From the NCBI GenBank assembly GCA_951217055.1, contig OX578276.1, positions 134,218,587 through 134,282,586 on the forward strand: a stretch of DNA of 64,000 nt. The letters are read 5' to 3'. The notes beneath the pieces were generated by a model, which was not told the origin of the DNA, ran no database searches, and was given only the letters and a program-made list of their open reading frames with translations. Below, one piece after another: positions 1 to 64,000 of the stretch (position 1 is the stretch's first letter; the number at the start of each line of letters is the position of its first letter). The position numbers and the translations under genes are program-made. Origin of the DNA: Gerris lacustris. Its lineage: Eukaryota; Arthropoda; Insecta; Hemiptera; Gerridae.

Positions 1-32
1 AGCATATCTGCACCTTCCTCGGCATCTCGGAT
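1..32 (-). CDS. ALAD: ALAD coding exon, cut by the window edge
   Basis: The exon begins after TTTCAG and encodes IRDAEEGADML before the window ends, continuing the family 'R-A-x-x-R-D-x-x-E-G-A-D-M-L' block across the junction with the previous exon. The catalytic lysine should follow within a few codons outside the window. Confidence 0.9.
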   Translation of the reverse strand, partial: MRDAEEGADM

Positions 33-89
33 CTGAAATTATACTTCATAAGTACTAGCAGTTTTAAACATATTTTAAAATAAGTTTAG

Positions 90-375
90 TGTGGCACATA
101 GCTTTCTTGTGTCCTATTCCGGGTACTTTAATGATTTTATGCTTATATCCTATTATTGTCAATTTTTTTCAGAAGGTTGACACTTAAATGAGACGACCAA
201 CTGTGGGCTAATTATGACCTACCATCCAAATTTAATTAAAAGCGGTCGATTAGTTTTTATTAGGATATGTTGGTTTGCAAAAATTGAGCGACTGACAGGC
301 AGATATAGAACCAAAAATGTTCCCTAATGCCTGAAACGGATATCTGTCTTGGAATCTTTGATATTGGAGATATGT
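90..375 (+). repeat. Dispersed repeat family A, copy 1
   Basis: Starts at GTGGCACATAGCT and runs through GGCTAATTATGACC, AAAAATTGAGCGAC and ACCAAAAATGTTCCC to CTTGGAATCTTTGATAT. The same ordered blocks recur near 9783-10290, 13605-13985 and 36188-36440 and, reversed, at 23373-23605. No coding potential; class unknown. Confidence 0.75.
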
Positions 376-594
376 ATATATATATATATTTTTTTCCCTT
401 TGGTACACTATAGACAAAGATAAAACTATAATTAAACTTTTTTAAATGTAAAAAAAAAACGATAAAGGCAAAAGGATAAATAAATTCAGATATATGTAAG
501 TACTTTTAAAAAAATATTCCCTTTTTAAAAATGTAGGGATATTCTTTATGCTTCACCCTAAAAAATATTAAAAGTCGTGGTTTTTAACAGTATA

Positions 595-1982
595 CAAGGC
601 TCCAAACTGGTTGTAAGGTCAAATTTACTGACTAATTATGTGAAAATACTGACTAAATACCAATTAAAATTACTGACATCAATCCTCATTAAAAAAAAAT
701 TACAAATCAAATAATTAATTAATTATTTTATAAAATTGGCCACCCTTCTCCCCTTAGCAGCAGTAAAAATTGAAATTTGATCTTTAAATTATAAAGAAAC
801 GCGATAAATAGGTAATGCTGTGCAATCAAGAGTCAGAAAATTAAATGGGCAGAGCTAAGGGTGCCCATTGAAGCCCAGAGAAAGTTACAGCTGCTCAGGC
901 CAATTCCCTTGCTTCCTTTTTAATAAACAATATAGAAACAAAGATACTTCTGCTTTCATAGAGTCAATTTTCAAAACAGTAACGATGTTCTTATACTTTG
1001 TAGATTTCATAAGGTCAGTTTTATATTTTGGGATAAATGAGAGGAAAAATTTAAATTTAACAAATGCTGACCATTGTTCCAAAAGTCGTTTGCCTGCTTG
1101 CTCCAAGGATAACCATCTTGACGACACATGCTTAATAAATTTATGACGGGGCAAATTTAGGCCTTTTTGAACTTCAGTGAAATTTTCCCACCTTGACGGC
1201 CAACCATTAAAAAAATCGTGAATTTGAAAAAATAGATTCGATGCATTATCTCCGAGTACTTCCATGCCCCGTTTAAATGCATTGTGTAAAACATGAATGT
1301 TACAGGTTCCAATGTCAACCGTAGTTTTTCTTTTTATCAAAATCATATATTTGTTCTGTCTTGTAACAGATTTGTTTACATTTGGTACATCATTTCTAAG
1401 CATGAGCAATTTAGCTCGTGGCAATTTACCCTTATTTAATGCCTCACATAACTTGGCAAATAAATCTTGAGTAGTAGCTGAGCCAATAAAAAATGTTTGT
1501 AAATGTCTTGTTACAATCCTTTCAGTTGATTCTGACCAAACCTAACAGTTATTTGCAACTCTTTATAGGATGCAGGATTGGTAATTTTGTCGTAACAAAG
1601 TGTAAAATAACAATTATCCATTTCACTTAATATCAAGGTTGTAAAGTACACTTTCCCATTTTATATAAAACCCTTCGTACCCTTCACATGAAGTAAAGAA
1701 AAAAGTTCAAAAATCAATAATAATTAATGACACTGCAATAAAAAAAAACAAATTTAAATGAAATTAAAGAAGAGTGGTACTGTTAGGTAGTAGCTGCTCA
1801 TGAAAACTGTACACCAGCAATGTGCTATCCAGGCAGCACCAAAACTGGCTCTCAGTTTTCCAGGGCTTCCGCAAGGTGTAAAAAACTGACTTTACTGACC
1901 AATTTAATGAAATACTGACCAAATACAGAATTTCCTCAAAATACAGACTATTACTGACTTTACTGACTAGTTTGCAGCCCTG
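595..1982 (-). mobile_element. hAT transposon remnant in an ALAD intron
   Basis: Ends are related inverted repeats: CAAGGCTCCAAACTGG at 595 against CAGGGCTGCAAACTAG read inward from 1982 (13 of 16 match). Both subterminal zones are packed with TACTGAC repeats, the kind of short subterminal motif hAT transposases bind. The interior carries a broken hAT transposase on the minus strand. The expected 8-bp target duplication is not clean: AGTAT is shared on both flanks but offset by one base. Confidence 0.7.
885..1650 (-). pseudogene. hAT-family transposase fragment, frameshifted
   Basis: Two frames joined near 1535 give a hAT-like catalytic core: DNCYFTLCYDKITN, then (shifted) WSESTERIVTRHLQTFFIG, DLFAKLCEALNKG, the pair CNIHVLHNAFKRG, and RWLSLEQAGKRLLEQW. 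C..H..HNAF and R-W-L-S are hallmarks of this hAT branch. The frame stops after NWPEQL, and the N-terminal BED finger and C-terminal dimerisation region are not visible. It lies between inverted repeats at 595 and 1982, so it is the element's own decayed gene. The 179-residue open part alone should not be taken as a gene. Confidence 0.75.
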
Positions 1983-2072
1983 TAGTATGTCATTGAAGTC
2001 AATCATTAAATCATTTATTACTCAAAACAAAATATCTACTCCTTTGGGAATTTAAGAAATGTCTAGGTGTTA

Positions 2073-2423
<351 letters not shown>

Positions 2424-2708
2424 CTAAATTAACTTCACTATGATTAATAAAATAACTGACTTGAAAGGGAAAATGAACCATTTATGGGAAGAATAAAAGT
2501 GTGAGTTTTTGTTGACGTATGAATTACTTCCACAAAAAAAATCATTGTTCATTTCATTTCCAGTCTTTGAATAATATCTCATCAGGTGGCAATGCAATGG
2601 TAAGCTGGAATGAAAGGTGAAAACCCCAAGCATGAAGATAAGAATTAAGAGGTCCAACTGCTACAAACCTTTGAATTATTATTATAAGAATTTTCACACT
2701 CTAAATGT

Positions 2709-2799
2709 ATACAGGAGACCCGTGGTTCAAATCCCGGTGCTGGAGTGTATTTTTCACTGTCTGTTTCCCGTAGTTAATAATAATTATAATTTAATTTAA
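2709..2799 (+). mobile_element. 5'-truncated tRNA-derived SINE with target duplication
   Basis: Carries a tRNA B-box-like GGTTCAAATCC and the tail TTTTTCACTGTCTGTTTCCC followed by TAATAATAATTATAATTT. It is flanked by the 11-bp direct repeat ACTCTAAATGT (2698-2708 and 2800-2810). The same family is present at nearly full length at 62.3-62.9 kb. The A-box half is missing. Confidence 0.8.
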
Positions 2800-2854
2800 A
2801 CTCTAAATGTTTTAAATACTAGTGTTGCCAGTTATTTTCAATTAGTAGAAGTCT

Positions 2855-3033
2855 AAAGGCCCCAGGCCCCCATACACGATCAATCATTTTGTGCAAACCT
2901 GATGTCAGGCAAATTTAGGCTATACACGTCAAACATCATGTTTGCGCAAACATCAAACAGCCCCATACACAGTCAAAATGTTTGCACAAGCATGAAGTTT
3001 GCACAAACATTTTGACCGTGTATGGGGGCCTTT
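2855..3033. mobile_element. Foldback MITE with TAAAGGCCCC ends
   Basis: Left end AAAGGCCCC then CCCCCATACACGATCAA; right end TTGACCGTGTATGGGGGCC then TTTA. An internal inverted copy (CCCATACACAGTCAAAATG) lies midway. TA dinucleotides flank both ends. About 179 bp, no ORF. Confidence 0.7.
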
Positions 3034-3112
3034 ACAGTGTTAAAAATAATATTTTAAGATGCAACTAAAATTAGTTAAAAAAAAGAGGCAAATCCAAAGA
3101 GATTTAATTCCA

Positions 3113-3178
3113 CCGGGGAAGCTCAGTAGTTAGAGCATTCGTACGAGAATCTGAGGTTTGATTCTCAGCAGCATAGAT
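3113..3178 (+). repeat. tRNA-like sequence, SINE head or tRNA pseudogene
   Basis: GCTCAGTAGTTAGAGC resembles an A box and GGTTTGATTCTC, about 30 bp on, a B box, followed by T-rich DNA. Cloverleaf pairing is imperfect, so a working tRNA gene is unlikely. Confidence 0.5.
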
Positions 3179-3931
3179 AATTTTTTATCTCTTTTTTAGT
3201 TTTTTTTTAGTTTTGAAAAGCTTTCAGAATGAAACCTGTTCCTTTTCCAATATCTGAGATGATTTTATGAGATTTTATTGAATATTTAATTAGGAAGAAA
3301 GCCTATTAATCAGATTATTGTTGCCTCAAAGCCTTGGTGAAATATATATGTAAATTGTCTTATTTTTCTATGACGGAATACAACATAATCATATAGTAAT
3401 ACACTAAGTAAAGAGAGTATGTTAGATTTCTTAATGTGGAAGCTCACTTTATAATTTCTCATCCATGAGGAGGCACCATCAGTGGCTGCCACCCCTAACT
3501 AACCTCCCTATCCTCCTCCACATCCCTCCCCAATAACCTTCCAAGAAACCCTTAAAAAACCTTTCTCGATGTGTCCATCTTTATTAATTAATTATTTATT
3601 TTAATTTATCTATATAAGTTTATTTTATTTCATTATTTATTAGTGCAAGGGAGAGTAAAGTAGTTTTTCACCATTCTCTCTGAGGATAACCAACTTTGCA
3701 CCAGGCCTGGGCAGGACATCACCGACTGCGCTGCTCCACCACATACACGTAGGTATTTGAAAGTATATGTTATTCTTTGTTTATCTATATGGGAAAACAT
3801 TATTGCAGTAAGTAGACTGAATCTAATACATTGCATTATTATGTTTTTTTTTTATTTTTCCGCCGATAAGTCTGTATCTTATATGGTACAAACTTCTGGC
3901 AAACGTCAAAGAGAGTACTAGGCAAATAATA

Positions 3932-4402
3932 TTAGAAACTGCATTCAGACAGAAATTCATCTACAGAATAAAATGCTTGAGAGATAAGGTATTTTTTGAG
4001 TTTTGCATCAAGTTGCTCCAGTTTAAGGTTTTTAGCTGCTTGAGAGAGTACACTGTAGCTTTTGACCGCAAAAATGTCAGGTGAGTTGTTTGTTTTAGAC
4101 AATCGGTGAGATGGTACAACAATATTATTACGATGTCTTGTTAGATATGGATGTTCTTGTCTATTCATCAAGTTGTTAGCTGCTTCCTTGTGAATGTCTG
4201 AGAGAATAAGATAAATAAAGAGTGATGGGAGCGTAAGAATTCCAAGCTTCATAAATAGAGGCTTACAATGCTCTCGACTGTTGGTTTTAGCGACGGTACG
4301 TACCCCCTGTTTTTGTAATATAAAGATTCTTGAGGCTTTTGGTGAACCAGCCCATAATTTGGCACCATATGTCATTCTGCTGTGGAAATACGAGAAGTAC
4401 AC
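3932..4402 (-). pseudogene. LINE ORF2 C-terminal region
   Basis: 156 residues following the RT after another frame break: SRMTYGAKLWAGSPKASRIF, LQKQGVRTV, HCKPLFMKLGILTLPSL and HPYLTRHRNN. The 'Y-G-x-x-x-W-G ... Q-K-x-x-R' and 'F-x-x-L-x-I-L-x-L' pattern is typical downstream of RT in Jockey/CR1-like elements. It ends about 90 bp before the poly(A). Confidence 0.8.
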
Positions 4403-4589
4403 AAGTTTTAGAATATCACTTTCTAAATACGTTGACAGTTTTCTTAAGATAAAAATAGATTATACCAACTTGTTGGACAGATTGTTGATATGATGTTCCC
4501 AGCAGAGAATTGGGTCAAAGTTAATACCAAGTACTTTAATAGTCTCTTTTCTATTATACTCTCTAAGGGAGAAGGTTATAGTTTGTATC

Positions 4590-5581
4590 TTACTCAAGTT
4601 TGAAGTTAGGTCCACCATTAGCTCTGAACCAATCTTCTGAGAGAATTTTGACTCTCTCGGCTCTAGCCTTTAGGTCACTTCTATTCTTTGAAATAATTAA
4701 GTAAGTTGAATCATCCGCAAACCTAGTATCAATTTCGTCAAAGTCTGGGAGGTCGTTGACATAGGAGAGGCCCCAATACAGAGCCCTGGGGGACTCCATG
4801 GAGGATCGGCAGAAGAGATGACTCTTTATTATTAAATGAAACACACTGAAACCTTTCTTCTGAAAAGGACATTATAAGTTCTAGAGCTAATCCTCTTAAA
4901 CCATAATGGTAAAGCTTTCTTTCAAGTATTTTGTGCTGAATACAGTCAAAGGCCTTGGTAAGGTCCAGTGACAGCGCAATGCCTTCATCTTTATTTTCAA
5001 AAGCTCTATAAATTGCTTTGGTAATCACTTCCAGAGCTTTCACAGTCGATATTTTGGGTAAAAACCCAAACTGTCGAGGATTAAGTATCCAGAAAGTTGA
5101 GGAGACGTGCATGTAGTAACTTTTCAATGATCTTAGAGAAGATAGGTACTATGGCGATAGGTCGATAGTTATTAGTTTCATTTGGTGAGCCTTTTTTAAA
5201 AATGGGTGTGACCTTGCTTATTTTGAGGCAATCCGGATAATAACCCAATAACATGGTAGAATTAATTAGTTGGCTAAGCGACATGGCCAGGTGTGTTATT
5301 ATCTGCTTGATAAAGCTATTACTCATATAATGTATATCTTGAGAGTTTGAAGTTTTAAGAGTTGATGCTGCTTTTAAGACTTTTTGAGGTGAACAAGGTT
5401 GGAGAAAGAAGCTTCTATTATTAAACGTACTGTTGCTGAGGTACTGGAAAGCTGGTTTCTTTGCTGTAGGTAGGTCTTGGCTCAGCTTATCCGCTATTTC
5501 AGTAAAAAATGTATTGAAGTCTTCAGGTTTTATGTTGCCTTTGATATTTCTTTTATTTTGACCTGTTTCGTTTTTAATCAA
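4590..5581 (-). pseudogene. LINE reverse transcriptase, frameshifted
   Basis: Three overlapping frames spell one RT. 5581-5081 gives KVTPIFKKGSPNETNNYRPI and FSKIIEKLLHARL. 5127-4738 gives ALSLDLTKAFDCIQHKILE and HGVPQGSVLGPLL. 4844-4590 gives YVNDLPDFDEIDTRFADDST, with the catalytic FADD box. Order and spacing fit fingers, palm and the metal-binding aspartates. The frame changes (about 5100 and about 4770) are single-base damage, so no full-length enzyme is encoded. Confidence 0.9.
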
Positions 5582-5616
5582 GCAATATAACTTTTTTGGA
5601 TTTTTTAGATTTTCCT

Positions 5617-6660
5617 TTACGTACTCAGATGTGTTTTTTTTTTTTTTGGCTTTCTTGAGTTTAGTAGTTTCGTCCTATATATGGCTCTTAGTTTGGCTAT
5701 TTTACCCTGGATTTCGGGTACGTTTTGGACATCATTTTTAAATGAGGACAATTCAATAAGGTCTTTCTTGATAGCCTCAAGCTCTTGACTTTTTGTTTTA
5801 CCGTTACTACTTTGTATGGTTGTGTAAACCTTTTTCTTGACTGGGAAAGCAAGATCTATTGTATTTATAATTTTTTTCCAATTACTGTTACACTCATTTT
5901 TATTTTTTACTGTTGTTTGAAGATTTTTGATATGGAAGTAAAAGGTGGCGAGAGATTCTTCATTAGTAGTCCTCTTGAAGGAAACATTCTGTTTAGGTTT
6001 ATTTACTAAGTTAAAAGATAGATTGCAGTACAAGGTATAGTGGTCAGAGAATTTGTATGGAAAGATGTTAGTTTCTGTAAAGAAATTACTAAAAATATTA
6101 TTAATACACTTGTTGCTTGCTGGCCTAGTAACTCCCTTATATTGTGGTTGAAGTCCAAAACCCCCTAAAAGATTTAGTAATTCAACTGCTTGCTTATCCT
6201 CCTTATTTAAAAAATTAGCAGTAAAATCTCCAGAGAGAATCAGACTTTTAGGTTTTACTAAAATTTTTTTTAGTGCCTTATTTAACTTCTTTAAAAAGAT
6301 ATTGAATTCTCCATTTGGTGGGCGATACACATTAATTATAGTAAGTTTATCGTTGCATATACCAGCCATCTCTATATTGCTTTCTACTGATAGCTTCTCA
6401 ATCTCCTGAAGAGGTTGTATATTGGGTACATTATCTCTACAATAGATTGCAGCACCCCCTCCTCTTTTCTTTAAACGACCAAAAGCTGATATACAGGCAA
6501 ATTCATCAGGAATATAAAGAGGAATTTCGGCCTGGTTTAGCTAGGTTTCTGTCAAGCAAATAAACTTGATACTATGAAGTTCTTGTGTAGAGTGATCAAG
6601 CTCATTGATCTTGTCCTTCAGAGAGCACACATTAGCATAAAGTAGCCCGTTCTCTTTCTT
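5617..6660 (-). pseudogene. LINE endonuclease domain, broken
   Basis: From high to low coordinates: LLYANVCSLKDKINEL, LTET followed by a stop where Trp is expected (near 6540), GRLKKRGGGAAIYCRDN, INVYRPPNG, LSGDFTANFL and a KFSDHYTLY segment. GDF-x-AN and SDH are the catalytic signatures of the LINE apurinic-like endonuclease. An in-frame stop and a change of the usual GDFNA to GDFTA show decay. The open part from 6369 to 5617 is 250 residues and ends at a lysine-rich linker before the RT. Confidence 0.85.
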
Positions 6661-6848
6661 ATACATATCACAGTTGCTCGGATGCAGTTCAGAGTTTAAA
6701 AGATCATACGATTCTTGAGACTTGCTTTATATTTCATTCTTGTATGGTCCTCCGATTTTTTCGTTGTAATGTACTAATGCAGCTCCACTTTCTAATTTAT
6801 TGTCAATTCCTTGTGTATTTATGTAGTATAATTTTAAGTTTCCACCTT

Positions 6849-7135
6849 TCACCCTTCTTTCCAGAAATCTGCACCTCTTCTTCGTCGGAATAAAAAAGGA
6901 CTAATTCTAATATTCTCCGGCCAAAAAGATGGATTTAACAAAGTTTCCTTGAAATCAAAATTTACTCGCACCTTAAAGCTGGGAAGTTGGCTTTTACTTT
7001 CAAGTTTCTCACATAAACAAGTTGTGTCCTTTAGTTTCCTTTTAATGTATCCTGAGACGTCGTCTTCTGTTGTTCCAATTCTTGTGTGCCCCACATATAT
7101 CCAGAAAGACCTCGGGCCCCAACAAGTGAAGTGAA
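6849..7135 (-). pseudogene. LINE ORF1 C-terminal fragment
   Basis: Reads SFWIYVGHTRIGTTEDDVSG, then LPSFKVRVNFDFKETLLNP and SFWPENIRISPF. The 'S-F-K-V ... L-L-x-P-x-F-W-P' ending is common at the C-terminus of ORF1 proteins of insect CR1/Jockey-type LINEs. The N-terminal part is absent, consistent with 5' truncation. Confidence 0.6.
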
Positions 7136-7599
7136 CATGGTTGGGAGCAAATTAAATTATAGCTCAGCATTTTAAGATCCTGAGTTGGTTCCTCCACCCA
7201 TTATTTTATCTTTCCCCTGCTTTAAACTAAAACTTATTTGACACAGACTGTAGAGGTTCTATCATTTTAGGCATATTACAAACTGTACATATAGAAGAGT
7301 TTGACTCGTTTATTTTGTAAAAATAATAATTAAATATGTCATAGTTGGCTTAATTAATGTAGAACTATATCACAGTACTAGCTCAAATGACAATTCAAGA
7401 ACCAGAATAAGATAAGAATCGAGTAAACTGGTAGAGCTTGAGGAGGCAGTATTCTGTATAAACATTTTTATGTAATACTTTGACAATAAACTGATTGATT
7501 AATACCTACCTACCCTTTTATTAGCACAAGAATCACTAATTGCTTCAAACGTAGCAATTACTAATTGCTACAAATGTAGCAATTACTAATTGCTTAACA

Positions 7600-8215
7600 T
7601 TGCACTCTCCTTTTTATAACTAGGTGTGCAATGCAGTTGTCTGCTTGCAATATTGAGCTGAGCATCCATTTTAATCTTAAATTTTATTCACACGTTAAAA
7701 TTCATATTAAATTAATTTGTTTGCATCACACCATGATCACCATTATCAATAACTTGCCCTACTGTTGTTGACGGGAGATGTAACTCCACATCGCTTTTTT
7801 TAAGAACCTGCATTTGAAACAATAACTAATTAAATAATTAAAACAATATCATTCAATGTTTTTATTAGTGAAATAATGCAGTACGCAGTATAAACTCAGT
7901 ATATATTAAACAGCTGATAGTTAATAATTAACATTTTTATTTATAAACAGCTGAAATCAGATCAAAAAAGTCATATTTTTAATTAAAAAGCATTTTTTCC
8001 TGTTTTTCTATTTTACCCCCCTCTAAAACGAAAATATGACAAAAGTGAATATAACAACAATAACTGTGCTCTTAAAGAGCTTTCCAACGACATGCATCAT
8101 AAAGGGCATATACTGTTTTAACTTTTATGTGTCGAGTAATTTTATGTGTGGAGTATGTGTCCAACCAAATGCAAAGTTTAGTATAAGAGCTTCGCTTCGC
8201 TCAGCTCAATAAATA
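7600..8215 (-). repeat. Dispersed repeat family B, copy 1 (reverse)
   Basis: Shares ordered blocks with 35235-35800 and 51815-52470: AGGTGTGCAATGCAGTTG, AACAGCTGATAGTTAA, AGAGCTTTCCAACGACATG, TTGGTTGGACACATAC (reverse) and GAGCTGAGCGAAGC (reverse). It abuts the ALAD exon at 8245-8365 but does not enter it. Confidence 0.7.
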
Positions 8216-8244
8216 TACTAGGGTAGTAATAACAATTGGATTAC

Positions 8245-8365
8245 CAATGGCAGCATATGCTGTAGCAACTTGAGCTATTCTCTCAATGCTCTTGGCATTG
8301 TCAATCAGTCCATTTTCCTTGAGGAAGCCACAGTGACCATGACTTGTGTACGGGCATAAGCAAAC
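8245..8365 (-). CDS. ALAD: ALAD coding exon with zinc-binding cysteines
   Basis: 121 bp, 40 codons plus one base. Begins VCLCPYTSHGHCGFLKENG: three cysteines in the spacing of the catalytic zinc site of animal ALAD (Cys122, 124 and 132 in the human enzyme). Continues IDNAKSIERIAQVATAYAAI. Acceptor TTTCAG, donor G|GTAATC; the split Gly codon is completed by the next exon. Confidence 0.95.
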
Positions 8366-8608
8366 CTGAAACGATTCTATGTTAAGAAATATGCTAAACA
8401 TGATATATGCAATTATATATTTATAGTAAAAAAACAAATAAATTAATATAAAATTAGTAAAGTAGCAGTTATAGTTGAGCTAGTATATTTGGAACTCACT
8501 TAACGTAACTGAAGTATCTGGTTTGAATTTCAGAGAAGTGAAACATCTTTTGCACTGATGATTATATAGAGAAAAATGTGTAAATTGGCTGAGCCCTCAT
8601 TCCTTTAA

Positions 8609-9722
8609 CCCTTTCGGCACTGTAGACGTCTATGGACGTAATTAGTAAGTGCCTTTATTAGACTGTAAACGTCTATGGACGTAATCAAAAAGTGCCTTCC
8701 ACAGCCTACAGACGTCTATGGACGTTTTGAGGTTTTCTTACGTATGTTTTCAAATAGAAGCCTTACTAGACGTCGCACGTGACTCCTAACGCCATCTATC
8801 GGAACTAGCATGATGTACAATGGTAAATAATAGGCTCACTAGGTGTCGCTGGGGTTAATATTTCTCAGTGATAGAATAAAATGAAAGGGGTTGCAACTCT
8901 AGCAGGGCGGGTGACTCATATTACTTGCACCGGCCCTGCGTAATATTGTTTTAAGGCCAAATGAGGTCAGCGAAGGTCAAAGTCTATTGTACCTTCTTAC
9001 GTTCATTCTTGGAGCTTTTTCCCTTTTTATAAAGCTTTTTTTTTTTTTTTTTTCTCCGAAATAATATTTATGTCTCTTAAAAGCTTAACTTACTTTTTAT
9101 ACGATTTATGTAAAAAAGAGTAGTTTAATCATATTTTTTCTTTTTTCTTCTTTTTGTCCCCTATGGTTTAGATATTAAGTTTATGTTTCAATAAACTCAA
9201 CAAAAAAAATTAAATTAAATAAAATTAAAAAAGTTTAACTTCGCCGTTGCCGGCCCAAAGCCTGGATACGAAAGAAGGCTTGGACTTATTATTATTATTA
9301 TTTTTTTTTTTTTCGTCATGTTTGAAAAATTATCAATGTATTGTATAATATAAAATATGTCAAAAATAATAAAGAAATGAAAAAAAGTTATTTTTATATA
9401 TAAAAAAATACCAGTTATTCATAAAATGTACATTACTTTTACTTTTTTTTATGTATATATAGAATTGAAAATTATTAAATTAACATCTAAAATTAATTAA
9501 AAATAAAAAAATAATTATAGATGAATGTAAAAAAGTAATAAAACAAGAACTATCCTAATATGATAAAAAATGTAGGAGATATAAAATAAATAGTGTGAAA
9601 GCGTTGAAGAATGGATAGTTTTGTGTGAGGGTTGAAACGACTCAGGCTGGGGAAGGCCGGTCTGAAAATACGGCCCCGTCTGTGGAAGCCTACTTTTGAT
9701 TTCTACCTCAGTACCGAAAGGG
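8609..9722. mobile_element. piggyBac-type MITE with TTAA target site
   Basis: TTAA (8605-8608), then CCCTTTCGGCACTG; the other end is CAGTACCGAAAGGG then TTAA (9723-9726). Terminal CCC with TTAA duplication is the piggyBac signature. The left subterminal zone carries three spaced copies of ACGTCTATGGACG. No transposase is seen in its 1,114 bp, so it would be non-autonomous. It lies in an ALAD intron. Confidence 0.82.
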
Positions 9723-9782
9723 TTAATAACCTAATGATATGGTGATAAGGTAGTAGAAGAAACAAGTAGAAATATTCTGCCA

Positions 9783-10290
9783 ATTAGTGTGGCACATAGC
9801 TTACTCACGTCCTATTTCGTATTCTTTAATGCTTTTTACAACCTATTAATTTCCCCCGGTTTTTTTGAATCTGTCAAAATTGTTTTGATTTTTTACATGA
9901 ATTAAAGAATCAATTTAGCAAAATTTAAAGAGCCCAAACGATTTATTAATATGGATCTACCTGCTAAAATCAGAGAAGGTGTAAATAAAAATGTATGAGT
10001 GAGCATGTGAAAGAGAAACCAATAGGCGCAAAAGGTTGAAACTTATATGGGACAACAATGCGCTAATTATGACCCACCATCCAAATTTCAATAAAATCAA
10101 ATGAGTAATTTTTAAGGTGTGTAGGTTCGCAAAAATTGAGTGCAGACGTACACACAGGTACAGAACCAAAAATGTTCCCTGATGTCTGAAACTGATATCT
10201 GTCCTGGAATTTTTAAAATCGGACACATAAAAAAGTTTCGTTCTTCAGAATGATCACATAGCTTCTGTTACCTTCGGAAAGCTCGGAAAC
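9783..10290 (+). repeat. Dispersed repeat family A, copy 2
   Basis: GTGTGGCACATAGCTTACTC at the start, AATCAGAGAAGGTGTAAATA and GGTTGAAACTTATATGGGAC in the middle, and TTCGTTCTTCAGAATGATCA near the end. Longer than copy 1. Confidence 0.75.
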
Positions 10291-10328
10291 AAAATAAAAT
10301 TATAATTTAAAGTAGTAAGAATACTTAC

Positions 10329-10427
10329 ATCGCAAGCTAAAAGGAGATGTGGAAACTCTTTCTTCAGCCTGGGAACAGCTCTCACAACAGGGTTCTCAGG
10401 TGAGTCTGCATTACAGCCACCTTCATC
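10329..10427 (-). CDS. ALAD: ALAD coding exon
   Basis: 99 bp, 33 codons, phase 0 at both ends. Encodes DEGGCNADSPENPVV and FPHLLLACD; the family has 'K-D-E-x-G-S-x-A-D' and 'F-P-x-L-x-V-A-C-D' here. Acceptor TTTAG, donor GTAAGT. Confidence 0.93.
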
Positions 10428-10861
10428 CTAAAGTTCACAGATAAATTGTTCAATCAAGTACAGGGTGGCGCAAAACTATGGTTTCAATGTTTAATAACTT
10501 TTTAAATTTATTTATATTTTACTACGTTTTTATTAGCTTGCTTTCTTGTTGGTTTGTTTGTTTCTTTGTCCGGTACAAATCTGGCAATCGATTTCTAACT
10601 AACTTCCCGAATAGCTAGACATTTGAAACTTTTAGCATAGCTCAGAACACGATGACAATGCATTATTTTAATACTTTTAGCCATCTTTCAGCAGAATTTA
10701 ATTGGTTTTCAGCAAATTTTGCTGTAAGGAAAGTTAGTTCTGAAAAAATCCGCAAGTTATTTTATTTGTTTTGCTTTATCCCATATTTATTCAATCTTCA
10801 TTTTGACGGGTCTCAAATTTGTCAACGGTTAATTGTTTTGACGCAGCGTGCTTATCGTCGT

Positions 10862-11014
10862 TTTTTGCAACCAGGCAGTTTATTGTTGGTGCTGAAGGTC
10901 CAGTACGCACATTAGAAAAACGACGATAAGCACGCTGCGTCAAAACAATTGACCGTTGATTTTCAAAATAAAATTCAACAATTTTGATCGCTGTTCTGTT
11001 GTGTAGTGTTCCAT
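10862..11014 (-). pseudogene. mariner-like transposase N-terminal fragment
   Basis: Starts MEHYTTEQRSK at 11014 and, after a one-base deletion, continues VEFYFENQRSIVLTQRAYRR and VRTGPSAPTINCLVAK. The 'Y-T-x-E-Q-R ... F-x-x-N-x-x-S ... T-Q-R-A-Y-R-R' pattern is the N-terminal helix-turn-helix of a mariner-like transposase. The catalytic domain is absent. An inverted copy of the ACGCAGCGTGCTTATCGTCG portion lies at about 10815-10863, so this part can form a hairpin. Confidence 0.65.
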
Positions 11015-11056
11015 TTCAAATTCCCCAAGTTTTCTTCACAAAATTCTGAAATAATA

Positions 11057-11823
11057 CAGTAGAGTCTCGTTTATCCGGACCCCGCTAGTCAGGACATCCA
11101 TATAATCCGGACGGGCCAAAAACTATGTACAAATTGGAACCATTTATTAATTGTTAAGATAATTGGAGTTTCTGCTTTTATTGTCTATTAAAATGTATAA
11201 AATTGTTCATAGTATAGTTTATAGATGTATATTCAAACAGTCTAACACGAGGAATACCCGGTATTTTGTTAAAAATTAACAGATTTAAGAATAAGTAAGA
11301 ACATCGATAAATCTGTTTCGGTTCCATAGAAATGTAGGGCGGAAGATATAAAGGAAGTGTATTCCAGGAAGTACAATTATATGTGACTGAGATGGGGAAG
11401 GGTTTTAAGAAACATGTAGCGGCGGCTCAACCCAGTTCCGTAAAATTTAGCCAAGCCAACAATGTCTAATGTATCAACTTTTTGTGAAATGATTATGGCT
11501 CCTCGAATTTCATATCGGAATTCAGCCTGTTTCTCAGGAAGTCCCTTCTATATATGCCACCTGCGTAATAGATTGTCATTTTATTTTAATTCATTTGATA
11601 TCTGACATGACTGGTGACAAAACAGCTCTTAACTTAAATAGTGGACCTACGTTGTTTACACCTAAGCATGTTTTGGAGACTAATAGAAGTAATTTTTACA
11701 ATAAAAACCTCAATTTTAATAGTTTTACTCTACAAAAGCTTGTTCTACAGACACATTAAAACTGATTCCGGTAATCCGGACTGGGTTCGGTCCTGTTAAA
11801 CCCGGATTAGCGAGACTCTACTG
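11057..11823. mobile_element. pogo/Tigger-type MITE nested in the mariner
   Basis: Ends CAGTAGAGTCTCGTTTATCC and (inward) CAGTAGAGTCTCGCTAATCC, flanked by TA (11055-11056, 11824-11825). This terminus and TA target are characteristic of pogo-group elements. 767 bp, no convincing transposase. Confidence 0.85.
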
Positions 11824-12239
11824 TAATAAAAAATATAAATAAATTTAAAAAGTTATTAAACATTCAAACCATAACGGTAGTTTTGCACCACCCTGTATTT
11901 CACCAACATCTAAGGCCTAAAAGAGTTAAACTATTATTGAGTACACCTCCCATTCTTGTATCTTACAAGCTATATGAAGTATAAAAAATAATAATAATAT
12001 TAAAAAGAAATACTATTAAGGTTTGGATTTATATAACTTAGTCCTTAACTTATGTAAGTAGGGCATTAAAAGAACACAAAAGCATAAGACTGTAGGTACT
12101 GGTAAGGCAATTGTAATTTTGAAATAACACCACACGATAGATGTCAAATCACTTCACACCCTCTTTACACAAAACAATAACACATTGTTACACAATAAAA
12201 TATGGGGAGAATGAAACTGAAAAAAATAAGATAGGTGCT

Positions 12240-12728
12240 GTAAGATTTATATACATATTGTGGTAAGTTCCAAATCCCCTTGGGACTGAACAGTCAAAAA
12301 AATTATTAAAATTTCAGATAGCTCAAAAAAAATGCAGTACTAAAATAAATTAAGAGAAAAAGAGGAAAAATAACCAGCTATTGAACCAGCTAGTGGTTCA
12401 AATAAAATTTCACATTTCTATACATGATGCCCCAGATACGCCACCTCAACCAATAAAATAAATAAAAAAATAAATTATTTTAATTTAATTTCTTTAAATT
12501 TTTTTATCTTTTTCATAACAAAATTCACATTTAATCGAGTAAATAGTGGAGCATAAGGCTTTTTTTTATATTCTCTCGTTTAAAGAAATACTTTAAAATT
12601 TAATTCTTAAACATAACTTTATCACAACTTTTTAAAATATATTTCACTTATATGGATCCTTTTTCTTTTACAGGTCTTATACTGGTTATACACATACATG
12701 TAATTCAAATATATAATCTGATTAAAAT

Positions 12729-12768
<40 letters not shown>

Positions 12769-12940
12769 ATATACATTCCCAAATGTATAAACTAAATCAG
12801 GATTGCAGTACGTTTCAACATAATTCTTAAAACTGAGAAATTATTCTCTTTCTTATACTTTAAACGAAAATTAAAATAAAGCGGACTATGCTTTATAAGT
12901 TGGTATTAAATATTTAAAATTGAATAGTAGGCATGTTGAT
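12240..12940. other. AT-rich intronic DNA without a recognised feature
   Basis: Only simple sequence is visible, including a T-run at 12732-12764. No ORF or repeat end was recognised. Confidence 0.6.
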
Positions 12941-13604
12941 ACGACGCTTTTGATGAGTGCAACCATGTGTGTGTTGTTGATGCAGAGAGTTGTCGTCAAA
13001 AAAATGGAGTCAGACAACATGGCGACTTTGCCAGGTGGCTATAATGGCCCTTTAAAAAAATTAAAATTTTAACATTAGCTAAAGGCTAAAATTACTATTT
13101 GTATAAATGAAATTCCAAATTGAATACCACAACTTTTAAACATACCGGCACAATGAGGAACTTTCCTCTGAAGAAAGTGAAAATGAGAAAATTGGAAGTT
13201 AAATTTTAATTAATGTAATAGCCACATCGGCTCAACTTCTGTCAGCCACTTGACTTTAAAAAAATGACATGAAATCATTTTAAGAAAAAAATTAATCAAA
13301 GAAAACTTTTACATCCCTTAACGGTTACGAGCTAACATACCTAGGGGAGGTCTTCTGTGTTCAAGGAACTGATTCATATATATAGTTTTTCATAATCTCC
13401 AAAATACCAACTATGGTTCACTGAAGTATCACCCTAACTTACAAATTATTATCATGAACAATGAAAATTCTACGTTAATTAAATTTAAGTGTAAAAAAAA
13501 TCTACAACAAATCAATTATTGAATTAGCTCACAAAATACTACGAATTTCACATTTCTCATAACTCAATTATACATTCATTTTAAAGTATGCAATATGATA
13601 CATC

Positions 13605-13985
13605 AATTTTTTACATGAATTAAAGTATCAATTTAGTAAAATTTAAAGATGGATCTATCCGCTAAAATCAGGGAAGGTGTAAATAAATGTATGTTTGTGT
13701 GCATGTGGAAGAGAAACAAAATGAGCGCAGAAGGTTGAAACTTATATGGGACCAACAATGAGCTAATTATGTCCGACCATACAAATTTGTGGTTTTTAAG
13801 ATAGGTTGGTATGCAAAAATTGAGTGACAGACCGACAGACAGACATAAACCAAAAATGTTCCCTGATGTCTGAAACAGATTTCTGTCTGGGAATTTTTGA
13901 AATCGGACATAAAATATTTTTGTTCTTCAGAACTATCACATAGCTTCCATTACCTTTGGTAACCTTGGAAACAAAAACCTCAAAA
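13605..13985 (+). repeat. Dispersed repeat family A, copy 3
   Basis: TTTACATGAATTAAAGTATC, GGTTGAAACTTATATGGGAC, CCGACAGACAGACATAAACC and TTGTTCTTCAGAACTATCAC match copy 2 in order. Confidence 0.75.
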
Positions 13986-14128
13986 ATAAAATTTTATTTG
14001 ATTTGAAAGACACAAATTGGGTTATCAAATTATTTATTAATAACAAAAAAAATTTTAAACCTAAAAAATGTAATACTTTTGAACAAAAAATACCTTATTA
14101 TGTCATAAACTGTTAATAGGTCACATAC

Positions 14129-14276
14129 CTTTGTCAGTTTAGAGATGACACCAAATATAAGTATAGATTTAAGTCCATTTTCAACAAGTGGCTTGAGATG
14201 GCTGATCAACTGATTGATTCCAAAACGGTACAAGCCAGGCATACTACCTATAGATTCCTTATCGTCATCTTCCTCT
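14129..14276 (-). CDS. ALAD: ALAD coding exon
   Basis: 148 bp (1 + 49 codons). Encodes EEDDDKESIGSMPGLYRFG followed by LKPLVENGLKSILIFGV, the conserved 'S-x-P-G-x-x-R-x-G' and 'L-I-F-G-V' blocks at the start of the TIM barrel. Acceptor TTTTAG, donor GTATGT; it ends in phase 0 after Lys. Confidence 0.92.
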
Positions 14277-14437
14277 CTAAAATCCATAGTTAAATAATAA
14301 TTAAAAAATAAAGTGAAATGTAAAATTATCCAAGCAATATATCTATTATTATACTTACACATTATCCATTTTATATATGTACAATAATATAATGTATAAT
14401 TGGTTGTTTTGACTGAGATTTTGTGATACCACTTCAT

Positions 14438-14570
14438 AATTATGACTAGAGAGCTTAATAAAAGTAACACTACAATATTGTCACCACAATTTTATAAAAT
14501 TGTGCACACAATATAAAATTGTGGTGACAATATTGTAGTCTTACTTTTATTAACCTCTCTAGTCATAATT
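14438..14570. mobile_element. 133-bp foldback MITE
   Basis: TTATGACTAGAGAGCTTAAT at the left and its complement ending CTCTAGTCATAATT at the right; arms of about 58 bp (through ACAATATTGTCACCACAATT) around a short centre AATTGTGCACAC. Directly upstream of the ALAD exon at 14129-14276. Confidence 0.8.
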
Positions 14571-15417
14571 AATATAATGTATGTAGTCGTTAACATTTTA
14601 AAGAACCAAGACCTCTATCTAAGGTAAATACTTATTTTTAATTTGGAATTTCAAGCCATAATTGACAGAGTTAAAGTTAAAAGTTGGAACCATAATGGAT
14701 TTAAATTCTTAATTATTATTAGTTTAGTTTTCGTATTTTTAATTATATTTTAACAAAAGCAGTAGTATTTGTATAATATCCCCACTAATTAATGGACATT
14801 AATGCAGTATATAATTGTTGAAATATAATTACAGGTTAGAAGATGTCCCAAAATAAGGGACGAAATATCAAGAGTTAATAAATCTTGCACATTACTTTTT
14901 GTCATATCTACAGTGATACCACGCTTTACAGACCTAGCTAAAACAAATGTAATTTCGTTATAAAAATTGAGTTCTCCTTGCTTACAATATTCTCCGTAAT
15001 GATGTCAAATAATCTTAACTAGAATTGGATTTAAGAAAAGTACAACTATATTATTATTATACTATAGAAAGAAGTTAGCATAAAAACTGGTGCAGGTGTA
15101 AAACACTTGCCACAACCAGTTCCGTTTCACACTCATCCCCAGTGAAAGAGTTAAGAACTTAAGATTTAATAACAACCTAATCTAAACACAAGCTTTCGTA
15201 GAAAAATTTGTACCTCACGGGACAGCTTCAGAATACGGTTGCCTAGCCTGTAACACGCAGTTTTATTCTATTGTGACAAAGGGACATGATCACTCTTGTG
15301 CATATACGTTATAATATTCCTTTGTTAACTTTAAAGACGAAGTAGCATGATTTCTTCAATATATGCAATATGCATCTAAATTTCGAACTGTATCTGATAA
15401 GGCTACAAAACCGTATT

Positions 15418-15488
15418 CTTATGCTAGGCGCACACTAGGGGCAAAACTGTCTGCAGACTGTTTTACACCCAGTGTGCGCTTAGCCTTA
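15418..15488. repeat. 71-bp hairpin, minimal foldback MITE
   Basis: GCTAGGCGCACACTAGGGGC pairs with the complement of CACCCAGTGTGCGCTTAGCC around CTGTCTGCAGACTG. Short arms of about 32 bp with a few mismatches. Confidence 0.65.
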
Positions 15489-16378
15489 AGGTTACCCAAA
15501 TTATGATTATTAATGTAGTGTAGGGTATTTTGAATTTTGTATTTTTTATTGCTGAAACATGTTCACCTGTTGGATGTATTCCCTCGGAATCAAACAGGTG
15601 ACCTAAGTACTTAACTTTCCCCTGCATCCATTTGCATTTGTCTTTGTGCATTCTGATACCGATCTCTTGCAACCTACTTAAAATCCTTTCTAGTCTTTTA
15701 TCTGAACAATAATTTTGTCTAAAAAACAGGCTACCCCATCTATCCCTTTTAATATTGAGTCCATTGTTCTCTGGAATAATGACGGTGCGAGGTTTACCCC
15801 AAATGGTAACCTTTTAAACCTAAAGTAACCAATATGCGTTATTATGGTAAGTGCCTCTCGACTCGATTCCTCTACTTCCAACTGAAGGTATGCGTCTTTT
15901 AGATCTAAAGTTGTGTAAAACTGTCCGCTTCCCAATTTAGCTGTTACTTCTTCAACGTTGGAAGTAGGTATCAGCACATAAGGGTTTATTGTTACTTTGA
16001 AATCCCCACACACCCTGACTTTTGTCCATTTGGTTTAACTACTATTACTATCGGTGATGCCCACCGAATAGGTGTGATTGTAGGATCGACTGGTTCAATC
16101 ACTCCTCTTTCAACTAACCTATAAAGTTCCGCCTCCACTCCACCTTTAAGTGCAAATGGAACAGGACGAGCATTAAACACCTTTGGTAGAGTGTCTGTAT
16201 CCAGGTGTATTGCAGCCTTATGACCCTTTATCGTGCCTAGTTCATCCCTAAACAAATCCTTAAAATCCTCTAAAATCTTATTCAATTTCGAAATTCCATT
16301 TTTGTTCCTGACAGTATATAATTTTGCTCCTTTAAGAAGTGGTAATTTAAAAGCTATAACCCAATCCAGACTAAACAA
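15463..16378 (-). pseudogene. Ty3/gypsy reverse transcriptase fragment, frameshifted
   Basis: Three frames form one gypsy RT: 16378-15992 gives VPFALKGGVEAELYRLVERG and PIRWASPIVIVVKPNG; 16013-15690 gives CGDFKVTINPYV, YTTLDLKDAYLQLEVEESS and LPFGVNLAPSLFQRTM; 15672 down gives DKCKWMQGKVKYLGHLFDSE. The catalytic box expected as YLDD reads FLDK, so one metal-binding aspartate is lost. After AIKN (about 15535) the frame runs into an LTR-like piece (TGTAGTGTAGGGTATTTTGA at 15514-15533). It sits in an ALAD intron. Confidence 0.85.
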
Positions 16379-16396
16379 CGGAACATCTTTTGCTTA

Positions 16397-16610
16397 ATGT
16401 CTTATAGGAATACACCAAGCAGAGCAACAAGAAAAGCACCCGCACAGATAATTTTTGGTAGACGCTTAACCACCAGACTTGACCTTTTAAAACCGGACAT
16501 AAACCGAAAAATGGATTTGGAAGCAATTAAACAAAAAAATTACCACGATAAAAGGGGGGGGGGGGGGGGGGGGGCAAATGTAGAGAATTTGAAGGACGGG
16601 TGAGCTTTCA
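16397..16610 (+). pseudogene. Ty3/gypsy integrase C-terminal fragment, opposite strand to the RT
   Basis: Encodes YRNTPSRATRKAPAQIIFGR and RLDLLKPDI, the classic end of the gypsy integrase core ('Y-R-N-T-P-H-x-x-T-x-x-x-P-A'), then NYHDKR before a 21-base poly(G) run. It lies only 19 bp from the RT fragment but on the other strand, so the element has been internally inverted. Beyond the poly(G) the frame carries NVENLKDG, then a stop. Confidence 0.78.
16554..16574 (+). repeat. Poly(G) tract
   Basis: 21 consecutive G. A second tract of 15 G is at 16680-16694 inside the same gypsy fragment; others are at 32025-32045 and 50913-50932. Confidence 0.95.
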
Positions 16611-16699
16611 TACATGGTTCTGCGAAACGGAAAACCGGAGCGGAAACATGCGGACCATCTTCGGCAGTGAATATGAAAAGGGGGGGGGGGGGGGAGAAA

Positions 16700-16820
16700 T
16701 GTAGTGTAGGGTATTTTGACTAGAGCTGTCAAATGTTGTGTTATTGTGAAATTACATAAAATAAACCAGTCTTGTTTTGGAGTTGTAATGAACTTGTGTT
16801 ATACTTCAATTATACTGTAG
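16700..16820 (+). repeat. Probable gypsy LTR
   Basis: Begins TGTAGTGTAGGGTATTTTGA directly after a purine tract (poly-G plus AGAAA, like a polypurine tract), contains AATAAA, and runs to about TATACTGTAG. The first 20 bases are repeated at 15514-15533. The right boundary is uncertain. Confidence 0.5.
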
Positions 16821-16948
16821 ATAACTTTTTTTACATTAGTGACAATAGAATTGAACAGTGGTCTTTACTGCTAAATGTTCGGTGTATGCATGGAATTAAA
16901 TGCAAGCTACCTTTTATGGAATAAAGTTAAATATAGATAAATACATAC

Positions 16949-17024
16949 ATGACAAAAACAGGATACATAAAGTTATAAGCTGAGAAGGCAGAGGAAGCTT
17001 GCCACTTCCTGGTCACATCGTGAC
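16949..17024 (-). CDS. ALAD: ALAD coding exon (N-terminal arm)
   Basis: 76 bp; encodes HDVTRKWQ and YNFMYPVFV, matching the family N-terminal 'R-x-W-Q' and 'N-L-x-Y-P-x-F-V' segments. The acceptor is CTATAG and the donor GTATGT. It starts with the last two bases of a split codon (N|GT) and ends with AT, completed to ATA (Ile) by the next exon. The preceding exon with the start codon was not located. Confidence 0.85.
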
Positions 17025-18089
17025 CTATAGATGAATGAAGATAAGAAGACTGGGCGAGTTTAAACTTGGACTCCATTCTAATATGTTAACTTAAGAAATT
17101 TGTTTAAATCTGCACCGTTGTTTTCAAAAAGCCGGCTATATGAATTGATAGGATAAATTATATATCTTTTAAACAATAGGAACAAAGATAGTATTTAGTA
17201 AGAAGCTTACTATGAAAGGAGTTTTATCAATTATAAATTGTGCTAAAATAAATGAATATTCATTTTATTTAAATCCAAAATCCAAACTATAAAAGAAAAT
17301 TCAAATTCAGCAGAACCAGAACAAAATGATAATTACTGATAAAAGTCGAATGATAAGATAACGAATTGTATTCTGGATAAAGGAAAAAGTGAATCGTTCA
17401 GTGTCGCCACTTTCAAATAAGATTTTGATCATAACCACAATATTAGTTTCAATTAGTCTGATCGAAAGCTAGTTCGTTGTTGGATATAAAAGTGTTTTAA
17501 TAATAGTTTTATTTTATCTAAAATTAAACAAATAATAAAGGATCCATTAACTTATAAATACGAAAGGGTGCATGAATCGCTACATTTTAAGGCTTTAAGT
17601 AACCTTTCTACTGGTTATAATATGATTAGCTCCTCCATTAATTATTTACTAGTGATGCGCTGCATAAAGAACTCGCGTAGAATTGTGTCCTTATATCAGC
17701 CGTACTATGTTTTCAATACAACTACCAGGATAATATTTCGGTTAAAACATTAAATATTCTTAATCAACCTGAAAATAGCTATAACATTATGTTATGTAAT
17801 ATGCCATATAAGTTTGATCTTACTTCTTAACACCCTTATTTTGTTGCAACGCCATATTTGTTGCAAAACTTTTTTGATCATATTTAATATTTATTTCCTA
17901 CTCTTCAAGACCTTTAAAACGATGTATGACATGTCGCAGACTACAATCATATTATTTAAAGTCGTCTGTAATATTGACCGCAAACTTAAATTTAAAGTGT
18001 CAAAAATACTCAGATGTTGTGAAACGAATTTCGTACTAACTCGCTAGTTCTAGATAGGAACAAATTTTCCTTGCATTTGTAGATAATCA

Positions 18090-18935
18090 CTAATTATTAA
18101 AGTTATTAAAGGCTCGCTACACTCGCCTGTTTGCAGCAATATTTATTAAATAAAATAATTGCAGGCTCGCTACGCTCGCCTGTATTACAGCCTTTGTACA
18201 AAATCTTTATTTAATAAGGTTATTGAAGGCTCGCTACGCTCGCCTGTTTGTACTGCATTATTAATTAATTTCTTATAAAAAGTTATTGAAGGCTCGCTAC
18301 GCTCGCCTGTTTGTACTGCATTATTAGTTAATTTATTAAAAAAGTCATTGCAGGCTCGCTACGCTCGCCTGTTTGTACTGCATTATTAATTAATTTCTTA
18401 TAAAAAGTTATTGAAGGCTCGCTACGCTCACCTGTTTGTACTGCATTATTTGTTAATTTCTTATAAAAGGTAATTGCAGGCTCGCTACGCTCGCCTGTTT
18501 GTACTGCATTATTACTTAATATTTATTAAAAAAAAGTCATTGCAGGCTCGCTGCGCTCGCCTGTTTGTACTGCATTATTAATTAATTTGTTGTAAAAAGT
18601 TATTGAAGGCTCGCTACGCTCGCCTGTTTGTACTGCATTATTAATTAATTTCTTATAAAAGGTAATTGCAGGCTCGCTACGCTTGCCTGTCGTTACAGCA
18701 TTGGTAGTTAATATTTATTAAATAAAGTCATTGCAAGCTCGCTACGCTCGCCTGTTTGAACTGCATTATTGGTTAATTTCTTATAAAATGTTATTGCAGG
18801 CTCGCTATATACCTGTTGGTAAGTACTGCATTATTAGTTAATATTTATTAAATAAAATGATTGCAGGCTCGCTCCGCTCGCCTGTTTATACAGCTGTTTT
18901 GAAGATCTTTATTCAACACATATGCAGGCTCGCTG
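18090..18935 (+). repeat. Minisatellite array 1, about 62-bp unit
   Basis: About 14 units of GGCTCGCTACGCTCGCCTGT plus an AT spacer (TTTGTACTGCATTATTA..TTAATTTCTTATAAAAAGTTATTG..). The core holds GCTCGC twice and is strikingly GC- and CpG-rich against AT-rich spacers. Outer units are the most diverged. Confidence 0.92.
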
Positions 18936-19124
18936 CCTAGACAGTAGACAGCCGGGCTTTATCATATTTCCTTGCATTTGTAGACATCTTTATTTTAAAG
19001 TTTTTACAGGCTATCACAGCGAGCCTATTTAATAAATGCATCTAGACATCAATTTGTAGAATAAACAGGCGAACTTATCGAGCCTTGTAAATGCTGTCTA
19101 GCCGGCGAGCGCAGATAGCCTTCT

Positions 19125-19650
19125 AGCTTATTCACGCTTTTCCTACTTTTAAAGACCTTTAAAACAATGTATAACATGCCATGCTGATTATAATATTTTT
19201 TTTAGTTGTCTACCATATTGGCCGCCATCTTCAAAATATCAAGTGTGAAATGTTAATAGTTACATAGTCCTCTTCTACATTTCAAGACCTTTAAATTGAT
19301 ATATAACATGTTATAAGGACTAACATTTTTTGTTTTTTCGTCCAAACATATTGGCCGCCATCTTGAAAATATGAAGTGTCGAAATTAATTCGTTACATAT
19401 CCTTTTCCTTCTTTTGAAGACCTTTAAAACGATGTATAACACATTATGCTGACTAAATATTTATATTTTAGTCGTCCGCCATATTGGCCGCCATCTTGGA
19501 AATTTGAAGTTTGGAATTTAATGCGTTACATATTCTTTTCCTTCTCTTAAAGACCTTTAAAACGATGTATAACACATTATACTGACTAAACATTTTTATT
19601 TTAGTCGTCCGCCATATTGGCCGCCATCTTGGAAATGTTTAGTGTGGAAT
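19125..19650 (+). repeat. 133-bp tandem repeat with GCCGCCATCTTG boxes, array 1
   Basis: Four units of AAGACCTTTAAAACGATGTA .. GTCGTCCGCCATATTG GCCGCCATCTTG. The GCCGCCATCTT box starts near 19221, 19353, 19487 and 19620, a regular period of about 133 bp. A diverged unit without the box lies at about 17885-18010. Array 2 is at about 22365-22890. Confidence 0.88.
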
Positions 19651-20246
19651 TTCCAAAAACTATACAGTTATGACAAATTGTTAGAAGCACCTGTGTGCCA
19701 AATTTCGTTCAAATCGATCAATTTTTACGCCAGTTATCGTTGGACAAACAAACACACAAACACACAAACTTTTCAAATGCCAAGTCTCTGAAATGAAGAA
19801 CTCACTGCGCTCGTTCAATTATCATTATTACTAGTGATGCGCTGCATAAAGAACTCGCGTAGAATTGTGTCCTCATATCAGCCGTACTATGTTTTCAATA
19901 TAACTACCAGGATAATATTTCGGTTAAAACATTAAATATTCTTAATCAACCTGAAAATAGCTTTAAAATTATGTTATGTAATATGCCATATAAGTTTGAT
20001 CTTACTTCTTAACACCCTTATTTTGTTGCAACGCCATATTTGTTGCAAAAGATTTTTGATCATATTTAATATTTATTTCCTACTCTTCAAGACCTTTAAA
20101 CCGATGTATAACATGTCGTAGACTACAATCATATTATTTAAAGTTGTCTGTAATATTGACCGCAATCTTAAATTTAAAGTGTCAAAAATACTCAGATGTT
20201 GTGAAACGAATTTCGTACTAACTCGCTAGTTCTGGATAGGAAAATA

Positions 20247-20825
20247 TTTTATCTACGATTGATAAGAAATATAAACATTATATCTTTGTTTAGATGCGTA
20301 GAAAGTTATTATTTACGTACTTGTATTCGTTGCGCATGCGCGCGTCTCATAGTTCTGAAGTATTCCTCTTCTTTACCACGCTAGCGCGGTAAAGAAGAGG
20401 AATTCTTCAGCTTTACGCACGATTACCGAGTTTGTTTATATTTAACAAAACTAATTTGCTGTTCTTTTATTAAAGTAACTGTTTATATCGAGTTTTTAGT
20501 AAAAAACAATGAGTGAATCAAGTGACATTGACGAAAATGTGGAGAATAATACTCCTCCAGAAATAATTAATTCGACAAAAAATACAGCTCAAGAATTAAT
20601 GTCATCTTTATCAAGAGAGAGATACGAACTTACATACAGCAACTTTATTTTTTTCTGTATTTATTATTTAAATCTAATAATCGTAGATAAAGTACGGTAC
20701 GCAACTCGTGCGAAAACGGCATTTTGCATTGCTCGTGTGGTATTACCACCCTCGCTATCGCTCGGGTGCAAACTCCACACTCGCATGCAAAATGCTACTT
20801 TCCGCACTCGACGCGTAATGTACTA
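20247..20825 (+). mobile_element. Family C composite element, copy 1
   Basis: Starts TTTATCTACGATTG; the inverted match CAATCGTAGATAAA ends at about 20695, followed by a fold-back segment of about 130 bp (GTGCGAAAACGGCATTTTGC against TGCAAAATGCTACTTTCCGC). A hairpin at 20365-20400 (CCTCTTCTTTACC / GGTAAAGAAGAGG) and a GCGCATGCGCGCG island lie upstream of an ATG. Reversed copy at 34383-34949, third copy at 57114-57690. Confidence 0.8.
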
Positions 20826-20841
20826 TTCCTTTCATTTGTAG
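20509..20841 (+). pseudogene. Short ORF of family C, 110 residues
   Basis: Encodes MSESSDIDENVENNTPPEII, then ELMSSLSRERYELTYSNFIF. The first 45-50 residues are recognisably shared by the other two copies (MSDLNDYDE..NTPPEII..SAQNTTNELM..SLSKEKYELAYWKF), each of which is broken: a stop in the 34.6-kb copy, a one-base deletion in the 57.4-kb copy. From about residue 50 the reading frame runs through the TIR and fold-back segment and is not expected to be real protein. The 'S-x-E-x-Y-E-L-A-Y-x-K-F' segment faintly resembles the N-terminal core-binding region of tyrosine recombinases such as Crypton-type proteins; that is only a suggestion. Confidence 0.4.
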
Positions 20842-20844
20842 ATA

Positions 20845-22160
20845 ATCACTAATCATTAAAATTATTAAAGGCTCGCTACACTCGCCTGTTTGCAGCAATA
20901 TTTATTAAATAAAATAATTGCAGGCTCGCTACGCTCGCCTGTTTGTACTGCATTATTTAGTTAATATTTATTTAATAAGGTTATTGCAGGCTCGCTACGC
21001 TCGCTTGTTTGTACTGCATTATTAGTTAATATTTATTAAAAAAAGTCATTGCAGGCTCGCTACGCTCGACTGTTTGTACTGCATTATTAGTTAATATTTA
21101 TTAAAAAAAAGTCATTGCAGGCTCGCTACGCTCTCCTGTTTGTACTGCATTATTTTTTAATTTCTTATAAAAAGTTATTGCAGGCTCGCTACGCTCGCCT
21201 GTTTGGTCTGCGTTATTAGTTAATTTCTTAAAAAAAGTCATTGCAGGCTCGCTACGCTCGCCTGTTTGTACTGCATTATTAGTTAATATTTATTTAATAA
21301 GGTTATTGCAGGCTCGCTACGCTCGCCTGTTTGTACTGCATTATTAGTTAATATTTATTTAATAAGGTTATTGCAGGCTCGCTATGCTCGTCTGTTTGTA
21401 CTGCATTATTAGTTAATATTTATTAAAAAAAAGTCATTGCAGGCTCGCTACGCTCGCCTGTTTGTACTGCATTATTAGTTAATATTTATTGAAAAAAGTC
21501 ATTGCAGAGTCGCTACGCTCGCCTGTTGGTACTGCATTATTAGTTAATTTCTTATAAAAAGTCATTGCAGGCTCGCTACGCTCGCCTGTTTGTACTGCAT
21601 TATTAGTTCATATTTATTAAAAAAAAAGTCATTGCAGGCTCGCTACGCTCGCCTGTTTGTACTGCATTATTAGTTCATATTTATTAAAAAAAAAGTCATT
21701 GCAGGCTCGCTACGCTCGCCTGTTTGTACTGCATTATTTTTTAATTTCTTATAAAAAGTTATTGCAGGCTCGCTACGCTCGCCTCTTTGGTCTGCGTTAT
21801 TAGTTAATTTCTTAAAAAAAGTTATTGCAGGCTCGCTACGCTCGCCAGGTTTTGCAGCCTTTGTACAAACACATTATTTAATAAGATTATTGCAGGCTCG
21901 CTACGCTTGCCTGTTGTTACAGCATTGGTAGTTAATATTTATTAAATAAAGTCATTGCAAGCTCGCTACGCTCGCCTGTTTGAACTACATTATTGGTTAA
22001 TTTCTTATAAAATGTTATTGCAGGCTCGCTACGCTCGCCTGTTGGTACTGCATTATTAGTTAATATTTATTAAATAAAATGATTGCATGCTCGCTACGCT
22101 GGCCTGTTTATACAGCTGTTTTGAAGATCTTTATTTAACACATATGCAGGCTCGCTGCCT
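20845..22160 (+). repeat. Minisatellite array 2, about 62-bp unit
   Basis: About 21 units of the same GGCTCGCTACGCTCGCC core and AT spacer as array 1. Several neighbouring units are identical over their whole length (for example around 21590 and 21660), pointing to recent local amplification. Confidence 0.92.
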
Positions 22161-22364
22161 AGACAGTAGACAGCTGGTCTTTATCATATTTCCTTGCATT
22201 TGTAGACATCTTTATTTTAAAGTTTTTTCAGGCTATCAAAGCAAGCCTATTTAATAAATGCATCTAGACATCAATTTGTAGAATAAACAGGCGAACTTAT
22301 CGAGCCATGTAATGCTGTCTAGCAGGCGAGCGCAGATAGCCTTCTAGCTTATTCACGCTTTTCC

Positions 22365-22890
22365 TACTTTTAAAGACCTTTAAAACGATGTATAACATGC
22401 CATGCTGATTATAATATTTTTTTTAGTTGTCTACCATATTGGCCGCCATCTTCAAAATATCAAGTGTGAAATGTTAATAGTTACATAGTCCTCTTCTACA
22501 TTTCAAGACCTTTAAATTGATATATAACATGTTATAAGGACTAACATTTTTTGCTTTTTCGTCCAAACATTTTGGCCGCCATCTTGAAAATATGAAGTGT
22601 CGAATTTAATTTATTACATATCCTTTTCCTTCTTTTGAAGACCTTTAAAACGATGTATAACACATTATGCTGACTAAATATTTATATTTTAGTCGTCCGC
22701 CATATTGGCCGCCATCTTGGAAATTTGAAGTTTGGAATTTAATGCGTTACATATTCTTTTCCTTCTCTTAAAGACCTTTAAAACGATGTATAACACATTA
22801 TGCTGACTAAACATTTTTATTTTAGTCGTCCGCCATATTGGCCGCCATCTTGGAAATGTTTAGTGTGGAATTTCCAAAAACTATACAGTT
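22365..22890 (+). repeat. 133-bp tandem repeat with GCCGCCATCTTG boxes, array 2
   Basis: Second copy of the four-unit array, nearly identical to array 1. GCCGCCATCTTG is the consensus of the zinc-finger factor YY1 (Pho in flies). Confidence 0.88.
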
Positions 22891-23372
22891 ATGACAAATT
22901 GTTAGAAGCACCTGTGTGCCAAATTTCATTCAAATCGATCAATTTTTACGCCAGTTATCGTTGGACAAACAAACACACAAACACACAAACACACAAACTT
23001 TTCAAATGCCAAGTCTCTGAAATGAAGAACTCACTGCGCTCGTTCAACTATACTTATACTTTTCCTTATTTTATTAATTCACTCCGTCACTGCTGACTGT
23101 CTTCGCACTAATCCATATTTTTTCCTTAATTGTAAATAAATATTTATATTAATAATTGAACCTAGCAAAGAACTTGTATAAGAATTATAGACTATTTATT
23201 TACAATTCATTTTTTCAAATAAAATAATCATATTGTTCATTTCATGTTGAATTTTAAACATTGTGTTATAATGGTACAGATAAATTAATAACAACTTATT
23301 ACTGGACGTCGTTGCTTACATCTTACATTTTTTTCGAAATATACATCCAACTTTTTGCTTCCGAGCTTACCG

Positions 23373-23605
23373 AAGGTAACGGAAGCTATGTGATCGTTTC
23401 GAAGAACGAAAATATTTTAGGTCTCCGATTTGAAAAATTCCAAGACAGAAATCCGTTTCAGACATCAGGGAACATTTTTTGTTCCGTGTCTGTCGTTCGA
23501 TTTTTGCGAATTAACATATCATAAAAACTACACGTCCGATTTAAATGAAATTTAGATGATAGGTCATAATTAGCCCATTGTTGGTCCCATATAAGTAAAA
23601 AAATA
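23373..23605 (-). repeat. Dispersed repeat family A, reverse copy
   Basis: Reading the minus strand: TTGGTCCCATATAAGT is inverted at the right; GACAGAAATCCGTTTCAGAC and GGTAACGGAAGCTATGTGAT are complements of blocks in copies 1-3. The apparent 87-residue ORF across it is chance. Confidence 0.7.
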
Positions 23606-23609
23606 AATC

Positions 23610-24471
23610 ACCTTAAAATGAAAGATGTTATTAATAAATTCCTTGTTAAATTTTTATTAAAATTTCATTAAATAATCACAATATTATAATTTCAAACTTT
23701 ATTAAATCTACAAATAATAACTTAAACAACTTAATAACAATACATGCTAAACAAGGTTTCTAACCATGTAACACTAAATTTAATTGAAATTGGTTTAGGT
23801 ATGACTCATAATCTCGATTATATGAATGAAATATCTAGAGGATCTGGTTTAAGTCGAGTGCTGGGTCGGTAACCTTCGGCACGGCCGTGCTCCTCTCTAA
23901 AAGATCACATTATATTATTTTTGTCACGATGAGGTAATAGTTTTTATTTTAATAATCAAGCAAGGAAACAAGTGAATATTTGATCGAGGATTATTGAAGA
24001 GGCCAAGAGGTAGAAGATTAATTATTATTATCATAACTAAGAGGTTAAAAAGTTAGGAGGAAACCCACTAGAAGTTAAAGCTGACTAGTTCAATGAGAGG
24101 TAAGTGTGAAGTGTGAATCGAGTGGCGTACAATGAACACAGTGTTCTGGCCAAGCCCAGGCCCAGACGCCAGACACAAGTCAAGGTCTAGTCAGTCAGGC
24201 ACTTTCTCAATCTATCCCTTCTCTACCTGCAGCCGACGCTATCTTCTCTCCCTCCATCGTCCCATCTACCCGACCCGAGTCCATCATCACACATGTTTAC
24301 TAACATAACAGGCCTCTCAGTCCCACCTTATCTCGCTCCCCCAGTGAACCTATTTTACTACGTTTTACGTATCACTTATTCTACTGGAAGTTTTCTGAAT
24401 AATTTTTGATCGACTTCTTTAACGCTTTAATTTAGATGTGATAGTGAACAGTGAAAACCTTTATCGACGTC
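23610..24471 (+). other. Upstream region of the hAT-derived gene
   Basis: AT-rich to about 23880, then clearly richer in G+C (24100-24350 includes CCCACCTTATCTCGCTCCCC). No TATA box or initiator could be assigned, but the composition change marks the probable promoter and 5' UTR. The first exon of the opposite-strand ALAD gene could lie in this direction; I did not find it. Confidence 0.4.
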
Positions 24472-26406
24472 ATGTCTTCGGGTCAGTTCGTGGTGGATTC
24501 GAGTCGACACTGCAGGAGGTATTTTAACCCGGAATGGCAGTTTCTTGGATACGTAGAGGAGAACGGCAAAGCGCTATGCGTCCTATGCGGCCAAACCCTG
24601 GTATACCGCTCCTCCAGCGTCAAACGTCACTTCCACTGTAAACACGAGTCTAACTTCAGCAGCGAAGCCGAAAAGTGCGAAGTGATACTAAACGCAATCT
24701 CTTATTTCAACCGTTTCAAAGATCGTAACGACACTGGTACTTGGTACAAGGAGATGCGCGGAGTCAACGGAGTTCAGAAGGGAAATACCACCCTTTTAGG
24801 CTGTGATAAAAAACTCGCAACGGAATGCAGTTTTACCTTGGCTCAGTTCATCGCGAAACGGGGTAAACCTTTTACTGACGGGGAGTATATTAAAGAGGCG
24901 TTCATCTCTTGTTCGGAAACACTATTCTCGGATTTGCCAAACAAAGCGTTAATCATGAATAGGCTGATGTGTATTCCCGCCTCTCCGAAAACAATGGAAG
25001 GTCGTATAACAGAGATGGCGGCGAATATTAGGAGAGAGAGAGCGACAAGCTTGGTGGAATCGCCCGCTTACAGCGTCGCTCTCGTGCTGTCGCGAGACGA
25101 CATCTCACCCGGCACCAATGGTGGTGGTCGCCTCGCTATGGCTATCCGATTTTGTGACAACGACAGCATTTTTGAAGAACTCTGCTACACTACCTCTTTC
25201 GACAGTGAACCTACAAGTCAAGAAGTTTTATCCTTCGTTAAAGAAAGCTTCGAAAAAAACGAAATATCTCCTTCTAAAGTTTTCTCTTTCGTCACCGACA
25301 ACGCTCCTGTTTTCATTGACCCGGACTGCGGCTTTCTGACTCTTTTTGAAGAGGATTTAGCTCGTACCGTCGTAAAGTATCACTGCTTGCTCGACTGGAA
25401 CCGGCTAACGTACGACGTGTCTGAAGGCAATTTAAATATCGTCATGAACGCCGTCGGTAAAATAATCAATTTTATAATTTCAAATTCTAGCACGATCGAA
25501 ACAAGGTTTCAACCTTACGTCGACGAAATAAAACGCACGCCCGTCTCGGGTATCGCCTTGATAGGTGGGGGCCAGGTCTTGAAGATTTTCGTCAGTTGCT
25601 TGGACGTCGTTAAGAACTTCGTTTTTAACTCGTTTGATGAAAAGATTTTCCCGGAACTGAAGGACTCAGTTTGGTTGAATTTCCTTATGTACCTGGTGGA
25701 CATAGTAGAACATCTTAGTGAGTTACAGCAGAGCCTTGAAGGTCAGGGCGGGACAGTCTTGGACCTCTTCGAAGCCTGGAGAGCTTTTATAGCTAAAATA
25801 AAGCTGATGATCCTCGACATCTCGTCCAGTACTTTTAGCTACTTCCCACATCTCAAGGAGTGCCACACTCGCTACAATGTTGCTTTAGGCGAATGTCTCA
25901 AATACACAGAAGTTCTCATGCACGAGTTTTCAGAACGACTAGATAACCTGTACGCTTACGAACAACTTCTTCCCTTCATGATCGACCCCCAAGGCTTCGA
26001 GGTATGTCAAATAGACCTGTCCCTCTTTCCCATGATAATCGTCAAGGGATTTGAAGAACAGTTTGTTGCCTTCAAAACTTTCAAGTTGATACAAGTTAAA
26101 TTCTCGGAGCTGAAGAGGAATCTAAAGAAAGAAGGTATAAATAGAGGTGCTCAAATTCTCGAGTGTTGGAATTCGGTTCCAGATAAGTTTGTTAGCGTGA
26201 AAAGAATAGCCTTCACTCTTATCTCCGCGTTCGGTTCAGTAATTCTTAATAAGGACATCCGAAAAGTGATAAATTCACCAACCAACCCTCTTTGTAGTCG
26301 CCTAACGCCAAAGAACTCCGATGCCTGCGCACAACTCAAAATAACCAACTACGTACCTGATATTAAGAAACTATGCATGAGAAAACAGGGTCAGGGATCC
26401 CACTAA
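24472..26406 (+). CDS. BED-finger hAT-like protein, probable domesticated transposase
   Basis: 644 residues in one uninterrupted frame from ATG 24472 (MSSGQFVVDS; upstream in-frame codons lack ATG). Residues 20-60: BED-type finger with C36-x2-C39 and H53-x4-H58. Then a hAT core of the GTF2IRD2/FAM200/SCAND3/ZBED5-like group: FVTDNAPVFIDPDCGFLTLF, YHCLLDWNRL, GGGQVLKIF, FLMYLVDIVEHLSELQQSLEG, and the C-terminal ITNYVPDIKKLCMRKQGQ typical of that group. By alignment from memory of the family pattern, the first catalytic Asp reads Ser (VALVLSRDDIS), R-W is gone, and the C-terminal 'L-C-E' reads LNK. Codon use is G+C-richer than the flanks. No flanking TIRs were found. Likely nuclear and DNA-binding; function unknown. 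Confidence 0.82.
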   Translation: MSSGQFVVDSSRHCRRYFNPEWQFLGYVEENGKALCVLCGQTLVYRSSSVKRHFHCKHESNFSSEAEKCEVILNAISYFNRFKDRNDTGTWYKEMRGVNGVQKGNTTLLGCDKKLATECSFTLAQFIAKRGKPFTDGEYIKEAFISCSETLFSDLPNKALIMNRLMCIPASPKTMEGRITEMAANIRRERATSLVESPAYSVALVLSRDDISPGTNGGGRLAMAIRFCDNDSIFEELCYTTSFDSEPTSQEVLSFVKESFEKNEISPSKVFSFVTDNAPVFIDPDCGFLTLFEEDLARTVVKYHCLLDWNRLTYDVSEGNLNIVMNAVGKIINFIISNSSTIETRFQPYVDEIKRTPVSGIALIGGGQVLKIFVSCLDVVKNFVFNSFDEKIFPELKDSVWLNFLMYLVDIVEHLSELQQSLEGQGGTVLDLFEAWRAFIAKIKLMILDISSSTFSYFPHLKECHTRYNVALGECLKYTEVLMHEFSERLDNLYAYEQLLPFMIDPQGFEVCQIDLSLFPMIIVKGFEEQFVAFKTFKLIQVKFSELKRNLKKEGINRGAQILECWNSVPDKFVSVKRIAFTLISAFGSVILNKDIRKVINSPTNPLCSRLTPKNSDACAQLKITNYVPDIKKLCMRKQGQGSH

Positions 26407-26568
26407 TTTTTAACAATGTTTAATTAGCATGCCAGAAAGCGAAATTTCCGTCTGACGAAGTATGGAAATATCTATTTCTTAAGTACAATAATTTATAATT
26501 TTTCACTGTTTTTCCCCCTCTTGAATTGCTAAAATATCCTTATAAGTTATTTTTAGTGTTATATTGTT

Positions 26569-26574
26569 ATTAAA
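26569..26574 (+). promoter_or_regulatory. Candidate poly(A) signal ATTAAA
   Basis: ATTAAA about 160 bp after the stop codon of the hAT-derived gene, followed by TTTATTTATTGTTG. Plausible but such hexamers are common in AT-rich DNA. Confidence 0.35.
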
Positions 26575-26599
26575 GATTACTTTATTTATTGTTGTTTAA

Positions 26600-27950
26600 T
26601 TAAATTATTACCCCAACAATTTACAATTTTTATTTTTAAGTTACTGAAGAAAGTCATAGCTAAACCACTAATAGCAATGGTAAATGAAGTTTTAAACTCA
26701 AGCGGCTTGAGATAGACAACTGTACTTATATACTGTCACTTATATTATGTACTTTCAATGATTATTTTAATTAATTTCTTACAAGTTACCACCAAAGTTA
26801 ACATCACTTGGTCCGAGAATCACCTGGAAAACACTCTAGGTAGTTATAGGTATTTATATTGCTGTTAGTCGTGATATCCCAATTCTCCATTTTTTATTAT
26901 TGAAAATTACATCTTTCCCGGGAAAGCGATTTATATAGTTTTGTTGGTGTTAAAATTCACTAGGTGTATTGAAAAATTGTATCATCCAAAATGGCAGAAT
27001 CGTTTTTAAGAAAGGTTTTAATTGCGACTGATAGTTTTCTCCATATAATCAAAGTGTCTCCTATAAAGAGTATTTCGAGCAAATCAATCGCTAAGTGGGA
27101 GGATAATATCTGCTGTTGTTTGAAGTAATATAGTGGGAAAATGTGGCTGGGTAGAATTTCTGAAACAAAAAAAACCCTGAGGTTGCCGCGCTGCGCGGAG
27201 GGTTTGGACGGTGAACCTGAACCAGGCTATAATGCACTTATATATAATTATAATGCACTACTCCACGCGAGTTCAAGCAACAAGGAACACGTTTCACCTT
27301 GTGTCAGTACTTCAAAGGAAAAGCTCGTTCTGCTCGTTTTTACATACCTATAAAAATGTTCAATACTGGTGTTATCGAATGACTTTTTTCAATAAAAATA
27401 ATTATTTAAACTAATTAATACATAATAAAATTAGTGAAAATAAAGACAAAATAACACAATAAAATACCCTATACTACAAAATGATTTTTTTTGGCTTTAT
27501 AATTTATTTTCAACATATATTATACTATTTTATAAATGAACGTGTACCCTCCTAATTAAATAAAATTGCATTTATAAATTCTTATAACAAACCTGCTACT
27601 TTCACTCTTATGATGCAAAACTGATTATTCCTTAGTCACATCAAACATTAGAACGTCAACTTTAAATAATACATTTTTCAAGAGTTATTAATTTGAGTTT
27701 TATTATTGAGTTTCTTAAATACTGCCTTCTTAAGACAATTAACGATTTTATTATTGAAAAACTCAAAAATAATTTTAATGAAATGAGCAGGTTTTAGATC
27801 TGGGCTTTTCAGTTAGACAAATTTAACTATTATCTGCTATGAAACTATTATCTGGGTATTAAACTTCAATATTTATTAGATCAGCATTTACTGATCATCC
27901 AAAAATAAAAAGCAACCTAAAGGCACTATCTTATACACCCAAAACACAAT
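26600..27950. other. AT-rich intergenic DNA
   Basis: No supported gene. A TTTCCCGGGAAA segment at about 26915 resembles one at about 33028, suggesting a further dispersed repeat. Confidence 0.5.
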
Positions 27951-27959
27951 ACTTACAAC

Positions 27960-29653
27960 CAGGGCCGTAACTAAAAATGTTGCGCCCCTGGCGGAACCTC
28001 ATAAGTGCGCCCCCCCTCCTTCGAAAGCTATCAGGTTGAAACATAAAAAAATGATTAGGTTGACACTTGTACTCATGGCGTTCTCCTCTTTTAACGACCC
28101 CACATAACGCATTACCGGTAAAAGAAAATTTCAACCCCTAGTTTTTATGGGATGATTTCTTGGGGTTTCCCAATAATTTTGTTGCGTTATCACACATAAC
28201 ATAAGTTTCACATTTATTTTTGTGTTGGGTACTTCCGTAGATCAGTTGCTGACAGAGACAGACTAGTGTAAGAATGTAAAGGTAAGGTATAAAGGTCCTC
28301 TTTTTAGATAGATTTTAAAGAAACAGTTTGGTTACTGTTATCAGGAATGGACGGATTTACGCTTCCCAGAATGCTGTTAGGGCCAACCTTCTCATATCTA
28401 GTGTGTCAAACCTGACCTCTCATCTTTGCAATATCTCTCTTGCAATAGCTAATTTTTAATTATTACGTTTTCATACCGAATACAATTTTAAAGGGGGGCT
28501 GGACTCTCTTTGAGGGGGATCTGTGGGGTCCTCCCCCGGGAAAATTTATGTAGTTTAATTACTTGAAAACGTCTTTTTAGACTATTCCAAGAGCATCTAA
28601 AATGTTATTTTATACCAATAAATTTAATTTTTTTATGAACGTGACATGAAGACCTGGGTATTTTATTTAAACAAATTTAGATTTGAATAATATTTTATTA
28701 GTAAAAGTTGTACATTATATAAAAGATTAATGTTTTATTTTAGTACCCAGTAAAATAAATTGGTATATTTTAAAAATATTTTAGTCACGTGAATTAACAA
28801 AGAAATTAAGTACGCCAAATGTTTTGAGTTCAACATAAATTAGCTGATAGAATTAGGTTAAAAAAAAATAATAGGGTATCTAACAGTCCAGTCAATAAGT
28901 ACAAAAAATATAGTCTTCCTTGCGAAAGGTCGGGTATCTACAATTGTTGGATAGGTTGTTAGGACCAATGCCACAAGTAAAATTCCAAGTTTGCAGAAAA
29001 TACCTTAGCCTTATACATTTGGAGATAAAGTCGGGTGAAAGTTGACCAAAAAGTTGGAAAAGTCTTAATAACAAAACCTCTCTCAAATTTTGGAAGTTTA
29101 ATAAGCAGAAAAAACACGAATCAAAATTTTCTCACTTTTTGATCAATTTTGACCCCCACTTCATCTTTGAAGGCTAAAGGATTCTATGTCTTAAGACTAT
29201 ACGACGGTTATTTTTGCAGAATTTTTTCAGAAGGTAGAAATTCATATAGTATTTATCTTTCAAAAATAACCTCCCGCAATGAATTAAAAGTGGAAATAAA
29301 ATTACAATCATTGTGTGATTTTTGCGGCGCCCCTGTTAGGATGTCGCGGCTCCCCAGGGCCCCGTGACGCACACTTTGGCGCTTTGCAGGAACTTTTGGG
29401 TTAATCAGCTTTTGCATATTCTGGTTTTAGTGAGAAAATATGTATAAATAATAATATATAAGATGAAATAATAAAATCCCTTTTGGCCAATTTTGAAGCC
29501 CTTCACACACGGCGCCCAGAATAGGCTGTCCCCTTCCTAAATAATATTTTGCCCCTACTTTTTTCATTTTTTTTTCTTTTTTGCTTTTACAATTAAAAAA
29601 ATTAAGGCGCCCCTGGCGGGGGTCTTCCTCGCCACCGCCTAGCTACGGCCCTG
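27960..29653. mobile_element. hAT element with GGGCCGTA ends, non-autonomous
   Basis: Ends CAGGGCCGTAACTA (27960) and, inward from 29653, CAGGGCCGTAGCTA. Flanked by CTTACAAC (27952-27959) and CTTACAAG (29654-29661), an 8-bp target duplication with one mismatch, as expected for hAT. No transposase. Its middle (about 28480-28945) is homologous to 31447-31935 inside another hAT element. Confidence 0.85.
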
Positions 29654-29664
29654 CTTACAAGTAA

Positions 29665-30945
29665 TTACTATTAACTGTGCGAAAAATACTAAAAAATAAC
29701 TGAAAATAATAATACTGACTGTCCATGATAACTTATACAACCGAGAATATTTATTACATAATTTATTTTTTATTGAGAAAAAAGGAGGAGCCTAGTATCA
29801 AAGACGGACATTCGACATTTTTTCCGAATTTCAGTTATCGATTGTTTCTTATAGATTTTTGGCTGCTGCATCAGATTCTGCTATCCATTTGCATCAAAAA
29901 CGACCAGAAAAGGAGTAAAAATGCAATAATATTTGTAGTTTTGTTTCAAATACGGACAAGTCGTTTTGCTTCAAAAGTGGACATAACCGAAATAGCCAAT
30001 CAGGAGGCTGTATTTTACTAACTCGGCCCTGTGATGCACTGCGGGCTTTAGCATCTGAATAACTACTCCTACCATTTTGTCATACATGTTTAGAAAAATG
30101 ATACCCCGAGGGGAAATCGAGAAATAAATTTTAACTTAAATTTGGGGGCACTACCCCCTAAGAACTCTGAAAAACGTGAAAAATATTAATTAATTAAACC
30201 AATTATTCTAACCATTATTTTCAACGTCATTTTGCTTCAAAAAAGACAAAACCTTGTTTTTGTTTCAAAAGCGGACAACTCCACTTTTTAACTCCATTTA
30301 GCAGCTAAAATATAAAAGAAATTCACGTTTTCAGTCCTTCTAACTAGTTTTGAGTCTATTAAGAATCTACAGAAAAAAATCATTGCTCTAGCACCTGTAG
30401 AATTTATGCTACAGTTTTTCGGCTCTCCTGTAAAATTTTGAAATGTGCTCTTGTTCGTCTTTGATACTAAGCTCCTCGATATAAGTAATATATATATTAA
30501 AGATAAACTTGCAAATCAAAATGTTTTTTGGCGATATGACATTGGGTTTAGGGAAATAAGATACGAATAATTAGTGTTAAAAAAAATAGATACCAAATAA
30601 ATATTGAATCATTCAAATTCTTGTAGACTTAAATCACTATCTCACCAATATGAAGCTCTGAACCTGTTTTTATTTCTTAAAAGTTAACATTAATAGAGTA
30701 TAAAATACTGTATATAAGAATGTTGCTATTACAGGAAAGCCCATCTTTTAATAATTAATAAATTGGTTAATTAGTAGAAGGCCAATCAGCTAATTTATAT
30801 AACAAGCGTTCGCTCTAGTGAGAATTATTGATACTAATGAAGAAATAGTTCTCTCTAAAGCTACTAGGTTGTGCTAAGAGTCATTTTTGTGTAAGGAATC
30901 AGAATCAATACCAATGGAAGTAAAAAACAAAATCAACTAAGTTTC
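29665..30945. other. AT-rich intergenic DNA
   Basis: No supported gene. The segment 30080-30160 (ATACCCCGAGGGGAAATCGA) is the reverse of one at about 33195, a further dispersed repeat. A CTTTTGAAGCAAAA-type phrase (TTTCAAAAGCGGACA) recurs within about 29920-30290. Confidence 0.45.
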
Positions 30946-30947
30946 AT

Positions 30948-30950
<3 letters not shown>

Positions 30951-31032
<82 letters not shown>
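30951..31032. repeat. (TA)n microsatellite
   Basis: About 41 TA units, then a short (TG) run. Confidence 0.97.
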
Positions 31033-31036
<4 letters not shown>

Positions 31037-31289
31037 TGTGTGTGTGTGAATCGACTTCAATGATTGCTGGCCTAAGTTGTAAAACTATGTTATTATGTTC
31101 TGTGATTTGTTCTTTATTTTTTGTCTGTAACTTTTTCGTTTTACTTTTTTCATATTATTCTTTTTTATCTTCGTGTGTTTTTTTCGCCCAATTTATAAGT
31201 ATAAACTATGTAACTTTTAAGAAACAAATTATAATGGTTGGGACTCAAAATAATAGAATAAAGATAAATAACAAATATAACATTAATAT

Positions 31290-31769
31290 CAGTGGCGCAC
31301 CCAGGATTTATTTTTGGGAGGGGCACAGTTTAAAAATAAATAAGGGGGGGGGGGATGTAATGTGGGCTTAGCATAATCACAGACAAATAACCAGTCTGGT
31401 TTTCTTTGTTCTTAAATTACTTCATATCAAGGGCAGAACCAGCCAATTTTGAAGGGGGCCCGGCTCCCTTTTAGGGGGGTCCGGGGGTCCTCCCCCGGGA
31501 AAATTTTTATAGTTTACGTTACTTGAAAACGTCTTTTTAGCCTATTCTAAGAGCATCTAAAATGTTATTATATACAAATAAATTTAAGTTTTTTATGAAC
31601 GGGACATGAAGACCGGGGTATTTTATTTAAACAAAATTATATACATACTAATAATATTTTATTATTAAAAGTTGTACATTATATAATAGATTAATGATTT
31701 ATTTTAGTAGTCAGAAAAATAAATTGGTATATTTTAAAAATATTGTAGTTATGTGAATTAACAAAAAAA

Positions 31770-31806
<37 letters not shown>

Positions 31807-32244
31807 CGCCAAATGTTTTGAGTTTAACAGAAATTAGCTGATAGTATTAGGTTAAAAATAAACATAGTAGGGTATATAATACTCCAGTCAAAAAGTACAA
31901 AAAAGTCTTCCTTGCGAAAGGTCGGGTATCTGCAATTAAAATAAAACCCTTAAAACAAGAAAAATGTAATTAAAAACTGATTCAGAAATGTTATATTGTA
32001 ACCTTTCATTCAAAATAAACAGGAGGGGGGGGGGGGGGGGGGGGGCACGCCTTTTTAAACGCCAAAAAAAAATGTCGGGCTAAACTAAGTATATAATTAC
32101 TTATTTATTTATTTTTTTTTATTTTTTTTTTTTACTATCACAACACTATTACTTTAACACGTGCTGCGGAATTGCATACTTAAATTTTAGGTCTGGCTTT
32201 GGGGGGGCACGTGCCCCCCGTGCCCCCCCCTGGGTGCGCCACTG
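31290..32244. mobile_element. hAT MITE with perfect 8-bp target duplication
   Basis: Ends CAGTGGCGCACCCAGG, inverted at the right (CCTGGGTGCGCCACTG), flanked by ATTAATAT on both sides (31282-31289, 32245-32252). Holds poly(A) at about 31770-31803, poly(G) at 32025-32045, and the block shared with the element at 27960-29653. Confidence 0.93.
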
Positions 32245-32254
32245 ATTAATATCA

Positions 32255-32890
32255 ATATTTTTTTATAAGTATTATCAAGTTAATTCTGTTTTCTTTCGTA
32301 TAATACTGCGAGTAATAATACTAATGATAACATATTATCCATATATCTTACATTTTTCATATTATTCTTTTTTATCTTCATGTATTTTTTTCGCCCAATT
32401 TTTACAAGAGAAAAGTATAAACATGTAACAGTCAAGAAAAAAAAAATATAACGGTTGGGACTCTACAAAATGATAGAATAAAGATAAATAACAGCTATAA
32501 CTTTAATAACTATATTTTTTAATATTATCAAGTTAATTCTGTTTTATCCCGTATAATACATTGAGTTATATATTGGCTAGACTCGCCTCACGTCTCCGGG
32601 TATGTATGCTTCGCTCTATCTCCGGTTCTACTGGACTGAGATTCCTCTAAAAACATTAATTCTATAGTCATACTTATACATACTAATATCATTGATAATA
32701 ATAGAACATAATATTATAAAAATGAAAAAATTGGTCTGAGACAACTCAGACAAACTTTCTCATATATTTATGAGTTCATAATTACTTAGCCCAGTGTTTT
32801 CCGCTTTAGTAGTTAATTTTCCTTATTATTTTTCGTGTTTTCGTAGGTTCATTTATTTATTTTTGAACATTTCATCAAACTGTATCATAA
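32255..32890. other. Non-coding DNA
   Basis: A segment (TTTTTCATATTATTCTTTTT at about 32355) repeats 31146-31215 and following, so this zone duplicates sequence from just before the hAT MITE. No gene seen. Confidence 0.5.
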
Positions 32891-32900
32891 AAATAACTTA

Positions 32901-32975
32901 AACTCCTCGACGGGGAATCGAACCCGGCCTCTTTGCATCCGTCTTTAAAGCTATTTCAGCTAGAACTACCAACCT
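32901..32975 (-). repeat. tRNA-like sequence (SINE head or tRNA pseudogene)
   Basis: On the minus strand GGGTTCGATTCCCCGTCGAG is a near-consensus B box and T arm, with TAGCTGAAATAGC about 30 bp upstream as a degenerate A box. Acceptor pairing is poor. Confidence 0.5.
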
Positions 32976-32999
32976 ACCCACCTACCTAGCGAACTTTCA

Positions 33000-33330
33000 G
33001 CTAGCTATTTTCTCAGGAACTAGATTTTTCCCGGGAAAACGGCTTATATCATTAGATCCATATTAAAATGGACTACATTTTAGAATTTTTTAATCAAAAT
33101 CGTCGGAACCGTTTTCGAGAAATAATTTTTTTCAAGTTATTTTCAGAGTTTTTGGGGGGTAGCGTCCCCAAATTTTGGGTTAAAATTAATTTCTCGATTT
33201 CGCCTCGGGGTATAAATTTTTTAAATATGTATGCCAAATTTCGTCAAAATCGGCCAAGTAGTTTAGTTTAGGCTCCAGGCGTCTGCACAGACCCAGACAG
33301 ACTGACGAGAGACAGACAGACATTTTTTAT
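33000..33330 (+). repeat. Dispersed repeat with C-A-A-A-T-T-T-C-G-T phrase and CAGACAGA tail
   Basis: TTTTTCCCGGGAAAACGGCT, CGAGAAATAATTTTTTTCAA and TATGCCAAATTTCGTCAAAA then (GACAGA)n. Overlapping relatives occur near 26915, 30080 (reverse) and 22915. Its open frame is incidental. Confidence 0.5.
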
Positions 33331-33339
33331 AAACCACTT

Positions 33340-34370
33340 TTTTGGACTCAGGGGACCTCAAAGCGTGTAAATCCATCAAAATCTCAAAATCTTATGTAGC
33401 GCGAAAACTAATTTTTACTAACTTTACAAGGGGCTGCTTGACAATAGGGGGAACTGAATACATAGCATTACTACAAACAGATTATATATTAAAACAGAGT
33501 AAACAAGTTATACTAAAACCTAAACATAAACATTCTATTTAATTCTGCAGAGTCCTCTCTCTTTCTGCTCACTTCCTTAGTCCTCCTGTTTCCGCTTCAA
33601 TCGGCGCCGGGGTCCCTCACACTAGATAATCTATTGGTGATTATAAAAGGGAAGTACAGATTGGAAAAGTACTTACTGAAGGTAGCTGTTCAAATCGAAA
33701 TACCTTTGGAGCCATCGATGTCAATGAGGGAAGTTCTAAAGGCCTGGCTAAAACGGTTTGTCCTCATACACTCCTAGCTCGACACTCACTGATCTATCTT
33801 TTTCGCTTCGGTGTTTAGTTAGACCCTTCTCCCCGTATTTTTCGTTGCCATCTCCCCGAGACCACATGTTCTGTCTCAAAGGGCAGGCATTCCTTACTTA
33901 GGACCGCACAAAAAGGGAAAGCAATACGGGTAGCCGGAAGGGCCACATCACTACACGAATTTTCGCGCCATCACAATACTTTCTCTTTATATGAGAAAGT
34001 AAAAAATGGGATATAGCGCTTAGTAATCATATTAATATATTATAATACGGATTAATAAGAATAGTAACAGAAACGGATTAATATAAAATAAATAGAAATG
34101 AAATCATCATTTTGAATAAGTTTAGTTGCAAGTTATCATTACTAGATAGCGCAAACTTTTAATATTTAACACATAAGGTTTCTTTCAATAACGAATTAAA
34201 CAATTTTCCAAAAATATTTCACATAACCATTAACCTAAGTATAGTAACCATTAACTATTATTATTTTAATAGTTCCGTTTTTATGCTGGTGCTTTTTTTG
34301 CACAATAGTGTAATTAGTTGCTAGCTTTACTAAAACGTTAGTATTAGCCGTTAAATCAACAAATTTCCAA
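33340..34370. other. Non-coding DNA
   Basis: No supported gene. A minus-strand ATG at about 33722 with 13 codons and a GTAAGT at 33678 is too short to call. AAAGTA at 34000 with its complement nearby (TACTTTCTCTTTATATGAGAAAGTA) is a short hairpin. Confidence 0.4.
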
Positions 34371-34382
34371 ATATATATGGAA

Positions 34383-34949
34383 AAGTACATTACGCGTCTA
34401 GTGCGGAAAGTAGCATTTTACATGCGAATGTGGAGTTTGCACCCGAGTGACAGCGAGGTTAGTAAAACCATACGAGCAAAGCAAAATGCAGTTTTCGCAC
34501 GAGTTACGTACCGTACTTTATCTACGATTGTGGGTTTTAATAATAAATACAGCATTTTTTTTAAATAAACTTCCTGTATGTGTATGTATTTCTCTTTTGA
34601 TTAAGATGACATTAATTCATTAGTTGTATTTTGTGCCGAATTAATTATTTCGGGAGGCGTAATGTTCTTCTCATTTTCGTCATAATCATTTAAATCACTC
34701 ATTGTTTTTCACTAAAAACTCGATATAAACAGTTACTTTAGTTGAACAAACAGCAAATTAGTTTTGTTAAAAATGTAAACAAACTGGCTAATCGTGCATT
34801 AAGGTGAAGAATTCCTCTTTTTCCGCACTAGGGCAAAAAAAAGATGAATTATGAACGCGCATGCGTAATGAATACAGCTACGAATCGAATCACTTTCTAC
34901 GCATCGAAACAGAGATATGTTTATATTTCGTATCAATCGTAGATAAAAA
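34383..34949 (-). mobile_element. Family C composite element, copy 2 (reverse)
   Basis: Reversed order: fold-back segment 34383-34515, TTTATCTACGATTG at about 34516, broken short ORF (minus strand from 34702), then CAATCGTAGATAAA at about 34935. Same architecture as 20247-20825. Confidence 0.8.
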
Positions 34950-35234
34950 TGTTTAATTTTAAAATAGTAAATCAATTATAATAAAATAAATGAAAAAATG
35001 TTTAATTTAAAATTTAACTTATGATGAAAGATGGCGCTATACCAACAGTTGTGTGCTTTGTTTATTGAAATACACAATTTTATCTTAAGTGACATACTCT
35101 AATATTCTGTGATCGCTTGTAGTACTAAAGCTGTCAAAAAACAAAATTTTCTCGTTTTTAGTGCATGTTTAATAAAAAAGTTTTATAATTTTTATTTTTA
35201 ATTTGAAATATAATATAACTTTTTTAAAACCATA

Positions 35235-35800
35235 AAGCAACGTCCAAATGTACGGGACAAAAGTTACGGGGACAAAAGTTCCCTCTGAACGGCTGAACCG
35301 ATTCGCACGAAATTCGGCACGGTCTTAGTGACCAACTACAGGAAGGTATAAATCTTAATTGGTCAAAATTGATACTCAGGGGTACCGGGTACGGGGTACA
35401 AAAGTTTCCTCCTGAACGGCTGAACCGATTCGCACGAAATTCGGCACGGTCATAGTGACCAACCACAGGAAGGTATAAATCTAAAATGGTCCAAATTGGT
35501 ACACCGGGGTACGGGGAACGGGGTACAAAAGTGAAAATAGTATATGCCCTTAATGATGCTTGTCGTTGGAAAGCTCTTTACGAGTACAGTTATTGTTGTT
35601 ATGTTTACTTTTGTCATATTTTCATTTAAGAGGGGGTAAAATAGAAAAACAGGCAAAAATGCTTTTTAATTAAAAATAGAGATTTTACTATTATTTCAGC
35701 TGTTTATAAATACAAATGTTTATCGGTTAAGATTAAACTGCACGCTCAGCTCGATATTGCAAGCAGACAACTGCATTGCACACCTAGTATAATTTAGTGT
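35235..35800 (+). repeat. Dispersed repeat family B, copy 2, with internal tandem duplication
   Basis: A unit of about 125 bp containing CTGAACGGCTGAACCGATTC and GGCACGGTC..AGTGACCAAC occurs twice (about 35277 and 35402). Then AGCTCTTTACGAGTACAGTT and AACTGCATTGCACACCTAG as in the other copies. Confidence 0.75.
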
Positions 35801-36187
35801 TAATGAGTTAATCACTTGAATTTGATATTGTGAATAAATAACTTAGTTAGTCAATGGTACATTTAATTATTATTCATCTGAGGTAAGTAACACAATTATT
35901 GGTAGATAAGAGCCTTATATTGATCAAGTTTGAATCTTGTTATAGTTCTTGTTAGTTCAATAAGGCAATTAAGCTGCTTCAACTAAGGAGGCAACTTCTC
36001 GACCCTAACTTCCATTATTAGTTCCAATAATTTAGCTCTGAGAAACCCGCTTACAAGTTTTAAGAGCTCGATTATACTATTGAACCCTGTCGACAACTTT
36101 GTTGAATAGAGATCTTGAAAATAAAGACATCTCATAAAGGGACGGCTGCATTCACTAAAATAGCCTTGTTAAACAATATGTATTTAT

Positions 36188-36440
36188 ACCAATACAAGCT
36201 TGAGAACCAGAGGAAATTACAAAAGTCTTAAATTTTAGTGAAAATCCTTGTTTCCATTAAAGTTTTTTAACATTGTTGGTTCGCAAATATTGAACCACAG
36301 ACAGACTGACAGACAGATACGATGCCAAAAGTGCTCCCTCTGATGTCTGAAAACTAATTTCTGTCTTGGATTTTTTTAAATCGGAGACAGAAAGATATTT
36401 CATTCTTAGGAACGATCACATAGCCTTCGTTAACTTCGGT
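36188..36440 (+). repeat. Dispersed repeat family A, copy 4 (5' truncated)
   Basis: TTGGTTCGCAAATATTGA, GACAGACAGATACGATGCC, TGATGTCTGAAAACTAATTT and GAACGATCACATAGCC follow the family order. Related GGCACATAGCT at about 36830 suggests another fragment up to about 37000. Confidence 0.65.
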
Positions 36441-36778
36441 AAAATGTGGGAAAATTTAACAAATTTGATAATAATAGGTTGTAAAAGCATAAAATCATTT
36501 AAGTAAGCACTATAGGACTCTATGTGCCACAGTAATTGGCATACTATGTAATTTAATAGCGCAAATTCTTATTTCGATGCATTTGGAATGTTTGATGTTA
36601 AAATAAACAATAATACTAATTTTGGCGCTCCGAAATAGAGTTTTTAAAACACTGTTATAAGTTGTTTAAGAACAACAACAGTTATAATGTTGGTTCTTCT
36701 TGGGGGCAGTATTTATATCAATTGAAATACAAGCATAATTATTATTTATTATAATAATAATACTATTAACTACATACC

Positions 36779-36804
36779 TATATATATATATATATATATA
36801 TATA
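36779..36804. repeat. (TA)n microsatellite
   Basis: About 13 TA units. Confidence 0.9.
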
Positions 36805-37001
36805 ATTGTTATTAAAATTTGTGAGGCACATAGCTCTATTAGTGGACAAATGGTCACAAGAAATTTGGATCTGTTACGATTCCCAGTTGGGGTAACAATA
36901 ATTTTTATTCAATATTAAATTAGATCGTAGACGGTTTAAATTAATGTAAGAACATCTAAGGGTTAATTTCAACAAATTTTCCAAATCTCTATAAAATCAG
37001 G

Positions 37002-37273
37002 CAGTGGCGTAGCTTGGGCATCGGGGGCCCCCCGCAAGAACTTTTTGGGGGCCCCTCGCCAAATAAAATTGATGAGCAAAGAAAAGGATTTGCGATCAGA
37101 ACTGAATGGGGCCCCCCTAACAATAGATTACAAGTATGATTTCAAGGTAGTTAGATTTTATTATCCTCTAAAGGGGGCCCTCATCGACATTGGTACATTG
37201 GATTTGAGGGCCCCCCTATCACCGGGGGCCCACCCGCACTGCGGGCCCGTGGGGGCCCATACGTACGCCACTG
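37002..37273. mobile_element. Short hAT MITE rich in GGGGGCCC
   Basis: Ends CAGTGGCGTAGCTTGGGC and inward from 37273 CAGTGGCGTACGTATGGGCC. Flanks AAATCAGG (36994-37001) and AAATCAGA (37274-37281) form an 8-bp duplication with one mismatch. 272 bp. The 79-residue ORF across it is not a gene. Confidence 0.9.
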
Positions 37274-37289
37274 AAATCAGATAAGTACT

Positions 37290-38560
37290 TTTTAAGATAT
37301 AGATATTAATAAATACTCATTTGTGCACATGCGGTGATCAATGGGCGCCTTACAGAAGAAACAATGGGCAGATTATGACACCATTCAAATTTAATTAAAA
37401 TCGGAGCACTAGTTTCTAAGATACAGAGGTGCAAAAAATGTTCTAACTTTATGGACGTAAAATAGGCTGAACAAAAATCCAGACATTATTTTTCTAACAT
37501 GGCATGTGCTGGTGTGCAAAAATATAGCTTTGATTTACCGAAAAATATTGAGAAGTAGCGAAGTAATTAAATATTTACGGGTGCGCAGTACACCAGCCAG
37601 GCAGGGTATTATTTGGGTATTATTGGGTATTATTTGGTTGGGTATAAGGACTAACGTTTGCTTTTAAGTTAAATTTAGTATGATTAACTATCAATGAAAA
37701 CAATATAGAAACTATTAATTAATAAACCGTGTGACATGCAAACATTATTATTAATATCAAATACCAATGTATACATGATTAGTGAGTTATTATTATACTT
37801 CAAGATGTTACCAGATTAAATTTTAATGTTTCAATTAGGTGTTGCATTTCGAATAATTGCATATTTAATTCCAAAGTGAGATGTAGACGACGTTGTAGGT
37901 TTATGCATTCGATCTATCTAGGATTATTCATTAAATTATTAAAGCCATTTGTCCTTTAGAAAATCAGTCCACTTGAGTATTTCAAGTCAACTGACAGCCT
38001 AGCAGAGAATCAATGGTGACAAGGGGATTTAATTAGTAACACGAGAGGATGTTTGATAAAGCCCTTAACGTTAATTATTCCGCCCTAACTATTGATTTTC
38101 CTTGACGAGATAGCCCTTATCAAATATAGTTTAGAAGGGAGGGTAGTAGACAAGTCAATCAAGATTCCTTGGAGTAATTTCCCCATACAGATATGGAAGG
38201 GTTCTCGGTAATGAGTCCCAAGGTCTGTAGTTGAGTTGGAACATTCGAAGGGCGATGAGAAGCTGCAGGTGGGACGGCTCTATTATCACTACTTATAGAC
38301 TCACCTCCCCGGACTCTCACCTGATTTGAAATTCAATTATTGCATTACCTTGCCGAAAACCTGGAAGCTCCTCACTCAACACTGAAAAATTCATTGTCAT
38401 AACTCCTTAAAACCCATAAAGGGGGACCTATCACAGAGAAACCATCTTTAATTAACAAACGAATAGCTTACAAAATAAAAAACGAATCGTTAAATACATC
38501 TTTGATTAGTTCCTCCCTCACGTTCTGAGAGTAGGCAACTATTCAGCATTTTCACTATGC
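37290..38560. other. Non-coding DNA
   Basis: 37340-37500 resembles family A (ATGGGCAGATTATGACACCA, then AAATTTAATTAAAATCGGAG). The rest has no recognised feature. Confidence 0.45.
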
Positions 38561-38639
38561 CACGTTAAAGTTCTTTACCATAAAGCTTTAGTAGTAATAT
38601 CCTCGAATGACCAATGTAAAACTATTATTCCACAAAATT

Positions 38640-38995
38640 ACTTACTCCTCGGTGCTTCAACCCATGTAGGACCTTGGCCGCCATCAATTTAGTCTGCTAT
38701 GCTGACTGTTAATAACCTGCGCGTTCGCCATCGCCTCACCCCAAAGCTCGTACATCGCCTTCCACATTATCCATCCATCTTTGGCGTGGTCTTCATCTCT
38801 TATTTCTATCAGGCATTCTTTCTACATGTCCTAGCCATCTCAACCTTCCTTCTTAATCACTGCCACGATATCAGAGTTATTGTAGAGTTACTGTAGTTTT
38901 AAGTCGTTCCTTTCTCCAGTTGCAGTCCACGCAGATCCCACCATATACCTTCCCCATAGACCTTCCTCTGATTCTTCCTTTCCCAAATCCTTAGT
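38640..38995 (-). pseudogene. LINE ORF2 C-terminal fragment (endonuclease-RT type)
   Basis: Minus-strand frames give RIWERKNQRKVYGEG and, after shifts, LRWLGHVERMPDRN, RPRQRWMDNVEGDVRAL and AAKVLHGL. The 'L-R-W-x-G-H-V-x-R-M ... R-P-x-x-R-W' pattern is the well-known tail of many invertebrate endonuclease-RT LINEs. Multiple stops and shifts; no RT domain nearby. Confidence 0.55.
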
Positions 38996-38999
38996 ATTT

Positions 39000-39770
39000 C
39001 TTCGATCTTTGATTACCCTTGTAATGGTCTTTCTCTGACATTAAGTTGAGTGGTCCATTATCGTGCCTCCTTTTCTAATGTCTAAATATATTTTTTTAAT
39101 CGATGATAATTGATAATTTGATATCTTAATAGAGACTTTAAACCTTCTTTTATATACCAAAACATGGTTTTTCTTTGGAGATTGTTCTCGTCAGATCTTT
39201 TATTTGTTAAGGTTCCTTAATTCAGATCCTTCACCTCAAGCCATAGATACCATAGTAGGTTGTATCACCGTAGAATCCTATAAGGTCATCTTTCGGATGT
39301 CCATAACTCCACGACCGTTGTTTCTCCATCCAATCTGACTAATAACCAGGACATCTAATCCAATGAAATAACATTTAAAAAAGCCCTCAATTTATTTCTA
39401 CGCTTTCCATAAATTGGTATTTATTTATTGAATTTATCCAATTGTAGCTTTGTAGTTTTGTATTATTCAATATATAATACTTTGTAATGTCTATATAATA
39501 TTAAATTTAACTGAAATGTTTTGTTTATTGGAGTTGGTGTTTTACAATTTAATTCACAATGCCAAAAGTTATGTGGGGAAAATTATGTAACGAATTAACT
39601 AACTTAAGGTTACAACTAACAGGCTACAAAAATAACTATACAAAATATGGAGAAGGGAGATGTGAAGAGAGTCCCAGGAAGAAAAATCCTTAAATAAATA
39701 TTACTTTTACTGAGCAGGAACTTAAATAAAATGAGCCATAGGAGAATAAAAAACATATTCTTCCTTAATT

Positions 39771-39847
<77 letters not shown>

Positions 39848-40790
39848 ATATCCACAAAGTTATTAACTTGATGGGAAAAGTCTTAAATGACCACTTGATA
39901 ATCTTTTAAGCTGAATTTTAGAATAAATATAGGTTTTAGTTAATCCAAATATATGAGAAGATTGTGGATATTTGGATTTACTGTACTTTGTAAATAGTAA
40001 TGCGCTGTTCAGTAAACAGAGATAAAAGATTTTACTAGTTCAATACGAAGCAAGTTATATACTCGTAGTTTGTATTTTACTTGCGTCTCTCTGTCGCCTC
40101 AAGCAATTTATCAACTATTCCTTAGAGGGGCTTTGTGTTACCTGACAACATTGCCTCAGGGCTATCATCCCTAAAGTATAATTTTCCTCTTCTGTTTTTC
40201 CTCCTTCTATTAAGTTGAAACAAAAAGAAAACCCTTATCACGCACAAAACCTTTCAACTAAAAATGTATAAAAAAGAATGTTTTTTAGAAACCACTGTGA
40301 TTTGTATAAGTATTCAAAGAAAGACGTAAACACACAAAATTATTCAAATTCCTGCCGTTTATTTACACGAGACCATTTGTACGGTTTCTCGGAAACTGTA
40401 GCCTTACTTAATATATGGTTTATAAAACAGATTTGGTGCACGCAACCATTAGACAATGTTCAAGCAACCATTAATGTTTCAATAAGACTTAATTATATAA
40501 CAAGAAAGTGATTTCTTCTTATCTTTTATTGTAACGGTCTCCGTATCTTTTCTATCCTGAATGCTCCATCACTATTTGTCTGTTTTATCATTATTCGAGC
40601 TTTATATTTTATTTGTGATTGTACACGTACACTGATGTTATATACCTAGAATGAGTGAATAATGGATTATTTCCAGTCTCAATATTAAAACCTTTATTTG
40701 TTAGGAAAGACATTTAAAAAAGAGCACTGTAACCACCCAGTGGCACGTCCTACGGATTTTGCGAACCAACAGGGACTTCCCTTGGGAGCT
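39000..40790. other. Non-coding DNA with (TA)n
   Basis: (TA)n at 39775-39842. No gene or mobile element end recognised in the remainder. Confidence 0.5.
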
Positions 40791-41800
40791 TGAGGATCTG
40801 TATCAGGGGTGGGCACGCATGAGAATGATAAGAAATTTTATTGTGGAGAACAATTATCCACAACAATATATTGTATCAAAAATTGAAATGTGACGGGTAT
40901 CAGCTTTCTTTATAGGTAAGCGCTTACCGTGCCGGACCGGAGCGGGCCGTATCGCAACGCTAAAACCCGCCTGGAATCGGTTTAATACATTTTATATGGA
41001 CTAGCGCACTCTGTTGAAGTTAATACATGGGTTAGGCCGCTTCGATGAATCACTTTCAAGGTGGATGTTACCCCAGCAAAGATATATTGCAAAATAATCA
41101 TTATCATAAATATACATGTATTTTATCACCATTACTTACAGATCTTTAAAAAGATCTCTAGATATCTTTCTCTTTAGGAAAATGTTAAGATAGCACATAT
41201 TATTATATGCTTTCTTTTTTATTATTTCTTGTTATATTTCTTAATCAAGAAAAATTTGAAATAAATAAATTTTTTCATCGGAGCTATCCAAGAATAGGTT
41301 TTTCAGAGACAGTCCGAACACACTCAATGACAATTAAATACTGGAAGGAAAATCTTACTTTTAAATGCGTAGCTCTGTGGCCCGGCTCGCCTCTCTATGT
41401 GCAATGTGCGCCCTGACACTTTTGCAGTGCGATACGATGCGGCCCGCTCCGCCTCTAGGGAGGCACGTTTCCAAAATTCAATTATGGAAGTAGATTTGTG
41501 CTGTGTTTGCAATGCCTGATTCTCTTTTACCTCTGATAACTTCAATTCCCCAGCTGCTGCAAATTCATCTTGAATAATTTAAAAAATAAATGCATTCACA
41601 AAAAAAAATAGAAGGATTTCAATTTTTTTAAATCTTCAATTCTATGTTTCAAATCAGCTTATTCTTCTAATTTTCCAATTTTCTTAAAATTCGTCTATAT
41701 TTTCTTCTTAAATGTTAATTATATTTGCTACTACTCGTGGAAAATGATTGATGATGAATATTTTATTCTTAAGTTAGAACACAAATTACCGAAGTTTAGC

Positions 41801-42109
41801 CTAAAAGCTGTATACAGTGTGCAACAAATCGATTTTTCCCCCTTTTAATGCCAAATTAAGTGCTTGCAAATGTTTTAGCATTTCTGTAAGAAACATTAAG
41901 TTAGAAAGCCAAGTTTTAACAACTAATTCTTGCCATTTTTTTTCTTCTTCTTTTGTAAATGCTATGATAGGATTTAGAAGTTCAGCAAAAAAGCGAAAAT
42001 CATTGTAAGTTGACAGCCATCTTAAAAAAAATACGTGGGGTGTCGTGGGACACCCGGTAGGAAAGAAGTTCCTTACGCTTTTTATTAAATATAAATTATA
42101 AAATCGCAC
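41801..42109 (-). pseudogene. hAT transposase core fragment
   Basis: Encodes FFLRWLSTYNDFRFFAELLN, then WLSNLMFLTEMLKHLQALNL and ALKGGKIDLL. 'R-W-L-S ... E-L-x-x-x-I ... W-L-x-x-L-x-F-L-x-x-M-x-x-H-L-x-x-L-N-L-x-L-x-G' is the helical core of hAT transposases of the ZBED5/EPM2AIP1-like branch. A likely continuation is the 41545 frame (LKLSEVKENQAL, IIEFWKRA). Neither end of a full protein is present, so the element is dead. Confidence 0.75.
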
Positions 42110-42337
42110 TACTAAGTATGCAATGCTAATTACTTATACATGGTGGAGGTTGAAAAGAGACAAAATTAAAAGTAACTAATTATTTGTACTTATGGACTTA
42201 AGGAAAAATTAAAAAAAGTTTTTTTTATCATTGAATCGAGCGTCTTGCAATAAATATGTATTGAATATTGAGAAGAAAGTTAATCATAATGAGTTGATAG
42301 TTAAAGAGGATACTTGTAGTAAAATGAGTCTCTAAAC

Positions 42338-42411
42338 CAGGGGTTCTCAAACTTTTTCTTCCATAGACCCCCTGTAGGAATTTTATTTTTTTCATAGACC
42401 CCCAACCTAAG

Positions 42412-42461
<50 letters not shown>

Positions 42462-43325
42462 CTAATTGTGTGTGTGTGTTTTAAATACTGAAAACAGCAT
42501 AAATATGTTTAAATATCGTGGGTAATTTACCAAAACCACAAATATAGTAATCTGAAATGTATATGATATCTGGAAAAATGCTCTATTTTCCGATGTTGAG
42601 GGTGAAAATTTGGAAGTATGAACATTTTCCGATTCGTTGTTTTGGCAAAATATTGACGATATACCTTATTCACATTATTTTTAATTATAATATAGCTTTA
42701 TAGTTCAGTAAAAACACGATAAAACAAATAAAATAATATATTCTTAGCAGGGGAGCGCCGCGCTCCCCCGCGACCAATTGTGTAATGAACATGAGTGCGA
42801 CCACTCGAGGGTTAACATAAGTTACAAGTTACTGTTCAAAAATAAAAATTGTACAGTGAATAACACTCAGATTACATTTAAAAACAAGCTAGTAACATGT
42901 TTTTGCCGGTTGAAGGGGTAGGTGGTATGGTGGGGGGTTTTAATTTCGGGATTAAACTCTCATATCAAAACATTGGACATATTTAATAAGTTACAAGGAC
43001 ATATTTTATAAGTTATCAAAACATACTTTTTCATTACTCATGCTCACTTCCTCCCCAAATCTAGTTTATATTTACTTATTATTTTTATTACAGTACGAAT
43101 ACCTTAATATTCATTTATAAATATTATTTTATTTATTATTAATAATATTATTATGTTCATTTTATTTATTTATTTATTTTTATTATTTTTATTTTTTATT
43201 TATAAATTTATGTTTTACTAAAGAGACATCCATAGACCCCCAATAGACCCCTTGGTGATCATAGACCCCCCATGAAGTCCCATAGACCCCCAGGGGGTCA
43301 ACATGGACCCCTTTGAGAATAGCTG
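42338..43325. mobile_element. hAT MITE nested in the larger hAT element
   Basis: Ends CAGGGGTTCTCAAA and inward from 43325 CAGCTATTCTCAAAGGGG, flanked on both sides by CTCTAAAC (42330-42337, 43326-43333). CATAGACCCCC repeats near both ends, and (TA)n at 42416-42455 inside. Confidence 0.92.
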
Positions 43326-44426
43326 CTCTAAACCATTTACGTCCCGGCCTACTTGATTTAAAATACATCACTTTACTACACAAAAACTTTTATGAAGTTT
43401 ATTAAAATCGTTACGTTGAAACGTAAGATATTGGTAAAAACGCTGTTTTCTTTATTTTAAACGTTTAGGTCCGCATTAATAAATTTAGCGATCTCTAACA
43501 CTTCATAGCGGTGTCGGTGTTTGTTTAAAAAAAAAAGAAAAAAAAGTTGTTTGTCTCATTAAATAGATGAAGTTAGAATTTTTCCCCGTCCTAAAATTCC
43601 AATTTTACATTTGAAGCTTACGTTTACGCGGGCGTTGCGCGCGAATGCTTGGGCGGATAACGTTGTCCAACAAACTTGTCCTGGGCATTGGTAAAATGAA
43701 CATGAACATGTGTACAAAATTTCAACTAAATAGGTCATTATTTACTCAAGTTATTGTAATCGGTCGAGTTTGTGACGGTTGGTTTTGTGACGGTCGTTTT
43801 TTCCGGATTCACTCCCGGTCTCCAGACGCTGTAACGTGCCATAAGGAACTTCGTTCCAAAAACCAATAGGTCTAAACACACCATTCATTCATCCATATCT
43901 TCATACACTTCGCAGCTCTTCTGAAATGTTCTTAAAGTAAGAGTGTGTTTTGGCATTTGTTCAAATTAAATTCCCAATCTGCAAAATGCAATTAATTTCA
44001 AACAATATTCTATACCTTTTCGTATTTAAGAATGTTCGTATTGAATGAAGAGGTAATAATTGTAAAATTTTAGGATCGTTGTTTAATGCACCAATGATAC
44101 CTTGGCTTTTTCACTACAATTGTAGGGGCTCCGTCACTAAATTTTCAATGGGAACTGTACTTAAATCAACGAAGAGCCATTAACGGCTCTGATCTATACT
44201 CTGCATTTGCCCACCCCTGATCTATATAATAGTCTCAAGTCCATGAGGCCTGCTGAATCAGGGAAGGGGATGCCAGTACCTTAAGGAGACTGAAACATCC
44301 CAAGTACAGGGTGCTATAAGCCGAAATCAGTAATACCAATTTCAATTTTTTTGTTGAATATTTCCGGTGATGACGAAGGCTGCCTGAACAAAAGATGTTA
44401 AGAAGGAACTGATAAAAAACGCTCAT

Positions 44427-45003
44427 CTAAAGCCTAGTCTGCACGTAACGTCTTGTCGTCAGTATTGAATGTCATGCAAGACTGACCGACAAGACTAACT
44501 CAAATCGCGCGGCTACTCTATTTAAACTTTTTCTGTCTTTCCGAAATCGTCATGTAGAAAGAACTGTTAGTGACGACGTCCTTGTAATTATTATTCAAAG
44601 CGACGTATGTCTGGTTTTTCGGCCAGCGGCAAGGAAAATATTGGTTCAGCTCTATAAACTTCGTGAAAAATTCAATAGTCCAGTTTTGTAAGTCTGCAAT
44701 TTTCCTTCAGCATTACATGCATTAAAATAATAGATGGTACCTCTTGCGTCACCAAGATATACTGACAGCAGTGACAGCTGAGCGAAGTTTGAGTGATAAA
44801 ACTGCCGCGTGTCTTCATGCATAAATTGTCGGCAGTCTTGCATGTATACAATTTCAGCCCATCAGTTATTTGCAAGTTTGTCAAACTTCATTTAGTTCAT
44901 GCAAGACTGTCAAACTTCTCTCCACACGTAACGTTTTATTTGACAAATCTAGCGTGATCATGCAAAGCTGGCGACAAAAAGTTACGCCTAGACAAGGCTT
45001 TAA
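44427..45003. mobile_element. MITE with AAAGCCTAGTCT ends
   Basis: AAAGCCTAGTCTGCACGTAA at the left and, inward from the right, AAAGCCTTGTCTAGGCGTAA; both preceded by T so that TA may be the target site. ATGCAAGACTG phrases repeat in both orientations inside. Open frames here are chance. Confidence 0.6.
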
Positions 45004-45009
45004 TTAGGT

Positions 45010-45795
45010 GGCTGTTGGTGCATTATGTCTTTAAGTTATAATAAAAAGGAAGGATGTAAAACCCTACTAAGCTTGACAAGGTGTCAGGGTCCTTTGCTAT
45101 GTTACCGCTGTTTGTCAGGGTTATAACACTGTGTGAATTTCACGTGCAATGCGTCTATTGTTAGTTATGTGTTTCAGGGATCACGTCCTCCACCCATATT
45201 GTTCATACTCTAAGCTATCTTTTGTTTCCTCTACACAGAGTATAACTTGTTTTATAGCTATATAAATTATTCATTTTAATGTTGAGTCAATAAAAGTGAA
45301 TGTCTTTATTTCTCTCATGTTTAAAGTGATAGTTTATGGATGTGGCAGTTTCACTGGAAGATTCATTACTAAATAAAGATATATGCTGTTAGTACCTAGC
45401 TCCACCTCTTTCTAATTCTCTTGTACACAGATGTTCCTTCCTATACTCATTTTCTAACTGCTCTTAAATTATCCTTTTCTACTTTTCTCATAAATCTACA
45501 AACTACGCTAGATGTTGCTTAAAGCTTTACCAGGCTCCCATATTCCAATCTAGTTTATAGACTTATACATGTAACACTTCTAGGTAGAATCCTAAAAATA
45601 GTTCTAATATTCCAACATCAATTTCATAATTTTTTCATCATAAACCCTATTTACTATTTAAAAACGGTTACTCAAAGGAGTATGTTATTTTTTTAAGTTA
45701 TTATGTTTATACACAACTTACAGAATCCTATAATTAAAATATGGTTGTTTGGGTAAAGGATATTAGGAAAAAAATGTTTAACCGTTTCGAAGACA
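45010..45795. other. Non-coding DNA
   Basis: No gene or repeat recognised. Confidence 0.45.
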
Positions 45796-45799
45796 TGTA

Positions 45800-45910
45800 T
45801 TCCTAAAGGTCCGCGTACACTAGAGGCGGAGCGGGCCGCATCGTATCGCACTGCAAAAATGCCAGGGCCCAGACTAGAGGCGGAGCGGACCGCATCGCAT
45901 TGCATTTTAT
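45800..45910. repeat. GC-rich repeat ends (GGCGGAGCGGRCCGCATCG)
   Basis: ACTAGAGGCGGAGCGG then CCGCATCGTATCGCACTGC, repeated 66 bp on as CTAGAGGCGGAGCGGACCGC. The same terminus is found at about 41425-41460 (inverted) and, diverged, at about 40930-40960. Two facing copies at 40.93 and 41.46 kb may bound one MITE. Confidence 0.55.
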
Positions 45911-46329
45911 AAGAAGATTTTCGCTTCAGTCGTAAAAAAGATTGAGTGAGTTCGAAATGTTTCTGTTTAACATTCATATTCATAAAATAGATAGCTCTGA
46001 TAAAGAAGTTAATTTATTCCAAATTCTTCTTCATGAAGAAACGAAACATAAAGAAAATAAATAAAGCGTACCAAGTGATGTCACAATATTTTTTATAAGT
46101 TATGCCAAACTATGTATCTGAGCGCACGGTAGTGCGCAAGGCCAAGGTCCAGTAAGCATGCAGTATCTTTACTTAAACCACTTCACCTGGTTTTTCTCAA
46201 CCTCATAATATATCTGCTCCCTCTTAAGATGGGTTTTTGAAATTTTATACATAAATTAGACCTAAGTAGCTTAGGACACTGTAAAATATTTAGCCCTTAA
46301 TATTCACCCTTTACAACAGGAGATAGTTT

Positions 46330-46640
46330 GAAAGTTTGCATTTTTGTTACTGACTGACTGACTCACTCATCATCAATGTTACAAGCAACTTCCAGAACAG
46401 CTAGAAACTTGAAATTTGGTACACTTGTAGATGTAGCCGTGTAACTCACAAGATAAATCCAAAAATTAAAATTTTGCATTTTTACCCCCCCCCCCCTAAA
46501 AAATTAAAAATGGTGGACGCAACGTTAAAGATGTTATTATGAATTAACAGTAAGTCGTATCGAAAAACTGATTGCACAAACAACTATTGATTTTTAAAGG
46601 TCTGCAAGTTAGATTCTATGACTTTTTTCGTTCCTCCATC
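46330..46640 (+). repeat. Dispersed repeat of CTGACTGACTGA / GAAATTTGGTAC type
   Basis: GACTGACTGACTCACTCATC, then GAACAGCTAGAAACTTGAAA and TTTGGTACACTTGTAGATGT and a C-run at 46486-46496. The layout (CTGACTGA, then a pseudo-conserved phrase) is common in dispersed insect repeats; only one copy is here. Confidence 0.4.
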
Positions 46641-46701
46641 GGTTGTACCTTAGTTGGAGCTAGATTGCGACGATGCTGAAGCCAGCAAAAAGAAATGATA
46701 T

Positions 46702-47189
46702 CCTCAGCAATAACTTAACCGTGAAAAAAGGGCCAAGTTCCAGACCCTAACCAAAAAGCCAGCCTATCAAAGTAGTGATATCTACTTTGTATCCACGTCT
46801 ACCCTTCATAGACCATAACCTCAGTTCAATTCTACTATCATGAGCAAGACTACTCTTTTAGCTTTATTGCTTAACACTTGGCCAATTTCTGAATAAGGCA
46901 TAAAACGCCAGTGTTATGTGTAGTCACATAATAGGAGTTACGTGGGTAATGGAAAGGAGAGAACTCAAAAGAAAAGAAAAAGTTTCAGATACCCTCCCAA
47001 AAAAGTCGTCATATTAGATCGGCATAATTTAGAAACGGGCCCAGTGTTAAGCAATAAAACTAAAAGAGTAACTTTGCTCATGATAGTAAAAATGAAGTGA
47101 GCTTATGGACTAAAGAAAGAGTAGACTTGGCCAAAAAGTAGGGGGTCTGGAACTTAGCTCTTTTTTTACGGTTTGGTTTTTGCTGAGCA
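46702..47189. repeat. Long inverted repeat, arms about 165-190 bp
   Basis: CTCAGCAATAACTTAACCGT .. AAGTTCCAGACCC .. ATCATGAGCAA .. TTTTAGCTTTATTGCTTAAC on the left is mirrored on the right (GTTAAGCAATAAAACTAAAA .. TTGCTCATGATAG .. GGTCTGGAACTTAGCTC .. TTTTGCTGAG). Central spacer about 140 bp. Foldback transposon or inverted duplication. Confidence 0.8.
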
Positions 47190-47280
47190 TATATTATTGA
47201 CCAGATTTAGTAATAATAATTATTAATAAAATAATCCGTTCAGGAGAATTCACCCTCGCGTCCGTACATAATCTTGCTGT

Positions 47281-47627
47281 TATGTGGCCGACAAACAATC
47301 AACTTGGTTGTCAACATAGTTTTCAACCAAGTTGACATTTAAGTTGACATTCAGGTTAACACTGACCTTACTTTGTTAAGTTTGTTGGGTAGGTTTTTGG
47401 GTTTAAAATGTGTGAAGAATTGTTATACCTTGATACCATCATCAATTATGTGAAGAAAAGGCTTGTCCGACATGATATAATTGATTTTGATTTTACTCCA
47501 ACCTGTGGACCAACATAAAATTTCAAGCACCAACTTATCCACAGACGATAATAAACATTGACTTCAACATGACATATTGACAACATGGTTGACAACTAAG
47601 TTGGTCGTCTAAAGCGGCCTTAATGGC
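47281..47627. mobile_element. MITE with GTTGACA-rich inverted ends
   Basis: GTGGCCGACAAACAATCAAC TTGGTTGTCAAC at the left; inward from the right GGCCGCTTTAGACGACCAAC TTAGTTGTCAACC. Internal GTTGACAT repeats. About 345 bp; no ORF. Confidence 0.65.
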
Positions 47628-47639
47628 CTTATTTATCTT

Positions 47640-48212
47640 TACATGCTTTTCAAGAAAAAGGAATACATTATTTACAAGAAACTGCATTGTATTTATATAC
47701 AACATCAAGGATCTTACAAAATGGTAGATAGATGTGTTACCTGAATAATTAAAGAAGCCGCTGATAAAAAATACAATTTATTATACATTTTATAAACATA
47801 CATAAATTGCATTTTTTATCAGCTCTTGTTAAAGATGAAGAGTTACTTGGATGTAGTTACAAAGTGCTTATAAGAGTGGAAGTTATTGGTATTTGCATAG
47901 ATATTAGTTGTTAGTTCATTTACATAACATTGTTTTAGAATGATGTAAACATGTCAGAGCTATTATGTACATACTTGTCTCACATCTTTCATCCTACTAT
48001 GTTTCTTTTTCAACTACTTTCATTTTCACATAATGTGTTAATTCAGGAAAAAATAAAAAAAAAATATATAAGAAATAAAAATGTTTTAATCACGCTTTGA
48101 TGAATTTTATATTACAATAATTCTGAACCGAATTTTGATGACCTAGGCAAACTTTCTCTTATACACATATTTATTATTATCTTATTGCTTTAGCGTCAGC
48201 GTCAGTAATTTT

Positions 48213-48215
<3 letters not shown>
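47640..48215. other. AT-rich non-coding DNA
   Basis: A short inverted pair (TGATAAAAAATACAATTTAT / ATTGCATTTTTTATCAGC) lies at about 47760-47822. Nothing else. Confidence 0.4.

Positions 48216-48302
<87 letters not shown>
48216..48302. repeat. (TA)n microsatellite
   Basis: About 42 TA units. Confidence 0.97.
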
Positions 48303-48307
<5 letters not shown>

Positions 48308-48309
48308 CA

Positions 48310-49825
48310 CGAAGCAGTTTATTAAACCTGAAAGCCGACTAGAGTTTAAGAATATTTAAAAGTTTCCAAATAATAGTTTTAGAATCGTCACGGCTGTTTT
48401 GTGTTACATAGATTCCTACATATTATTTAATCAAGAGGGTCCTTCCTCGGTCTTTCCTGGTATCACGTATGTGATATGTCGCAATTTCAATTTTATCTTT
48501 TTCCCCATTCTGTCGCTGTGTTTTGTTTTGAATTGTTTTTTTGTTTTTTTTAAATAAAATTTACGAAAACTTTTTTTAGTGAAAAAAACAAAACACTTTT
48601 ACTAAAATTAAAATAGAGATGTCTCTCGTACGAAAAAATAAAAACCACAAATTCGGAGTGAAAATATCTTTATGCCAAAATGTTTGAAAACAAACTTTTA
48701 AAAGTTGAAACATTATATTTACCTATATTAAAATACTATCAGACCTATTGTAGGCATTAACCTAATTAGTAAAAATGACATAACAGACAAATAATTTGTA
48801 ATCCTTTCTATTATTTATCCGTCCTATTTAAAGAAAAGTTTCATTGCTATGATCGTTGATCCGGAACAGCGTCGTTTTCGAAATATTCACAAAAATCATT
48901 AAAAAAACATCATTTTTGGACGTTTATCCTTAAAATTATCTATAATACTACACTTTTACGGCTATAACTTTTAAACTAGGAAAAGTTTAGAAAATTTTTT
49001 CAGGTTTAAGAAGTAGTACTTTAGGCGTACTTCTATGCAACAAAAAGAAAAAAATTGATTCCGCCTTTCAAAGGGTCAACGTAGCCCTATGAAGGACGTG
49101 GTTTCCTCTTGCGCTTAATTTTTTTTCTGAAAAAAAAAAAAAAAAAAAAAAAATGTTTAATACATTTTTTGGAATATCTTTCATAGTTTAGGCAGAAGTA
49201 GCCTTCAAAGAAGACTACTTTAGTGTGCTGTTGTTACAAAAAAGTAATGTAACATTTTTTTATTTTAAACGTAATAACTTGCTATTGAGAGTATTTAAGA
49301 TTATTTTAAGAATAATTTGGATAGTTTAAACCCCTCTTTCCTAAAGTTTCTAGAGAAAATATGTTTAATTATTTACTTTTTTCCACCAATTTTTATAAAT
49401 TGAACAATCATTTTTGATTCCAATATGCAGTCGTACCTCCCTAAAGTACCATAAAAAATTCATTAGGTATATAGAATTTTATTTTTATTTTTTTTTTAGA
49501 GAAAAGAAAATAGTTTTCCTGAAAAAGGAATATTTTTATCCCGAACCATTTTCACCCATTATTAAAATTTTCTAGAACTTTTTTAAAAATCTCCACTTGT
49601 TTCATATATTTGGTAGGTTTTTCAAAATTGTAGACAATGAACTCGGAGCGATTTCATAATACGGGATTCTTCATTGTTTTTCATTCCTTTGTCTACGCCT
49701 AGGAATAAATGCAGTTTTACTGAAAGTTATTTTCTTTTTAACATCTGTACGATGAGTAAGTAAGAACGAATAAATCACGGTGCAAAAAGTCAAGAGCTTT
49801 ATAAACGTCTGAAGTGAATTCTAAA
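48310..49825. other. AT-rich non-coding DNA
   Basis: A-run at 49128-49152. No gene recognised. Confidence 0.45.
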
Positions 49826-49832
49826 CTGAGCG

Positions 49833-50147
49833 AAGGTGCGTTCACACCTGACATTTATTGCATGACATTTATGTCAGACAGAAATCTCAAAAGTCTGAGA
49901 TTTATGTTTCTACTCTCAGCTATAAGTGTCGACACTTCTATACCAACAGATGTAAACACCGATTATTTGAAAATTCAAACTCCTCTTCGTACATTTATTG
50001 CAAATTTAAGCATTGCGAGAAGTGTCAGACATATATCTCCGACATAAATCTCAAGCAATTACTCTCAGATGTAAACACTCATAGCGATTTCTGTCTGAAA
50101 CTTGACATTTATTGCCGGAGAGAAGTGTCAGGTGTAAACGCACCTTT
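49833..50147. mobile_element. MITE with AAGGTGCGTTCACACCTGAC ends
   Basis: AAGGTGCGTTCACACCTGAC at the left; inward from the right AAAGGTGCGTTTACACCTGA. TGACATTTATTGC occurs near both ends and in both orientations. About 315 bp. The overlapping 77- and 98-residue frames are not genes. Confidence 0.85.
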
Positions 50148-50159
50148 ATGGTAAAAACC

Positions 50160-51390
50160 ACAACTCTATGACTTTTTTTGTTTTTGAGTTATTACGCAAA
50201 AATAACTATGTATAAAAAAATTGATACACCGAAATATCTCGAATACTATTGAGAATTGCATAAGGCATAATATATACCTTTTTTCTGTTCATCGTGGGCC
50301 ATAGAATCTTGATTTCTTTTTTGTCCCAATAAAACTGGGTCACCCCCTATGCATATATACAGGGTAAATTATTTTATCCAGCAAAAGAAGCTTACAGTAA
50401 TTTAATTGGAAATTGGTGTGTATTACCTTGTTATAATCAGTTATCAGATAGTACCTGTGTAATTTAGAATATTAATTGTCACTTTTTAACAAAGACGTTT
50501 AGCTCCTGGTAGCAATAAGTTTTCCTTTACTTTATTAATTACTTCCCCCTGTGCTTTACACAATGTCATTGAATAAGGGTAACGTCATAGAAACTTGAGA
50601 ATACGGTACAATGAGGCTAGACTCCTAACTCCACTACAGCTTCTATCTACTATTACTATAACAATATAGAACGACATTACAGGGGTAGAAATGAGGCAGG
50701 GTTAAGCGTTCCTCACAGCCCTCCTGTAATTTAGACAAATACCAGTTTTGTAGGCTTTCATTATGGAAAGTTATTTTTTTCTTTTCCTTTAAAAAAATTA
50801 AATCGATGCTAAAAAAGTATACTCGGAGTGAAAAGCCAAATATAAGACTTGTGCAGTAGTTCTAAATGTTACGTGTCACTGAATAATTATTCAGTAAAAG
50901 GATTAATATGTTGGGGGGGGGGGGGGGGGGGGAGGGACTGTCGTGTTTGAGGCTACTGTGCATCTATGATTATAAAAAATACATTTTTAAGGATCAGTTT
51001 ACAAAGCCAAGTTGCAAAGGAGGGTAGGTAGTAGGTAGGTGTATTGTTCCTCAAACTATATAACTTTGTTTCTTAAAACAATCTACAGCAGTATGGTCTT
51101 GAAGTATAATAAAGTATAATAGCAGTATGGTCTTGAAGTATAATATGGGGTTGAAGTCAGTTATTACAGGCTCGCTTTTATTACTTCCATTACATGGTTT
51201 ATATCATCAAAGTTATTAGAGAAATTTACCTTGATAACTATTATACCTTTCACTAAACCCGCTTTAAAAGCAAATACCTTACAAATTATTATATTTGACA
51301 TTAAGAATAGCATGTTGAATGTAATTTAAATAATGCTATACATTTTAATATGGATATGTTTAAGCTCTGAGATACAGAAGGAATTTCCGT
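50160..51390. other. Non-coding DNA
   Basis: Poly(G) of 20 at 50913-50932 and a short tandem repeat AGCAGTATGGTCTTGAAGTA at about 51088 and 51121. No gene. Confidence 0.5.
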
Positions 51391-51392
51391 CA

Positions 51393-51645
51393 CGCCAAAT
51401 ACGACATGAATCATGTAACGCTTTTAAATGTAGTGCCAGAAAGTTAGGATTTGACAGGACGTCGATAGGTTTTCATTTATACATTGTACAATATTTCGAT
51501 GATAGGCGGGCTGAAGTTTCAAAAAACGACATGCAACATGTATCGCTCTTAAATATCGTGCCAGGAAGTTAGAATATAATAGGAGGTAGTTTGGATTCAC
51601 TTGTATTCATTGTAGTACTACATTTCGCTGATAGAAGTTCTATAT
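51393..51645 (+). repeat. Tandem pair of about 125-bp units
   Basis: CGACATGAATCATGTAACGC TTTTAAAT..GTGCCAGAAAGTTAG recurs as CGACATGCAACATGTATCGC TCTTAAAT..GTGCCAGGAAGTTAG, each followed by a TTCATT..CATTGTA..ATTTCG..GAT segment. Diverged. Confidence 0.7.
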
Positions 51646-51814
51646 TTTAATTAAAATGATACCAGAGCTCCTAGCGGACCAAATGATAATCAAAGTGGAC
51701 TAATCTTTCAGATTTTACACCTCAAGATGATCTATCCACTATCAAATAGAAAAATGGTTTTACAATATGCGATAATTTCTCCTCTTAAGCATTATGGTCT
51801 GTGTGTGGAAATTT

Positions 51815-52470
51815 TGATTCAAGGCGTAGGGTGAATATTTTACTACCCTCTTCGTTATTGAGCTGAGCGAAGCGATGCTCTAATACTACACTTTGCATTT
51901 GGTTGGACACATACCCCTCCTGAACGGCTGAACCGATCCGCACAAAATTCAGCACGGTCATAGTGACCAACCATAGGTACAAAAGTTAAAATAGTATAAT
52001 CCCTTTATGATGCATGTCGTTGGAAAGCTCTTTAAGAGTACAGTTATTGTTGTTATGTTCACTTTTGTGATATTTTCATTTAAGAGAGGTGGAACATAGA
52101 AAAAAAAAGGAAAAAAATGATTTTTAATTAAAAATTACAAATATGTATTACTATTTTTTTATCTGATTTCAGCTGTTTGTAAATACAAATGTTTTTTGTT
52201 AACTATCAGCTGTTTAATAGATCCCATCAGCTGTTTAATATATCAGATCAGCTGTTTATAAATAATATTGTTTCCTGTTAACTATCAGCTGTTTAATATA
52301 AGTTTATTCATAACAAATGTATGTGTTTGTTATTCTGTAAAAATTAGGAATATTACTATTTTTGATCCGATTTCAGCTGTTTATAAACAAAAATGTTTAT
52401 TGTTAACTATCAGCACGCTCAGCTCAATATTGCAATTGCAATTCCATTGCACACTTCCACAATTCCATTG
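51815..52470 (+). repeat. Dispersed repeat family B, copy 3
   Basis: GAGCTGAGCGAAGCGATGCT, TTGGTTGGACACATACCCCT, CTGAACGGCTGAACCGATCC, AGAGTACAGTTATTGTTGTT and four CAGCTGTTTAATA/TTTATAAA blocks. Interrupted at its end by the palindrome at 52471. Confidence 0.75.
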
Positions 52471-52680
52471 CCGCTCCCTGACTTGTCGGTACGATATCGG
52501 GAAGCTAGTATGCCGATGCGGTAAGATTCTTTACCGAGCGCCTATATCTTACCGATTCGGTGCAGATTCTTTCCGAAAAAGAATCTGTTACCGAATCGGT
52601 AAGATATAGGCGCTCGGTAAAGAATCTTACCGCATCGGCATACTAGCTTACCGATACCGTACCGACAAGTCAGGGAGCGG
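52471..52680. mobile_element. 210-bp near-perfect palindrome (foldback element)
   Basis: Arms of 105 bp meeting at about 52575 without a spacer. CCGCTCCCTGACTTGTCGGT at the left is the complement of ACCGACAAGTCAGGGAGCGG at the right; TACCGATTCGGT, CGAGCGCCTATATC and GTATGCCGATGCGG pair too. Only a few mismatches. Far more G+C-rich than its surroundings, and inserted at the end of a family B repeat. Confidence 0.95.
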
Positions 52681-52902
52681 CCTTAGTTTAAAGTTATTTT
52701 ATCTGAATGTTGCCTTTTTTATCAAATGCACTAACGTTTTAGAGATTAGTATTATTCTCATAATAAACAAGCCATGAGGAGGATTACCAGATGGATGGTC
52801 GAACACGGCCTATCATTGGCCCTTAACAAGACTGAAGTTCTGTTGATAACCAAGAAGAGGATCCCCACCATATTCCCAGTATAAGTAGGTGACGAGTCCA
52901 TA

Positions 52903-53160
52903 GTGACAAAGCCAGCGGTAAAATATCTCGGCATAATGATCGACTCCAAAATGACGTTCATGGAGCAAATTAAATTAGCTGCTAATAAGGCAGAGACGAG
53001 CGTCAGAGCGCTCAGCAGATTGACGAAGAACCCTGGTGGACCACGGTCTAGTAAACACCGCCTGCTCATGTCAGCAGTGCAGATGATCTTGCTGTATGGA
53101 GCTGAAATTTGGGCCGACATCCTCAAGAAGAAGAGTCGCTGCTTCGAGTTCAGAGGCTGA
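52903..53160 (+). pseudogene. R1-type LINE fragment downstream of RT
   Basis: TKPAVKYLGIMIDSKMTF, then LAANKAETSVRALSRLTKN, GGPRSSKHRLLMSAVQM and LLYGAEIWADIL. 'V-K-Y-L-G-x-x-I-D' and 'L-Y-G-A-E-I-W' are standard thumb/connection motifs of R1/I-like LINEs. The same frame extends upstream to about 52772 through one stop codon. It ends with a frameshift after WADILKK. Confidence 0.85.
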
Positions 53161-53317
53161 GCGCTCTGAGGGTCTCCTCCGCTTATCACTCAGTCTCAGG
53201 GCCTGCAGTTCTGGTTATTGCTGGAGTCATACCTATTGAGCTTCTTGCATAAGAAAGGAAGGCGGTGTTCTCCAGAAAGACCGAAACCGGAGAAGATCCT
53301 AGACGAGAAGAGAGAGA

Positions 53318-53743
53318 ATGAGGACAATGGAGCGATGGCTACAGGATTGGGAAGGAGAGACTAAAGGACGCTGGACAGCGAAGCTGATTAATGATCTAAA
53401 AGCCTGGGTGAACAGAGGTCACGGAGAAATAAGTTATTATATGACCCAGTTTTTAAGTGAGCATGGGTATTTCCGATCATACCTGTATAAAATTGAGAAA
53501 CACCCATCACCTGACTGCCTCTATTGCCCGGACACGCTAGACAACGCGGAACACACCTTTTTTGAGTGTACCAGCCGGGCGCAGCAAAGATCAAGCCTAG
53601 AAGAGGAGATTGGTCAGGTCAAGCCACAGGATATTGTGGAGGCCATGCTGAGAAAAGAGGACAACTGTAACCTCGTTGCACGCTACGTGGAAGAAATTCT
53701 AAAGAGGAAGAAGATTGATCCAATAAAGATGAGAGGCCTTTAG
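53318..53743 (+). pseudogene. R1-type LINE C-terminus with CCHC knuckle
   Basis: 141 residues: MERWLQDWEGETKGRWTAKL, GEISYYMTQFLSEHGYF, YLYKIEKHPSPDCLYC and DNAEHTFFECTSRAQQR. C-x2-C-x7-H-x4-C is the conserved knuckle at the end of R1-clade ORF2, and 'G-R-W-T ... Y-x-x-T-Q-x-L-x-x-H-G-x-F' precedes it in that clade. The stop at 53741 is probably the natural end of ORF2. Confidence 0.88.
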
Positions 53744-53899
53744 AGGCATAAGTAAATAGGGCCTGGCCTGAAGTAATGTGTAGAACAGTTCCGGGCTAAA
53801 GCCCTAGAAGGTAAAGTGGGGGGAAGGTGTTTTAGCCGGTAGTCTTGACTTCCCCACCAGAAAAAAATGTATATAATGTAAAAAAAAGTGTATATAGTC

Positions 53900-54560
53900 A
53901 CTAGCACTATTAATTTTATTTAAAAAAAAAAAAGTTTTAATAATCGAATCACGAACCAAGAATAAATTAATAATTTTAATTTAACTACTATATAGAGGTA
54001 AATTAAATGAATAAACTTGGTGCAAGTAAGCAGAAATGGGATCAAAGGAGATAATTTATTTAACATTTTAATTGCTGCCCTGGCCTCTACAAGATTTACA
54101 AGCTTTATTAATTGAACTTTAATTTATTAAATTAGATTAATCTACATCAAAGTGAAGTTAAATTAAAAAAAAATTGTCTGTATGTTAATTATCTTATTAA
54201 CAGACTCTTTAATCTAGGATCTCTAATTAGCTAGGGTACCAAAGTTTGAAAATCGAAACCATGTAACTATAACAACAATAATACATTAATTGTAACTGTT
54301 CATAAGTAATGTTTCATCTAATAATTAAGTATCGAATTAGTAATTTTTTTAACTTTTTTCAGAGGTAATTAAAATCATAATATAATAGGCACCAGGTGGC
54401 CCCATAATAGGTCCTAGCGGTAACTAATAAGGTAACGTTGCTTTATAGGATTAGTAAGAACAACATTAATTTAAATGGATCTATAAATGATATAAATCTG
54501 CATTAATTAAATTTAGTGATCACGGACAACGGGACAATTGAATTATACATAAAAGATACC
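53900..54560. other. AT-rich non-coding DNA
   Basis: No gene or repeat boundary recognised. GGTTGTACTAATTTTGGTAT just beyond (about 54575) recurs at about 55397, so the next block is bracketed by direct repeats. Confidence 0.45.
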
Positions 54561-54635
54561 TATACTAAGAATTTCTGGTTGTACTAATTTTGGTATATTG
54601 AACATCCTGCATATTATAGTATATATATTTATATA

Positions 54636-54752
<117 letters not shown>

Positions 54753-54904
54753 TAAATGTAATACCGTGTTTTTGCACACTGCAATAGGCTACACAATTTG
54801 CGAGAGACACCAAGGGATGTGCCACGCAAGCGTGGCCCATAGGAACTTTTCCAACATCAGACATCGCGTCATTAAGATGTTGGCTCGGCATACGCCATGT
54901 CCTT

Positions 54905-54946
54905 CATCGTTTCGTCGCGTCCGACTCATCAGGGGCCCGACGATGC
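54905..54946 (-). ncRNA. Hammerhead ribozyme motif, minus strand
   Basis: Mirror copy: read on the minus strand, GCATCG (54946-54941), GTC, GGGCCC (54938-54933), CTGATGA (54932-54926), stem II GTCG/CGAC, GAAA (54913-54910), CGATG (54909-54905). One stem III pair is lost compared with the plus-strand motif; the core is intact. Confidence 0.78.
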
Positions 54947-55130
54947 CCACCCAACTCTGGACCTATACTAGATCAAGAATTGTGTAGCCTATTGCAGTGT
55001 GCAAAAACACGGTATTACATTTATGATGTGTTTTGCCAGCCTAGCAAAAATGGCGGTATGAGATCAAGTTCGTCTCTGATAAGTCCTATATCCGATCTTC
55101 TTGATCTAGTATAGGTCCAGAGTTGGGTGG

Positions 55131-55173
55131 GCATCGTCGGGCCCCTGATGAGTCGGACGCGACGAAACGATGC
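55131..55173 (+). ncRNA. Hammerhead ribozyme motif, plus strand
   Basis: Stem III GCATCG (55131-55136), cleavage triplet GTC (ending 55138), stem I zone GGGCCC (55139-55144), core CTGATGA (55145-55151), stem II GTCG-GACG-CGAC (55152-55163), core GAAA (55164-55167), stem III return CGATGC (55168-55173). All core nucleotides of the hammerhead consensus are present and stems II and III pair fully. Stem I is only a six-base palindrome with no loop, so it cannot close on itself; two copies could pair with each other through it. Confidence 0.8.
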
Positions 55174-55281
55174 AGGACATGGCGTATGCCGAGCCAACAT
55201 CTTAATGACGCAATGTCTGATGTTGGAACAGTTCCTATGGGTCACGCTTGCGTGGCACATCCCTTGGTGTCGCTCGCAAAT

Positions 55282-55286
<5 letters not shown>

Positions 55287-55346
<60 letters not shown>
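55287..55346. repeat. (TA)n microsatellite, right flank of the ribozyme block
   Basis: About 29 TA units directly after the right arm. Confidence 0.95.
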
Positions 55347-55347
<1 letters not shown>

Positions 55348-55789
55348 ATATATATGTAACGCAGACACCTTTTCTGTGTAGTCAATTAAGACTTGCAGGT
55401 TGTACTAATTTTAGTATATTGAAGCATAATGCATATTATATAATATATAAGTCATCTCAGATAACGAGTTTGTTAGTTTTATAAAAAAACTATTTTATTT
55501 AACATACAATTATATAATATTACGATTATTATTGAAGTTTTATAAAATAGCTAAAACAATTGAATTTTACTTTACTTAAACTCTGTTTAATTTAAAATTG
55601 AAATTAAGAATTTGAATTTAGTAAAGGACAAACTTCTTACATTATAAAACGAATAGCAAACCGACATAGGTACTGCCTCTGAATGGAAATTAAGAAAGGA
55701 TGTAAGGTCGAAAAAGTCAGGAGCTTATATACTACCAGGCGTGCTGATCTTGCAGGAAAAATGCGGACTGTAAGAACAGCGTCTATAAC

Positions 55790-56845
55790 TTGTCACCTGC
55801 TCTCACGGCTACACTTCTTTTTTTTTAAAGATCACTTTGAAATTTGGCATATATGTGTATTTGTGTATAGTACCTACCCACACATTAAAAAAAAATCAGG
55901 GTAAAAAAATGTAAGGTTACATTTTTTTTATTTTCAGTTGATGAGTAATGTATTCACGATTTCGCACCATGTGTCAGCGTGGGTTCAATTTTAACCATTT
56001 TTTAGACAACCTTATTTTTTTTATATGACAAGGTAGAGTCATCCTATTTTGATCATCGCTTCTGCAAAGGTAAATCAACAAGAATTGTAAAAGAACATGT
56101 AAAATGGAGTTTCTTCGAATCCTTCAAGGGATTTAATTTATTGTTGAGATTATTGTATCTAGTTATTTGAATCTCTCTAGGATTCAAGCAAAATTTCTTG
56201 GAGATATAGAATTCTTCCGATTTTAAACAAGAATTTAACTAAACTAATCGATAATAACAACTAAGCAATGTTATGCAAAATTCAATCTTGCCAATTTTAT
56301 TGAAAATTGCCAAAGATATTGGGAATTTGAGGAGCAAAAATGTAAATCATTTTAGATTTTACTTAGATAAAAAATAAGCTGGTCAAGTGTGTGCTAGTCA
56401 GCACACAGCGAGGGTCCGTAGGCATCACAGTATTGTTTGAAGTACCTATTGATGGAGCTTTCTAAAATGCTAAAAAACCTACTTGAACTATCCTATGGGT
56501 CTGATATTCTCAAAACACATGAAATAACTTCTGATAAGGTATTTTTTTGCCAGTGAACCGGACAATAAACATATAAATGCATCGAAAAGAGCATAATTAT
56601 AATTATTTTGTCAATAAAAAAAAAATCTTGAAATTTTCAAAAAGTGGTATCTTTACTTTTGATCGAAGAATGTTCAGGAGGGGACACTTTTCACACCAAC
56701 TTCAAACTCGCCTACGCTCGCCTACGCTCGCCTTATCAAAGCTTATAACTAAAAAATTATATATTTTTGTAATCAGCTCAACGTGTTTTCATATGATACC
56801 CCACACGATCTCCAAAAAAAATTAACCCTTAAGTTTTTTTCCCCT

Positions 56846-56883
<38 letters not shown>

Positions 56884-56965
56884 GTGTGGGTAGGTACTAA
56901 ACACGTATATGCCAAATTTCAAAGAATCTAAAAAAATGGTGTAGCCGTGAGAGCAGGCGACAGGC
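55790..56965. repeat. Inverted repeat pair (55790-55905 / 56850-56965)
   Basis: CACCTGCTCTCACGGCTACA, GAAATTTGGCATATATGTGT and AGTACCTACCCACACATT on the left; the complements AATGTGTGGGTAGGTACT, ATATGCCAAATTTCAAAG and TGTAGCCGTGAGAGCAGG on the right. A poly(T) of about 36 lies at 56845-56880. The right side continues into GGACGGACAGACAGACA. Probably the two ends of one element; the 0.95-kb interior has no gene, but CGCCTACGCTCGCC is repeated at about 56708. Confidence 0.7.
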
Positions 56966-57113
56966 GGACGGACGGACAGACAGACACACGCAGGAAAATA
57001 TTACAATTAATAATAATCACTATCAGATTATATAATTTATTTTTAACTCTAATAATTAGGTAACTTACAGATCATTTTCACACTTTTTCATCTTCTTTTA
57101 AATTGTAAAAATG

Positions 57114-57690
57114 TTTATCTACGATTGATACGAAATATAAACATTATATCTCTGTTTAGATGCGTAGAAAGTGATTCTTTACGTACTTGTATTCATTGCG
57201 CATGCGCGTCTCATAGTTCTGAAGAATTCCTCTTCTTTACCACACTAGTGCGGTAAAGAAGAGGAATCCTTCAGCTTTACGCACGATTAGAGAGTTTGTT
57301 TACATTTAACAAGACTAATTTGCTGTTTGTTTAATAAAAGTAACTTTTATATCGAGTTTTTTGTGAAAATCAATGAGTGATTTAAATGATTATGACGAAT
57401 ATGAGGAGAATAATACGCCTCCCGAAATAATTCGGCACAAAATACAACTAATGAATTAATGTTATCTTTATCAAAAGAGAAATACGAACTTGCATACTGG
57501 AAGTTTATTTCTTTCTGTATTTATTATTTAAATCTAACAATCGTAGATAAAGTATGGTACGCAACTCGTGCGAAAACGGCATTTTGCATTGCTCGTGTGG
57601 TTTTACCACCCTCGCTGTCGCTCGGGTGCAAACCTCACACTCGCATGCAAAATGCTACTTTTCGCACTCGACGCGTAATGTACTATTTCT
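57114..57690 (+). mobile_element. Family C composite element, copy 3
   Basis: TTTATCTACGATTG at 57114, hairpin CCTCTTCTTTACCACACTAG TGCGGTAAAGAAGAGG at about 57230-57265, ATG at 57373 (MSDLNDYDEYEENNTPPEII, then a one-base deletion), CAATCGTAGATAAA at about 57539, then the fold-back segment ending GCGTAATGTAC. Confidence 0.82.
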
Positions 57691-57699
57691 TGTAGGTAG

Positions 57700-59150
57700 C
57701 ACACTTTTGAATAATGACAAAGAATGATTAGGAGTTAGAGTGATTTAAATAAAATATAATTGTTAAGTGATTCAAGGATTTTAGAAATGGTTAGTTAAAA
57801 TATTTTTTTGTTGTTTGAATTAATTAAATAATGTACTTATAAGGCATACAGGTAGAATTTAGATATTACAAACATTATGCTTCTTAAGATTCTGTATAAA
57901 GTTGTATAATTATGCATGAAATTTGTAATTAATTATATACAATTTAATTATTTTTAGCTTGAAAATGACCCTAAGATAGGTTGAAATATCGCACCTAAGT
58001 AAAAGTATGGAAAGTTTTAATTTATATTTACTACCCATTAGACCTGTGAAGAATTTTCTTTTTGAATCTTAAATATCGATAGAGGGAAATACAAAAAATT
58101 CTACCTTTAACTATTATATTGAATTATTCAATGTAATAGTTGCTATTGACTTTTCATAAAATCTAAATCCATTAGATGAACAAACAATAATTCTGATACC
58201 TGTGTTTATTGACTGGATCACTAAAACATTGTACAAGTGGGCACACAACAAACTAAAGACATTTGAATTATATTCTAATAACAATCCGTTGATAATTATA
58301 AATTATAAGACACATTTTAATACTATTCCCCTTACTAAACACACTAAATTATACAAAATCAACGCTCATGTCGTTAATATTACATCTGCATTAATTGCTC
58401 TTTAATTATTACTAATGAGGATTAGGTTTCCAGATTGAAAACTGTGGTAGAATAAAATTTTCATATTTGTCAAGCAGAATTGTATTTTCAATTTAACTCT
58501 CAGAATATTAGACCGACAAGACCATTAAAGGTGTGGTCACAGCTAGCGGAGCTCGGCGCGTGCGGATTCGTCTATGACCTTCTTACAGCAAATACGTTGC
58601 GTTCTTATTGCGGAGGTTTCATTAAAACCTTAATGAAACCTTTTACTTCAAGTCCTCTTCTAAAATTTGACGTTTTATTTTTTCTTTTAAACCTATTCAT
58701 TTAATTTAAAAAGTAATTGTTGTATTTTAATAATAGGTACATTGTATAGGTATTATTGCATATTATGTTTTAAATATAATTTCTACTATTATGATAACTG
58801 TTTGGTTAATTTTCTACTTTAGTCCATGGGAGAGAATCGTCGCCATATTTTTGGACAAAATTGTTTTTTTATGTATTTTTTTAAGTTGGTTTGAATGATA
58901 TATTATTCTACCCCTATAGCAGTAAAAGAAAAACGAAAGTGCTTTAAAGATTTGTTCTTAAGATATCAATCAGAAGAATCAAAGAAATCAGAGAAAGTTT
59001 ATAACTTCAACTTAATACAGTCAATGCATTTACTTGCCTTGAAATGATGTTTGATCCATAGAATTTTATGAAGGAATAACTATGAGCAAAAGCGTAAATT
59101 AGACTGTTTAAAAAGTTTATAGTTAAATCATAAGAAAACATTTTTTTTTT
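57700..59150. other. Non-coding DNA
   Basis: AATTAAAGGTGTGGTCACAG followed by CGGAGCTCGGCGCGTGCGG at about 58524-58570 looks like one end of a further TAAAGG-type MITE. No partner end found and no gene seen. Confidence 0.4.
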
Positions 59151-59179
59151 TAACATTTATTGACTATTGCAACTACAAT

Positions 59180-60840
59180 TTATTGTTATAAGCAATAATA
59201 ATCAGGTTATAGTAGTGGCTTGACATTGGCAGATATAAGACAGCTATCCAGATAGAGCTTATTGGCTGTGATTATAATTCATTAATTTACATAGCTTAGG
59301 TGTTTAGGTTAATAAATCACGAGGCCATTGCCGCTTCAGGCGCCTGGGAGGGTTATCAGGAATGGTTTTGGATGATAGGTTTCGGATAAGAGGATTTGTG
59401 TGGAAGGAAACTGACTGGTGAAAGGATCTGTAGCGGGAAATGGCTACTTCTCGGACGAATGGGATATTGAGGTCGTGGTGTAAGGTTTGGTTGGAGATGT
59501 ATTAAGATTTAATAACCATTAACTATGACTCTAAGGATCTTGGATTGTAAGGATTGGATGCGGTAGGAATTAGAACGTTTGGTGCAGCCCCATAATGCAA
59601 TGCCATATGTCCATACAGGTTTGAGTATTGTGTTGTATATGAGTACTTTGTTATGTGTGCTGAGTTTTGATTTTTTGTTGAGGAGTCTCTGTAGAAGTTT
59701 ATATCGTGTGTAGATGCGCTTGCGTATTGTTGCTGGTGTGCCCATGTAAGTCTACGATCAAGGTATATCCCAAGGTAGTGGACAGTACTAGAGTGTGGGA
59801 TAAGGATTTGGTTGAGGAAAAGAGGTTCGCAGTTTCCATGTCTTAATGAAAAAGTCACATGGACACTTTTACTTTCGTTTATTTTTATGCGTAATTTTTT
59901 TAGCCAAAAGTTCGAGAAGATTTAGGTGTTCTTGAACGATATCAGAAGCTGTACGAGAATTTTTATGGGTGGAGAGGATGCATTTATCGTCTGCAAAGGA
60001 AGCAAGGATGGTGGATGGGTGTTGAGGAATATCGTGGGTGAAAACATTGTATAAGAAAGGAGCGAGGATGCTACCTTGGGGTACCCCTGCACTGCAGTTA
60101 TAGGGTAGATATGAGATGTTGAAAGGTTGTAGGAAACGTGGTAAAAACGGTTTGTTAAATATGATTTAAGGATGAGGAAGTATGTGAATGGAAGGATACC
60201 CTTGAGTTTCCAGAGTAAGCCAGCATGCCAAACCCTGTCAAAAGCTTGAGCTTCATCCAGGAAGACAGCTGAGCAGTACTTTTTCCTCTCAAGAGTGGAT
60301 GATATCTACAACTCTGTGGCATTGCCGAATGGTTGAATGAAAGGATCTGAAACCTAGTTAATAATTTGGGATTATGTTTAAGGATTCTATTATGGGGTAG
60401 ATATGCCGAAGGAGTAATTTCTCCAGAATTTTACCCATAACAGGAAGGAGGCTGATGGGTCTGTAGGAGGTTGGAAGGTAAGAGGGTTTTGAAGGTTTAG
60501 GGATCGTGATTATTTTTGCGAATTTTCAAAGAGTAGAAAAATATGTGGTACGGAGAACAGAGTTGTAGATTTGGGTTAGGTAGAGGATTCCTTTCTTGGG
60601 AAGTTGTTTGAGGATATTTGAAGTGATTAAATCGTAACCATGGGCTTTGTTTGAAGGAAGGTTTTTAATTGAGTATGAAACATCGGAGGGGTTGAAGGCT
60701 TTAGGAGGAGGGGAAAGTTGAAGAGGTGTAGATAGGGGTTCTTCTATGGTTGAGGAATGATTATGGTCAAGGATATCGTGATGGGGTGAAAAGAGGTTGG
60801 AGAGATATTGTTCTGCTTTTTCTGCATTGCTTTTTGCTCA
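59180..60840 (-). mobile_element. Jockey-like LINE, reverse copy, decayed ORF2
   Basis: Minus-strand frames give, in order, FNPSDVSYSIKNLPSNKAHG, SYRPISLLPVMGKILEKLLL, GVPQGSILAPFLYNVF, ILASFADDKCIL (intact FADD), HYLGIYLDRRLTWAHQQQ, LIYNTILKPVWTYGIALWGC and IQSLQSKILRVIVNGY. These are RT palm and post-RT motifs of the Jockey group. Several stops and shifts. The endonuclease is not seen, so it is 5' truncated. The 3' part shares CAGCTATCCAGATAG-type sequence with the copy at 63.5 kb. Confidence 0.85.
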
Positions 60841-60849
60841 TGATAAATC

Positions 60850-61380
60850 GGGTTTTTGGAGAGGAGAGTAACCAACGAAAACTAGACAAAACAGCGGATA
60901 TGATCCCTTTAGAATAGTAGATAAACAAACGAATCAGCTTTGTTTTGTTTATAACCCGACTGAACGGCGGCGTGGGAACCAGCGGATATGTCTCTACGGC
61001 TTTACGAATATATATTGTTAACTATACTCGTAGAGCCGGATGACAAAAATTGACAAAGTCTCTTTGGATATCCGTAGAAAACAAAAGAAACTTGAATTAT
61101 CATTTTATGGAAATGGACTGGCCAAGAACTACCGATAATGAAAGGAGAACTAATAATAATATAATAATATTTTTTAATCAATTATTATTAATAAACATTT
61201 ACGTTACTCATAACAACTCATGGGCATCAAGTCTGTGAGTTACATAAATATATTATTAAAAATTAAATTATATGCATGGAAAATGGGTCTCAAAATTCAT
61301 TAATTGAAATACAAAAGAAGACATCAAAATTTCTGATCCAACTCGTATTAACCTTTCTCATATACGTAATTATTTCGTTC
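60850..61380. other. Spacer between the two inverted LINE copies
   Basis: ACAGCGGATATG and CCAGCGGATATGTCTCTACG are repeated within it; TAGAGCCGG and CTACGGCTTTACG form a short imperfect hairpin at about 60990-61040. No gene. Confidence 0.4.
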
Positions 61381-62198
61381 TATATTTTCCATTCCTCTTC
61401 CCCTCCTCCTAAAGCCTTCAATTCCCTCCGATGTTGTATACTTAATTAAAATGCTTCCAACAAACAAAGCCCCTGGTGAAGATTTAATCACTTCGAATAT
61501 CCAAAAACAACTTCTTAATAAAGCGATCCTCTTCCTCCCCTTAATCTACAACTCTATCTACACTGGAAATTTGAAAAAAAAAAAAAAAAAAAAAAATTAT
61601 GATCCCTACCCTAAACCTTCAAAAATCTTCTCACCTGCTAGCCTCCTTAAGACCTAATCCTAATCAGCCTCATTTCTGTCATGCGACAAATTCTGGAAAA
61701 ATTACTCCTTCGACATATCCGGGTGGATCATAGAATTCTTAAACATATCCCGAACCATCAACTAGGTTTCCGATTCTTTCATTCAACCACTGACTGACGA
61801 ATGTCACAGAGTTGTAGGTATACTACTGCTCTGATGTCTTTCTGGATGAAGCTCAAGCTGTTAACAGGGTTTGGCACGCTGGCTTGCTCTGAAAACTCAA
61901 GGGTATCCTTCCATTTACAGGCTAGCACACCCTTTAATCATATTTAGCCAACACTTTTTATCACGTTTTCTATAATCTTTCAACATCTCCTATCTACCCT
62001 AGAACTTCAGGAGAAGTCCAAGGAAGCATACTCGCTTTTTTCTTGTACAATGTTTTCAACAACGATTTTCCTTAACACCCAGCCACTATGGTTGCTTCCT
62101 TTGCAGAAGATCCACTCATAGAAATTTCCATACAGCTGCTGATCTAGTTCAGGAACACATCATCGATGAAAGTAAAACTGAACATATGACCTTTTTCG

Positions 62199-62938
62199 AA
62201 ATTCAATTTTTAAGTTTTTGGTAGTTTTCATACTACGGAAAGTTAAATTTTAATTTAAATCAAATTATAATTATTATTAACTACGGGAAACAGACAGTGA
62301 AAAATACACTCCTGTGCCGGGATTTGAACCACGGGCCTCTATATTTCCAGTATAGCGCTCTTCCATCTAAGCTACGCAGGAGAATGATTTTTCACTACCG
62401 TAATCGATAACTAGTCCCGAATCCAAGCTTTCAATATTCATATACATTTAGACAGTCAATATTTATGACATTAGAACTAAATCAAGAATTAACGCTTATA
62501 ATTAATTATACACTCCTTATAAATAAGGAGTGTATTTTTCACTGTCTGTTTCCCGTAGTTAATAATAATTATAATTTGATTTAAATTAAAATGTAACTTT
62601 CCGTAGTATGAAAACTACCAAAAACTTAAAAATTGAATTTCGAATTGATTGTACAAGGTACAGGTACTAATTGAGTACTTTATAATTATAAGCGTTAATT
62701 CTTGATTTAGTTCTAATGTCATAAATATTGACTGTCTAAATGTATATGAATATTGAAAGCTTGGATTCGGGACTAGTTATCGATTACGGTAGTGAAAAAT
62801 CATTCTCCTGCGTGGCTTAGATGGAAGAGCGCTATACTGGAAATATAGAGGCCCGTGGTTCAAATCCCGGCACAGGAGTGTATTTTTCACTGTCTGTTTC
62901 CCGTAGTTAATAATAATTATAATTTGATTTAAATTAAA
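62199..62938. mobile_element. Composite inverted tRNA-SINE insertion
   Basis: Bounded by the direct repeat ATGACCTTTTTC (62187-62198 and 62939-62950) inside the LINE. Contains a reverse tRNA-SINE (about 62245-62520) facing a forward one (about 62650-62938), with a further forward tail (62526-62642) that is the complement of 62198-62310. The tRNA-like part at 62806-62880 has GTGGCTTAGATGGAAGAGC (A box), an anticodon-stem-like CTATACTGGAAATATAG, and GGTTCAAATCC (B box). Confidence 0.85.
62806..62880 (+). repeat. tRNA-like head of the SINE, forward copy
   Basis: Folds partly as a tRNA: CTCCTG..CAGGAG acceptor pairing, a D-arm-like segment, and a five-pair anticodon stem CTATA/TATAG around CTGGAAA (anticodon would be GGA). 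The T stem is weak. A mirror copy lies at about 62305-62385. Read as a SINE head, not a tRNA gene, because it recurs with the same non-tRNA tail (TTTTTCACTGTCTGTTTCCC). Confidence 0.7.
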
Positions 62939-63624
62939 ATGACCTTTTTCTTAAGACATGGAAACTATGAACATATTTTCCTCAACCAAATCCTTATCCC
63001 ACACTCTATTACAACACGCTACCTGTGGAGATCGTAGACCTACATCGAAGGCTCGCATTGGCACACCACACATCAAGACTATGCAAACGCATCTACCCAC
63101 GGTGTACTCTCTCTCTTTTACAGAGCCTCCTTAACAAAAAATGAAAACTCAAACCCACTCAACCAAGTTCCCTTATTCAACACAATACTCAGACCTGCAT
63201 TAACATATCGCATTGAGATATAGAGCTACTCCTAACATTCCAACTCCTACTGCTTCCAATCCATACTATCAAAGATCCTCAGAACCATAGTAAATGAACC
63301 TTATTGCATCTTCAACAAAACATTACACAACTATCTGAACGTCTCATTCGTCAGAGACCTAGCTATTTCCCGCTACTGATTCTTAAACCAGTCAGTTTCT
63401 TTCTACATAAGTCCCTTTATTCCTATTAATCCTCCTAGGCACCTAAGTGGCAATGACCTTGCGACTTATAACCTAATTACTATAATTTAAAAATTAAATA
63501 AAACAACATAACCTAAAACATTTTAATCACAGCCATGTCACTGGACAGCTATCTTGTGTCTGTCATTATCAAGCCAATAGTATACACTAAATTATCATTA
63601 TTGTTTATAATAATTAAATTGCCA

Positions 63625-64000
63625 TTAAAAGATAAAAAAGTGTTTTCCATCTGCTAGTTGTTTCGGGTGTTCGTGAATTCATGTCATTATTATTTAACAT
63701 TTCGAAAATCGAACTCGATCTTTAACCCTTTTTAAGTATCGTGGCATACCACGATTATTGTGGTATTTCCAGTAAAACGACTTTATTAATTGAATTAGTA
63801 TTTAAAGGAAAAATAGAATTGTTCTTGTTAGTCGTCTCTATACCATTTTTGTGATTTTTTTTTTTTATTAATTCTTTTGTTTTGGCTTCTCCAATTAGTC
63901 TGCAGGGTTAAAAAACAATAATATTTTTTTAATTAAATTTAATTGATCAAACAATATTTCTGCTTTTTCTCCTAATTAGCTCTTATCGACCTGCTATTTT
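63625..64000. other. AT-rich DNA at the window end
   Basis: CGTGGCATACCACGATTATT at about 63740 forms a short hairpin. No gene. Confidence 0.4.

Follow-up and report, generated by a model that had tools for sequence, protein, structure and literature searches.

A dispersed 302-nt probable hammerhead retrozyme of Gerris lacustris and the Penelope-like pattern of its insertion ends

Non-LTR retrozymes of animals, as characterized in the accessible portions of Cervera and de la Pena 2020 (PMC7229834), consist of non-coding tandem monomers of ~300 nt with one hammerhead ribozyme each and have a GC content below 50%, many dispersed copies and target duplications, features in which the family reported here is alike. 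The same portions describe type I hammerheads in these elements, whereas the Rfam fit of the present family is type III and its stem I is a loop-less palindrome. The main text of PMC7229834 contains neither the word 'inverted' nor the word 'tail', so that the two-site outward structure described below is seemingly not covered there, and in the part of the open-access literature available to us no description of a stem I palindrome or of Penelope-type ends in retrozymes was found.

Penelope-like elements resemble the family in another respect, as the available sections of PMC3846280 and PMC11167929 report inverted outward copies at AT-rich sites, with a tail of ~30–40 nt at one end and duplications of 8–10 bp. 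According to the former these elements form inverted pseudo-LTRs, and the tail at one inverted end is optional (PMC3846280). According to the latter, both strands of AT-rich DNA are cut and then extended by the Anolis Penelope enzyme, which has two adjacent internal start sites with the tail lying between them, and mutation of the hammerhead left Penelope insertion in vitro unchanged (PMC11167929). Penelope elements have been called 'likely candidates' for moving animal retrozymes in a passage of PMC7761336. The family differs from Penelope-like elements in that it lacks an open reading frame for reverse transcriptase and GIY-YIG and has no sequence likeness to the sampled families.

Two further systems are comparable at the ribozyme level. 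In the dimeric hammerheads of newts, ASBVd and Penelope elements, as set out in excerpts of PMC3088659 and PMC7761336, a weak stem is likewise completed by a palindrome common to two molecules, but that palindrome is stem/loop III and here it is stem I. The LTR-bearing hammerhead system shares the Rfam type III motif and the circular-RNA logic, yet it has LTRs of ~350 bp, 4-bp target duplications and 600–1000 bp between hammerheads, in comparison to 302-nt units and longer duplications here.

The locus under study lies in a 64,000-nucleotide stretch of the G. lacustris genome (assembly GCA_951217055.1, contig OX578276.1, positions 134,218,587 to 134,282,586; hereafter the window). We interpret it as one insertion of a 302-nt animal retrozyme for which a Penelope-like enzyme acting in trans would have used circular or multimeric RNA as template and whose hammerhead would cut in multimers only, a reading to which we assign a probability of roughly three in four.

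Structure of the window copy

The original prediction had proposed two oppositely oriented hammerheads within a (TA)n-flanked nested inverted repeat with arms of about 188 bp. An Rfam scan run with an E-value threshold (positions 54740-55300, 561 bases, both strands, 4227 families) matched Hammerhead_3 (RF00008) at 55131-55173 on the plus strand (42.6 bits, E 5.5e-8) and at 54904-54946 on the minus strand (40.0 bits, E 2.9e-7), values at which a chance match was rejected, and the two hammerhead motifs are confirmed with all core parts present. The covariance-model check proposed with the prediction held in that Hammerhead_3 matches both strands and fell short in that neither score reaches the gathering score of 48.5, for which reason the default Rfam scan of the window, using the gathering score, lists no hammerhead. 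The top Rfam match of the same region, MIR4371, is the long hairpin itself. The window hammerhead core is complete (stem III GCATCGT/ACGATGC, GTC, CTGATGA, stem II GTCG-GACG-CGAC and GAAA), with one end pair of stem III broken in the minus-strand copy, and stem I, which the original prediction did not include, is GGGCCC without a loop. The inverted arms (54791-54979 and 55098-55286) measure 189 nt at 97% complementarity, in agreement with the length expected, and the 'nested' part corresponds to a perfect 50-nt inverted repeat at 54749-54798 and 54978-55027. The features are as follows, with the basis of each in brackets.

54658-54750, no strand: left (TA)n target tract (repeat finding)
54751-54979, minus strand: left arm, with the retrozyme sense on the minus strand, from ~m262 round to m185-191, outer end at site B (alignment)
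54904-54946, minus strand: hammerhead copy, predicted to be cut after base 54939 (Rfam; cut site by consensus)
54978-55286, plus strand: right arm in retrozyme sense, from ~m142 round to m149, 310 alignment columns, outer end at site A (alignment)
54978-54979, no strand: junction of the outward-facing arms, whose alignments overlap by 2 nt (alignment)
54987-55027, plus strand: 41-nt stretch between the fixed end sites A (m150) and B (m191), corresponding to the Penelope 'tail' and predicted to form the hairpin GTGT-GCAAAA-ACAC (end sites, folding)
55131-55173, plus strand: hammerhead copy, predicted to be cut after base 55138 (Rfam; cut site by consensus)
55139-55144, plus strand: GGGCCC, a palindromic stem I without a loop, for which pairing is predicted only with the identical hexamer of another unit (folding)
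55288-55355, no strand: right (TA)n target tract (repeat finding)

In this list m1 is the base of the unit that follows the predicted cut. Outside both (TA)n tracts, a 63-bp direct repeat (54566-54627 and 55387-55449, 86%) brackets the entire insertion and is either an older duplication or a piece of another repeat.

The retrozyme family and its insertion ends

The genome of the window comprises 937 Mb in 69 contigs. A query with the 281-bp block containing both arms gave 832 first-look candidates and a query with one unit gave 1749, the best 40 of each being scored. The search for further copies that had been suggested for this locus, carried out with the 281-bp block, recovered a dispersed family that includes head-to-tail tandem arrays. 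Monomer runs reach nearly eight units, and in one array (L043) seven consecutive units are each exactly 302 nt long. The monomer has a GC content of 49.3% and is non-coding, its longest stop-free run being 82 codons, and as in the criteria for animal non-LTR retrozymes the family shows a non-coding tandem monomer of ~150–450 bp, GC below 50% and no protein. By eye, variants in units 1–7 of L043 recur every third unit (2/5, 3/6, 4/7), a period that points either to a trimeric template or to a higher-order repeat of three units; CAAA replaces GAAA in units 4, 5 and 7 of this array.

The retrozyme family is numerous, dispersed and recently active, and it is too young for a covariation test. At L094, with arms of 2150 and 2362 nt and ends at B and A, 12 of 13 full units are identical (7/7 plus, 5/6 minus), and the commonest unit of L095 (5/7 plus, 3/3 minus) is the same as that of L094. 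The identical units of L094 suggest that one small circular RNA template was copied round repeatedly in rolling-circle fashion; alternatively, they could derive from a multimeric RNA template or, between both arms, from gene conversion. Divergence between arms was 2.4% per site within one insertion in comparison to 4.6% between insertions, and arms of the same insertion were closer to each other than to arms of others in 27 of the 31 loci compared, loci with fewer than 80 positions common to both arms being omitted. An exact 24-base retrozyme pattern gave 0 matches in viral contigs.

Insertion anatomy was read at 42 loci, made up of 39 from the both-arm query, the window copy, and L094 and L095, which were chosen non-randomly from the one-unit query for their long arrays. 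Among these 42 loci, in which the both-arm query inflates the share of inverted copies, 32 have a minus arm on the left and a plus arm on the right, so that both sense 3' sides point outward, four are plus only, four minus only and two more complex, and the plain inward arrangement occurs in 0 of the 42. The one-unit query cannot favour inversions, and among the matches listed for its best 40 loci at least 17 were outward, 16 plus only, 7 minus only and 0 inward. The arms meet at a junction with a short overlap or a short insert, in tail-out orientation.

Outward ends were counted after pieces lying 150 nt or more from the main block of a locus had been dropped. The 74 ends obtained fall at site A (m146-151) in 31 cases, at site B (m184-194) in 27 and elsewhere in 16, so that 58 of the 74 lie at one or other of two sites 41–44 nt apart. 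Among the 32 two-arm insertions, 17 have A/B ends, one A/A, one B/B and 13 at least one end elsewhere; where both ends are at fixed sites, 17 of 19 insertions use one of each (P 3.6e-4 against 1/2). Five further loci from the one-unit query that show both ends comprise four A/B and one B/B.

Insertion flanks are 86% A+T versus 65% farther out, and a (TA)8 or longer tract within 80 nt is found on both sides at 13 of the 42 loci, on one side at 14 and on neither at 15. Exact target duplications of 11–13 bp occur at L011, L015, L027, L041 and L044, at sites that are not plain microsatellite. A shared flank word of at least 6 was absent from 10 of 40 loci, and many other loci lie in plain TA repeats where duplications cannot be told. 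The mirror image of the arms fits priming on both target strands. Overall, the retrozyme ends follow the Penelope-like pattern with three exceptions, namely the spacing of 41–44 nt, the 16 of 74 ends lying elsewhere and the duplications that are clear in some loci only, and the genome copies together with the insertion ends support the original proposal of a non-autonomous form of a retrozyme or Penelope-type element.

Penelope-like elements of the same genome and a proposed route of insertion

A GIY-YIG profile search of the genome returned 1680 candidates, of which the best 150 were scored; none of these 150 lies in the window. Two Penelope-like frames were tested, one containing RVT_1 and GIY-YIG and the other GIY-YIG alone at the threshold used, and among the best 150 open frames reach 900 codons from stop to stop. 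Neighbouring GIY-YIG matches within 8 kb, again among the best 150 of 1680, formed 16 outward, 0 inward and 4 tandem pairs. The Penelope families have two alternative 3' ends ~35–40 nt apart, in comparison to the 41–44 nt between the retrozyme sites. Eight outward Penelope pairs were inspected, and all six that are readable at both ends (four by alignment to other copies, two by eye from the flanking duplication and tail motif) combine one near-site with one far-site end; the remaining two comprise one pair truncated at one end and one unreadable pair.

Sequence likeness between the retrozyme and Penelope was absent from six aligned families and from the further 3' ends sampled among the 1680 candidates. 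In all six aligned families ACCC...GACC precedes and AGGG(G)AC follows the near start site; these strings could pair, placing the Penelope start site in a loop, and they were not seen in the 115 nt round retrozyme site A. A search for Rfam hammerheads at 11 of 29 Penelope loci gave none up to E 1. Upstream of the start sites at L096, L099, L050 and other Penelope 3' ends is a string GGC-CTGAAGA-stem-GAAATATAGCC, degenerate in other families, which we take by eye to be hammerhead-like on the model of minimal Penelope hammerheads.

In the alternative that survives best, a LINE-type retrotransposon would have moved the retrozyme by ordinary twin priming without Penelope, and we consider this improbable. 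Twin priming likewise yields inverted copies, and the window holds a LINE-like endonuclease piece (PF14529, E 8.6e-6, just below the cut-off) whose adjoining frames look by eye like reverse transcriptase. However, two fixed start sites, mostly one per target strand, together with outward pairs are the pattern of this genome's own Penelope copies, and we know of no LINE with two fixed start sites, one per target strand. An internal start is moreover described, in the available sections of PMC11167929, as unique to Penelope elements.

Spread at the DNA level, as a satellite or fold-back repeat in (TA)n with the hammerhead as a relic, would account for the tandem arrays, the inverted arms and the microsatellite sites, but the fixed sense ends, the target duplications outside plain microsatellites and the greater closeness of arms within insertions argue against it, and we regard this explanation as very unlikely.

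The palindromic stem I and a proposed cycle

Of 78 copies, 71 have GGGCCC as stem I, 75 an intact CTGATGA and 73 an intact GAAA. The hammerhead is only moderately more conserved than the rest of the unit, ranking 23rd among 302 circular windows. Rfam fits the motif as type III; between tandem units its parts are laid out as in type I, the loop of helix III being long. A genome search with RF00163 gave 0 matches, but its 14 controls likewise gave 0.

Since a GGGCCC palindrome without a loop can form stem I only between two units, cleavage by the hammerhead is predicted to require the pairing of two units. The unconstrained minimum free energy fold of the consensus unit with 60 nt of the next is a hammerhead in which stem I is GGGCCC paired to the GGGCCC of the next unit. 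Folding of a 337-nt RNA gave a stem I probability of ~0.97 and a stem III probability of 0.64–0.77, while a 602-nt tandem context counts against the prediction, stem I falling to 0.25 and stem III to ~0.2. The L094 unit is similarly divided, with a stem I probability of 0.96 with 35 extra bases and 0.07 with 100, and with a minimum free energy fold that lacks the whole hammerhead and also speaks against it. In the 302-nt circle the sole possible stem I pair (G1.1-C2.1) has a probability of 0, and the circle is weakly more stable than its shuffles (z -1.8; 9 of 200 equally stable). When random 6-mers replaced GGGCCC in the consensus unit, 0 of 100 gave the hammerhead fold. Among the 20 orders of the six letters only GGGCCC and CGGCCG gave it and six other palindromes failed, indicating that a palindrome alone (two of eight palindromic orders) is insufficient.

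It could be argued that the hammerhead is a type III ribozyme that works without a second unit and has a stem I of one pair, and the Rfam model that fits is indeed type III. We hold this to be most doubtful, as GGGCCC leaves about one pair and a four-base loop, and folding assigns G1.1-C2.1 a probability of 0 both in the circle and in a 63-nt construct, with the other hammerhead helices at 0.04 or below in the latter.

The functional part of the original prediction, that the mirror layout allows one ribozyme to be expressed from either strand, was not supported. The outward mirror, which is what priming on both target strands would give, recurs in 32 of the 42 loci of the enriched sample and in at least 17 of the best 40 of the one-unit query. 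No hammerhead core is present in the antisense of the consensus monomer, and stem I of each window hammerhead cannot close on itself. The arms that contain the plus and minus hammerheads of the window copy pair along nearly their full length, and its transcript is predicted to fold as one long hairpin that buries the ribozyme. The mirror arrangement is an integration scar and not a design for two ribozymes, and the window copy is probably a dead end. An agent of the viroid-like or delta-like kind, a circular RNA copied into the genome with ribozymes on both strands, would match the window copy and the genomic and antigenomic type III hammerheads reported, in the accessible text of PMC7936874, for HDV-like RNAs of toad and termite, but it is the least credible of the explanations, given the consensus antisense without a hammerhead core, the longest stop-free run of 82 codons and a second window ribozyme that comes from the inverted arm.

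For the retrozyme that we favour, moved by a Penelope-like enzyme, we propose the following cycle. Tandem copies would be transcribed to multimeric RNA, in which the GGGCCC of two units, neighbouring or separate, would pair as stem I, and the predicted cut after GTC would release 302-nt units. A unit may then close to a circle, lose stem I and escape recutting, with which the folding agrees. A Penelope-like reverse transcriptase/endonuclease supplied in trans would cut both strands of AT-rich DNA, with priming on the RNA at two sites 41–44 nt apart, one per target strand, as the observed ends suggest. Each primer would copy round the template, often for more than one turn, and the two cDNAs would meet tail-out; the resulting structures are those observed, and the order of events is the one that we propose.

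At somewhat less than even odds, we tentatively suggest that this is an active retrozyme with a new hammerhead switch, in which a loop-less palindromic stem I formed between units only would let multimers be cut and circles be spared, and in which a Penelope enzyme would copy the circle from both cut strands at once, with one start site per strand and up to ~eight turns per side. Such a palindrome, if true, would be a second solution to cutting multimers without recutting circles. As the insertion ends carry the Penelope signature and the genome contains long open Penelope frames as well as very young retrozyme copies, both the proposed partnership and the use of a single start site on each strand are directly testable.

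Elsewhere in the window, two tRNA-Ser (GGA) genes (62309-62381 and 62806-62878) lie in opposite orientation ~425 bp apart, and a 652-aa open frame at 24448-26406 in a GC-rich stretch has a weak zinc-finger match only (PF18658, below the cut-off). Additionally, positions 18138-22873 contain a duplicated pair, made up of two blocks of 63–65-bp tandem repeats with a 133-bp tandem repeat after each block.
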